DNA of 46,443 bases from Actinomycetes bacterium (GTDB lineage: Bacteria > Actinomycetota > Acidimicrobiia > Acidimicrobiales > Ilumatobacteraceae): NCBI GenBank assembly GCA_014190295.1, contig BJGF01000004.1:1-46443 (forward strand), written 5' to 3'. The position numbers were made by a program, and so were the translations under genes. The notes under the pieces were generated by a model. It did not search any database. It was not told where the DNA came from and was given only the letters and a program-made list of their open reading frames with translations. Positions 1 to 46,443 of the stretch are shown here, piece by piece (the first letter of the stretch is position 1; the number at the start of each line of letters is the position of its first letter).

Positions 1-196
1 CTTCGAGTGCATCTATATCGCTCTGTGCGTTTTTTTGCTGGGATGAAATATTCAGGCTTTCTTTTTTAATTTGATCACGCACTCCAATCGCCGTGGCCAA
101 TGTCGTGCGTTCAGCAAGTGTCACGAGACGATGACGCAATTGGTGCAAAGCGGTGTCAAGATGTTGAAGATCAAGCAATAGTTTTAGCGAAGACAT
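1..196 (-). CDS. C4-type zinc-ribbon/coiled-coil protein (COG1579-like), 5' part only
   Basis: This is the N-terminal 65 residues of a gene that runs off the left edge of the window. Translation starts at the ATG whose complement is at 194-196, two bases after the stop of the upstream penicillin-binding protein gene, so the two are probably co-transcribed. The visible part (MSSLKLLLDLQHLDTALHQL, then a Glu/Lys/Gln-rich stretch) resembles the long N-terminal coiled coil of COG1579 proteins, which carry a four-cysteine zinc ribbon at the C terminus. The ribbon itself lies outside the window, so the family call rests on the N-terminal pattern alone. The role of this family in bacteria is poorly defined. 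No strong ribosome-binding site is visible, which suits translational coupling. Confidence 0.65.
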   Translation of the reverse strand, partial: MSSLKLLLDLQHLDTALHQLRHRLVTLAERTTLATAIGVRDQIKKESLNISSQQKNAQSDIDALE

Positions 197-198
197 GA

Positions 199-2493
199 TT
201 AGTTTCCGATTGATGTTTGCACAGAATCTGGAAACGGCTTTGAGCATTCATAAAAGTACAGGCCAAGATCCGTGGTCGGCACCGGCGAATACGGATTCGA
301 GTCGGTCGGAGAGATTGTCGTAAATGGAGTCAGCACGCTGATCACCACAGTATTAGGTGTGGCCGTCTCGGCACCAGGGGCCAACGTTGTTGTTGTAGAT
401 GCATTGCCTTTCGACTTAACGGTTGTTTCAGAAACTGTCGATGGTGGAATTGTTCCAGAAATCACTTTCGCGGCGCATTCAACACCAGGCAGGTAGAGCC
501 GAAGTGGCGCGCGGGTTGGTATCGGCGGTTGATTAAATTCGAGTACTTCTAAACCATTGTGCACTTCATCCATATATGACTTCCAAATCATTGCCGGAAA
601 CATCGCGCCTTGCACTCCGGTACGAGTTCCAATTACTGCCGAGAACTCAGGAACATTCGACTTTGTCATCTTGGTGTAACCCTTTGGATCTCCAACCCAA
701 ACTGCTGTCGCATATTGTCGAGTGAACCCAACGAACCATGCGTTGGTGTTGTTGTCTTGCGTTCCAGTTTTACCTGCCGCAGGCCGTTTATCTTTGAGCG
801 ACGTGCGACGTGCAGTTCCGCGTTCAATAACACCACGTAAAACATCGGTCGCATTGAGCGCAACATCTCGCGGCAAAGTTTGTTCGGGCTTTGGCGCTTC
901 ATACTGATAGATAGTCGCTCCGCTTGAATCTTCAATTCGTTCAATCATGTATGGCTGGATATGAACCCCAGAATTTGCGATCGTCTGAATACCAGATGCC
1001 ATATCCATCGCACTCATCTCGTTGGCACCAGTTGGCAAACTCGCATATGGCTGAATGGTGTACTGCTCTTTGCTTAACCACTCTGATGACGCCATGCGAT
1101 AGATCATTTCGACTGTACGTTCAAGACCAACGATCTGAGACAATTTCGCATAGGCGCAGTTGATTGAAAGCCAAGTCATCACACGCAACGGTGCTGTTGG
1201 TTGACTGACACCATTACTTATCAAGAATGGTTCTTCAATATTATTTGGATTCGGCAGGGTGCACGGAAGCGTGCCGTCGATTTGATCATCGGGCATCACA
1301 CCCGCCTGCAGTGCCGCAGCAAGAATAAAAAACTTGACGCTTGATCCAGTTTGTCTTCGACGCAATGCCAGATTGACTTCGCTCACGCCTGCTTTGAATC
1401 CAGGACCACCGACCATCGCGCGAATCGCACCAGATTCGACGTCGAGCGAAACAACTGCCGCAGTTATGCCGGCTTTGTTAATTGGAAGTTCATTCTTGAC
1501 TGCCTGCTCGGCAGCCAACTGTGCCTTCGAATCAAGAGTCGTATAAATCTTGATTCCGCCGCGAAACAAAGTGTTGTAACGCTGTTGATAAGTTGCACCC
1601 AATACATCTGTGCGATTCAGCAGATAATCCTTGACTTCTTCGGTGAAGTAGGTGCGCTCGACACTGCGACTTTCTACTTTGCCGAGCACCTCTGGAATTT
1701 CTGGCTTTACACCGAGTGCGGCTCGTTGTTCTTGACTCAGCAATCCAGTAGAGACAAGACGATCCAAAACTTCTATATAACGTGCCCGCGAACTGTCTGG
1801 ATGCAAGATTGGATCGTATGTTGATGGTGCTTGAATAAGTCCGGCGATAAAAGCACCATTCACCAATGTCAATTCACTGACATCTTTGCCGAAATATCTT
1901 TCTGCGGCAGCCTGCAGACCATATGTATTGTTGCCCAGATAAATCGTGTTGAGATAACGCTCAAGAATCGTTCTTTTCGGAACAAGTTTTTCTAACATCA
2001 CCGCATATCGTGCTTGCAAAACTTTGTATCGTCCATCGCGCTCGAAGCCGGCAAGAAATTCATTTTTGACGACTTGCATCGAGATCGTACTTGCCCCCTG
2101 CTTGGCACCGCCCTGGGAGTTAGACAAAATTGCACGAGTAAAGGCTCGAAGATTCACGCCCTTGTGACGCTCAAACTCATTGTCTTCAAGAGCCAAAATT
2201 GCCGAAACTACATCTACTGGAATTTTGTCGATATTCAAGATCTGACTATTTTCCAACTGATACGAACTAATTTGTTTACCACTTGAGTCATAGGCATAAC
2301 TGCGTTCGGCCAGACCTGAAAAATTATTCAAGGCTGGGGGCACTTGTGAATGTGCATTTAGAATTCCCCAAATTTGTGGAGCGATGACCGTGACCACGGC
2401 ACAGATGAACAATGCACCGGCAAGAATTACAGTCCCGAGGCGCATTACAAGCAGACCTCGGGCAGTGAGAGCCACGCGGAGAAACTTCTTCAC
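199..2493 (-). CDS. Class A penicillin-binding protein (bifunctional transglycosylase/transpeptidase)
   Basis: The 764-residue bifunctional peptidoglycan synthase polymerises lipid II and cross-links stem peptides outside the membrane. It has a short cytoplasmic N terminus and one membrane segment at about residues 14-38. A GT51 transglycosylase domain follows, with the EDNEF motif containing the catalytic Glu near residue 103 and GASTISMQ at 133-140. The transpeptidase domain has SSVK with nucleophile Ser384, SIN at 443-445 and KTGT at 575-578, so all three catalytic motifs are intact. The C terminus (about 690-750) is rich in Thr, Ser and Pro, a low-complexity tail common in actinobacterial PBPs; no PASTA domain is visible. 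The start is a GTG. The gene is divergent from the oxidoreductase at 2574 and precedes the partial zinc-ribbon gene by two bases. Confidence 0.93.
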   Translation of the reverse strand: MKKFLRVALTARGLLVMRLGTVILAGALFICAVVTVIAPQIWGILNAHSQVPPALNNFSGLAERSYAYDSSGKQISSYQLENSQILNIDKIPVDVVSAILALEDNEFERHKGVNLRAFTRAILSNSQGGAKQGASTISMQVVKNEFLAGFERDGRYKVLQARYAVMLEKLVPKRTILERYLNTIYLGNNTYGLQAAAERYFGKDVSELTLVNGAFIAGLIQAPSTYDPILHPDSSRARYIEVLDRLVSTGLLSQEQRAALGVKPEIPEVLGKVESRSVERTYFTEEVKDYLLNRTDVLGATYQQRYNTLFRGGIKIYTTLDSKAQLAAEQAVKNELPINKAGITAAVVSLDVESGAIRAMVGGPGFKAGVSEVNLALRRRQTGSSVKFFILAAALQAGVMPDDQIDGTLPCTLPNPNNIEEPFLISNGVSQPTAPLRVMTWLSINCAYAKLSQIVGLERTVEMIYRMASSEWLSKEQYTIQPYASLPTGANEMSAMDMASGIQTIANSGVHIQPYMIERIEDSSGATIYQYEAPKPEQTLPRDVALNATDVLRGVIERGTARRTSLKDKRPAAGKTGTQDNNTNAWFVGFTRQYATAVWVGDPKGYTKMTKSNVPEFSAVIGTRTGVQGAMFPAMIWKSYMDEVHNGLEVLEFNQPPIPTRAPLRLYLPGVECAAKVISGTIPPSTVSETTVKSKGNASTTTTLAPGAETATPNTVVISVLTPFTTISPTDSNPYSPVPTTDLGLYFYECSKPFPDSVQTSIGN

Positions 2494-2573
2494 GACATCT
2501 CTAATCTACTTGCCACGAAACTTCGCAATCATCCAACGTGACGCGTGACGCATTCACAAGGTACTGTTTTCAT

Positions 2574-3524
2574 ATGACAAATAAGCCACAATCACTGCGC
2601 CCGTTTAGATTCGGCGTCCAGGCAAGCAAGGCTGATTCGCGAAAACAATGGATTGACCTAGCAAAAACAACCGAAGACAACGGCTTTAGTTCACTCACAA
2701 TGCCTGATCACTTCACCGATCAACTTGCGCCAGTACCTGCCCTCATGTCCGCCGCCGATGCGACGACAAAATTACGAATCGGTGCTCTCGTTTGGGATAA
2801 CGATTACAAACATCCAGTCGTGTTGGCAAAAGAATTGGCAACAATGGATCTACTTTCTGACGGCCGATTAGAAATCGGCATCGGTGCCGGTTGGATGATC
2901 AGCGACTACGAACAATCCGGAATGGCCTACGACCGTCCTGGAGTTCGCATCGACAGATTCGTCGAAGGTCTTTCTATAATTCGCAGCGCAATGACTGGCG
3001 AAAAGTTTTCGTTCTCTGGTGCGCACTACAAAGTCAACGACTACGCATCGGCTCCTCTGCCGGTGCAGCGTCCTTGCCCGCCGATTTTGATTGGTGGCGG
3101 TGGCAAACGAGTTTTGACTCTCGCTGCAAAACTCGCCGACATCGTCGGCATTAATCCTTCGATGAAAGATGGCGTGGTGAATGCCGAGACTATTTCTCAC
3201 ATGACTGCTGAAGCAGTTTCTGAAAAAATTGAAATTGTAAGCAATGCTGCGGGTTCTCGAATGTCAGAAATTGAACTAAACATTCGCACGTTTTTGGTGA
3301 ATATTCGCGACAGCGCAGATGAAGCGATCAATGGCACGGCAAATATGTTTAAAGTCGAGCCAAAAATGATTGCCGATTCACCGTTTGCGCTGATGGGACC
3401 GCCTGCGAAAATCGCCGAAGATCTGCTTGAACGTCGTGAACGCTGGGGCTTGTCTTACGTCATCGTCGGTGGCGAAGATGTAAATAGTTTTGCACCGGTG
3501 ATCAAAATACTTTCCGGAAAATAA
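2574..3524 (+). CDS. LLM-class F420-dependent oxidoreductase (MSMEG_2516-like)
   Basis: The protein has the luciferase-like monooxygenase TIM-barrel fold used by many F420- or FMN-dependent actinobacterial enzymes. Diagnostic stretches are RFGVQASKADSR at the start, MPDHFTDQLAPVPALM, the AADATTKLRIGALVWDNDYK strand region and LSDGRLEIGIGAGW. These match the pattern of the MSMEG_2516-type subfamily (TIGR03621), whose substrates are not known. I chose the ATG at 2574 because homologues begin just before the RFGVQ strand and AAGG lies about 12 bases upstream. A start at 2538 would add 12 residues. The product is then 316 residues, usual for the family. FbiC at 27262 indicates that F420 is made, so F420 use is plausible, but the cofactor cannot be proved from sequence. 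It converges on the next gene with an 18-base gap. Confidence 0.82.
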   Translation: MTNKPQSLRPFRFGVQASKADSRKQWIDLAKTTEDNGFSSLTMPDHFTDQLAPVPALMSAADATTKLRIGALVWDNDYKHPVVLAKELATMDLLSDGRLEIGIGAGWMISDYEQSGMAYDRPGVRIDRFVEGLSIIRSAMTGEKFSFSGAHYKVNDYASAPLPVQRPCPPILIGGGGKRVLTLAAKLADIVGINPSMKDGVVNAETISHMTAEAVSEKIEIVSNAAGSRMSEIELNIRTFLVNIRDSADEAINGTANMFKVEPKMIADSPFALMGPPAKIAEDLLERRERWGLSYVIVGGEDVNSFAPVIKILSGK

Positions 3525-3542
3525 CTAGTTACCGCAACAGGA

Positions 3543-4835
3543 TTAATATCCTGGAACGATTGCGCGCTTAACCGGACGATCCCATCCAGGTTGCCCGGTT
3601 GGCTTTGGGCTCGGCCACAAACCAGGGCCCATCTCCATGATTCCGTGGTGAGTGTTGTACTCGCCAAGCAAATTCAAAAACGGCACAGCATCAAATGCTT
3701 CCGGGCCGCGTACTCCTGTGCCCTTCCAACTTCCGTTTGCCAACAACTCGAGAGCCACAACCGGACACATTGCGGTCTGCCACAAAACTGCTTGCGAACC
3801 CCAATCACGCATCGTGGTTTCATTATCGGCGACATGATACAAATAAACTTCACGCGGCTTACCGTCGTAAGTTCCTTTGACCCATGTTCCTGCACAAGTT
3901 CGACCGTGCATCAAGTGACCAAGTTTTGCAGGATTAGGAAGTACTGCGGCCAAAACATCTCGCGGTGAAACATGAACATCACCAACACGAATTTTTTCGT
4001 TACTGTCCAGACCCAAATACGCAAATGTCTTCAGCCAGTCGATGAACTCTGCGCCAAGGCTGTATTTGAATGTGACCCGATTGCAGTCGATCTCACGAGG
4101 GATCATGATCACTTCTTCGTGTTCTACATTGACGCATTCGTATGCACCAATTCCTGCCGGAAAGTGAAAAATCTCCGGCTCGCTGAAACAGTCGGTTGTG
4201 AACAAACCGCGATTTCGCTCCCAGACAATTGGTGGATTGAGAGTTTCTTCGATCGTCGTCCAAATTGAAAACGTTGGTGCAAAATCTAAACCGTCAATCG
4301 AAAGATTCGACCCGTCACGCACGCCGATCTCGTCGATCGTGTCAAACAAATGATCAGATGCATAGCGTGCAAAGACATTGCTCAACCCAGGCTCGACACC
4401 CATTCCTACGAGTGCTAATAATCCTTTTTCTTTCCAGCGCTCGTCGGCAGAAATTTGATCTTTGCCGAGATGCTCACCAACTTCTTCATACGGATTAGTT
4501 GGGTGCGGCTTACTTAAGTTCATTGCCATATCTAGATAACTACAACCGGCTTCGAATGCGGCTTCGAAAATTGATTCGTTTAGTCGCGGGTCACAAGCAT
4601 TAACGATCACGTCTGCTTTAACACGCCGCGCGAGATCGACGATGTCTGTTTTGCTTCGAGCATCAACTTTGGCTGAAGAAAACCGACCAGGTTCTTCGAG
4701 TTTGGCGATGATCTCATCACCGCGACCCGAGTTGATGTCAGCCAATATAAACGAGTCGAAGAAACTGCGGGTTTCGGCGATTGAAGCCATACCGCCACCC
4801 ACCCCGCCAGCACCAATAACAAGGATGTTTGCCAC
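3543..4835 (-). CDS. Saccharopine dehydrogenase-family NAD(P)-dependent oxidoreductase
   Basis: The 430-residue protein begins with a Rossmann dinucleotide-binding loop, ILVIGAGGVGGGMA, at about residues 4-17. An acidic residue ends the second strand (ILADINSGRG), as in saccharopine dehydrogenase (COG1748) relatives that include carboxynorspermidine synthase. The middle segment VNACDPRLNESIFEAAFEAG is also characteristic of the family. The C-terminal half carries the substrate domain, including the GVEPGLSNVFARYA stretch. Family members reductively join or split amino acids at an imine, and carboxynorspermidine synthase links aspartate semialdehyde to a diamine. The precise substrate here is not evident. 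Translation uses a GTG start. The gene stands alone between the oxidoreductase at 2574 and cinA. A short CAGGAT/ATCCTG inverted repeat overlaps its stop but has no T tract. Confidence 0.75.
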   Translation of the reverse strand: MANILVIGAGGVGGGMASIAETRSFFDSFILADINSGRGDEIIAKLEEPGRFSSAKVDARSKTDIVDLARRVKADVIVNACDPRLNESIFEAAFEAGCSYLDMAMNLSKPHPTNPYEEVGEHLGKDQISADERWKEKGLLALVGMGVEPGLSNVFARYASDHLFDTIDEIGVRDGSNLSIDGLDFAPTFSIWTTIEETLNPPIVWERNRGLFTTDCFSEPEIFHFPAGIGAYECVNVEHEEVIMIPREIDCNRVTFKYSLGAEFIDWLKTFAYLGLDSNEKIRVGDVHVSPRDVLAAVLPNPAKLGHLMHGRTCAGTWVKGTYDGKPREVYLYHVADNETTMRDWGSQAVLWQTAMCPVVALELLANGSWKGTGVRGPEAFDAVPFLNLLGEYNTHHGIMEMGPGLWPSPKPTGQPGWDRPVKRAIVPGY

Positions 4836-4899
4836 AATAAGCCTGATTGCATTTCTTGTCGCTACTCGGGTGTAACGAACTACTTAAGTCTACCTTGCG

Positions 4900-6132
4900 T
4901 TAATGCAGCTCATTTCTTAAGAAGTTCAGCGCACTAATCACTGACAACTGACGCATTTGTTCGCGACCGATCGGCAAGTGCATCGTTGTTGACTTAGTTG
5001 ACCCGTCAGGCATCGCGATGCCGACACAAAGTGTGCCGACCTTTACGCCCTGCTGCTCACTTGGACCAGCGACACCGGTCAGAGAAAGTCCGATATCGCT
5101 ACCCAAAGCTTTTTTAACCCCGATAGCCATTTCTTTAGCTGCGGATTCACTGGCAACTATTTCATTGGTGATTCCGAGTACCTCATATTTCACGTCGCTT
5201 GCATAACTAACGATGCCACCTCGAAACACATCGCTCGCACCAGGCACTGCCGTGAGTCGACCAGAAACTAAACCGCCAGTCACCGACTCGGCAACACCAA
5301 GCGTGAGATTCTTTTGACGCAACATATCAAGCACCACCGACTCCATCGTCTGTTCATCAACACCAAAAACTAATGGACCGACCTGATCACGAACTTTTGC
5401 ATCCCAAACATCGATCAAACGGATTGCATCTTGCTGAGTATTGGCTTTTGCTGTTAGTCGTACTTTGATTCCTTCCCAACCGCTCGCCAAAAATGCAAGA
5501 GTCGGGTTGCCAAATTTTTCAAGTTCGTTGATCACTCCCACCAGCCGTTCGTTGAGTCCGCTCTCGCTGTCGCCCCACGTTCTCAACACTCGGCTTTTGA
5601 TTACGGATGCTTCACCGCTGCGCATCAACAAATCCGGCAAAATCGCGCGCTCAAACATTTCATAAAGTTCAAACGGCACACCAGGCACCGCATACATAAC
5701 TTTTTCGCCGACTGGGCAGATTAAACCTGGCGCAGTACCCCGTCGCTGCTCGATAATTTTCGCTCCACGTGGCACCATTGCTTGACGCAAATTGTTTTCT
5801 GGCATTCGGCGATTACGTGCAGTGAACATCTGCTCAATAACCAGGGCGACTTCATCATTCATTTCTAATTCGACGCCCATAATTTCGGCGATTGCTTCGC
5901 GTGTGATGTCGTCGTGAGTTGGCCCCAGACCACCACAAATAATTACCGCATCAGTCTCGGCAAGCGTAGAACGCAACGTCGAAACAATGCGAGCCAAATT
6001 GTCGCCAACTTTTACTTGAAACAGCGAATCAATTCCCGCGGCGGCAAGTTGCTCGCCAAGCCAGGACGAGTTTGTATCAACAATTTGTCCGAGCAACAGT
6101 TCTGTGCCGATTGCGACAACACTGCAACGCAT
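4900..6132 (-). CDS. cinA: CinA family protein, NMN amidohydrolase/competence-damage protein
   Basis: This is a full-length two-domain CinA of 410 residues. The N-terminal MoaB/MogA-like domain starts MRCSVVAIGTELLLGQIVDT and carries the GGLGPTHDDIT motif. The C-terminal PncC-type domain has VAESVTGGLVSGRLT, followed by FRGGIVSYASDVK and SLTGVAGPS. In characterised members the C-terminal domain deamidates nicotinamide mononucleotide in pyridine nucleotide salvage, and the N-terminal domain can hydrolyse ADP-ribose. The start codon overlaps the pgsA stop by one base (TAATG), indicating translational coupling. Position after ftsK-rimO-pgsA matches the order seen in many actinobacteria. recA, often next in that order, is absent here; a saccharopine-dehydrogenase-like gene follows instead. 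Confidence 0.93.
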   Translation of the reverse strand: MRCSVVAIGTELLLGQIVDTNSSWLGEQLAAAGIDSLFQVKVGDNLARIVSTLRSTLAETDAVIICGGLGPTHDDITREAIAEIMGVELEMNDEVALVIEQMFTARNRRMPENNLRQAMVPRGAKIIEQRRGTAPGLICPVGEKVMYAVPGVPFELYEMFERAILPDLLMRSGEASVIKSRVLRTWGDSESGLNERLVGVINELEKFGNPTLAFLASGWEGIKVRLTAKANTQQDAIRLIDVWDAKVRDQVGPLVFGVDEQTMESVVLDMLRQKNLTLGVAESVTGGLVSGRLTAVPGASDVFRGGIVSYASDVKYEVLGITNEIVASESAAKEMAIGVKKALGSDIGLSLTGVAGPSEQQGVKVGTLCVGIAMPDGSTKSTTMHLPIGREQMRQLSVISALNFLRNELH

Positions 6133-6698
6133 TATTTTGCTGCCCTTCTTAAAATAAAGCCGGGTCGAAATGCGCGCACCGCATATTGGGTGCCACTAAT
6201 GATCGTCAAAGAAACGGCCAACCACAATGTCGTCTTCCATGCATATGTCATATCAAGAGCGCTAAATGGCGCAAGAGCAAAACCAATCGATACTTGCTGG
6301 CTGAGCGTTTTAATTTTCGCGATTCGGCTGGCCGGCACCGATACACCTTTGGCTCCAACAACGACTCGATAAACACTGACGATTACTTCGCGAATCGCAA
6401 TGATCACGACGGGCCAAATCGAAAACATCCCACGATTGACGAGCGTGAACATTGCCCCGAGCACGAGCACCTTGTCGGCTAACGGGTCTAAAAAAGCCCC
6501 ACTGCGGGTGGCTCCATGTCGGCGCGCCAAATATCCATCAAGCACGTCACTCACACAGAGTGCAAACCATAACCATGCAGCCAACCATGAGCCGGCGTTG
6601 TCGAGTGGAATAACCGTAAACAACAGTGGCGAAACCAAAATTCGCGAAACAGTTACGGCATTGGCCCAGGTTGCAAGTGCATTTGGATCTACTGGCAT
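6132..6698 (-). CDS. pgsA: CDP-diacylglycerol--glycerol-3-phosphate 3-phosphatidyltransferase
   Basis: The 188-residue integral membrane protein of the CDP-alcohol phosphatidyltransferase family transfers phosphatidyl from CDP-diacylglycerol to an alcohol, here probably glycerol-3-phosphate on the way to phosphatidylglycerol. The catalytic signature D-x2-D-G-x2-A-R-x7-8-G-x3-D-x3-D is complete: Asp51, Asp54, Gly55, Arg59, Gly67, Asp71 and Asp75. Several hydrophobic segments flank it. It lies three bases after rimO and overlaps cinA by one base, so it sits in an ftsK-rimO-pgsA-cinA unit. Actinobacteria often have several paralogues, including phosphatidylinositol-phosphate synthase. The operon position supports PgsA rather than those, but the alcohol substrate is inferred. 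Confidence 0.88.
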   Translation of the reverse strand: MPVDPNALATWANAVTVSRILVSPLLFTVIPLDNAGSWLAAWLWFALCVSDVLDGYLARRHGATRSGAFLDPLADKVLVLGAMFTLVNRGMFSIWPVVIIAIREVIVSVYRVVVGAKGVSVPASRIAKIKTLSQQVSIGFALAPFSALDMTYAWKTTLWLAVSLTIISGTQYAVRAFRPGFILRRAAK

Positions 6699-6701
6699 TT
6701 T

Positions 6702-7985
6702 TTATCTACTTGCTGCATCGCTCGAAGCACCAACGGCGACAAGATCTGGTCCGAACGCATTAGCGATTTCAACTTGTACAAAACTTCCCACTTGTAAAGT
6801 CTCGCTGACATGAATTACCCCGTCAATTTCAGGGGCTTCGCGATGACTACGCGCGATTCCGGCTGAATCGACAAGCACATCGAGCGTCTCGCCGATCAAG
6901 TCGTCACGGCGACGAGCAGTAATCGTGTCTTGCATCTCGCGCAGTTCACCAAGTCGCTCATCCATCAATGATTTCTCAACCCGATCTGGCAAGTTGACCG
7001 CATAAGTCCCATCTTCGGGGCTGAACGCGAAAAATCCGCACCAGTCAAGTTGTGCGTCTTCAACAAATCGCAACAACTGGTCGTGGTCTTCTTCTGTTTC
7101 GCCCGGGTATCCGACAATAAAATTGCTGCGCATCGCCGCTTGTGGTTCACGCTTACGAATATCTTCGATCCGATTCAAAAATCGCGTTCCGTCTCCCCAG
7201 CGTCGCATTCTTCGCAAATGTGCCTTAGAAACATGTTGCAGAGACAAATCAAAATATGGAACACCAGTTGCACAAATTGCGTCGACCAAAGCATCACTCA
7301 AGTCGCTTGGATATAAATACAACAACCTCGTGCGCTCAACTTTGCTGGCGACTTGATTGACCAAGTTGACTATCGATCCGGCACCGAGTTCTTCGGGACG
7401 ATCTTTTCCGTAACTTGCCAGATCTTGCGCGACGAGAACAATTTCTTTGGCACCAAGTTGATCGACTTCGGCGAGAATTGATTCAACATCACGGCTGCGT
7501 TGCGGACCCCGAAATGATGGAATCGCACAAAAACCGCAATTACGGTCGCAGCCCTCGGCGATCTTTATGTAAGCCCATGGCGAACTTGATTTGGGTCGCG
7601 GCAAATTCAACAGGTCAAAAGACGGAACCTTCTCACTGGCTAACGACAAAGACTTTTTTGTAAGTGTTATTGGCACACCAAAACCTGCAATGTGATCAGC
7701 CTCGGGAAGCGACTCGGTAAGTTCAGAGCCATATCTTTCGGCCATGCAACCAGTCACCACGACCCGTGCACCATCTTTACGTTGCTTCGAAAGTGCCAGA
7801 ACCGTGTCTATTGATTCTCGACGAGCGTCTTCAATGAACGCGCAAGTGTTAACAACCACCAGATCAGCCAGACCTACATCATCGGTTCGAATAAGGCCGT
7901 CGAGCAACAGCGTGCCAATTATTTTGTCGGAGTCAACGTCATTTTTTGGACAGCCAAGTGACTCAAGATAAAAGCTCTGCGTCAC
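6702..7985 (-). CDS. rimO: Ribosomal protein S12 methylthiotransferase
   Basis: A radical-SAM methylthiotransferase of 427 residues that adds a methylthio group to the conserved aspartate of ribosomal protein S12. The N-terminal UPF0004 domain binds an auxiliary 4Fe-4S cluster through Cys12 (SLGCPKN), Cys48 (VVNTCAF) and Cys80 (VTGCMAER). The radical-SAM triad is Cys146, Cys150 and Cys153 in EGCDRNCGFCAIPSFRG. The C-terminal TRAM domain follows (about 360-425). SLGCPKN and AIPSFRGPQRSR favour RimO over the tRNA enzyme MiaB. It lies 27 bases after ftsK and three bases before pgsA in one apparent transcription unit. Confidence 0.94.
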   Translation of the reverse strand: MTQSFYLESLGCPKNDVDSDKIIGTLLLDGLIRTDDVGLADLVVVNTCAFIEDARRESIDTVLALSKQRKDGARVVVTGCMAERYGSELTESLPEADHIAGFGVPITLTKKSLSLASEKVPSFDLLNLPRPKSSSPWAYIKIAEGCDRNCGFCAIPSFRGPQRSRDVESILAEVDQLGAKEIVLVAQDLASYGKDRPEELGAGSIVNLVNQVASKVERTRLLYLYPSDLSDALVDAICATGVPYFDLSLQHVSKAHLRRMRRWGDGTRFLNRIEDIRKREPQAAMRSNFIVGYPGETEEDHDQLLRFVEDAQLDWCGFFAFSPEDGTYAVNLPDRVEKSLMDERLGELREMQDTITARRRDDLIGETLDVLVDSAGIARSHREAPEIDGVIHVSETLQVGSFVQVEIANAFGPDLVAVGASSDAASR

Positions 7986-8012
7986 GACACTTAATGCTAT
8001 CTATCTATTGAT

Positions 8013-10382
8013 TTAACTTGCCTTTTGGATTAGCTCTAACTCTTCAACACTCATCAACACCTCGCGCGGCCTTGAGCCTTCACTCGCTGCTACTACTCCG
8101 CGCTGCTCGAGCATGTCCATAAGTCGCCCAGCACGCGCAAATCCAACTTTGAGTTTGCGTTGCAACATCGAGGTACTGCCCTGTTGGGTGCGCACGACGA
8201 GATCCATTGCTTGGCGCATAAGTTCGTCGTCATCTTCGTCGCCACTACTGCCACCAAATACTGAACCGTTATTTGCATGATGCGATTCACCTTCGATGCC
8301 CGAGACATATGCAACTTCAGGTGCCTGTCGTCGCCAGTGTCCGACTATTTTGCGAACTTCATTTTCACTAACCCATGCAGATTGCAACCGTTGCGAGACA
8401 GATGTGTTTCCGGGCAACATCAACATGTCACCCATACCGATGAGTTTTTCTGCACCAGGCTGATCGAGAATCACTCGGCTATCGGTGAGACTTGAAACTG
8501 CGAACGCCATTCGCGCCGGGATGTTTGCTTTAATCACGCCAGTGATTACGTTGACGCTCGGTCTTTGTGTTGCAACTATTAAGTGAATACCAACTGCGCG
8601 TGCTTTTTGTGCGATGCGAGTAATGCAATCTTCTACGTCGCGCGCCGCCACCATCATCAAATCATTTAATTCGTCTACAACAATCAAAATATAAGGAATT
8701 CGCTGAAACTGTTTGTCTTGCGACTGTCCTGATTCAACTGTCATTTCACCGCGATCGTACGCGGCGTTGTATCCAGCAACATCACGAAAGCCCGCTTCAA
8801 CCAAAATGTCGTAGCGTCGCTCCATTTCTTTGACGGCCCAACCAAGTGCATTCGCGGCTTTTTTAGGATTCGTCACCGGTGCTGTCAACAAATGCGGCAA
8901 ACGCGCATACTGCCCCATCTCGACTTGCTTGGGGTCAATGAGAATCATTTTTACTTGATCTGGAGTAGATCGCATCAACACAGAAGTAATGATGCAGTTA
9001 ATTGCGCTGGACTTACCGGCGCCGGTTGCGCCCGCGATCAACAAGTGAGGTGTAGTTGAAATATTCAAGAACACGGATCGACCTGAAATATCTTTACCAA
9101 TCGCAACATCGAGTGGATGAGTCGCTGTTCGCGCTTCTTGAGACTCGAGCAAATCTCCGATTGACACAAGTTCTCGCATTTCGTTTGGCACTTCGATGCC
9201 GATTGCTGACCGACCAGGTATCGGCGCAAGAATTCGTACGTCTGTTGCCGCCATCGTGTACGCAATATCTCGTGACAACGAAGTAACTTTGGCAACTTTT
9301 ACACCATCTCCAAGTGACAGTTCATACCTCGTAACAGTCGGCCCACGCGTGTAGCCAACAAGTTCGGTTTCAACACCATGTGAAGCAAGGGCGGTAACAA
9401 GTTGATCTCCACGTTGCCTAATCGCTTCTTCATTCGCTTTCTTATTGCTCGTCAATGAGAGAAGCTCCATTTCTGGCAGAGTCCACACGCTTGGTTGCCC
9501 AGATGGTCCAAGTGGCATCTGCTGTGGCTCACCTTTTACAGGTGCAAGTTTTGGAGCTGCGCGCTCTCGGCGTTTGCGCTCACGTTTGGGACGAGCCGGA
9601 TTTATTTCTTGGTCATCAACAGTTTCTTCGCCGTCATCTGGCAGATCATTGTAAAATTGTGAAGACTGAGCAAAATCTGATTCGTCTTGTGCCGAACGCT
9701 CGTCGAGCGCGCTTGATAAGTTTTCTGAGGTCGAAGAAAGTTGTGAGCCAAAACCTCTTGCGGCTCTGCGAATCGCCGAGATCAACTGTGGTGCAGATTT
9801 GCCCGACACGAGCATGATTGAGCCAACTAAAAGCGCAATCAACAAAACTGTCGCACCAATAGTTGACAACATTCTTTGTAACGGCTCACCAACTAATTGA
9901 CCAAACAATCCACCCGTACGATTTGACTCATCGCTTAAATAAATATGTAGCAGGCCGAGAACTACCCCACTTAGAGCAGCCCAACCAATTGATGTGCGAA
10001 CGCGATTATTCCAATCTTTTCGCCGAGCAAGGGCAATGCCCAGACTGATACAAAGAATCGGCATGAAAAATCGGCCAGCGCCAAACAGCCAAGACAGAGA
10101 ACTATTTAAACCACGCCCAAGAGGGCCCGCCAACTTTAGATAGATAGAAAGGACTAATAGAGCACCAACGGCAATAAGCCCGAGTCCACTGAATTCATGC
10201 GAACGACCCTCAAACAATCCTCCGAACATTGGCCCATGTGACGACACAACTCGGTACCGCGTTGGCTCATCATCTCGATCATGCTCACGATATGCACGCA
10301 CATCTGGCCCAGGGCGAGACTTATTGCGGTTGCGGGGTGCACTCTTTGGGCGCGCAGATTTAGATTTCGGCCCTTTTGCCAT
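8013..10382 (-). CDS. ftsK: FtsK/SpoIIIE family DNA translocase
   Basis: The 789-residue septal DNA pump coordinates chromosome segregation with division. Residues 1-45 are basic and rich in Pro and Ser. Four membrane segments lie at about 65-85, 100-120, 135-150 and 172-193. A charged linker (about 215-300) leads to the motor. The ATPase has a Walker A motif GATGAGKSS at 451-459 and a Walker B region ending in VVDELNDLMM. A C-terminal winged-helix gamma domain (TSMLQRKLKVGFARAGRLMD) recognises polar KOPS sequences in characterised FtsK. The linker is short compared with E. coli FtsK but usual for Gram-positive bacteria. It follows rnj by 54 bases and precedes rimO. Confidence 0.95.
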   Translation of the reverse strand: MAKGPKSKSARPKSAPRNRNKSRPGPDVRAYREHDRDDEPTRYRVVSSHGPMFGGLFEGRSHEFSGLGLIAVGALLVLSIYLKLAGPLGRGLNSSLSWLFGAGRFFMPILCISLGIALARRKDWNNRVRTSIGWAALSGVVLGLLHIYLSDESNRTGGLFGQLVGEPLQRMLSTIGATVLLIALLVGSIMLVSGKSAPQLISAIRRAARGFGSQLSSTSENLSSALDERSAQDESDFAQSSQFYNDLPDDGEETVDDQEINPARPKRERKRRERAAPKLAPVKGEPQQMPLGPSGQPSVWTLPEMELLSLTSNKKANEEAIRQRGDQLVTALASHGVETELVGYTRGPTVTRYELSLGDGVKVAKVTSLSRDIAYTMAATDVRILAPIPGRSAIGIEVPNEMRELVSIGDLLESQEARTATHPLDVAIGKDISGRSVFLNISTTPHLLIAGATGAGKSSAINCIITSVLMRSTPDQVKMILIDPKQVEMGQYARLPHLLTAPVTNPKKAANALGWAVKEMERRYDILVEAGFRDVAGYNAAYDRGEMTVESGQSQDKQFQRIPYILIVVDELNDLMMVAARDVEDCITRIAQKARAVGIHLIVATQRPSVNVITGVIKANIPARMAFAVSSLTDSRVILDQPGAEKLIGMGDMLMLPGNTSVSQRLQSAWVSENEVRKIVGHWRRQAPEVAYVSGIEGESHHANNGSVFGGSSGDEDDDELMRQAMDLVVRTQQGSTSMLQRKLKVGFARAGRLMDMLEQRGVVAASEGSRPREVLMSVEELELIQKAS

Positions 10383-10436
10383 GATTCAACAGTACCAATC
10401 AGGTATCGGCCGATTGGGGATAAGTGCTTGCGACGG

Positions 10437-11810
10437 CTATTTCTTGTTGGGCTTTTTTTTCGAGCGACCGTGTTGCGCTTTTGGCGGAACAATGAATTCA
10501 GCAGGGATTCGTCCACCAAAATCGAGATTTTTCTCATTCAATTCAACGACATCGCCGTCTTCGCACAATAAAATATTGCGTGGTGCAACGCCCATAATTT
10601 TCGCCAACTCGGTATTGGCAACCATGTGGCGATATTCGCCGTGAATCGGGATAAACCATTCGGGCTTGGTGATGCTTAAATACATCTTCAGATCTTCCGC
10701 CTGTGCGTGGCCGGTCGCGTGCACATCGGCAATACCAGAATGCACGACCGTCGCGCCTCTGCGCAATAATGCATCGATCACTTTGTTGACGTTGTGTTCG
10801 TTTCCCGGAATCGCATGACTCGAAAAAACGACAGTGTCATTGTCTCCAACTTTCACATAACGACTATCTCCTTTTGCCAACAGCGTCAAAGCCGACATCG
10901 CCTCACCTTGCGAACCAGTCGAAATAATACAGATTTCATTGTCGTCATATTTGCCGAGCGCATCAGAACTAACCAGACTTTTTTCGGGAATCGTCAACAC
11001 TTTCAAATCTCGCGCCAGACGAATATTATTTATCATTGACCGGCCAAGTGGCACAACTACACGACCAGAATCGATCGCCGCGTCGGCGATTTGTTGCACG
11101 CGATGGATGTGACTCGCAAAACTTGCAGTGATGATCCTTTTGTCGCGATGCTCGTTGAATAATTGACGCAACACAACACCAACATCAGACTCTGATGGTG
11201 CGTGGCCTCGCTCGCCCGCATTTGTCGAATCAAGCATCAACAATCGAATACCTTCATTTGACGAGAGTGATCCAAGTCGCGCAAGATCGGTACGACGGTC
11301 GTCAACTGGTGTGAGATCAAGTTTGAAGTCACCAGAGTGAACAATCACGCCTTGCGATGTATGCAATGCAATCGCATGAGCATGAGGCACCGAGTGAGTC
11401 ACCGGAATGAATTCAACTTCAAATGGCCCAATTTTTGTTCGTTCGTTGTCGTCGACTTCGATGAACTTTGTTTTATCGGTGAGACGAGCCTCTGAAATGC
11501 GATTTCGTGCAAGACCCAACGTGAGTGCCGAACCATATAGCGGAAACGAAGCATCACGCAACAAATATTGCAACGCACCAACATGGTCTTCGTGACCATG
11601 TGTTGCAACACAACCAACTATTCGATCTTTGTTTTCTAATAGCCATGTGAAGTCAGGAATAATCACATCAATATCGTCACCGTGTTCGGCTTTTGGAAAC
11701 ATCAAGCCACAATCAATTAGCAAGATTTTTTTGTCTTGCTCAACCGCCATACAGTTACGGCCTATTTCACCGAGCCCGCCAAGAAATGAAATCCGAACTG
11801 GTTTCTTCAT
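10437..11810 (-). CDS. rnj: Ribonuclease J, lacking the usual C-terminal domain
   Basis: The metallo-beta-lactamase/beta-CASP ribonuclease acts in 5'-end-dependent mRNA decay and rRNA maturation. The protein begins MKKPVRISFLGGLGEIGRN. The metal-binding motif HGHEDH lies at 71-76, and the beta-CASP part includes SGDFKLDLTPVD, ISTGSQGE and the late HGEYRH motif. I chose the ATG at 11810, ten bases after the dapA stop. The longer frame back to 11939 would overlap dapA by over 100 bases and adds no family-like sequence. The product is 457 residues against roughly 550 for typical RNase J. It ends just after the beta-CASP/MBL core in a basic tail (GRSKKKPNKK), so the separate C-terminal domain is missing. 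Only 54 bases separate it from ftsK, leaving no room for a frameshifted remnant. Confidence 0.92.
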   Translation of the reverse strand: MKKPVRISFLGGLGEIGRNCMAVEQDKKILLIDCGLMFPKAEHGDDIDVIIPDFTWLLENKDRIVGCVATHGHEDHVGALQYLLRDASFPLYGSALTLGLARNRISEARLTDKTKFIEVDDNERTKIGPFEVEFIPVTHSVPHAHAIALHTSQGVIVHSGDFKLDLTPVDDRRTDLARLGSLSSNEGIRLLMLDSTNAGERGHAPSESDVGVVLRQLFNEHRDKRIITASFASHIHRVQQIADAAIDSGRVVVPLGRSMINNIRLARDLKVLTIPEKSLVSSDALGKYDDNEICIISTGSQGEAMSALTLLAKGDSRYVKVGDNDTVVFSSHAIPGNEHNVNKVIDALLRRGATVVHSGIADVHATGHAQAEDLKMYLSITKPEWFIPIHGEYRHMVANTELAKIMGVAPRNILLCEDGDVVELNEKNLDFGGRIPAEFIVPPKAQHGRSKKKPNKK

Positions 11811-11820
11811 CGAATGTTTA

Positions 11821-12723
11821 TTAGTGACTTGCAGCCAGGCGTGCTGCCTGCAAATTGCTGAATACTTTCGCTGCCCGTTGCGCGAGACCGCTTGGCGCCG
11901 GACCCATCGGCAAACGAGCTTCGCCAACAGCCAACCCAAGATAATTCATCATTGCTTTGCTCGGCAATGGATTCGGATTATCGTCGCCTGTTTCAAAAGC
12001 AAAACTTTCCAACATTCGTGCATTGACTGCTCTTGCTCCATTTATGTCGCCCGCATTCCATTTTTTAAACATCTCTTGATGATCTAGGCCTGTCCAATGT
12101 GTGGCCACGCCAATTACTCCAACTGCACCAATCGCCATGAGTGGCAAAGTCAATCCGTCGTCGCCACTTAGCAACTCGAAACTTTTTGGAACCTGCGTCA
12201 TCAGCATCGCGGTTTCTGCCGGGTTTCCGCTGGCATCTTTTAATGCGGCGACATTCTTGACATCGGTCGCAAGTTTTATAAGTGTCGAAGTCGAAATTTT
12301 TCGACCAGTTCGCATCGGTATGTCGTAGACGACCACAGGCAAAGTTGTCGCACCAGCAACTGCGGTCATATGCGCCAAGATTCCGGCTTGTGATGGTCGG
12401 TTGTAATACGGGCCGACTGCAAGCACGCCGGCAATGCCCAGTTTCGATGCTTGCGCCGTTAGATGAATCGAATGTCTGGTGTCATTCGTGACTGTTCCGG
12501 CGATAACCGGAATCGTGACTGCTTCAACAGAAGCGGCAAACAACGAAAGTTTTTCGTCATCGGTGAGCGTTGATGCTTCACCCGTTGTGCCACCCACGAC
12601 CAGCCCATCGTTGCCGTTATCTTGCAACCATTTTGCGAGACGACGAACACCGTCTAGATCTAATTCGCCGTTCTTATCGAACGGGGTGACCATTGCAGTA
12701 AGTACCTGACCGAATCTTGGCAT
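11821..12723 (-). CDS. dapA: 4-hydroxy-tetrahydrodipicolinate synthase
   Basis: This is a class I aldolase of 300 residues that condenses pyruvate with aspartate semialdehyde, the first committed step to lysine and diaminopimelate. The GTTGE motif is at 45-49, the catalytic Tyr133 lies in VVYDIPMRTGR, and the Schiff-base Lys162 lies in AALKDASGN. Arg139 occupies the usual carboxylate-binding position. Length and motifs are standard. It starts the apparent dapA-rnj-ftsK-rimO-pgsA-cinA unit. dapB, its usual companion, is about 9 kb away on the same strand (21856-22623), separated by an accessory block. Confidence 0.94.
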   Translation of the reverse strand: MPRFGQVLTAMVTPFDKNGELDLDGVRRLAKWLQDNGNDGLVVGGTTGEASTLTDDEKLSLFAASVEAVTIPVIAGTVTNDTRHSIHLTAQASKLGIAGVLAVGPYYNRPSQAGILAHMTAVAGATTLPVVVYDIPMRTGRKISTSTLIKLATDVKNVAALKDASGNPAETAMLMTQVPKSFELLSGDDGLTLPLMAIGAVGVIGVATHWTGLDHQEMFKKWNAGDINGARAVNARMLESFAFETGDDNPNPLPSKAMMNYLGLAVGEARLPMGPAPSGLAQRAAKVFSNLQAARLAASH

Positions 12724-12789
12724 GGCTAGATGTTAGTCAGTCAGCCGATGAAGCCTCTATAGATTTAGCGCACCTGTTCGTGCACTAGC

Positions 12790-13920
12790 TCAGTTCGAAG
12801 GAACCGAGACCTCTTTGCCGATTTCAAACTTGAGGTACTCGTCACCGGTGTTCTCCCAATCTTCGAATTGGATAACACCCATTTCTTCGAAGCGATGGCG
12901 CAACCATTTGTCGTTGCGGTCAAGCAACCCGAGTTTCTTGCAGTTCGGCACGATCTTGGCGAACAACATCTGCTGGAACACCTTGCGAGTCGGGTCATTA
13001 ATCAGCAACGGAATCACTGATTTCGGATCGACACCCATGTACGCCCAAACTTCTTGTTGCAAGAAGCGGTCACGCATACGAATGCTGGCCTCATAGGCAA
13101 ACTCTTGTCGCTCCATAATTTCTGCATCACTCATACCGTCATAAACCTCTTTGAGACTCAAGACGCCGAACGCCACGTGACGAGCTTCATCGCTCATTAC
13201 ATAACGAAGAAGTTGTTTGAGCAATGGCTCACCAGTTAGTTGGTGCAAATAACCAAAAGCTGCGAGTGCAAGACCCTCAACCATGATTTGCATTCCAAGG
13301 TATGTCAAATCCCAACGCGAATCTCGAACGATGTCGTCGAGCAGCAAACCAAGGTGTGCATTAATTGGGTAGCCACCCTCGAGTTTTTCGTCGAGATATC
13401 GAGCGAATACTTCAACGTGACGCGCTTCGTCTACTACTTGAGTACTGGCGTATAACTTTGCGTCGTACCACGGCACTGTCTCAACAATTTTGGCGGTGCA
13501 AATAAGCGCACCCTGCTCGCCGTGAAGAAACTGCGAGAGAGTCCACTTGCGACTTTGGATACCAAACTCGAGCCACTCTTTGTCGCCCCATGTTGCAAGT
13601 TTTGTATCGGCATACCAGTTTGGATCCACGCCGTTTCCGATTGCGGCCTGATCGGCGGCGACTGTCTTTTCGATGTCAACCACGGTGTCCCATGCCAAAT
13701 CAGTGCTGCCGTTCCATTGACTGGTCTTGGCTTTCTCATACAACTTACGCAATGGCGGACGAGCCAACGAATAGTCCCAGGTAAAAATCGTGTCTGCATT
13801 GTTTTTGACAACATGCTCGATCTCGTTTGTCGGTGTGACCGGAATACTGAGGATCGCCTCAATATTATTAATTTCGTCGCGACCGATAATTTCTTGGTTT
13901 TGCTTTTCTGTGATTGACAT
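12790..13920 (-). CDS. Ferritin-like diiron-carboxylate protein, possible oxygenase or desaturase
   Basis: The 376-residue helical protein has a complete diiron-carboxylate ligand set arranged as in ribonucleotide reductase R2, AurF-type N-oxygenases and related four-helix bundles. Candidate ligands are Glu135 (FLHGEQGAL), Glu165 with His168 (VVDEARHVEVF), Glu215 (IMVEGLALAAF) and Glu245 with His248 (VMSDEARHVAFG). The paired DEARH motifs are the clearest signal. No R2 radical Tyr or partner R1 gene is visible nearby, so a ribonucleotide reductase role is not supported. The gene begins 25 bases after a TetR-family regulator on the same strand and is probably co-transcribed with it. The substrate is unknown; oxidation of a lipid or xenobiotic is one possibility. 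The GGAG-like sequence in the short spacer is consistent with the ATG at 13920. Confidence 0.75.
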   Translation of the reverse strand: MSITEKQNQEIIGRDEINNIEAILSIPVTPTNEIEHVVKNNADTIFTWDYSLARPPLRKLYEKAKTSQWNGSTDLAWDTVVDIEKTVAADQAAIGNGVDPNWYADTKLATWGDKEWLEFGIQSRKWTLSQFLHGEQGALICTAKIVETVPWYDAKLYASTQVVDEARHVEVFARYLDEKLEGGYPINAHLGLLLDDIVRDSRWDLTYLGMQIMVEGLALAAFGYLHQLTGEPLLKQLLRYVMSDEARHVAFGVLSLKEVYDGMSDAEIMERQEFAYEASIRMRDRFLQQEVWAYMGVDPKSVIPLLINDPTRKVFQQMLFAKIVPNCKKLGLLDRNDKWLRHRFEEMGVIQFEDWENTGDEYLKFEIGKEVSVPSN

Positions 13921-13945
13921 GGCTCTCCTGTTTGTTGATTTTGTT

Positions 13946-14545
13946 TTAATTACTGAATTCGTGAATATTGACGTGCGTATTTAAGAATTTCTTGACACTT
14001 GCTTCGCTCGTGAAATCAAATCGCTCAGAAGGCGTAAGGAAGTACGAAATTACAAGGCGTGCCAAAACTTCAACCAGCGCATCAGCCTCACGCTTCGGAA
14101 TATATTGAGCAGCCAACGGCGCAAGATACGCAGATGCCACACGAACAATTCGCGACAACCCGTCAATCGTGAACTGCATCAAAGTCGTGCCGGGTTCGGT
14201 GGCCAGCATCATCGCAAGATGTTCGTCATTGCGAAGTTCTGTTGTAGCCGAGACAACGCACCGTACGAGAAGATCTTCAAGCGAAGTTGAATTTTCAGCG
14301 CGCGATAAAAGCGTCTTAAAAAATTCATCCAAAGAGCGCACATGCAACGCTTCTAGCAAAACTTCTTTGCCCCCCGGAAACAACCTGTACAAAGTTGCGC
14401 GAGACACATTTGCCAATTCGCATACATCACTGACCGTGAATCGCTCTACGCCCCACTTCTCGAGAGCGATCTTGGTCGCATCCAAAACACGAGTTTCGAT
14501 TTCGCTGACCTGCGAAACTGGTATCGAAAGGCGATGCATATTCAT
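13946..14545 (-). CDS. TetR/AcrR-family transcriptional regulator
   Basis: A 199-residue one-component repressor candidate. The N-terminal helix-turn-helix is at about residues 36-60 (FTVSDVCELANVSRATLYRL, then FPGGKEVL), and the rest is a helical ligand-binding domain that varies within the family. It is the first gene of an apparent two-gene unit with the diiron protein, and diverges from an amino-acid ABC transporter whose first gene starts 137 bases away. An inverted repeat lies just upstream of its ATG, which suggests autoregulation and control of the diiron gene. The inducing ligand cannot be predicted. An internal ATG two codons downstream could also serve as the start. Confidence 0.88.
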   Translation of the reverse strand: MNMHRLSIPVSQVSEIETRVLDATKIALEKWGVERFTVSDVCELANVSRATLYRLFPGGKEVLLEALHVRSLDEFFKTLLSRAENSTSLEDLLVRCVVSATTELRNDEHLAMMLATEPGTTLMQFTIDGLSRIVRVASAYLAPLAAQYIPKREADALVEVLARLVISYFLTPSERFDFTSEASVKKFLNTHVNIHEFSN

Positions 14546-14547
14546 GG

Positions 14548-14579
14548 TGAGACAATAAGACTATAACTGTCTCATTGTC
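14548..14579. promoter_or_regulatory. Candidate TetR operator (inverted repeat)
   Basis: TGAGACA at 14548-14554 is mirrored by TGTCTCA at 14568-14574. Offset from this pair, GACAAT at 14551-14556 is mirrored by ATTGTC at 14574-14579. The site begins three bases upstream of the TetR ATG. Read on the minus strand, a TTGACA-like hexamer and AT-rich -10-like sequences overlap it. This is the position expected for an autoregulatory operator. Whether it also controls the divergent transporter is open, since that start is about 100 bases away. Confidence 0.6.
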
Positions 14580-14682
14580 AAGTCAAACGACTTTTTCATG
14601 AAATTGATGACTTTTAAGCCTAAATGAGGCAAACTAGAGACCAACAACTCGTCCGCAGTTTCTTCAGGAAGGAAGACACCTT

Positions 14683-15534
14683 ATGTACACAAAAAAACAG
14701 ACATCACGCTTAACTCGCATGGCGATAATGCTCGGCAGCGTCGCTGCTCTTGGTTTAGCAAGTTGTGGCAGCGATGAGTCAAGTTCTGCTTGCCCAACTA
14801 TTAGTTCTGGCAAATTGACGATTGCAACAGGCACCCCCGCTTTTGAACCGTGGGTTGTTGGCGATGCCCCAGAATCTGGCGAAGGTTTTGAAGCGGCAAT
14901 TGCTTACGCCGTTGCGGGAGAACTTGGCTACGCAAACGAAAACATAGTTTGGGTTCGTACCGGGTTTGACGAAGCCGTTCAACCGGGTGCAAAGAATTTC
15001 GACTTCAATTTGCAGCAGTATTCGATAACAGAAGAGCGCAAGGCAACCGTGAGTTTCAGCGACCCTTACTATTCGACCAACCAGGCCGTTGTTGGTTTCG
15101 CTGACTCGCCTGTTGCAAGTGCAACCAAACTTTCAGAACTCAAAGAACTCAAGTTTGGCGCGCAATCAGGCACGACGAGTCTTGATTTCATTTTGAATGT
15201 GATCAAACCAACTAATGAACCGTTTATCTACGACGACAACGCTGGCGCCAAAGCCGCACTTGAAGCAAAACAAATCGACGCGATTGTTGTTGACTTGCCA
15301 ACTGCTTTCTACATCAGTGCCGTCGAAATTGAAGGCTCGAAAGTTATCGGACAGTTTCCACTGAGTGACGCAGTCGCTGCAGACAACTTTGGTTTGTTGT
15401 TTGACAAAGACAATAAGCTCGTGGATTGCGTGAACAAGGCTCTTGCAACATTGAAAGAGTCGGGCAAACTGGCCGAAATTGAAAAGACCTGGCTCGCCGA
15501 CAAGACAAACGCACCAATCATCAGCCTCGACTAG
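14683..15534 (+). CDS. Polar amino-acid ABC transporter substrate-binding lipoprotein
   Basis: The 283-residue solute-binding protein of the family 3 (polar amino acid/GlnH-like) type. A lipoprotein signal peptide ends at LGLASC, with lipidated Cys28. The mature domain has the expected strands SGKLTIATGTPAFEPW, FDFNLQQYSITEERK with SFSDPYY, LKFGAQSGTTS and IDAIVVDLPTA. A good ribosome-binding site, AGGAAGGAAG, precedes the ATG at 14683. Permease and ATPase genes follow at once, forming a three-gene importer unit. The likely substrate is a polar or cationic amino acid or a small relative, but binding residues alone do not fix it. Confidence 0.88.
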   Translation: MYTKKQTSRLTRMAIMLGSVAALGLASCGSDESSSACPTISSGKLTIATGTPAFEPWVVGDAPESGEGFEAAIAYAVAGELGYANENIVWVRTGFDEAVQPGAKNFDFNLQQYSITEERKATVSFSDPYYSTNQAVVGFADSPVASATKLSELKELKFGAQSGTTSLDFILNVIKPTNEPFIYDDNAGAKAALEAKQIDAIVVDLPTAFYISAVEIEGSKVIGQFPLSDAVAADNFGLLFDKDNKLVDCVNKALATLKESGKLAEIEKTWLADKTNAPIISLD

Positions 15535-15548
15535 CAACACTCGCCAGT

Positions 15549-16382
15549 ACGGAAACAAAAACTCAACGCCAGCAATTCGAACGACGACAGCGCCAGCGCA
15601 GCGGCATCATCGCTGCGCTGAGCACTGTCGCTGTTATTGGCGTACTTTTCGCCACTGTTCCGCGACTGCCCCGGTGGGACCGCGTTAAAGAATCATTTTT
15701 TAACGGCGAGCGACTAATTGATTCGCTTCCGCGTTTGTTGGACGCTTTTGTTCTTGATATAAAAATTTTCGCCTGGTCAACACCAGCGATCATCGCCCTA
15801 GCGCTGTTGCTGGCGATTGCCAGAAGTTCACGAAATCCGGCACTGTTTCCGATACGCATTTTCGTTGTCGGTTACATCGACATCATGCGTGGCGTGCCGG
15901 TGATTTTGTGGATCTACCTGATCGGTTTTGGTGTGCCTGGTGTCGGCCTCGAGCGTCCGTTCAACTCGCCACTGCTGTGGGGGTCGGTCGCACTCGTTCT
16001 TACTTATGGTGCTTACATCGCCGAAGTTTTTCGTGCCGGCATTGACAGCGTGCACGAATCACAACGCGCAGCGTCAAGATCTCTGGGTTTGTCGAACTCG
16101 CAGACGATGCGATTCGTGATTTTGCCTCAGGCGATTCGTCGCGTCGTGCCGCCGCTGATGAACGACTTGGTCAGCCTGCAAAAAGATGTCGCTCTCGTCA
16201 GTTTGATCGGACCCATTGAGATTTTGCGTCAGGCAGGCATTGACAAGGCGAAGTTTGCGAACTTCACACCGTATGTCGCTGCAGCAATTATTTTTCTGAT
16301 GATCACGATTCCACTCACACGCACAACCGATTATTTACTCGCCCGTGAACGCAAACGCACTTCTGCCACGAGGGTCAGATGA
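15549..16382 (+). CDS. Polar amino-acid ABC transporter permease; start codon unclear
   Basis: An inner-membrane permease of the His/Glu/Gln/Arg type (HEQRO). The C-terminal part has the EAA loop (SRSLGLSNSQTMRFVILPQA) and further membrane helices. In the same frame, coding-like sequence extends upstream to 15483. It includes an Arg/Gln-rich start, a hydrophobic helix (IIAALSTVAVIGVLFAT) and the NGERLIDSLPRLLDAFVLDI region expected before the permease core. No ATG, GTG or TTG occurs in that frame between 15483 and the TTG at 15735, which would delete the first helix. I placed the start at ACG 15549 because it gives a family-like N terminus and length (277 residues) 14 bases after the previous stop. 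This is tentative and could reflect a mutated ATG. The stop overlaps the ATPase start (ATGA). Confidence 0.7.
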   Translation, partial: TETKTQRQQFERRQRQRSGIIAALSTVAVIGVLFATVPRLPRWDRVKESFFNGERLIDSLPRLLDAFVLDIKIFAWSTPAIIALALLLAIARSSRNPALFPIRIFVVGYIDIMRGVPVILWIYLIGFGVPGVGLERPFNSPLLWGSVALVLTYGAYIAEVFRAGIDSVHESQRAASRSLGLSNSQTMRFVILPQAIRRVVPPLMNDLVSLQKDVALVSLIGPIEILRQAGIDKAKFANFTPYVAAAIIFLMITIPLTRTTDYLLARERKRTSATRVR

Positions 16383-17107
16383 AACTTGAACTGCGCAATG
16401 TGCGAAAGAGCTTTGAAGAGCGTGTGGTGCTTGCGGGTATAAATCTCGAAGTAAATGCCGGAGAAGTTGTTTCATTTATCGGATCAAGCGGTTCAGGTAA
16501 AACAACATTGTTGCGTTGTGTCAACTTGCTTGAACCAATTGACGACGGCGCGATTTTTCTCGACGGCGATGAAATTTCAAGCGTCGGTCGTGACCCAAAC
16601 CCCGTTCGCCGAAGAATCGGCATCGTGTTTCAAAGTTTCAATTTATTTCCACACATGAGCGTGCGGCGCAACATCACACTTGCTCTGACACAAGTTGTTG
16701 AAAAATCGGCGGATGAAGCCAATGCGATTGCTAGTTCATTACTTAAACGTTTCGGCTTGGACGAAAAAATTGACGCTTACCCTGACCAACTCTCGGGTGG
16801 CCAGCAACAACGAGTCGCAATTGTTCGAGCACTAGCGATGAGTCCCGAAGTTCTCTTGCTTGACGAAATCACATCTGCGCTTGACCCAGAACTGGTGGGC
16901 GAAGTACTCGACGTCGTGCGCGAACTAAAAGGCAGCGGCATCACGATGTTGATAGCAACACACGAGATGAACTTCGCCCGCGAAATAAGCGATCGCGTTT
17001 GCTTTCTTGCCTCTGGTCTCGTCGCCGAACAAGGCTCGCCTTCTCAGATTTTTTCTGACCCGACAGACGAACGGACAAAACAGTTTTTACGCCGAGTTCA
17101 GGCATGA
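16379..17107 (+). CDS. Polar amino-acid ABC transporter ATP-binding protein
   Basis: The 242-residue cytoplasmic ATPase of the importer has every ABC motif intact: Walker A GSSGSGKTT starting at 35, Q-loop GIVFQSFNLFPH at about 81-92, signature LSGGQQQR at 138-145, Walker B VLLLDEITSALDP at 158-170 and the switch His in ATHEMNFA. MKLELRNVRKSF at the start and the EITSALDPE variant fit the GlnQ/HisP group. Its ATG overlaps the permease stop by four bases. A serine hydrolase gene follows after a short gap on the same strand and may share the transcript. Confidence 0.93.
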   Translation: MKLELRNVRKSFEERVVLAGINLEVNAGEVVSFIGSSGSGKTTLLRCVNLLEPIDDGAIFLDGDEISSVGRDPNPVRRRIGIVFQSFNLFPHMSVRRNITLALTQVVEKSADEANAIASSLLKRFGLDEKIDAYPDQLSGGQQQRVAIVRALAMSPEVLLLDEITSALDPELVGEVLDVVRELKGSGITMLIATHEMNFAREISDRVCFLASGLVAEQGSPSQIFSDPTDERTKQFLRRVQA

Positions 17108-17202
17108 CCTTTGCTAATCTGCGTCAATGAAAAATCGCATCGCAATCTCGGCTGCTCTTATCGACATGCGCCAGCACAACGCCTGAATCAGCGGATAAAA
17201 CT

Positions 17203-18927
17203 GTGAGTTCGGTCAGCGCCGCACCTGAATGGACGCAGACCAGTTTCTTCATCCCTTCAGCGACCGACAGTAAGCCGACCGAACCATTTCGGGGCCGGAT
17301 AAGTTTTGAAACTACAAGGTTAGAAATCGATGTCACGCCAGCAGATAAGTTCGTGCAGAATCCATGGGCGTGGTGGGGATTGTTTGATTTCCTCAAAGAG
17401 CAAGATCCTGCGGGTGCGGCGAAAATTTTTGATCTTGATGCTCAGTTGTTTCCTGGTCTTGACATTGAGTTCTTCACATCATCTGACAACAGACTTGTCC
17501 CCGTTCAGCGCGACATTATTCGCAAACCAATCGTGGATCGAACAAATAGTTTTTGGGAGATAATCGCTGGCCCTGGTCGTGTTTGGGCAGCATCACAAGT
17601 TGATGGCGCATACTCCAGTTGGAATAAAGCTGTGTTTCCGTTCTCTTTTGTTCAATCACAAGAAGGTGAGGCATTGATCGGTCTTGCTTCGTTTTATTAC
17701 AAAGATGGCAAGGTTTCAAAGACGAAAGTACAACTGAGTTCGGATTCGGCCGGTGGATTTATTTTTTGGGATCCAGACTTTGATGTCAAAGCTTGGGGGG
17801 AAATTCCAACAGTGCAAACAAGCACAACAATCGCAAACGAATCATCACTGCAGAATGATTATGTTGTTGAATGTGCGAATCGTTTGCCGATAAAACCTCT
17901 TGCAGAACTCGGTTCACAAGCAGTCGTCGATGCAGTCGCCGCACTTGACCCCATTGCGACACTTAGCGCAGCAATTATGTACAACGGCACGCTGTACATG
18001 GACCCTGTAAAAACGTCGTTTGGTGTTCATCCATACCCGCAAGACATGCGCGTTGGAGTTTGGTCGGTAACGAAGTCACTTGTGCCCGGTCTTGCAGCAT
18101 TGTGCCTCGCAGAAAAATACGGCACGGACTTTCTTGACACAAAAATAGTCGACTATTTCAATGCTGGTGAAGAATTTGATTATGTTGATGCAGCATCCGA
18201 AGCCAGATGGAAGCAGGTAACGCTTCGCAATGCACTGCAAATGTCAACAGGCATGGGTGCAATCGATTACGACACAAACTGGGCATCGGACAATCTCAAC
18301 ACATATAAGTGGAGCTACTCATACAAGATTGAAGACATGATTCGTTACTACTTCAACGTCGCCCCTAATCCAGAGGTGACCGGTCCAGGTCAGAAATTTG
18401 CGTACATTGACCAAGACATGTGGATCGCTTCGATGGTCATGGATCGATTTATCAAACAAAAACAAGGCCCCGATGCCAGCCTGATTAAATTTCTGCGCAG
18501 CGAGGTTTACAAGCCAATTGGGGTAGATCACTTTGCGCTCGGCACGAACTACACAGATTCGGGCGAACTCGGTTACACCTATGGCGGATGGGGCGCACTG
18601 CCAACGATCGATATTTTGGCAAAGGCCGGTCGACTTGTTGCTAGTGGTGGCGTAACACCAAATGGTCGCCAGATTTTAAGCAAAGAATTGTTGAGTACTT
18701 ACGCGTCTAATGGTGATTACCAACTTACATTTTGGAAACAAAACTTAACGATTGACGGAAAAGAAATTCACGTCCCGAATATGAGTGGCGCTGGTGGCAA
18801 CAAGGTTTATGCATTACCAAACGGGATGTCAGTCGTTATTCTGGGTCGTGACAACTTCGACGGCGGTCCAACCGACGAACAAACTGCGCCGCTTATTGTT
18901 GCTGCGCTTAAAGTGACAAATCAATAG
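17203..18927 (+). CDS. Beta-lactamase-fold serine hydrolase, probably exported; N terminus disrupted or misassigned
   Basis: The 574-residue frame has a large N-terminal region (about 1-230) without a family I recognise. A class C beta-lactamase/DD-peptidase-like domain follows. The nucleophile motif is SVTK at 288-291. YID at 401-403 stands where class C enzymes have YSN or YxN, and a late GAGGNKVYALPNGMSVVILG segment matches the closing strand. Relatives include esterases and 6-aminohexanoate-dimer hydrolase, so an amide or ester substrate is likely; antibiotic hydrolysis is not implied. The GTG at 17203 has no good ribosome-binding site. The same frame is open back to 17131 and encodes LLLSTCASTTPE, a lipoprotein-like segment without a start codon. 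An ATG at 17127 in another frame encodes MKNRIAISAAL. See findings. It follows the amino-acid transporter genes directly. Confidence 0.72.
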   Translation: MSSVSAAPEWTQTSFFIPSATDSKPTEPFRGRISFETTRLEIDVTPADKFVQNPWAWWGLFDFLKEQDPAGAAKIFDLDAQLFPGLDIEFFTSSDNRLVPVQRDIIRKPIVDRTNSFWEIIAGPGRVWAASQVDGAYSSWNKAVFPFSFVQSQEGEALIGLASFYYKDGKVSKTKVQLSSDSAGGFIFWDPDFDVKAWGEIPTVQTSTTIANESSLQNDYVVECANRLPIKPLAELGSQAVVDAVAALDPIATLSAAIMYNGTLYMDPVKTSFGVHPYPQDMRVGVWSVTKSLVPGLAALCLAEKYGTDFLDTKIVDYFNAGEEFDYVDAASEARWKQVTLRNALQMSTGMGAIDYDTNWASDNLNTYKWSYSYKIEDMIRYYFNVAPNPEVTGPGQKFAYIDQDMWIASMVMDRFIKQKQGPDASLIKFLRSEVYKPIGVDHFALGTNYTDSGELGYTYGGWGALPTIDILAKAGRLVASGGVTPNGRQILSKELLSTYASNGDYQLTFWKQNLTIDGKEIHVPNMSGAGGNKVYALPNGMSVVILGRDNFDGGPTDEQTAPLIVAALKVTNQ

Positions 18928-18950
18928 ACAACGTCAATTAATTTGTGGTT

Positions 18951-20579
18951 TTAGATAGTTGGCAAAACATAATCTGCGTATTTTTCACGCAGAGTCTTTT
19001 TAGAGAACTTACCCACGCTGGTTTTTGGCACTTCGTCGATGAAGACAACATCATCTGGCACTTGCCATTTCGCAAGTCGCGGCCGAATAAAGTCAAGGAC
19101 TTCATCCTTAGTTAACGATTCGCCAGGGTTAAGCACAACACACGCCAGTGGCCGTTCTGACCACTTCGGGTGCGGCACTCCGACAACTGCGGCTTCTTTG
19201 ATTTTTGGATGCGACATCAGTTCGTTTTCGATTTCAACTGAAGAGATCCATTCGCCACCTGTTTTGATCAAATCTTTCGTGCGGTCAACTAACCGAATAC
19301 GACCCGACGAATCCATTGTTGCAACATCTCCTGTCCGAAGCCAGCCATCGGCAGTGAAACTTTCGGCGGCGCGCGAGTCGTTGTAATAAGTCGATGCAAT
19401 CCACGAACCAGCACATTGCAACTCGCCACTTGTTTCGCCGTCCCATGCCACAGGCGTTACGGTGCCGGGCAGAACTACTCGACAATCAACACCAAAATTA
19501 ATCGTGCCAACAGTTGTGCGAAGTTCGGCTTGCTCTGCGATTGACTTTTTCTGATCTGCCAGCGACAGATTGCAAGTTGCCGCAATCGGGCTCGTCTCGG
19601 TCATGCCCCAAGCTTGCAAAATCGGCAAACCCACAGTTTCGCGGTAGGCCTCGCTCAATGCTTTTGGCACTGCGCTTCCACCAACTGGAATCACACGCAA
19701 CGAAGATGTATCGCGACCCTTAAGTTCGGGTAGCACGCTCATCCAAATAGTCGGCACACCTGCAGCCACGGTGACTTTTTCTTCGACGATTAAATTTGCA
19801 AGTGCTTTGCCGGATAAATCTGGACCGGGCAAGACCAGATTTGCACCGCATGCGACTGCGGCGTGTGCAAGACCCCATGCATTGGCATGAAACATCGGCA
19901 CGACTGGCAAAATGATGTCGCTCTCGCGCGCACCAAGCGAGTCGACCATCATCGCTCCCATGGTGTGCATAAATGTCGAGCGGTGACTGTAGACAACACC
20001 TTTCGGGTTGCCTGTTGTTCCGCTCGTGTAACACATACTTGCTGCGCGATTTTCGTCAGTTACTTTAAACTCGGCGCCAGAGACGCCTCTGATCAATTCT
20101 TCGTAGTCATACATCTGCATGCCGTCAACAGAATCTGGCACATCGCCCTTGCCGTCGTTCATCACGACGAGATGCTTGACAGTTTTGAAAGTTGGCAACA
20201 GTGGCGCAAGCAGTGCGAATAGCGAGCGGTCGACAAAAATAACTTCGTCTTCGGCATGATTGGCAATGTACGTAAGTTGCTCGGGAAACAAACGAATATT
20301 TAGTGTGTGTACGACACGGCCAGTGCATGGCGCAGCGAAATAAAGTTCGAGATGTCGGGCAGTGTTCCAGGCAAATGTTGCAACACGTCCGTCGCTCGTG
20401 ATCTTTAGTTTGTCAAGTGCTCCACCAAGTTGCCGAGTGCGGGCTGCCCACTCACCATAAGTGATGCGATCTTTACCAACTGCAGTTGCCGTGGTGATTG
20501 TTTTTTCAGTGTGATATTTTTCGGCCCGTTCGAAAATGTGCACCATCGTCAAAGGTGTGTCCTGCATTAAACCCTTCAT
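18951..20579 (-). CDS. Fatty acyl-CoA ligase (AMP-binding family)
   Basis: The ANL-superfamily ligase of 542 residues activates a carboxylic acid as acyl-AMP and then forms the CoA thioester. The P-loop YTSGTTGNPKGVVYSHRS is at about 184-201, the A5 motif WGMTETSP follows, then GWLRTGDVATMD and the hinge region DRTKDLIKTGGEWIS. The C-terminal catalytic Lys lies in KTSVGKFSKK. The N terminus MKGLMQDTPLTMVHIFERA is typical of the AlkK-like medium/long-chain fatty acyl-CoA synthetases widespread in actinobacteria. The gene stands alone on the minus strand, convergent with the serine hydrolase and divergent from the DedA-like gene. Chain-length preference cannot be read from sequence. Confidence 0.88.
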   Translation of the reverse strand: MKGLMQDTPLTMVHIFERAEKYHTEKTITTATAVGKDRITYGEWAARTRQLGGALDKLKITSDGRVATFAWNTARHLELYFAAPCTGRVVHTLNIRLFPEQLTYIANHAEDEVIFVDRSLFALLAPLLPTFKTVKHLVVMNDGKGDVPDSVDGMQMYDYEELIRGVSGAEFKVTDENRAASMCYTSGTTGNPKGVVYSHRSTFMHTMGAMMVDSLGARESDIILPVVPMFHANAWGLAHAAVACGANLVLPGPDLSGKALANLIVEEKVTVAAGVPTIWMSVLPELKGRDTSSLRVIPVGGSAVPKALSEAYRETVGLPILQAWGMTETSPIAATCNLSLADQKKSIAEQAELRTTVGTINFGVDCRVVLPGTVTPVAWDGETSGELQCAGSWIASTYYNDSRAAESFTADGWLRTGDVATMDSSGRIRLVDRTKDLIKTGGEWISSVEIENELMSHPKIKEAAVVGVPHPKWSERPLACVVLNPGESLTKDEVLDFIRPRLAKWQVPDDVVFIDEVPKTSVGKFSKKTLREKYADYVLPTI

Positions 20580-20642
20580 GAATCCCCCGAAAGTCTTTAG
20601 GTTGAGTAAATTAAAGTTAGCAAGTCGGCTAGCGTTCTACGA

Positions 20643-21278
20643 ATGCGAAAAGCCGTGCTCGCGCTCACAACCATGTTGTTTGTGATCGGCACAATTGGCA
20701 CAAACATTGGCCCAGCGCTAATTGACGAACACCCGAGATTGATCCTGATGCTCAGCGCACGCAACCGCAACCTTTTCGGCGCGGTGCCGTATATCGACCT
20801 AATGAGTTATTTACTAATTGGATTCACGCGGGTGTTGATTGCTGGCGTCGCTCTGTTTTTGGTTGGTCGCTGGTTCGGAACTAAAGCCTTCGGCTGGATC
20901 AAAGGAAATGTTGGCGAAATGCCGGCTATCTACAGGTGGACCGAACGTGCCGTCGATAAAGCAGGCTCGTTGATGGTGGTACTGATGCCGGGAAGCAACG
21001 TCGTCTGCCTGTTGGTGGGTCACAGAAAAATGGCACCGCGCAGGTTCGTGCCATTGTTGATGCTCGGTATAGCGATCAAACTTGCGGTGCTGTGGCGAGG
21101 CGGAAAGTTATTTGAACAGCAAATTAGAGATTTTTTAAATTACATTGAAAAATATCAGTGGTGGGTTGTCGGTATATTGTTTGCAGCATCATCAATTCAG
21201 TCGGCTTTCAAAAATCAAAAAAATCGGGCCAATAAACAATCACAAGGAGAGAATCATGGCAACAAAGAAGAAAACTAA
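20643..21278 (+). CDS. DedA/VTT-like membrane protein
   Basis: A 211-residue membrane protein with hydrophobic segments near residues 5-22, 55-82, 110-130, 138-152 and 172-186. ALFLVGRWFGTKAF and MPGSNVVCLLVGHRKMAPRR are reminiscent of the DedA/SNARE-associated (VTT) pattern, in which a Gly-Arg loop precedes a re-entrant helix. Similarity is partial and I rate the family as probable only. Known DedA proteins flip or scramble lipid carriers, but function here is not established. The C terminus is hydrophilic and Lys/Asn-rich (KNQKNRANKQSQ). Its last 23 bases overlap the start of tpx in a different frame, so the genes are translationally linked. Confidence 0.6.
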   Translation: MRKAVLALTTMLFVIGTIGTNIGPALIDEHPRLILMLSARNRNLFGAVPYIDLMSYLLIGFTRVLIAGVALFLVGRWFGTKAFGWIKGNVGEMPAIYRWTERAVDKAGSLMVVLMPGSNVVCLLVGHRKMAPRRFVPLLMLGIAIKLAVLWRGGKLFEQQIRDFLNYIEKYQWWVVGILFAASSIQSAFKNQKNRANKQSQGENHGNKEEN

Positions 21279-21828
21279 AACGAAAAAAACTGTGAAAAAA
21301 AAGACCGTTAAGAAAACGAGCAAGAAAACCGGCACAACAGTAACTCTGGGTGGCAATCCAGTTTCAGTAAGCGGCAAATTGCCAACCAAAGGCAAGCCTG
21401 CGCCAAAGTTTTCGCTGACCACTAGCGCACTGCAAGATATTTCAAACAAAGATCTTGTGGGCAAAAGAGTTATCTTTAACATTTTCCCGAGCATCGATAC
21501 CCCGACTTGTGCAACAAGCACTCGCAAGTTCAACGAGATCGCATCGTCGCTCGCCAACACAGAGATCTACTGTGTGTCGGCAGACTTGCCATTTGCGCAG
21601 GGCCGTTTTTGTGGTAGCGAAGGTTTGACAAATGTCAAGACTGCTTCGTCATTTCGTACGAACTTTGCTGCCGCTTTCGGCGTGAAGCTTACGAGCAGCG
21701 TGCTCAAGGGTGTGCTCGCCCGAGCGGTAGTCGTTCTAGATGAAAAAGGCAAAGTTCTGCACACAGAACTTGTTGGCGAAATCGCCAGCGAGCCAAACTA
21801 CGAAGCAGCGATCAACTCACTGCGCTAA
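21256..21828 (+). CDS. tpx: Thiol peroxidase (Tpx-type peroxiredoxin) with lysine-rich N-terminal tail
   Basis: An atypical 2-Cys peroxiredoxin that reduces hydroperoxides with thioredoxin. The peroxidatic Cys85 lies in FPSIDTPTCATSTRKF and the resolving Cys119 in GRFCGSEG. GNPVSVSGKLP and the C-terminal NYEAAINSLR also fit Tpx. The ATG at 21256 is preceded by a strong AAGGAGAG. An upstream start at 21145 would add 37 residues unlike the family. The mature-family sequence begins near residue 28. Ahead of it is an extension made almost wholly of Lys, Thr and Val, with 13 Lys in the first 25 residues, which typical Tpx lacks. Such a tail could bind nucleic acid or anionic membrane, but this is speculation. 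It converges on dapB. Confidence 0.9.
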   Translation: MATKKKTKTKKTVKKKTVKKTSKKTGTTVTLGGNPVSVSGKLPTKGKPAPKFSLTTSALQDISNKDLVGKRVIFNIFPSIDTPTCATSTRKFNEIASSLANTEIYCVSADLPFAQGRFCGSEGLTNVKTASSFRTNFAAAFGVKLTSSVLKGVLARAVVVLDEKGKVLHTELVGEIASEPNYEAAINSLR

Positions 21829-21832
21829 ATAA

Positions 21833-21845
21833 TTGCCGTTGGCAA
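21833..21845. terminator. Weak hairpin between convergent tpx and dapB
   Basis: TTGCC and GGCAA form a five-pair stem with a GTT loop in the 27-base gap between the two stop codons. On the minus strand it is followed by TTATTT, so it could help end dapB transcription. The stem is short and GC-poor, so efficiency is doubtful. Confidence 0.3.
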
Positions 21846-21855
21846 AAATTAATAA

Positions 21856-22623
21856 TTAAATTCCCAAAAATTTGTCGAGACCGAGGGTGAAACCCTTGTG
21901 TTCGGCAATATTTTTGCACGCTAATACAACGCCGGGCATGAAACTTGCGCGATCAATCGTGTCGTGGCGAATTGTGAGTGTTTGCGACTGCGTGCCAAAG
22001 ATGACCTCTTGATTTGCCACAACGCCGCGCATGCGAACTGCATGAATTGGAATATCTGCCGGGCCACGCGCGCCACGCGCCCCAGCAATCGCTTCGTGAG
22101 AAGTTGGGTCTTTTACCCAAGTGTTGCTGGCTGCAGCAATGCGATTGGCAGTTGCTATCGCAGTGCCCGACGGTGAATCAATTTTGTTCTCGTGGTGAAT
22201 TTCGATAATTTCTGCCGTGTCGAAAAACGGCGCAGCAATTTCGGCGAAGCGCATCATCAACACTGCGCCAATTGCAAAGTTTGGCGCAACGATGCAATTA
22301 CTGGATGTAAATATCTTTTTGAATTCTGAAATATCTGCATCGGTAAAACCAGTCGTACCAACAACTGCATGAACATTGTGCATTGCCAACCAAGGCAAGT
22401 TAATTCGCGAAGCGGCAGCGACGGTGAAGTCGACAGCAACTTCTACTTTTGCATCGGCTAACGCGCGCAGATCTTTGGCGATTGTTAGGCCTTCAATCAT
22501 TGAACCAGAAGCAGCAGAATCAACTGCCGCAACCAGTTCGAGATTTTTGTCGGCTGCGATTGCGGCGCAGACCGTTTGGCCCATCCGCCCCGCAGCACCA
22601 ATGACACCGATACGAATTGTCAT
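21856..22623 (-). CDS. dapB: 4-hydroxy-tetrahydrodipicolinate reductase
   Basis: The 255-residue NAD(P)H-dependent reductase performs the second step of diaminopimelate and lysine synthesis. The nucleotide-binding loop GAAGRMG is at 9-15, and the family signature EIHHENKIDSPSGTA carries the catalytic His and Lys. I chose the ATG at 22623 because the Rossmann strand IRIGVIGAAG follows at once. It leaves a 13-base gap to pnp, whereas an alternative at 22665 would overlap pnp and add 14 residues unlike the family. The gene is the last of an rpsO-pnp-dapB series. dapA lies about 9 kb further on the same strand. Confidence 0.94.
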   Translation of the reverse strand: MTIRIGVIGAAGRMGQTVCAAIAADKNLELVAAVDSAASGSMIEGLTIAKDLRALADAKVEVAVDFTVAAASRINLPWLAMHNVHAVVGTTGFTDADISEFKKIFTSSNCIVAPNFAIGAVLMMRFAEIAAPFFDTAEIIEIHHENKIDSPSGTAIATANRIAAASNTWVKDPTSHEAIAGARGARGPADIPIHAVRMRGVVANQEVIFGTQSQTLTIRHDTIDRASFMPGVVLACKNIAEHKGFTLGLDKFLGI

Positions 22624-22636
22624 CTCGGTCGAGATC

Positions 22637-25108
22637 CTATTGATCGTTTCGCAAGTCGCGATCAAACTCTTCTTCGAAACTCACGCTGACCGCATCTGAC
22701 GGCGCACTGCGAGTGCGATCGTTACGGTCATTACGTCCACCGCGATCGTTGCGATCATTCGAACGCGGACGATCGTTTCGGTCACCGCGACCACCACGAT
22801 CATTCGAACGCGGACGATCGTTTCTATCGTTACGTCCACCACGATCATTCGAACGCGGACGATCACCACGATCTGGACGTGGACCACGCTCGCCATCACC
22901 TGACGAACCCCCAGCCGAGCCCTTGATGACTTCGCCGTCTGGACCAATCAGGCTGAGACTAACTTTGCCACGATCGTCGATGTCATCGACACGCACTTGC
23001 ACTTCGTCGCCGATGTTGAGTACATCTTCGACTCGCGCCACGCGTTGTCCGTTGCCAAGTTTCGAAATGTGCACGAGCCCATCTCGTCCGGGAAGAATAT
23101 TCACGAACGCGCCGAACGCCGCTGTGTTAACGACACGACCCGTGTAAACCGCACCGAGCTCTGCAGTTGGTGGATCAACTATCGCCAAAATTCGAGCTTT
23201 TGCGTCTTCTACTTTTGAGTTGTCTGGCGAACCAATCGTGATGATGCCGGTTGCACCGTCGTCAGAAACGTTGATTTCTGCACCAGTCTCTTGTTGGATC
23301 GTGTTGATTACTTTGCCCTTTGGCCCAATTACTTCGCCGACTTTGTCGAGTGGAATCGTAAACGTGACAATCTTCGGTGCGCTCTCGTTAACCGTTGCGC
23401 GTGGCGCATTGATCGCAGAGTTCATCACATCAAGAATCTTCAAGCGTGCTTCTTTGGCCTGCTGCAATGCCTTGGCCAAAACATCACTTGGGATGCCTTC
23501 GATTTTTGTATCAAGTTGCAATGCAGTAACTGCATCGGCGGTGCCTGCGACTTTGAAGTCCATGTCGCCGAATGCATCTTCTGCACCGAGAATGTCTGTG
23601 AGTGCTGTGTATTTGCCTTGATCAAAGATCAGACCCATCGCGATACCCGCCACTGGTGCAATGATCGGCACACCAGCATCCATCAGCGACAAACTTGATG
23701 CACAAACTGACGCCATTGATGTCGAACCGTTTGATGACAAAACTTCGCTAACTAAACGAAGTGTGTAAGCAAACTTTTCTTGGCTCGGCACAACCGGAAA
23801 CAACGCACGCTCAGCGAGCGCACCGTGTCCGATTTCGCGGCGCTTTGGTGTGCCGACACGACCTGTTTCACCGTTGGCCCATGGAGCCATGTTGTAGTCG
23901 TGCATGTAACGCTTGGATGTCTCTGGAGTGATCGAGTCGATCATCTGGTTCATCTTCGGCATTGCCATCGTCAAGACGTTGAGCACTTGAGTCTCACCGC
24001 GTTGAAACAACCCGGTGCCGTGCGCAGTCGAGATCAAACCAACTTCGGCTGATACTGGACGCAAGTCGGCAGGTCCGCGACCGTCGATACGAATACCTTC
24101 ATCGACCACGCGCTTGCGCACTAATTTTTTGGTGAGTGAACGCACTGCTTCTTTGATTTGCTTCTCTTGAGCAGGAAACTTCTCGGCAAGTTCGGCAAGT
24201 GTTGCAGTTGTTGCTGCATCAATCGCCTCATTGCGCTCGCTCTTTAGTGCGATGCGAATTGCTGGTTGCAATTTTGTGGTTGCGGTGGCTTCTACGGCTG
24301 CAAACAATTCTTCGGTGTAGTCAAGCACAGGTGTGAACTTGAGCGGCTCAATCGCGCCACGAGTTGCGATGACACTTGCAACAAGTTGGCGTTGCAATTT
24401 GATCGACTCTTTGATGAACGGTTTGCAGGCTTCTAATCCGCTTGCGATAACTTCTTCGTTCACTTTTGGTGCACCAGCTTCGTAATACGAGAAACTCTTC
24501 TCGGTTCCGCCTGCTTCAACCATCATTACGGCAACATCGCCGTTGTCAAGTTCACGACCAGCAACGACCAGCTCGAATGTCGACTCGTCGCCTTCTTCGA
24601 ATGTTGGATGTGCGATCCATGTGCCGTCTTGGCTGTATGCCAAACGCACTGCGCCAATCGGACCATCAAACGGAATACCCGAGATCATGAACGATGCTGA
24701 TGCTGCGTTGATCGCGAGAACATCATGTGGATTAGTTTGATCGGCACCAATGACGGTGATCACAACTTGAGTTTCGTTGCGGTAACCATCTGGGAAGGCC
24801 GGTCGCAATGGACGGTCAGTTAAACGACACGTAAGAATTGCTTGCTGACTTGGACGACCTTCGCGGCGAAAAAATGAGCCAGGGATTTTTCCGGCTGCGT
24901 ATGCGCGCTCTTCAACGTCAACTGTCAACGGAAAGAAGTCAATGCCGTCACGCACGCCCTTTGCGGCGTTCGCTGTTGCAAGAACTGTCGTCTTGCCGAT
25001 TTTTGCTACTACTGCTCCTTGCGACTGCAAAGCAAGTTTGCCCGTCTCGAAGGTGAGTGTTCTATCGGTCCCTGAAATTGGACCGCTTACTGAAATGGCC
25101 TCGGCCAT
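22637..25108 (-). CDS. pnp: Polyribonucleotide nucleotidyltransferase (PNPase)
   Basis: The 823-residue phosphorolytic 3'-5' exoribonuclease and RNA-tailing enzyme. Two RNase PH-like domains occupy the first roughly 540 residues; the second, catalytic, one includes RRREIGHGALAERAL-like sequence after TGRVGTPK. A KH domain follows with the GxxG loop EVIGPKGK, then an S1 RNA-binding domain at about 643-730 (GAVYTGRVVNTAAFGAFVNI). The tail after about 735 is unusual: tandem Arg/Asp/Asn/Gly-rich repeats that probably add disordered RNA-binding or protein-contact capacity. A clear ribosome-binding site (AAAGGAAA) precedes the ATG. The gene follows rpsO after 187 bases, the classical rpsO-pnp order, and precedes dapB by 13 bases. 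Confidence 0.96.
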   Translation of the reverse strand: MAEAISVSGPISGTDRTLTFETGKLALQSQGAVVAKIGKTTVLATANAAKGVRDGIDFFPLTVDVEERAYAAGKIPGSFFRREGRPSQQAILTCRLTDRPLRPAFPDGYRNETQVVITVIGADQTNPHDVLAINAASASFMISGIPFDGPIGAVRLAYSQDGTWIAHPTFEEGDESTFELVVAGRELDNGDVAVMMVEAGGTEKSFSYYEAGAPKVNEEVIASGLEACKPFIKESIKLQRQLVASVIATRGAIEPLKFTPVLDYTEELFAAVEATATTKLQPAIRIALKSERNEAIDAATTATLAELAEKFPAQEKQIKEAVRSLTKKLVRKRVVDEGIRIDGRGPADLRPVSAEVGLISTAHGTGLFQRGETQVLNVLTMAMPKMNQMIDSITPETSKRYMHDYNMAPWANGETGRVGTPKRREIGHGALAERALFPVVPSQEKFAYTLRLVSEVLSSNGSTSMASVCASSLSLMDAGVPIIAPVAGIAMGLIFDQGKYTALTDILGAEDAFGDMDFKVAGTADAVTALQLDTKIEGIPSDVLAKALQQAKEARLKILDVMNSAINAPRATVNESAPKIVTFTIPLDKVGEVIGPKGKVINTIQQETGAEINVSDDGATGIITIGSPDNSKVEDAKARILAIVDPPTAELGAVYTGRVVNTAAFGAFVNILPGRDGLVHISKLGNGQRVARVEDVLNIGDEVQVRVDDIDDRGKVSLSLIGPDGEVIKGSAGGSSGDGERGPRPDRGDRPRSNDRGGRNDRNDRPRSNDRGGRGDRNDRPRSNDRNDRGGRNDRNDRTRSAPSDAVSVSFEEEFDRDLRNDQ
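22752..22864 (-). repeat. 45-base tandem repeats inside the pnp tail
   Basis: A near-identical segment beginning CGATCATTCGAACGCGGACG on the plus strand occurs at 22752, 22797 and 22842, exactly 45 bases apart. It encodes a 15-residue unit containing NDRPRSNDRGGR on the minus strand. Shorter degenerate copies lie on either side. The period is a multiple of three, so copy changes keep the frame. Confidence 0.85.
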
Positions 25109-25173
25109 GATATTTCCTTTCGTGTCTGTGCCGCTTTTACGGACTCACAGACTTATGTGCCGAACAAATTGTC

Positions 25174-25191
25174 GGTTCCCAGTTGGAAACC
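25174..25191 (-). promoter_or_regulatory. Stem-loop in the pnp 5' leader
   Basis: On the minus strand GGTTTCC pairs with GGGAACC around an AACT loop, with one G-U pair. It lies about 65 bases upstream of the pnp ATG in the 187-base rpsO-pnp spacer. In E. coli a hairpin in this spacer is cut by RNase III and mediates PNPase autoregulation. A similar role here is inferred from position only. Nothing else clear was seen in the spacer, and no strong terminator separates the genes. Confidence 0.45.
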
Positions 25192-25295
25192 TCGCGAAGA
25201 CTTCTTTCATCCGCGAAATACTCAACTGACAACCAACTACAGATTGCTCGATTGGTTTATGTTGTTTCTATTATTTTTCTATTACTAGCGACCGT

Positions 25296-25559
25296 CTAAC
25301 GACGCAAGCCAAGATCTTCAAGAAGTTTTCGATACTTCTCGATGTTGTTGTCTCGTACGTAATCAAGCATTCGTCGGCGACGACCAACCATCATCAACAA
25401 TCCACGACGGGAGTGATGGTCCTTTACGTGGCTCTGAAGATGCACGGTGAGACTATTGATGCGCTCAGTTAGAAGTGCAATTTGTACTTCTGGTGAGCCC
25501 GAGTCTGTCGCGTGCTGGCCGTGTTTGCTAATGACATCTTTAGTCGGAGCAATTGCCAT
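25296..25559 (-). CDS. rpsO: 30S ribosomal protein S15
   Basis: The 87-residue S15 binds the central-domain junction of 16S rRNA early in small-subunit assembly. The conserved core is easily read: [19 protein letters not shown], then [20 protein letters not shown] and [16 protein letters not shown]. Length is typical. A GAAAGG ribosome-binding site lies about 11 bases before the ATG, and structured leader RNA precedes it. Gene order rpsO-pnp-dapB is conserved. ribF, normally just upstream, is separated from it here by the plus-strand ribE-fbiC block. Confidence 0.97.
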
Positions 25560-25570
25560 TTTGATTTTCG

Positions 25571-25643
25571 CCTTTCAAAATCTCACAAGCAGACTTTTCT
25601 AGCCAGTGAGATATCTGGTCGCCACGACCTTTTGGTCAGTGGC
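25571..25643 (-). promoter_or_regulatory. Structured rpsO leader, candidate S15 autoregulatory RNA
   Basis: Two hairpins can form in the rpsO transcript. The distal one (25643-25621) has outer arms GCCAC/GTGGC and inner arms GACC/GGTC around an AAAA loop, with one unpaired U. The proximal one pairs ATCTCAC (from 25612) with GTGAGAT (to 25580) across a 19-base loop and ends four bases before the GAAAGG ribosome-binding site at 25576-25571. An alternative GGTC-GTGGC-GACC hairpin would compete with the first. Several bacterial groups use S15-binding leaders to repress rpsO. The match to a known class was not tested. Confidence 0.5.
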
Positions 25644-25746
25644 ATCGCATCAGAGGTATGAGCCCTAATTGACCCCTTCAATCTACGGCGTGTTGTTCAT
25701 GAAACCACCCTGCATTAGGCCTGCTTAATAAGTAGTGTCGTTAGGC

Positions 25747-26352
25747 GTGTTCACCGGAATCGTCGAAGAGCTTGGCAGGGTCGCCGAATTAAGCGGTTCG
25801 CGATTGAGCATTACGGCCAGCACAGTGCTTAATGGCTCGCAAGTTGGCTCATCAATCGCCGTTAACGGTTGCTGCCTGACCGTCGTTGAACTTGATCAAA
25901 GTTCTTGGCGCACAGATATCAGCGAAGAAACATTTTCACGGACGAATTTGGGTGCACTCAAAGTTGGTGATGTTGTCAACCTAGAACGACCAATGGCACT
26001 CGGTGATCGACTGGGCGGACATCTCGTACTTGGTCACGTCGATGCAGTCGGTGAAGTTGTCTCGCCGGTGCCGAACTTAGTTGTGCGAATCCCCCGCGAT
26101 CTGATGCATCTGATAGTCGAAAAAGGTTCGGTAACTGTGGATGGCGTCAGCCTGACTGCTTTTGATCTGACTACAGACACATTCTCTGTGGCGGTGATAC
26201 CTCATACGACAAAAGTGACAACATTGGGTGTGCGCAAAATTGGTGACCAAGTAAATATCGAAATGGACATGATGGCCAAGCACATTGAGAGAATGAACGT
26301 GCAAAGTGATTCGACGACGAAACCGCGCGTGAAGAAATGGTGGCGCAGGTGA
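25747..26352 (+). CDS. ribE: Riboflavin synthase, alpha subunit
   Basis: The 201-residue enzyme dismutates two 6,7-dimethyl-8-ribityllumazine molecules to riboflavin and 5-amino-6-ribitylaminouracil. It consists of two lumazine-binding repeats. The first starts FTGIVEELGRV and includes VNGCCLTVV. The second starts near LGGHLVLGHVDAVGEV and includes KGSVTVDGVSLTA. I chose the GTG at 25747 because the family begins with MFTGIVEE; a GTG at 25735 would add four residues. No other riboflavin gene is adjacent. The last bases overlap the chorismate mutase gene, and fbiC follows. It is divergent from rpsO. Confidence 0.94.
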   Translation: MFTGIVEELGRVAELSGSRLSITASTVLNGSQVGSSIAVNGCCLTVVELDQSSWRTDISEETFSRTNLGALKVGDVVNLERPMALGDRLGGHLVLGHVDAVGEVVSPVPNLVVRIPRDLMHLIVEKGSVTVDGVSLTAFDLTTDTFSVAVIPHTTKVTTLGVRKIGDQVNIEMDMMAKHIERMNVQSDSTTKPRVKKWWRR

Positions 26353-27107
26353 GCGATCTTTCGAGCCTGCGTAAAAAAATTGATGAGATAGATTCAGCAA
26401 TCGTCAAGTTGCTTGCCGAGCGAATGCAAGTCTGTCGAGAAGTTGCCGAAGTAAAAGCAGAGTCAGCAACCGCAGTGATTCAGCCGCAACGCGTTCGCGA
26501 AGTTTTGACAGTGCGTCGCCAATGGGCAATCGACAGCAATGTCGACCCAGATTTCACAGAGCAACTGTTTCGAATTTTGCTCGCAGAAACACACCGAATC
26601 GAAATCGCTGGAGAACGCAATGAACCGGCACCAAACAAAACTGCTGACTCATTGCGCTCAGCGCTTGACACAGTTGCCTGTCGCATTGATCATGTCGTCG
26701 TCGCTGTGGCGAACCTAGAAACAGCGATGAGCTTTCTTGCATCGCTTGGTTTTAAAACAACTCGCACACAAGATTCAGCAATTGTCACCGCCGATGCCGG
26801 GGGCGTGACGGTCGTCTTGGTTGGCCCTGGTGATCCGAGTGTTGACGCGCATTTGGCCGCACACGGTTCTGGCGTGCAACACATCGCAATCGAAGTTCTT
26901 AATGCCGGTTTCGTGCAGCAAGCACTTGCCGAAGCAAAGGTGCCCTTGCTCACGGATGTGATCGTTGATGCCGATGGACACGAGCAGGTGTTCACTGTGC
27001 TTGACCCTTCGACAGGAGTACAACTTGGTTTTATCTCGCGCACTGGCCATCGCGTACCGATCAGCGGACATAATGTTCGCGCACTGTTTCGCGCGCTGGC
27101 TAAATAG
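26337..27107 (+). CDS. Chorismate mutase (AroQ type) fused to a VOC/glyoxalase-like domain
   Basis: A 256-residue two-domain protein. Residues 8-90 form a type II chorismate mutase helix set (LRKKIDEIDSAIVKLLAERM). Arg12, Arg29 and Lys40 sit at positions of active-site residues in E. coli chorismate mutase. Val53 appears to replace the Glu of the RE pair, so activity needs testing. Residues about 113-250 form a VOC domain like methylmalonyl-CoA epimerase or the N-terminal half of 4-hydroxyphenylpyruvate dioxygenase, with IDHVVVAV, then GSGVQHIAIEV. Two His ligands are plausible, but the third position (usually Glu) reads LGF. It overlaps ribE by 16 bases; an alternative GTG at 26349 would give a four-base GTGA overlap. 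Chorismate mutase supplies prephenate for Tyr and Phe. The role of the VOC half is unknown. Confidence 0.8.
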   Translation: MVAQVSDLSSLRKKIDEIDSAIVKLLAERMQVCREVAEVKAESATAVIQPQRVREVLTVRRQWAIDSNVDPDFTEQLFRILLAETHRIEIAGERNEPAPNKTADSLRSALDTVACRIDHVVVAVANLETAMSFLASLGFKTTRTQDSAIVTADAGGVTVVLVGPGDPSVDAHLAAHGSGVQHIAIEVLNAGFVQQALAEAKVPLLTDVIVDADGHEQVFTVLDPSTGVQLGFISRTGHRVPISGHNVRALFRALAK

Positions 27108-27128
27108 CCCGCCCGAACAATCTCTGAC

Positions 27129-27150
27129 CCTTGCTAGCAAGCAAGCAAGG
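27129..27150 (+). promoter_or_regulatory. Hairpin in the spacer between the chorismate mutase fusion and fbiC
   Basis: CCTTGCT at 27129-27135 pairs with AGCAAGG at 27144-27150 around eight bases; internal GCAA repeats allow alternative pairings. It lies 22 bases after the stop in a 154-base spacer. There is no following T tract, so it is not a standard intrinsic terminator. It might stabilise the upstream mRNA end or reduce read-through into fbiC. Confidence 0.35.
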
Positions 27151-27261
27151 CGCTACGGTTAGGGGTGCACGACAAATACAAGAATCTTCACCGCTCTAAC
27201 AAGGTGACGAAACTTGGTCGGGCGCTCTCAACATAATTTCATCTATCCCTTTTGGAGGGCC

Positions 27262-29634
27262 ATGTTGTCTGAGAGTCGTCGCGTACCTGATACGTCAATC
27301 GCCGAAATCCCCACATCTGAATTAATGAGCCGTGCCCGTAAAATTCGCGACAAGGCTTTCGGTAGTCGAGTTACCTACTCGCCAAAAGTTTTTATACCAC
27401 TGACGATGTTGTGTCGTGACAAATGTGGATATTGCACTTTCGCCCAACCGCCGGCGCGATTAGAGAACCCGTACCTTTCTAGCGAACAAGTTCTCGCGAT
27501 CGCCAAGCAAGGCGCAAAGGCAGGTTGTCACGAAGCATTGTTCACACTCGGTGAGCGACCAGAACTGCGCTACGAAGTCGCCCGTGAATGGTTGAAGCAA
27601 AACAACTACGACAGCACTGTTCACTATCTGCACGACATGGCGGCACTCGTCTTGAAAGAAACTGGTTTGCTGCCGCACGCGAATGCTGGCGCGTTGTATC
27701 GCGACGAGTTGGAAATGCTGCGCCGCGTTTCGCCGTCACAAGGCATGATGATCGAAACTCTGCGCGACGATTTAGATTGCCACCGCGGTGCACCTGACAA
27801 AGAACCACAGCGCCGTCTCGACACATTGAATTTTGCCGGTGAATTAAAAATCGCTTTCACGACTGGCATCTTGGTCGGCATCGGCGAAACCCGTGGCGAC
27901 CGAATTGCTGCCCTTGAAGCCATCGCCGCATCACATGCGAAATACGGTCATGTGCAAGAAGTTATCGTGCAAAACTTTTTGCCGAAGCCACTGACAATTA
28001 TGCAACACGAAAAGCCATGCCCACAAGATGAATACTTGTGGTCAATCGCGGCAGCACGAATTATCTTGCCGCCAAGCATTCACTTGCAGGCACCACCGAA
28101 CCTGAGCGACGACTTCGCCGTTTTGCTAGACGCAGGCATCGACGATTGGGGCGGCGTTTCGCCAGTGACCGCAGACCATGTAAACCCAGAGCGTCCGTGG
28201 CCGGCACTTGACAAGTTGCGCGATGTAACAGAAAAACGCGATAAATCTCTTGCACCACGACTAACTATTTATCCAGAGTTTGCAAATGCACCAGCCAAGT
28301 GGCTCGACGAGTCACTGCATTTCAAAGTTCTAGATCGCAGTGACGCCGAAGGTTTGGGTCGCGATGATCCAGGTCAAGTTTGGCCAGAAAAAGTTACGGC
28401 TGCTGATGTCGTGCAAGATGGTGCCGAAGTTATTCTGATCGGCCACCGCTCGACACAGTGGTATTCGGGTGCGAATAATCCCCCACCGCTTTTGATCAGC
28501 GCTCGCAATGAAGGCAACAAAGTCAAAACAGGCCCAGTCGCAGAAGTGTTGCGCGGTGTTGAACTTGGCCAGCAAGTCGATCACGAACAAATCGTCACAT
28601 TGTTTGGCGCCCGCGGACTAGAGGTCAATGCAGTTGCTGCACTCGCCGATCAGTTGCGCCAACAAGTTGTCGGTGATGTCGTGACTTGGGTGCACAACCG
28701 AAATATCAACTACACCAATGTCTGCACATTCAAATGCAAATTCTGTGGATTTTCGAAGGGCCCACTCAGCCTAAATCTACGTGGCACTCCATATTTGTTG
28801 ACGCTTGACGATATTGCTGCGCGTGCTAGCGAAGCATGGGACAAAGGCGCCACCGAGGTAACTCTGCAAGGTGGCATTCATCCTGATTTTGATGGTGACT
28901 ATTACATTGATGTCGCTCGCGCTGTTAAAGATGCCGTGCCGCAGATGCACATTCACGGATTCACCGCACTTGAAGTCACCGAAGGCGCAAAGAGACTCGG
29001 CGAACCGTTGCACGAATATATTTTGCGACTCAAAGATGCTGGTCTTGCTTCACTGCCCGGCACAGCAGCCGAAATATTGGATGACGATATTCGCGCGATC
29101 ATCTGCTCGGACAAAATCAACACCGAAGAATGGCTCGAGTGTCACCGTGTCGCACACAAAGCGGGCTTGCGCTCGAACATCACGATCATGTTCGGATCTG
29201 TTGAACACCCGTTGAGTTGGGCCAAGCACATCGTGCGCACACGAGATTTGCAAAAAGAAACTGGCGGCTTCACCGAGTTCGTTGGTCTGCCGTTCGTGCA
29301 CATGGCGTCGCCGATTTATTTGCAACACAAGTCGCGTCGCGGTCCGACTTTTAGAGAAACCGTGTTGATGCATGCGATTGCACGAATCGCCTACCACGGC
29401 CTAATCGACAACATTCAAGTTTCATGGACCAAAATCGGCAAAGCCGGTGCGGCACAGTTGTTGCAAGCAGGTTGCAATGATTTGGGTGGCACACTAATGA
29501 ACGAAAATATTTCTCGTGCCGCTGGTGCGAGTCACGGCCAAGAGATGACTGAAGATTCGTTCAGGGCAATTGTCGAACCGCTTGGTCGAACTTTGCGTCA
29601 GCGCTCAACGCTGTATGACCTGAGTAAGGTCTAA
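27262..29634 (+). CDS. fbiC: 7,8-didemethyl-8-hydroxy-5-deazariboflavin (F0) synthase, CofG-CofH fusion
   Basis: The 790-residue bifunctional radical-SAM enzyme makes F0, the chromophore of coenzyme F420, from tyrosine and 5-amino-6-ribitylaminouracil. The first half is CofG-like with Cys51, Cys55 and Cys58 (CRDKCGYCTF). The second is CofH-like with Cys488, Cys492 and Cys495 (CTFKCKFCGFSKG). The two-domain fusion is typical of actinobacteria. I chose ATG 27262 because GGAGGG lies directly upstream, though the spacing is short. A start at 27214 would add 16 residues with no family pattern. The stop overlaps the stop of the convergent ribF gene. ribE and the chorismate mutase fusion precede it. 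Confidence 0.96.
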   Translation: MLSESRRVPDTSIAEIPTSELMSRARKIRDKAFGSRVTYSPKVFIPLTMLCRDKCGYCTFAQPPARLENPYLSSEQVLAIAKQGAKAGCHEALFTLGERPELRYEVAREWLKQNNYDSTVHYLHDMAALVLKETGLLPHANAGALYRDELEMLRRVSPSQGMMIETLRDDLDCHRGAPDKEPQRRLDTLNFAGELKIAFTTGILVGIGETRGDRIAALEAIAASHAKYGHVQEVIVQNFLPKPLTIMQHEKPCPQDEYLWSIAAARIILPPSIHLQAPPNLSDDFAVLLDAGIDDWGGVSPVTADHVNPERPWPALDKLRDVTEKRDKSLAPRLTIYPEFANAPAKWLDESLHFKVLDRSDAEGLGRDDPGQVWPEKVTAADVVQDGAEVILIGHRSTQWYSGANNPPPLLISARNEGNKVKTGPVAEVLRGVELGQQVDHEQIVTLFGARGLEVNAVAALADQLRQQVVGDVVTWVHNRNINYTNVCTFKCKFCGFSKGPLSLNLRGTPYLLTLDDIAARASEAWDKGATEVTLQGGIHPDFDGDYYIDVARAVKDAVPQMHIHGFTALEVTEGAKRLGEPLHEYILRLKDAGLASLPGTAAEILDDDIRAIICSDKINTEEWLECHRVAHKAGLRSNITIMFGSVEHPLSWAKHIVRTRDLQKETGGFTEFVGLPFVHMASPIYLQHKSRRGPTFRETVLMHAIARIAYHGLIDNIQVSWTKIGKAGAAQLLQAGCNDLGGTLMNENISRAAGASHGQEMTEDSFRAIVEPLGRTLRQRSTLYDLSKV

Positions 29635-30584
29635 ACGCCCGAGACGGCGCGAGTTTGTTCGATGTCGTGCTTGAGTTGCATCTTTAGTGCATCAATGTTC
29701 TCGAACTTTCGCTCGCCACGCAAGAAATGAGTGAACGAAAGTTTGACTTTTTCGTCGTAAAGGTCGCCAGAGAAGTCAAGCAGATGTGCTTCAAGCATCG
29801 AACTGTCGGCGTGCTCAAAAAAAGTTGGACGCCGACCCAAGTTGATCGCACAAGTATGCAACGAACCATCTTGGCGAGTCAATACTCCTGCATAAACACC
29901 GTCAGCAGGTATACAAATCGCTTTCGGCACTTCGATATTTGCCGTCGGAAACCCAATCTGACTGCCACGTTGATCGCCATGCACTACAACTCCACGCACT
30001 TCAAAGTGACGACCAAGCAATTGTGTTGCAAGTTCAACTTGCCCACCCGCAAGAGCACGACGAATTGCCGTACTGCTGACCGGTTCATCTACGCCGTCGC
30101 CACGCGCAATTAACTCAATCGGCATGACATCAAAATTAAATTTCGGACCGAGTTCGCGCAACATTGCAACATTGCCACCTCGCTTATACCCAAAGTGAAA
30201 GTCTTCGCCGATAATTACGCGCTTTGCAGATAATCCGTCTACGAGAACTCGTTTGACAAAATCGCTAGGTGCTTCGTGACTCGAGGCTTCGTCGAATCTG
30301 ACGATGCAGGTTGCATCTAACCCGGTGGCTGCGAGTAGTTCAAGCTTTTGATCTAAGTCAGTCAATAAAAGTGGAGCAGACTCGGGTCTTACAACACTCG
30401 CTGGATGACGATCGAAAGTTACGACAACACTTCGCGCATCAAGTATCTCGGCTTGCTGGCGAACTTGTTCGATCACAGCCTGGTGACCGCGGTGTACCCC
30501 GTCGTATGCGCCGATCGTGACCACACAACGGCGCTTTTTTTCGTCACTGCCAAAATCAAATTTTGAATCGTTAACAATTATCAT
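29631..30584 (-). CDS. ribF: Bifunctional riboflavin kinase/FAD synthetase
   Basis: The 317-residue enzyme phosphorylates riboflavin to FMN and adenylylates it to FAD. The N-terminal nucleotidyltransferase domain has VTIGAYDGVHRGHQ, then FDRHPASVVRPE and EDFHFGYKRGG, with the ISSTAIR-like VSSTAIRRAL. The C-terminal kinase domain has GDQRGSQIGFPTANI and ends in the helical segment after LYDEKVKLSFTHFLRGERKF. Order rbfA-truB-ribF is the common bacterial arrangement. The stop codon overlaps that of fbiC on the other strand. rpsO, usually next, is 4 kb away. Confidence 0.95.
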   Translation of the reverse strand: MIIVNDSKFDFGSDEKKRRCVVTIGAYDGVHRGHQAVIEQVRQQAEILDARSVVVTFDRHPASVVRPESAPLLLTDLDQKLELLAATGLDATCIVRFDEASSHEAPSDFVKRVLVDGLSAKRVIIGEDFHFGYKRGGNVAMLRELGPKFNFDVMPIELIARGDGVDEPVSSTAIRRALAGGQVELATQLLGRHFEVRGVVVHGDQRGSQIGFPTANIEVPKAICIPADGVYAGVLTRQDGSLHTCAINLGRRPTFFEHADSSMLEAHLLDFSGDLYDEKVKLSFTHFLRGERKFENIDALKMQLKHDIEQTRAVSGV

Positions 30585-30590
30585 TCATTC

Positions 30591-31469
30591 TCACGATACT
30601 GCGTTAGCCATTACCACACTTGGTTTGGCACGACCTGTTGCACTTGCTTCATAGATCGCGAGCAATGCGTCATTCTCATCGACTAGCACCCACGGCGACG
30701 GCGAATCCCATTTTTCTAACTCGCGACCATTCTTGATGAACGCTTTCGTATCTTCGTTCGCCACAACTCGACTCATTGATCGCACGGCAGTAATTGGTTC
30801 GTGTACAACAACTGCATCTAACGGTGAGGTTTCGTCTTGGGTAAATGTGCCCACAGCCGTGCGGCGTAAGTTTCGCAAATGTGCCGAGCCGCCCAATGCC
30901 CGACCTATGTCATCGGCGAGAGACCTTATATATGTGCCTGACGAGCATCGAACTTCGATATCTACGACACCAGGCTCAGGCATGCCAATAACTTTGAAAT
31001 CGTAGATAGTCAGACTGCGTTCGGCGCGCTCGACTTCGATGCCTTGTCGAGCCAACTCATGCAAACGAACACCGCCAACTTTAAGTGCCGAGACCATTGG
31101 CGGCACTTGTTTTATTTCTCCGACAAAGTTTTGTGCGACGACACGCTTTATTTCTTCAAGCGTCACACCAGACATATCGTGATTTGCCGTAACCGTGCCG
31201 GACGAATCAAGCGTCGAAGTTGAAGAACCTAAAACAATTTGACCCGTATAGGTTTTATCCAGACCCGTCAAAAAAACCAACAACCGAGTTACATAACCGA
31301 CGCCAACTAGCAATACTCCGGTTGCGTCCGGGTCAAGCGTGCCTGCATGACCAATTCGTCGTTCACCAAGTTGTTTACGCAAAACATTGATCACATCGTG
31401 ACTTGTCATCCCGGACGGCTTGTCGACTATCACAAGCCCATGTCGAGTTGGTGGCCTACGCCGAGCCAC
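30591..31469 (-). CDS. truB: tRNA pseudouridine-55 synthase
   Basis: A 292-residue pseudouridine synthase that modifies U55 in the T-loop of most tRNAs. It begins with a basic leader and GLVIVDKPSGMTSHDVI. The catalytic Asp46 lies in RIGHAGTLDPDATGVLLVG. KTYTGQIVLGSSTSTLD, the QVPPMVSALKVGG segment and CSSGTYIRSLADDIG are all standard. It lies five bases after rbfA and six bases before ribF, so the three genes form one tight unit. Confidence 0.96.
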   Translation of the reverse strand: MARRRPPTRHGLVIVDKPSGMTSHDVINVLRKQLGERRIGHAGTLDPDATGVLLVGVGYVTRLLVFLTGLDKTYTGQIVLGSSTSTLDSSGTVTANHDMSGVTLEEIKRVVAQNFVGEIKQVPPMVSALKVGGVRLHELARQGIEVERAERSLTIYDFKVIGMPEPGVVDIEVRCSSGTYIRSLADDIGRALGGSAHLRNLRRTAVGTFTQDETSPLDAVVVHEPITAVRSMSRVVANEDTKAFIKNGRELEKWDSPSPWVLVDENDALLAIYEASATGRAKPSVVMANAVS

Positions 31470-31474
31470 GAAAA

Positions 31475-31900
31475 TTAACCCTCAGATTTCTTGTCACCAA
31501 AAAGTTCTTGGCGGCGAATTTCGTCTTGACGTAGAACTTCATCAATGCGTTGAGCCGCACGAATCGCATCATCAGGGCGAAACTGCAAAATCGGTGTGCG
31601 TCGCGCACGAACTTGATCAGCAATCACGCTCTGCAAGCGTTTGCGATATTCGTTGAGTGCTTCAAGAATCTGTTCGTCTCCGTCCGCACCTTGAATCGAG
31701 TCGTAGTAGACGATCCCACGATTCATCTCAGAGTCAACATCTACAGATGTAATCGTCAAGAAAGCAAGACGATCATCATCGATTTTGGCGAGCTCATCGG
31801 CGATCACTTCACGCAATGTTTCGCTCAACCGGGCCGTGCGCGCATAACGGCGGCGGGTGTCAGTTCGTGCCACTTTCGGGCGTCGTCGTTGATTAGCCAT
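31475..31900 (-). CDS. rbfA: Ribosome-binding factor A
   Basis: The 141-residue 30S assembly factor binds near 16S helix 1 and supports late maturation and cold adaptation. The KH-like core includes RLSETLREVIADELAKI, the LTITSVDVDSEMNRGIVYYD strand pair and a C-terminal segment with PILQFRPDDAIRAAQRIDEV. The N-terminal 25 residues are Arg-rich. It heads the rbfA-truB-ribF unit. Its ATG is only 23 bases from that of divergent leuS, so the promoters of the two genes must overlap each other or each other's coding sequence. infB, usually upstream of rbfA, is not here. Confidence 0.94.
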   Translation of the reverse strand: MANQRRRPKVARTDTRRRYARTARLSETLREVIADELAKIDDDRLAFLTITSVDVDSEMNRGIVYYDSIQGADGDEQILEALNEYRKRLQSVIADQVRARRTPILQFRPDDAIRAAQRIDEVLRQDEIRRQELFGDKKSEG

Positions 31901-31923
31901 ACGCCGTTTAGGATACGGAGGTC

Positions 31924-34797
31924 ATGGGCTCAACAACAGACTCGCCACAAACTGGCCGTGGAGGCTCAATACCCGCCTATCGCTACAACGCTTCACTGGC
32001 TGCCCAACTCGAAGAAAAATGGCAAAACATTTGGGAAAATCAAAGAACTTTTGAGGCACCTAATACTGCTGGTCCGCTCGCAGATAACGCGGCTGTTGCT
32101 GGTCGCGAAAAATTATTTATTCTCGACATGTTTCCATATCCGTCTGGCGCAGGTCTGCACGTCGGTCACCCGCTTGGATACATCGCCACAGATGTGTTCG
32201 GTCGCTACAAACGAATGACTGGAAAAAATGTTCTGCACGCAATCGGTTACGACTCGTTTGGTTTGCCAGCAGAGCAACATGCAATCGTCACAGGTATTCA
32301 TCCGAGGATCAATACCGAGTCGAATATTGCCAACATGCGCAGACAACTACGTCGTCTCGGTCTTGCACATGATCAGCGTCGCAGCATCAGCACCACAGAC
32401 GAAAACTATTACCGCTGGACACAGTGGATCTTCTTGCAGATTTTCAATTCGTGGTATGACGACAAACTAAAAAAAGCACGAAACATCTCTGAACTTGAAA
32501 AAGAATTTGCTTCGGGCAAGCGCAAACCAAGCGCAACGCATACTGGTGCTGAATGGAACTCACTTTCAAAACTTGAACAGCGCAAAATTCTCGACGACTA
32601 TCGTCTCGTCTATCTTGCCAATGCGCCAGTCAATTGGTGCCCGGGGCTTGGCACGATTTTGGCAAACGAAGAAGTAACCGCCGAAGGTCGCAGCGACATC
32701 GGCAATTATCCAGTTTTCAAACGCAACATGCGTCAGTGGACGATGCGCATTACTGCTTACGCCGATCGTTTGCTTGACGACCTTGATCGACTTGACTGGC
32801 CAGAGTCAATCAAGTTGATGCAACGCAACTGGATTGGTCGCAGCACTGGTGCTCGCGTGAGATTTGCTTCAAGTGCCGGCGAGATTGAAGTTTTCACAAC
32901 ACGACCCGACACATTGTTTGGTGCAACATTCATGGTGTTGTCGCCAGAACATCCGCTTGTTGATGCCTTGACAACCAAAACACAACGCAATGCTGTCGAA
33001 AAATATCGTGAACTGGCACGCAAACTCAATGACAACGAACGCCAAAATGACGACCGCAAGAAAACTGGCGTCGACACTGGATCGACGGCGACCAACCCGG
33101 TTACAGGCGAACAGATTCCGGTGTGGATCGCCGATTATGTGTTGATGGGTTACGGCACTGGTGCGATCATGGCGGTGCCCGCGGGCGACGAACGTGACTT
33201 TGCATTTGCCCGTGCCTACAAACTGCCGATTGTGGCAATTCAGATGCCCCCAGATTCGTGGTTCGCAAGCCACGAGATAACACCAACCACCGACTGCGCA
33301 ACTTGGCCACAAGCATTTGTCGGCGAAGGAACTTACACGAACTCGTCAAACAAAAATATTTCGCTCAACGGCGAGCGCACAATGAGCCAAGCGATCGTGC
33401 TCATCAACTCTTGGCTTGAGAAAAATAATTTTGGCGAATCGGCGATCACATACAAACTTCGCAACTGGTTGTTTTCGCGACAGCGATATTGGGGCGAGCC
33501 GTTTCCGATTGTCTATGACGAGCACGACATGCCTTGCTCGGTGCCCGATAATTTATTGCCCGTCAAGTTGCCAGAATTGATGGATTTCAAACCGCAAACT
33601 CTCGACCCGAATGACGAACTCACAGATCCGCTTCCACCATTAGCTCGCGTAACCGACTGGCTGAACGTAACTCTTGACTTGGGTGACGGGCCCAAAACTT
33701 ATCGACGCGAAGTGAACGTGATGCCGCAGTGGGCAGGCTCGTGTTGGTATGAGTTGCGCTATCTCGACCCGACAAACACTCAGCGATTCGTTGATGCAGA
33801 TGTTGAGCGTTACTGGATGGGGCCAAAATCTGCTGGCCACACTGGCGGCGTCGATCTATATGTCGGTGGTGTTGAGCATGCTGTGTTGCATTTGCTGTAC
33901 TCGCGTTTCTGGCACAAAGTTTTGTACGACCTCGGCCATGTTTCAAGCGAAGAGCCTTTTCATAAACTTTTTAATCAGGGATACATTCAGGCATACGCAT
34001 ATCGTGACTCGCGCGGACAAACAGTTCCGGCAGGTGAAGTCGTCGAAGACAACGGCAAATACTTCTTTGAGGGTGAAACGGTTCAGCGTGAATACGGCAA
34101 GATGGGCAAGAGTCTAAAAAATATCGTCACGCCAGACGAAATGTACGACGAGTTCGGCGCAGATACTTTTCGCCTGTACGAAATGAGCACGGGCCCTCTC
34201 GATGCGAGTAGACCATGGAACACTCGCGATGTTGTCGGCATGCAGCGATTTTTGCAACGCACCTGGCGTAATTTGGTCGATGAAGAAACCAATTCACTGC
34301 ACGTTTCTGACGAACCTGCACCACTTGAATTGCGCCGTGCACTACACAGGTGTATTCAAGGTGTGCACCAAGACATGGAGAACCTGCGCTTCAACACTGC
34401 GATCTCAAAACTGATCGAACTCAACAACGCGTTGACCGTGCACGTAAACGCAACTGGCACGACGCCGCGCGAAATTGCAGTGCCGCTTGCCCAGATGCTT
34501 TCGCCACTTTGCCCGCATATTGCCGAAGAGTTGTGGCACAAACTCGGCGTGAAAACACCAATAACTTATACTCCGTTTCCGGTTGCCGACCCGACGATGT
34601 TGGTCAGCGAGACGATCGAAATACCTGTTCAGATAAACGGCAAGCTTCGCACGAGGCTTTCTGCCAGCGCCAATATCTCAGACGACGAGTTGCGCGCTCT
34701 CGCGCTTGCAGACCCAAAGATTATTCAAGCACTCGCCGGCACGACCCCAAGCAAAATAGTCATCGTGCCACAACGCCTGATCAACTTCGTTCTATAA
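31924..34797 (+). CDS. leuS: Leucyl-tRNA synthetase
   Basis: The class Ia synthetase of 957 residues charges tRNA-Leu. The HIGH motif is HVGH at 79-82 within PYPSGAGLHVGHPLGY. The second signature is KMGKS at 726-730, with Gly in place of the first Ser of KMSKS. The connective-peptide editing domain is present (TTRPDTLFGATFMVLSPEHP, VPAGDERDF). A C-terminal anticodon-binding helical bundle and small C-terminal domain follow. The protein is longer than the roughly 860 residues of the E. coli enzyme, partly from an N-terminal extension and insertions usual in actinobacteria. A strong GGAGG lies just before the ATG. It is divergent from rbfA. Confidence 0.97.
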   Translation: MGSTTDSPQTGRGGSIPAYRYNASLAAQLEEKWQNIWENQRTFEAPNTAGPLADNAAVAGREKLFILDMFPYPSGAGLHVGHPLGYIATDVFGRYKRMTGKNVLHAIGYDSFGLPAEQHAIVTGIHPRINTESNIANMRRQLRRLGLAHDQRRSISTTDENYYRWTQWIFLQIFNSWYDDKLKKARNISELEKEFASGKRKPSATHTGAEWNSLSKLEQRKILDDYRLVYLANAPVNWCPGLGTILANEEVTAEGRSDIGNYPVFKRNMRQWTMRITAYADRLLDDLDRLDWPESIKLMQRNWIGRSTGARVRFASSAGEIEVFTTRPDTLFGATFMVLSPEHPLVDALTTKTQRNAVEKYRELARKLNDNERQNDDRKKTGVDTGSTATNPVTGEQIPVWIADYVLMGYGTGAIMAVPAGDERDFAFARAYKLPIVAIQMPPDSWFASHEITPTTDCATWPQAFVGEGTYTNSSNKNISLNGERTMSQAIVLINSWLEKNNFGESAITYKLRNWLFSRQRYWGEPFPIVYDEHDMPCSVPDNLLPVKLPELMDFKPQTLDPNDELTDPLPPLARVTDWLNVTLDLGDGPKTYRREVNVMPQWAGSCWYELRYLDPTNTQRFVDADVERYWMGPKSAGHTGGVDLYVGGVEHAVLHLLYSRFWHKVLYDLGHVSSEEPFHKLFNQGYIQAYAYRDSRGQTVPAGEVVEDNGKYFFEGETVQREYGKMGKSLKNIVTPDEMYDEFGADTFRLYEMSTGPLDASRPWNTRDVVGMQRFLQRTWRNLVDEETNSLHVSDEPAPLELRRALHRCIQGVHQDMENLRFNTAISKLIELNNALTVHVNATGTTPREIAVPLAQMLSPLCPHIAEELWHKLGVKTPITYTPFPVADPTMLVSETIEIPVQINGKLRTRLSASANISDDELRALALADPKIIQALAGTTPSKIVIVPQRLINFVL

Positions 34798-34809
34798 ATA
34801 TATTTCGAA

Positions 34810-35607
34810 CTAGTGCAAATATTTTGCGGCGCGGTCGATGGCGGCGAAGTCGACTGACTTGAACATCAACAATATTGCGCGGTCAACGCCCCAGGTGCGC
34901 CAAGTTGCAAGTCTCGGATCGTCGCCGCGTAGCAACGCTTCGTCATAGTGCTCCCAAACCGAAACCGTAAATGGTTTATCTATTCCAGAACTTTCGTGAG
35001 CGTCTTTTGCGGCAGCAAGAATTTCACCAGCACGCTCATGACTGGCGCGAATGTTGACACCGTTAGTTCGAGCGCCCGCAATGCGTGCCAGCGCAACACT
35101 GTTAACACCGACGATTATTTGTGGTCTCGGGTTCGGCATTGGAAACTTCGCAAGTTCAACCCGACGATCAGGTGACCATATTTCTTGCAACACATCTAAA
35201 GCATTCGTTAGCACTGCGTGTCGCTCGCGAATCGTCGCTGGCGGAGTCACACCAATCGCCAAGCGCTCGGCTGCAAACGGACTATTGGGTGATGAACCAG
35301 CACCCAGACCTAAAACGAAACGTCCACCCGAAATTTGTTGCATCGTCGCAGCACTATTTGCAAGCAAACCTGGATGACGATTGCCTACATTTACAACCAA
35401 GGGGCCAAGTTCAATGGTTGTCGTCGCACTTGCAAGTGCACCAAGCAACGTAAAACATTCAGGCATGTCGGGGGCTTGCATCACATCGCCAGCGAGATGA
35501 TCAACAGTCCAAAAAGTTTCAAACCCTGCCGCCTCTGCTGCGATTGCTGCATCACGAGCAATCGGCCAAATTGCGGTACCAGGATTAATTTGTAAATCAA
35601 AACGCAT
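34810..35607 (-). CDS. LLM-class F420-dependent oxidoreductase
   Basis: The 265-residue protein has a luciferase-like TIM-barrel. Characteristic stretches are MRFDLQINPGTA, FETFWTVDHLAG, the TTTIELGPLVVNVGNRHPG strand with its LA helix, and ISGGRFVLGLGAGSSPNSP. It is shorter than most LLM enzymes (about 300-340 residues), with the C-terminal part compressed. The cofactor is likely F420 given FbiC in the window, but FMN cannot be ruled out. It converges on leuS with 12 bases between stops and diverges from the PhyH-family gene 66 bases away. It may belong functionally to the oxygenase block that follows. Confidence 0.8.
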   Translation of the reverse strand: MRFDLQINPGTAIWPIARDAAIAAEAAGFETFWTVDHLAGDVMQAPDMPECFTLLGALASATTTIELGPLVVNVGNRHPGLLANSAATMQQISGGRFVLGLGAGSSPNSPFAAERLAIGVTPPATIRERHAVLTNALDVLQEIWSPDRRVELAKFPMPNPRPQIIVGVNSVALARIAGARTNGVNIRASHERAGEILAAAKDAHESSGIDKPFTVSVWEHYDEALLRGDDPRLATWRTWGVDRAILLMFKSVDFAAIDRAAKYLH

Positions 35608-35673
35608 TTGTGCAGGCTAATTCACACGAAATACTCGAGTCCAACGCAAAGCCTGTATAGATAGAATTAGTCC

Positions 35674-36555
35674 GTGAGCACAACAAATATTGAATCAAAA
35701 GCCAGCCTCACCATTGTCAGTGCCAAGACATCGCCGCTAAGTGAAATTCTCGAAATTCTTGCCCGCGATGGTGGCGTCATTGTGCACGACATGCTTTCGC
35801 CTGAGACCGTTGCACGATTGCGCAATGAACTTGACCCGACTAGCGACGCAACTTCGGTTGGCCCAAAAGTCGATAACAAGAACGTCAATTACTTTTGGGG
35901 TGAGAAGACAAAACGATTCACTCGTTTGGCGCAACGATCGCAAACTTTTGCCGACGAAGTTCTGGTTCATCCAACCCTGATTGGTGTGGCTGATGCACTT
36001 TTAAAACCGAACTGCGCTTCTTATTGGATGAACACCGGCCAGATGATGGTCGTGATGCCGAGTGGCGCTCCGCAATATATGCATCGTGACTCAGACGACT
36101 GGCCGGCAATGTGCAGCCCGACAACACCAATTTGTCAGATCAGTTGCATGTTCGCTCTGTCAGAGTTCACCGCCGAAAATGGTGCGACTCGTGTTGTGCC
36201 TGGCAGCCATTTATGGAGTGACTATAAACGCGAAGCCACCGAAAGCGAAATTGCTCAAGCGATCATGCCACTGGGTAGTGCAATGATCTACACGGGCAAA
36301 GTTCTGCACAGTGCCGGCGCCAATAAAACGCAGAATGAACCGCGATACGGGATGCACTTGTCATATCTATTGGGTTGGCTGACACCAGAAGAAGCAGGAT
36401 GCCTCGGCGTGACCGAAGAACGAGCAAAAACATTTACTAAGCAACAGCAGCAACTTCTCGGCTATCGCTGCTATGACGCATCAGACCTAAATGGTGGTCG
36501 ATTGTGGACGGTTGATTATGAAGATGTACCAACAGGACTGGGATGGACACAATGA
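35674..36555 (+). CDS. Phytanoyl-CoA dioxygenase (PhyH)-family Fe(II)/2-oxoglutarate oxygenase
   Basis: A 293-residue cupin-fold oxygenase. The iron-binding facial triad is readable: His137 and Asp139 in QYMHRDSDDWP, and the distal His212 in GKVLHSAGANK. Arg224 (NEPRYGMHLSY) is well placed to bind 2-oxoglutarate. The CMFALSEFTAENGATRVVPGSH segment is typical of the PhyH family. Such enzymes hydroxylate acyl-CoAs, betaines or secondary metabolites, and the substrate here is unknown. It starts with GTG. Its stop overlaps the Rieske gene start region, so the two are translationally coupled. Confidence 0.85.
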   Translation: MSTTNIESKASLTIVSAKTSPLSEILEILARDGGVIVHDMLSPETVARLRNELDPTSDATSVGPKVDNKNVNYFWGEKTKRFTRLAQRSQTFADEVLVHPTLIGVADALLKPNCASYWMNTGQMMVVMPSGAPQYMHRDSDDWPAMCSPTTPICQISCMFALSEFTAENGATRVVPGSHLWSDYKREATESEIAQAIMPLGSAMIYTGKVLHSAGANKTQNEPRYGMHLSYLLGWLTPEEAGCLGVTEERAKTFTKQQQQLLGYRCYDASDLNGGRLWTVDYEDVPTGLGWTQ

Positions 36556-37655
36556 GCGAAAATAAAATTAACGGTCTAACCGAAAGTTTTACACGCGACG
36601 AATATAACTCGCCAGAAATCTTTAATCTCGAAATGGAAAAGATATTCGGTACGAATTGGTGTTTCGCTGGACGAACAGATCAACTTGCACATATTGGCGA
36701 CCGACTAGTAGTAGAAATCGGTAACGAAAGTATTTTGATTCTACGCAATCGCGAAAACGAATTACGCGCGTATTACAACGTTTGCCAACACCGTGGATCG
36801 CGACTTTGCGATGCCAGCGGCTCAGGCTTCGGCGCGGCGATCACTTGCCCGTATCACTCGTGGAGTTACTCGTTAGACGGCGCACTTGTGGCAACCCCGC
36901 TACACGAAAAAGATTCGATTGACCGAGAAACACTTGGCCTCAAATCGGTTCATGTTGATCAGTGGCAAGGCTGCTTATTCGTTTCATTGCAAACAAATCC
37001 ACCAGCACTAACTGACTGGTTAGAGAATCATTATTCGCGCCCGAGAGAACTCGAAAAATTCGATATGAGTTCACTGCGCACAGCTCGCACAACAGTCGAC
37101 GAAGTCAAAGCCAACTGGAAGGTACTCGCCGAAAATTACAGCGAGTGTTTGCACTGTGCTGTGGTGCATCCGGAACTAGTTGACCTCGTGCCAATTTACA
37201 AGACTGGCAAGACGATCCAAGATGATCGTCAAGATTGGGGCGCAAGTTTGGCCGAAGGAAAGACTTCGTTGTCGCATAATCCGAACGAAACTTTGGCGCT
37301 ATTACCCGCGATGGAAGAGTTAGATGAATACTCGGTGTTTGGTGCTTTCGTGTATCCGAACATGTTGATTGATATTTCGCCAACTGTGGCAGTGCTAACG
37401 CGGTACGTGCCACGGTCACCGACACACACAACTATTTATACCGATTATTTGTTTCCGAAAAGTGTTGTTGACGATAAGACGCTCGACCTTGAGCCAACGA
37501 TTAGTTTTAGCGACATGGTCAACCAGCAAGACATCGCCGTAAGTGAGCGCGTTCAGCGGGGCGTTTCGTCAAAATCTTTTACTCGCGCCTATCACACCAA
37601 AATGGAGCGCTACTGCCATCAACTAATTCGTCGCTACCGCAGCGAAATCAGTTGA
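36543..37655 (+). CDS. Rieske non-haem iron ring-hydroxylating-type oxygenase, alpha subunit
   Basis: A 370-residue terminal oxygenase. The Rieske 2Fe-2S centre is bound by Cys81 and His83 (CQHRGSRLCD) and Cys102 and His105 (CPYHSW). The mononuclear iron site uses His204 and His209 in ENYSECLHCAVVHPEL; a late Asp (QQDIAVSERVQRG) is a candidate third ligand. ENYSECLHCAVVHPE resembles enzymes that demethylate glycine betaine, stachydrine or carnitine (GbcA and CntA types) as well as aromatic dioxygenases. No reductase or beta subunit is nearby. An alternative ATG at 36552 would give a four-base ATGA overlap with the PhyH-family gene. Its stop overlaps by eight bases the stop of the convergent aminotransferase. 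Confidence 0.88.
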   Translation: MDTMSENKINGLTESFTRDEYNSPEIFNLEMEKIFGTNWCFAGRTDQLAHIGDRLVVEIGNESILILRNRENELRAYYNVCQHRGSRLCDASGSGFGAAITCPYHSWSYSLDGALVATPLHEKDSIDRETLGLKSVHVDQWQGCLFVSLQTNPPALTDWLENHYSRPRELEKFDMSSLRTARTTVDEVKANWKVLAENYSECLHCAVVHPELVDLVPIYKTGKTIQDDRQDWGASLAEGKTSLSHNPNETLALLPAMEELDEYSVFGAFVYPNMLIDISPTVAVLTRYVPRSPTHTTIYTDYLFPKSVVDDKTLDLEPTISFSDMVNQQDIAVSERVQRGVSSKSFTRAYHTKMERYCHQLIRRYRSEIS

Positions 37656-39036
37656 AACTTCCAACTGCATAAACCTTCGAGGCGCGCTCGCCCATTGACT
37701 GCAAAGTTTTGCCGACTGCAACAAGATTGCTGATGTATTGATCTGCGTCGCTTTTGGTGTGTGCGATTGAAAGCGTGAGCGATTCGCTTTTGCCCCAGGG
37801 TGGCAGAAAAACTCCGCCATTAAATTGCTTCAAAAAGTGCAAGTGGCTGATACCTGTACTGATTTTTAAGAACTCACGATAATTTTTTGCAGGCTTATCG
37901 TTGAAAACAACACAGACTTTGAATCCTGCCTGAAAACCGTATGCACTTTGCCCGTAACTATGAAGAGTCGATAAAGCATTTTTTAAAATATACGCACCAA
38001 GTTCGTTCGCCTGCGCATAAGCATCTTCAGTCATAATCTCTGTCAACACTGCACGGGCTGCAGCCATAGTTAACGGGTTGCCGTTAAACGTGCCAACTTG
38101 GTTGTAGCGACCATCTGTTATCGCCGACATAACTTCATCTGTTCCGCCGATCGCGCCACACGGCACGCCACCGCCGAGCGCCTTAGCCAAACAAATAATG
38201 TCAGGTGTGACGCCATAAAGTTTCGTTGCCCCGCCGTGATGAACGACAAGACCAGTTTTTACTTCATCGAACGCCAATAACACACCATGACGCTTAGTGA
38301 TTTCACGCACACCTTTTAGATAACCGTCTTGCGGCGCAATGATGCCCGCGTTCATCATCATCGGTTCGAGAATCATGCCGGCGATTTGCCCTGCGTACAT
38401 AGTCAACGTTCGTTCAAGTGCATCTAGATCGTTGTATGGAACGATGCGAACGCAATCTGCAATCGCTTGTGGCACTCCAGCACCTGGCACTCGCCATGGT
38501 TCTTGCTGCGGCCCTAGTTCGGATGTTGAACGAAAAATCGAAACAAGGACAGAGTCATGATGACCGTTATATGAGCCTTCGATTTTTATAATTAAGTCTC
38601 TGCCAGACACGGCACGCATCAAATGAATCGCGTCCATTGTGGCTTCTGATCCTGAATTACAAAACCGCCATTTTGGTAAACCAAAACGCTTGGTGAGTGC
38701 TTCAGCAACGACGATCACATCAGGCGTCGGCTGGGCAAAATGTGTGCCAAGCGTGACGCGTTGCTGAACTGCTGCCACAACTGCAGGGTTGGCATGACCA
38801 ACGACGTTTGCGCCGTAGCCAGCATGAAAGTCAACATATTTATTGCCGTCAACATCCCATACATGTGAACCCTCGCCATGACTTACCCAGATTGGGGTCG
38901 GACGAGAACTCGCCCAACTTGAAGGCACCCCGCCAGGTATTGATTTAGATGCCTGCTGATGCATCTCTACCGATTTTGGCACTCGGCTCATAAAAATTCG
39001 CTCTTCGTTCTCGATTATTTCATCGAGCGACATCAT
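37648..39036 (-). CDS. Class III aminotransferase (glutamate-1-semialdehyde aminomutase-like)
   Basis: A PLP enzyme of the ornithine/GSA aminotransferase fold. The family elements are visible in order: VWDVDGNKYVDFHAGYGANVVGH, the phosphate-binding FCNSGSEATMDAI, YNGHHDSVLVS, the Asp of LLAFDEVKTG and the Schiff-base Lys285 in ICLAKALGGGVPCG. It resembles the broad GSA-aminomutase-like group rather than true HemL, because a haem gene context is lacking. Many such enzymes act on omega-amines or amino acids. I start at the ATG whose complement ends at 39036 (second ATG at 39033); an upstream TTG start at 39069 is unlikely. It is divergent from the PotD-like gene by 54 bases, which suggests a linked role in amine use. 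Confidence 0.85.
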   Translation of the reverse strand: MMSLDEIIENEERIFMSRVPKSVEMHQQASKSIPGGVPSSWASSRPTPIWVSHGEGSHVWDVDGNKYVDFHAGYGANVVGHANPAVVAAVQQRVTLGTHFAQPTPDVIVVAEALTKRFGLPKWRFCNSGSEATMDAIHLMRAVSGRDLIIKIEGSYNGHHDSVLVSIFRSTSELGPQQEPWRVPGAGVPQAIADCVRIVPYNDLDALERTLTMYAGQIAGMILEPMMMNAGIIAPQDGYLKGVREITKRHGVLLAFDEVKTGLVVHHGGATKLYGVTPDIICLAKALGGGVPCGAIGGTDEVMSAITDGRYNQVGTFNGNPLTMAAARAVLTEIMTEDAYAQANELGAYILKNALSTLHSYGQSAYGFQAGFKVCVVFNDKPAKNYREFLKISTGISHLHFLKQFNGGVFLPPWGKSESLTLSIAHTKSDADQYISNLVAVGKTLQSMGERASKVYAVGSFN

Positions 39037-39090
39037 GACGACTAAGTTTAGCGTCAGGCAAACGAACAAGCGAAAACGGGGACGACGAAT

Positions 39091-40293
39091 ATGCGCAGAC
39101 GAGACTTCTTACGAAATTTAGTCATTACCACGGGTGGAGTAACACTCGGTGGCTCATTGCTCGCTGCGTGTGGTGGATCTAGCACAACGACAACAGTCGG
39201 TGGTCTAGCAATCGGCACGCCCGAACAACCAATCAAGCTTCCAGTCACAACGCAAGCAATTGCCGATGGGCTTGCCAACGAAACTGGCGTTCTCGAAATT
39301 CTAAATTGGGCCGATTACGTAAATCCTGAGTCGATTGCGTTGTTTGAAAAACAATTCGGTGTCAAAGTTGTCGAAAGCATCTACGACGAGGAAGGCGCAG
39401 CGATTGCCAAACTTCGCAACGGCACTTTCAAGCCAGATCTGATTTTCGGAATGTCTGCGACTGGTCTCGCCAAACTTGTTTCCGGTGATATTTTGCAACC
39501 ACTAAATAAGTCATACATACCAAACTTTGGCAATGTAATTTCTGGTCTACGAAACCCTTATTACGATCTTGAATCGCAATACACGGTGGCATACATGATC
39601 TACGGAAACGGCATCGGCTATCGCACTGATCGCATTGACAGAAATGCTTTCACTTCGGGCAACGGCTATGACGTGCTTTGGGATTCGCAGTACAAAGGAA
39701 AATCCGGAGTACTTGATTCACCTCGTGACACAATCGCGATGGCAATGTTCAGGGCGGGCAACTTTGACGCGAACACAAGCGACCCAGCGATTATCAAGCA
39801 AGCTGGTGACGATCTGATTGCAATGCGTGAAGCCACAAATCCAAAAGTTGATATTCTCGCCTACACCGAACTACCTGCTGGCAATCGCGACATCAACTTC
39901 ACATGGTCTGGCGACTTGTTTACCGCATTGCAATATCTACCTGAAGGTGTTTCGCCAGAAGTGCTCGGCTTTTGGTATCCGCCAAAGACAATCACGACAA
40001 ATGATTTCTTTTGTCTTACAAAAAACGCAAAGGCACCGGTGCTGGCGCATCAATTGATCAACTTTTTGACTGATACCGACAACGCACTATTAAATCGCTC
40101 GTACGTTGGCTATCAGCCCGCACTCGAGACAATAACGGTTGACATGTTGCTGAAGAGCGGCACAATCCCCGAGTCATTAGTTGATGCACTTGTGACACCC
40201 GAGCGTTATGAAGTTGCATTGTCTCAAGTCACCCTTGACCCAGAAATTGATGCGCTTTGGACAGATCAGTGGATTGCATTCACTGCTGGCTAA
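39091..40293 (+). CDS. Polyamine-type (PotD-like) ABC transporter substrate-binding lipoprotein
   Basis: The 400-residue binding protein has a twin-arginine-like start (MRRRDFLRNL) and a lipobox LAAC with Cys27. It may be exported by Tat and then lipidated. A low-complexity Ser/Thr linker follows. The mature domain starts with EILNWADYVNPESIALFEKQFG, a hallmark of spermidine/putrescine-binding proteins, followed by LRNGTFKPDLIFGMSATGL and YGNGIGYRTDRID. It heads a gene trio with two permeases, and the ATPase gene is on the opposite strand just beyond. The ligand could be a polyamine, a betaine or another small cation. Aromatic and acidic pocket residues were not resolved here. Confidence 0.88.
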   Translation: MRRRDFLRNLVITTGGVTLGGSLLAACGGSSTTTTVGGLAIGTPEQPIKLPVTTQAIADGLANETGVLEILNWADYVNPESIALFEKQFGVKVVESIYDEEGAAIAKLRNGTFKPDLIFGMSATGLAKLVSGDILQPLNKSYIPNFGNVISGLRNPYYDLESQYTVAYMIYGNGIGYRTDRIDRNAFTSGNGYDVLWDSQYKGKSGVLDSPRDTIAMAMFRAGNFDANTSDPAIIKQAGDDLIAMREATNPKVDILAYTELPAGNRDINFTWSGDLFTALQYLPEGVSPEVLGFWYPPKTITTNDFFCLTKNAKAPVLAHQLINFLTDTDNALLNRSYVGYQPALETITVDMLLKSGTIPESLVDALVTPERYEVALSQVTLDPEIDALWTDQWIAFTAG

Positions 40294-40296
40294 GCA

Positions 40297-41178
40297 TTGA
40301 TTAAATCTCCACGTCTTTGGACGGGTCTTGCGATACCGGGCACAACCTGGCTGATCACGTTGTTTGCGATTCCGTTTTACGCAGTTGCCTGCGTTGCGTT
40401 CGGAACGATCGACCCGATTTTTCGTGACGCGGCACCGCAATGGAACCCTCTTTTGTGGAACTTGGATCAAGCGCAAAATATTTTAGTAAGCCTCACGTCT
40501 GGACCACTGCGTGGTGTTTTCATTCGCACCGTTGTATATGTAATTTCAGCGATGATTTTGTCGTTTGTGATTGGATTTCCAATTGCATATTTTTTAGCGA
40601 GACACGCAGGTAAACGAAAACTTCTTTTGCTGTCGCTAATAATTGTGCCTTTTTGGGTCAACTACTTAATGCGAATGTTGGCGTGGGTCAACTTGCTAAG
40701 CCCCAGTGGTTTGTTCAGCCGATTTATGAGCATGTTCGGCATAAATTACAACTGGCTTGATGGCTCACCGACAACAGTAATTTTGGGCTTGGTCTATGGA
40801 TATATTCCGTTTCTAATTTTGCCACTGTATGCAACCCTTGAGCGTCTTGATTGGCGACTGATTGAGGCCGCGCGTGATCTAGGCGCATCTTCGAGCGAAG
40901 CATTTCGTCTAGTTACCGTGCCGATGTCAAAAGCAGGGCTCGCTGCCGCCGGAGTATTGATTGCACTGCCGATGTTTGGCGACTATTACACAAATGATTT
41001 GCTTTCTCGTTCACCGAACACAGAAATGCTCGGCAATCAAATTGATTTCTATTTAAACAACAGCACACAACCTCAAAATGGAGCGTTGCTCGTGTTGGTA
41101 ATGTCATTATTTTTGGCAATCTTCATGTCTTTCTATTTGCGCAGTACAAATCGATTTGCAAAAGAGACAGTTAAGTGA
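40297..41178 (+). CDS. PotB-like ABC transporter permease
   Basis: The 293-residue permease has about six membrane helices and the EAA loop IEAARDLGASSSEAFRLVTV, which contacts the ATPase. The start LWTGLAIPGTTWLITLFAIPF and the FWVNYLMRMLAWVNLLSPSG segment match the PotB group. The only reasonable start is a TTG three bases after the PotD-like stop, so translation is probably coupled. Its stop overlaps the following permease start by four bases (GTGA). Confidence 0.88.
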   Translation: MIKSPRLWTGLAIPGTTWLITLFAIPFYAVACVAFGTIDPIFRDAAPQWNPLLWNLDQAQNILVSLTSGPLRGVFIRTVVYVISAMILSFVIGFPIAYFLARHAGKRKLLLLSLIIVPFWVNYLMRMLAWVNLLSPSGLFSRFMSMFGINYNWLDGSPTTVILGLVYGYIPFLILPLYATLERLDWRLIEAARDLGASSSEAFRLVTVPMSKAGLAAAGVLIALPMFGDYYTNDLLSRSPNTEMLGNQIDFYLNNSTQPQNGALLVLVMSLFLAIFMSFYLRSTNRFAKETVK

Positions 41179-42062
41179 ATACAGATTTCTCGACAGCGAA
41201 GGTTCGCAATAAGCTCTCACCGTTAAAACTGCTCATTTGGGGCTACATAATCTGGAGCCTCGTACCCGTGATAATCGCCGTGGCTTATTCTTTTAATGAC
41301 GGTCGAAGTCGCTCGGTTTGGCAAGGCTTTTCTTTGCGTTGGTGGTTTACCGACCCGCATGCTTCGTTATGGCACAACGACGCAATGCGCAACGCGATCA
41401 CAAACTCACTGATCCTTTCATTTTCGACAATGTTGATCGTCACCCCACTTGGCATCACTCTGGCAATCGGTGCGCAACGAATTAGAGGCAGAAGCAAAAT
41501 CGTCGTGCAAAGTTTGACCTCTGCGCCGCTGATTACACCAGAAATTGTTGTTGGTGCAGCTTTGCTGCTTACCTTCACGCGTTTATTCACGATGATTCCA
41601 CTTGGCTACACGGCACAACTTTTAGGCAACGTGACATTTTCGCTCTCAAGTGTCGTGATAATTGTGCGAGCAAGATTAATTTCAATAGGTTCGTCATTCG
41701 AAGAAGCAGCACGCGATTTAGGGGCAACGTCGGTTCAAGCGTTGCGGTTCGTTTTAATGCCGATGCTCTGGCCATCTGTGATGGCAAGTCTCGTAGTTGT
41801 TTTTGCAACCGTTATCGACGACTTCGTAATCACAAGTTTTCTGTCATCTGGCATTGGTTCAGAAACCGTGCCGTTGAGAATCTATTCGTCTGTGCGCGGT
41901 GGTGCTACACCGGCGCTAAACGCCCTGGCGACTCTGCTCGTACTCACATCTTTCACGGTTTTAATCATCGGCTTATTCGGTCTTTCGACTTGGCGCAAGC
42001 AACATGGCGAGCGTGGCGGTTTGCGTGCGGCACTCGCCGACGTCACACAGATGGAGAACTAG
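41175..42062 (+). CDS. PotC-like ABC transporter permease
   Basis: The second permease of 295 residues. It has a GTG start overlapping the preceding stop, several membrane helices and the EAA loop FEEAARDLGATSVQALRFVL. VIIAVAYSFNDGRSRSVWQG and FSLRWWFTD at the N terminus match PotC proteins. DDFVITSFLSSG is also typical. It forms the channel with the PotB-like subunit and converges on the ATPase gene with a 13-base gap containing a run of seven T bases but no clear hairpin. Confidence 0.9.
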   Translation: MNTDFSTAKVRNKLSPLKLLIWGYIIWSLVPVIIAVAYSFNDGRSRSVWQGFSLRWWFTDPHASLWHNDAMRNAITNSLILSFSTMLIVTPLGITLAIGAQRIRGRSKIVVQSLTSAPLITPEIVVGAALLLTFTRLFTMIPLGYTAQLLGNVTFSLSSVVIIVRARLISIGSSFEEAARDLGATSVQALRFVLMPMLWPSVMASLVVVFATVIDDFVITSFLSSGIGSETVPLRIYSSVRGGATPALNALATLLVLTSFTVLIIGLFGLSTWRKQHGERGGLRAALADVTQMEN

Positions 42063-42075
42063 TCGATTTATTTTT

Positions 42076-43128
42076 TTAGCCGAGTGGCAAAACGCGCACA
42101 GCGTCGGGCAACACATCGATCATCGTCTTTTGCCCCTCAGCCAAATTGGCTGTTGTCTCGTCGTTCGGCACTTCAGCCACCAAAATCGAATCACCTACAG
42201 TTAATCCGACGTGCAACGATGACCCCGCAAAAGTCACTCTATTGATCGTGGCATTATGCGAGCCAACACCGATTCGAATTCTTTCCGGACGAATCATCAC
42301 CATGCCATCACCGAGTGGCGCATTATCGGGTGCAGTAAATTTTTCACCAGCAACTTCTACGATCCCGCGCGACGAAACTCGACCCGACAACAGGTTTGCT
42401 GCACCAATGAAACGTGCAACCTCGACCGAAACCGGTTTTTCATATAGTTCGCGAGGTGCGCCAACTTGCAACAGCCTTCCTTCGCGCATCACACCAATGC
42501 GATCACTCATCGTAAATGCTTCATGTTGATCGTGCGTCACATATATAAAAGTGATACCGATTTGGCGCTGCAACACGGCCAATTCAATTTGTAGCCGCGC
42601 GCGCAACTGTGCATCAAGTGCGCCGAGTGGCTCGTCAAGCAATAACACACTCGGCTCAAGTATCAACGCTCGCGCGAGGGCGACCCGTTGTTGTTCTCCA
42701 CCAGAAAGTTGATGTACTCGCCGATCACCAAAGATGCCAAGTTGCACTAGTTCAAGCGCGTCACTAACGCGTTTGCTTTCTGATTCTTTGCTGTGAGAAT
42801 TTTTCTCAAAACGCAGACCAAAGGCAACGTTCTCACGAACATTCAAATGTGGAAATAATGCATAATTTTGGAACACGGTGTTTAGTGGACGCTTCTCAGG
42901 TTCATCATTTGTGACGTCACGACCGTCAATCAAGATGTTGCCTGCTTCAGGCGACTCAAATCCGCCAATCATTCGCAAAGTTGTCGTTTTGCCGCAACCA
43001 GATGGTCCGAGGAGCGAAAAGAATTCTCCTGCGCGAATCTCGAGCGATACATCATTGACAACGATTCGCTCGCCAAAAGACTTGCGTAAACCTCGCAGAG
43101 TGACAGCACCATCAAGTTCAGTTGCCAT
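42076..43128 (-). CDS. PotA-like spermidine/putrescine-type ABC transporter ATP-binding protein
   Basis: The ATPase of the importer has a C-terminal TOBE regulatory domain. Motifs are Walker A GPSGCGKTT at about 41-49, Q-loop VFQNYALFPHLNV, signature LSGGEQQR, Walker B VLLLDEPLGALD and switch His in VTHDQHEA. The last hundred or so residues form the TOBE part (VMIRPERIRI). I prefer the ATG at 43128, since GAGGGG lies eight bases upstream; a GTG at 43131 adds one residue. Unusually for this transporter type it is on the opposite strand to the binding protein and permeases, so its expression must be coordinated separately. Confidence 0.92.
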   Translation of the reverse strand: MATELDGAVTLRGLRKSFGERIVVNDVSLEIRAGEFFSLLGPSGCGKTTTLRMIGGFESPEAGNILIDGRDVTNDEPEKRPLNTVFQNYALFPHLNVRENVAFGLRFEKNSHSKESESKRVSDALELVQLGIFGDRRVHQLSGGEQQRVALARALILEPSVLLLDEPLGALDAQLRARLQIELAVLQRQIGITFIYVTHDQHEAFTMSDRIGVMREGRLLQVGAPRELYEKPVSVEVARFIGAANLLSGRVSSRGIVEVAGEKFTAPDNAPLGDGMVMIRPERIRIGVGSHNATINRVTFAGSSLHVGLTVGDSILVAEVPNDETTANLAEGQKTMIDVLPDAVRVLPLG

Positions 43129-43150
43129 CACACATTCCCCTCAGCAAGCA

Positions 43151-43918
43151 CTAAGCCCGCATCGTCTCAATGTTGCCATCAACCGGCAACACTTGACCAG
43201 TTATAAATCTTGAAGCAGGCGAACTCAGAAACACCGCCGCAGCCGCAATATCGCTTGCATCAACAAATGTTTTCATTGAAACTTGATTTTCGTAACCTTG
43301 ACGAATACTTTCTGGGGTCACACCGGTCGCTGCGGCTTCACGCTCAATCACGCCATCCATGCGCGGACCACTCACCGAACCGGGACAAATTGCGTTAACG
43401 CGAACACCATCGGCGCCGAGCTCCATCGCCCACGATTTTGTTAATCCAATGATTCCCCACTTGGCAGCAACATACGGCGAGCGCAACGGATAACCGAAAA
43501 TTCCGGCGCTTGTTGAAATATTGATGATCGAACCGCGAGTCTTGAGCAACATTGGCACGGCTGCTTTCGTACATCGAAATGTGCCGCCCAGATTTATGCG
43601 CACGCACTCGTCGTATGCATCGGCATCCATCTCGTCGACACGTGCCGTTGGCCCAGGCACACCGACGTTATTTACCAAGATGTCTAAGCCACCGAGATCG
43701 CGTTGAATCGCAGAAAACATTGCGGTGACGTCGCTAGTTTTTGCAACATCACAAATATAATTCGGCTTTGTTTTGTCGTTGGCATCACAAACGACAGTTG
43801 TCGCACCAGCCCGAGTCATCGCATCAGCAATTGCTTTGCCAATGCCAGAGCCCCCACCCGTAACAAGTGCTCGCAAACCAGTCAGAGAAAAATCTTGCGA
43901 ATTTTGTGACGTAGTCAT
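43151..43918 (-). CDS. Short-chain dehydrogenase/reductase (SDR)
   Basis: The 255-residue classical SDR has the cofactor loop TGGGSGIG at 20-27, NNVG at 83-86 and the active-site pair Tyr149 and Lys153 (YVAAK). The usual catalytic Ser position aligns with Thr136 in ISTSAG, flanked by Ser135 and Ser137, a small deviation that need not abolish activity. I start at the ATG at 43918; an upstream start at 43951 adds 11 residues unlike the family. The gene lies 22 bases upstream of the PotA-like gene on the same strand, so the two are probably co-transcribed, linking a dehydrogenase step to uptake. Confidence 0.85.
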   Translation of the reverse strand: MTTSQNSQDFSLTGLRALVTGGGSGIGKAIADAMTRAGATTVVCDANDKTKPNYICDVAKTSDVTAMFSAIQRDLGGLDILVNNVGVPGPTARVDEMDADAYDECVRINLGGTFRCTKAAVPMLLKTRGSIINISTSAGIFGYPLRSPYVAAKWGIIGLTKSWAMELGADGVRVNAICPGSVSGPRMDGVIEREAAATGVTPESIRQGYENQVSMKTFVDASDIAAAAVFLSSPASRFITGQVLPVDGNIETMRA

Positions 43919-43963
43919 CTCGTAAAACTTAGTCCGCACACCAGAAATCACCGAATTTCAAAG

Positions 43964-44036
43964 TGGAGCTGAGGGGAATCGAACCCCTGGCCTCTTCCAT
44001 GCCATGGAAGCGCTCTACCAACTGAGCTACAGCCCC
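43964..44036 (-). tRNA. tRNA-Ala (anticodon GGC)
   Basis: A 73-base cloverleaf on the minus strand starts GGGGCTGTAGCTC and ends in discriminator A. The anticodon arm CTTCC/GGAAG encloses the loop ATGGCAT, giving anticodon GGC. The acceptor stem contains G3-U70, the identity element for alanyl-tRNA synthetase. The D-arm (AGCTCAGTTGGTAGAGC) and T-arm (GGTTCGAATCC) are regular. CCA is not encoded. It lies between rsfS and the SDR gene. Confidence 0.97.
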
Positions 44037-44089
44037 AATAAGACTTGTTCACGCTACCCGACAAGCGTGCCGTCAAACTATTCAAACAA

Positions 44090-44464
44090 TTAACTTACGA
44101 GGCGCCAGCTGACTGCAGGGACATCTTGATAAAGACGCTCGATCTCATAAAACCGCCGAGTTTCGTCATCAAAAATGTGCACGACAACACTGCCGTAATC
44201 GATCAAGATCCACTGCTGTTGCGAGACTCCCTCACTTGAAAGCGGTGAGCGCCCAGTTTCGCGGCGAACAGCATCTGTAATTGCATCACTAATTGTTCTG
44301 ACTTGCCGTTTATTGCCGGCACTCGCGACAACAAACAAATCGGTGATCGCCAAAATCTCACCGACGTCTAAAACGGTTACATCTGTTGCTTGTTTTTCAT
44401 CGGCGGCTTTTGCGGCAATCGTCGCGATGCGCAAGGCTTCTGGTTGTGGCTGGTAAGTACTCAT
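44090..44464 (-). CDS. rsfS: Ribosomal silencing factor RsfS
   Basis: The 124-residue protein binds ribosomal protein L14 and blocks subunit joining when nutrients are scarce. The DUF143 core is intact: DVTVLDVGEILAITDLFVVASAGNKRQVRTI, then GVSQQQWILIDYGSVVVHIFDDETRRFYEIERLY. The start overlaps the stop of the LytR_C gene by four bases. The nadD, LytR_C protein, rsfS order is common in actinobacteria. Confidence 0.95.
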   Translation of the reverse strand: MSTYQPQPEALRIATIAAKAADEKQATDVTVLDVGEILAITDLFVVASAGNKRQVRTISDAITDAVRRETGRSPLSSEGVSQQQWILIDYGSVVVHIFDDETRRFYEIERLYQDVPAVSWRLVS

Positions 44465-45681
44465 TCGTCGGAAGGCACAACAGTAGTGGCAGGTAGATCA
44501 GGATTGCCTGTTGAAAACGAAACAAATGACATCCCAAGAACTATTTGCAGATCGACACCTTGCACTCTTTCGCCAGTTTTGACTGCTTGCGTGTTGCCAA
44601 TATATTCTCCGAGCCCTAATTTTGCCAATACGGTCGAGTCAACATAACGAACTTCGGTCACTTCGGGTGGCGGACCGGGCACTTCGCGAACAAGAGCGAT
44701 GTTGAAACCCATCGCCACAAGACGACGCACAATTTCTCGACTAATCGCAGCATCATTAAAAGGACTATCAATTTGCACAGTTAGCCCGCCAGTAACGCCA
44801 GACCCAGTAATCGAAGTCGGTGCAACACTGGCCATAATCATCGTCACTTCTGACGAATCGATGCTGAACATATCTAAACCAGTTGGATTATTGATGCCCG
44901 CTGGCACTTGAGTAGCAGCAAATTGCCAAACTTGAATCGGTCCTGAAAATAATCGCCGTGCGAAACCCGAAATATCGAGTGGCGTGTTCAAGACATCAAC
45001 TTTTTCAGCATCCAGATTCAGCCCGAGCCCGACAGCATTAGCGACGGCAGTCCAAACGGATTTGTGATGATTAAATCTTGCCGATTCGCTCTGGTCAATT
45101 TCGCGAGCAAGAAGAATATTCACAAGAGCCATCGTGTCGGCATCTGATTTGCCGGTTTTTTTAATTATCGTTGTCGTCCGGTCTGCAGTTGTGTTGCGCA
45201 CATCAGAATCAAGAAGTATTTCTACCGACCCAACTGGTTTGAGCAGAAGGACTAATTCTGCGCGACCCAAAATGCCCACAGCAGTAAACGAGACATCGAG
45301 TAGCCCCTCAACGTCAGCGACGAAAGCCGATGGATCATCGGCCGTATACGAATCAAAAACTCGACGCGGCGTTTCACCTTCGCCTACTTCTGCATTTGCT
45401 TTTGCAGGAACCGAAATGATTGTGCCACCGAGACTGTCACCGGCGAGCGCGATCACATTGATGGTCGTGATCTCGTTTGAACTATTTACTGTTGCTAAAA
45501 GTGCAACCGGAGTATCTAAAATTTTCATTTCTTTGACGTTGTTGAGATTGATACCGCTGTCCGAATTGAGCACTGAGTTGTACCCGACAACAAGACCGGC
45601 AGGCAATATCAATGCCCCGAAGACACCGCAACACAACGCAACGAGCATCCGCTGTTTTTGTCTTTGTGGAATTGCGGTCAC
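44461..45681 (-). CDS. Membrane-anchored LytR_C-domain envelope protein (degenerate LCP-like)
   Basis: The 406-residue protein has one membrane segment at about 11-34 and an extracytoplasmic remainder. The C-terminal roughly 100 residues (LTVQIDSPFNDAAISREIVR, then RLVAMGFNIALVREV through VDLQIVLG) have the LytR_C pattern. The middle region, with VALLATVNSSNEITTINVIA, is loosely like the LCP domain that attaches teichoic acid or arabinogalactan to peptidoglycan. I could not identify the conserved catalytic Asp and Arg residues, so it may be a non-catalytic relative. It overlaps nadD upstream and rsfS downstream by four bases each, a tightly coupled trio. Confidence 0.72.
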   Translation of the reverse strand: MTAIPQRQKQRMLVALCCGVFGALILPAGLVVGYNSVLNSDSGINLNNVKEMKILDTPVALLATVNSSNEITTINVIALAGDSLGGTIISVPAKANAEVGEGETPRRVFDSYTADDPSAFVADVEGLLDVSFTAVGILGRAELVLLLKPVGSVEILLDSDVRNTTADRTTTIIKKTGKSDADTMALVNILLAREIDQSESARFNHHKSVWTAVANAVGLGLNLDAEKVDVLNTPLDISGFARRLFSGPIQVWQFAATQVPAGINNPTGLDMFSIDSSEVTMIMASVAPTSITGSGVTGGLTVQIDSPFNDAAISREIVRRLVAMGFNIALVREVPGPPPEVTEVRYVDSTVLAKLGLGEYIGNTQAVKTGERVQGVDLQIVLGMSFVSFSTGNPDLPATTVVPSDE

Positions 45682-46259
45682 TTTTTTGACCCATATAAAC
45701 CGCGCGCGGAAATAACTTGCATCACTTCGTCGGAGATTAGATATTCAAGTGGTCGCCCATCAACGAAACGAGCGCGCAGGTCTGATGAACTCACTTCGAG
45801 CCTTGGCACTTCGACACGGTTCCAGGTGAACTCGCTTGGCGGCATAAGCGGCGAACCAGGTCGGTCAACAACAACCAATGTTGAAAGTTTGGCGATTTCA
45901 TTTGAGCGTTGCCATGTGCCAAATTTTGCTGCGGCATCATCGCCGACGATCGTGAAGAGTTCGGCGCCTGGGTAACGCACGCCTAGCGCGGTCAAAGTAT
46001 CAGCCGTAAAACTCGGACCACCGCGGGTGATTTCGTCATCACCGGCAACAAGTCCATCAACGTCCTTGATTGCTGCTCGAACCATCGCCAAACGATCAAC
46101 TGCACTGGCCACCTCGCGAGTACCGTGCTTTTGCCATGGGTCGTTGGCGACCATCAGTATGACAATGTCGAGTTTGAGCACATTTCGCACGTTTACGGCC
46201 GTAACTAGGTGACCTAAGTGTGGAGGATCAAATGTTCCCCCAAACAGTCCGACACGCAT
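45678..46259 (-). CDS. nadD: Nicotinate-nucleotide adenylyltransferase
   Basis: The 193-residue enzyme converts nicotinate mononucleotide to deamido-NAD in NAD synthesis. The nucleotidyltransferase motif GGTFDPPHLGH has His14 and His17. VANDPWQK and the late SSSDLRARF (the ISSTxxR-like motif) are also present. I chose the ATG at 46259 because the family begins MRVGLFGGTFDPPH; a longer frame from 46322 adds 21 residues with no family similarity. It heads the nadD, LytR_C, rsfS trio. Confidence 0.95.
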   Translation of the reverse strand: MRVGLFGGTFDPPHLGHLVTAVNVRNVLKLDIVILMVANDPWQKHGTREVASAVDRLAMVRAAIKDVDGLVAGDDEITRGGPSFTADTLTALGVRYPGAELFTIVGDDAAAKFGTWQRSNEIAKLSTLVVVDRPGSPLMPPSEFTWNRVEVPRLEVSSSDLRARFVDGRPLEYLISDEVMQVISARGLYGSKK

Positions 46260-46443
46260 TGGCACTATCAAAGTGTACGAGTTTACGTATCCGTCAGAAC
46301 TAATTGAATCTGTGAAAGCCATATAAACCTTGAGGAAAATAATTTATGAAAAGTTTCACTTACCTCTTGCACAAAAGTTGCCGATGCCCTAATGTATCTA
46401 GTCCCCGAATACCCCCCCTTACCCCCCAATCCCCCAAAAAAAA
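46260..46443. other. Non-coding or contig-end region with C and A runs
   Basis: These 184 bases hold no recognisable gene. From 46402 on the plus strand the sequence becomes runs of C (four, seven, six and five) broken by short A/T groups and ends in eight A bases. An ATG at 46346 with GAGGAAAA upstream opens a frame that stays open to the window end, but its last codons are low-complexity Pro and Lys. The homopolymers suggest a contig end with reduced sequence quality. Confidence 0.55.

Follow-up and report, generated by a model that had tools for sequence, protein, structure and literature searches.

A Lysine-Rich N-Terminal Tail on the Thiol Peroxidase of Freshwater Ilumatobacteraceae as a Candidate Polycation Anchor on Nucleoid DNA

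Introduction

Dps, a ferritin-like four-helix dodecamer acting by iron oxidation, consumes peroxide, and electrostatic binding to DNA is reported for another antioxidant enzyme, the Mn-superoxide dismutase of E. coli, which is not known to have an appended tail. The disordered lysine-rich N-termini of Dps are described to bind DNA (PMC8199988). In actinobacteria, TopA, Ku and HupB use lysine repeats to bind DNA, and repeats of this kind were found on DNA-binding proteins by a search of the Streptomyces proteome (PMC7398561); HbhA, which carries AKKA repeats, likewise binds DNA (PMC10665949). TopA, HupB/HupS, Ku and HbhA are DNA-acting proteins, and the tails described for them are C-terminal and consist of KK runs with small spacers, appended to a folded domain.

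We analyzed a window of 46,443 nucleotides, meaning the whole stretch of DNA studied here, which is contig 4 in the 151-contig assembly of an Ilumatobacteraceae genome of 1.77 Mb. The G+C content across the window is 48–51%, and the named relatives are mostly MAGs labelled Ilumatobacteraceae, Acidimicrobiaceae or 'Acidimicrobium', several of them derived from lakes and three labelled acIV. A preliminary description of this DNA had reported a thiol peroxidase (Tpx) starting with a lysine-rich tail, had compared the latter to the tails of actinobacterial nucleoid proteins, and had proposed a peroxidase tethered to DNA, a design of which it knew no described case. We found no lysine-tailed peroxiredoxin in the open-access papers searched either, and the open-access literature searched on acIV and Ilumatobacter contained nothing on lysine tails; isolates of acIV are mentioned in PMC12381374. 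Both the enzyme and the type of tail are known; their combination is new, and it proved to be part of a larger group of tailed enzymes that had not been expected.

An Ordinary Tpx Core behind a Lysine-Rich Tail

The tpx gene (21256–21828, forward strand) codes for 190 residues, consisting of the tail MATKKKTKTKKTVKKKTVKKTSKKT and a complete Tpx core of the atypical 2-Cys peroxiredoxin type (21331–21828 including the stop codon, forward strand). The core matched the Tpx equivalog model NF001808 of NCBIfam with 216.1 bits, compared to a curated cut-off of 123, which identifies it as a member of this family. The match spans residues 27/28 to 189, and the closest PDB entry is 4je1 (1.3e-55). Solved Tpx structures align from residue 27–29 of the query onward, except for 9f5v/9f64, which align from residue 16; the entries 1xvq/1y25 presumably represent the Tpx of M. 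tuberculosis. Cys85 (codon 21508–21510, forward strand) and Cys119 (codon 21610–21612, forward strand), which we take to be the peroxidatic and the resolving cysteine, respectively, are invariant in a 41-row alignment, as are Thr82 and Arg156. The tailed proteins share these four residues and the core fold with the known Tpx family, whereas neither the cationic charge of the core nor the conserved lysine tail is a feature of the family; both belong to the tailed Tpx. The strict motif DT[PS][TV]C is present in 26 of 27 tailed cores, the exception being that of a more distant relative (L058), which reads DTNTC. An AlphaFold2 model based on the 41-row alignment showed the mixed alpha/beta fold of the Redoxin/Tpx family with a confident core (pLDDT 73–97 in 10-residue blocks from residue 31). 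Judged from the conserved residues, the enzyme is an ordinary Tpx that has kept its redox cysteines and is predicted to be an active peroxidase.

The tail comprises the 25 codons from the ATG at 21256 to 21330 (forward strand), with 13 lysines and no acidic residues, and thus agrees with the preliminary description in its composition and in being followed by a normal Tpx; the interval of 21256–21345 given there extends beyond the tail, with the remainder coding for the first residues of the core. It is predicted to be disordered, as the AlphaFold2 model contains no secondary structure before residue 27 and gives pLDDT values of 57 for residues 1–10 and 53 for residues 11–20. The strong ribosome-binding site which had been invoked for this start is a Shine-Dalgarno site AAGGAG (21244–21249, forward strand), located 6 nt upstream of the ATG. 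Among 29 distinct tailed proteins, the tails are 23–53 residues long (mean 37), contain 39–57% Lys and not a single Asp or Glu in 1071 residues, and add 12–28 lysines to each Tpx chain. The tails of 27 of these proteins together contain 488 Lys, 159 Ala and 9 Pro in 990 residues, with mixed lysine codons (251 AAA and 237 AAG). A 24-codon stretch with an MA..KKK start in the source genome (L105) was considered as well and rejected as a gene.

Like the known lysine-repeat tails, which occur in the same phylum, the Tpx tails are low-complexity, lysine-rich and disordered extensions on a folded domain, but they do not contain the proline-containing repeats of the PAKKA/AKKA type. In contrast to TopA, HupB, Ku and HbhA, Tpx is an antioxidant enzyme and carries its tail at the N-terminus, with Ala, Ser, Val and Thr as spacers and little Pro. 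With Dps it shares the consumption of peroxide and a disordered lysine-rich N-terminus, which is longer and much richer in Lys in Tpx and for which DNA binding is described in Dps (PMC8199988) and predicted here, but it is a small thiol enzyme instead of a ferritin-like dodecamer. The Mn-superoxide dismutase of E. coli is an antioxidant enzyme too, but a different one.

Distribution and Origin of the Tail

The N-termini of Tpx proteins were surveyed in the genus, the family, the order and the phylum Actinomycetota, as the preliminary description had proposed. Of 29 genomes of the genus (g1), including the source genome, 22 contain a Tpx at a match threshold of 1e-20 and 7 contain none; three of the genes have lost their N-termini at contig ends, and all 19 readable orthologues carry the tail, every one of them starting with MA[ST]KKK. 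Tpx was found in 68 of 121 genomes sampled from the family, distributed over genus g1 (9 genomes), genus g5 (7) and other genera (52). The tail is present in all six readable orthologues of g5, the seventh (G072) showing only N before the core, and is absent from all 52 Tpx-bearing genomes of the other genera, all of which were read. It is also present in L058, which is 71% identical. Outside the family, Tpx was detected in 43 further genomes by the order search and in 11 further ones by the phylum search; none of the 20 proteins read among these 54 has a tail, and the remaining 34, whose matches do not begin before query residue 25, provide less strong evidence. Among the sequences read, the tail is confined to g1, g5 and L058, and an absence from close relatives, which had been named as an observation speaking against the tail, did not occur.

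We built a tree from 106 cores, 27 of them tailed and 79 untailed, leaving out three short sequences (two tailed fragments and an untailed one). It separates all tailed proteins from the rest by a branch with a support of 100/98, so that one change suffices. The nearest rows to the tailed group are untailed proteins of the g25 type, and the tail is located between the ancestral Met-Ala and the ancestral TLGGNPV strand. According to the tree, a single gain of the tail took place in the common ancestor of g1, g5 and the lineage of L058, which form a freshwater clade of Ilumatobacteraceae.

Charge Reversal of the Core

The tailed cores are cationic, with net charges of +1 to +6 (mean +3.9, n = 27), unlike those of the untailed relatives, which range from −15 to 0 (mean −9.4, n = 79); the mean core charges are −6.4 in the untailed near sister g25 and −2.6 in g9. 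As a control for a shift of the whole lineage, we compared the ORFs from 435 kb of the source genome (the window and 20 further stretches) with those from 380 kb of a g25 genome (G094). Per 100 residues, the 61 reciprocal best pairs obtained differ by +1.65 charges on average, with a standard deviation of 2.18, and the Tpx core, with a gain of +6.83 per 100 residues, ranks second among them. The first rank is taken by an O6-methylguanine DNA methyltransferase (L265:15025–15528, reverse strand; +21 vs. 0), and ranks 3 to 6 by a PAP2 protein, a DUF3090 protein, a glycosyltransferase and a hydrolase. The charge shift is partly lineage-wide, but Tpx lies well beyond that. From the core tree and the core charges, the acquisition of the tail and the charge reversal of the core fall on one branch.

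We propose that an ordinary Tpx acquired once, in this ancestor, a polycationic and disordered extension at its N-terminus, and with it a core of positive charge. As an anchor acting through charge and independently of sequence, the tail would keep the peroxidase attached to a polyanion of the cell, which would most likely be the nucleoid DNA and possibly RNA, and peroxide would then be consumed beside the nucleic acid. Tpx is a dimer, which would double the 12–28 added lysines, and a protein of this charge is expected to attach to polyanions electrostatically. We infer the translation of the tail in the cell, the binding, the target and the benefit. A Tpx tail serving as a polycation anchor, mainly on nucleoid DNA, is the best explanation of the whole set of observations, and we assign it a probability of about one half, with the binding itself being predicted. 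As for its parts, the tailed Tpx probably binds a polyanion, the chances of DNA being the main target are evenly balanced, and protection of DNA as the resulting benefit is a tentative suggestion.

Other Lysine-Tailed Proteins and the Nature of the Polyanion

Other proteins of these genomes carry similar tails. We used a KKxxKKxxKK search solely for finding genes, because the counts overlap within one gene and a reversed control matches too; the names given to the tailed proteins rest on one member of each kind. In the source genome, tails were detected at the C-terminal ends of the glutamine synthetase GlnII and endonuclease III and at the N-terminal ends of a PafC/WYL regulator, a long-chain-fatty-acid-CoA ligase and, with one mismatch, GyrA; one of the two HU genes ends in KPVAKKPVAKKKKR. 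The 435 kb sample contains 413 ORFs with a length of 100 aa or more, and 6 of these have a lysine-rich 20-mer, one of them coding for FtsH with a lysine-rich N-tail ahead of the first membrane segment; in the sample of G094, the corresponding number is 2 of 357 ORFs. No tail is present on the two further peroxidases looked at in the source genome, which are KatG and a PrxQ-like protein.

When 22 genomes were compared, those of g1 repeated the set of tailed endonuclease III, acyl-CoA ligase, GyrA and GlnII, and those of g5 showed tails on RidA-type proteins, TopA, the ribosomal protein L4, GlnII and endonuclease III. The set of g9 consists of an ErcA-like alcohol dehydrogenase, PafC/WYL and a CoA ligase, and that of g25 mainly of HU and a protein weakly resembling the YteA family. 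KKxxKKxxKK matches were missing from five of the 22 genomes, one of g9 and four larger ones of the family. As judged from the matches, lysine tails have their widest distribution on DNA proteins, and some enzymes carry them too where the genome is small. The likeness to nucleoid-protein tails noted in the preliminary description gains from this comparison, as the same genomes carry tails on HU, GyrA, endonuclease III and PafC/WYL.

Several of these proteins were looked at individually. The tail of endonuclease III is C-terminal in four g1 genomes (L159, L220, L191, L192) and N-terminal in a g5 genome (L203), and from these sequences it seems to have swapped ends or arisen twice. The RidA-type proteins of g5 carry N-tails of about 25–35 residues (L227, L230, L231, L234), the long-chain-fatty-acid-CoA ligases of g1 and g9 tails of about 50 residues or more (L154, L221, L224, L211, L238), the GlnII-type glutamine synthetases of g1 and g5 lysine-rich C-tails (L147, L223, L232), and the ErcA-like iron-type alcohol dehydrogenases of g9 N-terminal lysine tails of about 40–60 residues (L212, L214, L237). 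Long repeats of the KKLDLQKKLAQKKKLEI type are present in an ORF at L267:8732–9784, which gave no Pfam match at 1e-5. Within the window, a PNPase-like protein named from its sequence (22637–25108, reverse strand) ends in a long RGGRNDRNDRPRSND repeat, a further basic tail of low complexity, which may be in contact with nucleic acid.

The nucleoid appears as the most likely site for the tailed Tpx because of the tails on HU, GyrA and endonuclease III in the same genome and the published precedents of lysine repeats and Dps, and tails at either end of endonuclease III are expected if their presence matters and not their position. Counted against an anchor on DNA are the tails on enzymes without a known DNA role, the untailed KatG and PrxQ-like proteins, the low proline content, the adjacent gene for a membrane protein, the partly lineage-wide shift in core charge and the fact that the absence of Dps does not track the tail. 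Since GlnII, the acyl-CoA ligase, RidA, the Fe-type alcohol dehydrogenase, FtsH and L4 are tailed as well, it is possible that the tail anchors proteins to polyanions in general. Its main target would then be RNA and ribosomes or polyphosphate, and lysine tails would gather many cytosolic enzymes, with Tpx as one client, which would suit the tails on metabolic enzymes and L4 and those on RidA-type proteins in all four g5 genomes examined; we consider this somewhat unlikely, as about half of the identified kinds of tailed proteins are DNA proteins (HU, GyrA, TopA, endonuclease III and PafC/WYL).

We also searched for genes of ferritins and Dps, which were found in none of 11 g1 genomes, a result in favor of the anchor, in none of four out of five tailed g5 genomes, the fifth showing ferritin-like hits, and in none of five untailed g25 genomes. 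Because Dps is missing from the untailed g25 genomes also, a role of the tailed Tpx as a Dps substitute is possible and not specifically supported, and the gene contents only weakly suggest a replacement of a lost Dps by the tail. KatG (PF00141) is present in 13 of 26 genomes, without a clear link to the tail. It is a doubtful extension of the nucleoid anchor that a Dps-less, genome-reduced freshwater lineage would have made its Tpx nucleoid-bound via the tail and the core reversal, as one case of a broader practice in which selected enzymes are brought to the nucleoid by lysine tails that can be exchanged among them.

The Upstream VTT/DedA-Like Protein

The gene upstream of tpx (20643–21278, forward strand) codes for a VTT/DedA-like membrane protein, which matched Pfam PF09335 with 28 bits, under the cut-off of 33.9. 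A VTT gene is the neighbor of tpx throughout the family. Among the distinct loci, it precedes tpx on the same strand at 28 of the 29 with a tail and at 52 of the 80 without one; it was not found at one tailed locus and 28 untailed ones, the latter mostly outside the family or with short upstream DNA. This pairing would fit a tail that docks on anionic lipid and places Tpx beside a conserved membrane partner, as would the lysine-rich N-tail of FtsH. However, the pair occurs untailed in the rest of the family, the VTT protein is itself cationic (mean +11.9 where it is beside a tailed Tpx) and offers no acidic dock, and the tail as read from its sequence appears to have neither a hydrophobic face nor a lipidation motif, which makes such docking improbable. 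Being cationic and older than the tail, the VTT protein does not explain it, and an acidic VTT partner serving as a dock for the tail was rejected for the same charge.

Of the 28 VTT genes at tailed loci, 27 end 12–73 nt ahead of the tail. The source genome is the sole case among the tailed loci in which the 3′ end of the VTT gene runs into tpx, by 23 nt; the C-terminus of the VTT protein differs from those of the relatives, possibly by a frameshift. We also considered that the tail was borrowed from the VTT reading frame and rejected this, because VTT stops before the tail in 27 of 28 cases and the overlap is special to the source genome.

Constraint on the Tail and Its Translation Start

Codon changes in the tails were counted in five near pairs of proteins. 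The 94 lysine sites show 19 synonymous and 6 Lys-to-other differences, 5 of the latter being exchanges with Arg or Asn, compared to a neutral expectation of 3.25–4.5 amino-acid changes per synonymous one for single-base changes without selection; the ratio is a rough one because the pairs were hand-picked for equal length and nearness and the repeats aligned position by position. The 91 other sites of the tails show 12 synonymous and 27 amino-acid differences, with nearly all replacements among small, short polar and aliphatic residues. The substitution pattern indicates that selection holds the charge and composition of the tail, not its exact sequence.

A lysine repeat grown by slippage in a lineage drifting basic, which has no specific target and is kept for solubility or is too harmless to lose, would be in accord with the variable tail length of 23–53 aa and the proteome-wide basic shift of +1.65 per 100 aa. 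We regard this as quite improbable, since the lysine codons are constrained while neighboring sites vary, the tail was never lost in 25 readable genes of two genera, acidic residues are completely missing from the 1071 tail residues, the charge gain of the Tpx core is far over the proteome mean, and only 6 of 413 sampled ORFs contain such a stretch.

Finally, a true translation start after the tail is hardly credible, as an SD-like motif precedes the tail start in 29 of 29 distinct tailed orthologues and the tail codons are conserved as Lys, and apart from a GTG inside the tail in the window, 13 codons before the core, we found no support for it. Between the tail start and the core, no start codon (ATG, GTG or TTG) is present in 18 of the 29, only GTG or TTG in 10, and an ATG in one; in most species, the core can thus not be initiated downstream of the tail. 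By all comparative evidence, the tail is protein-coding and not a miscalled start.

Conclusions

The presence of similar tails on a few further proteins of these genomes, attached to one terminus or the other, suggests a simple and evolvable way to position enzymes in the cell, and makes it possible to test directly how far peroxide defence depends on proximity to DNA. If the tail of Tpx binds DNA, these little-studied lake bacteria would possess a peroxiredoxin that guards the chromosome by its location, as a thiol-based counterpart of Dps.
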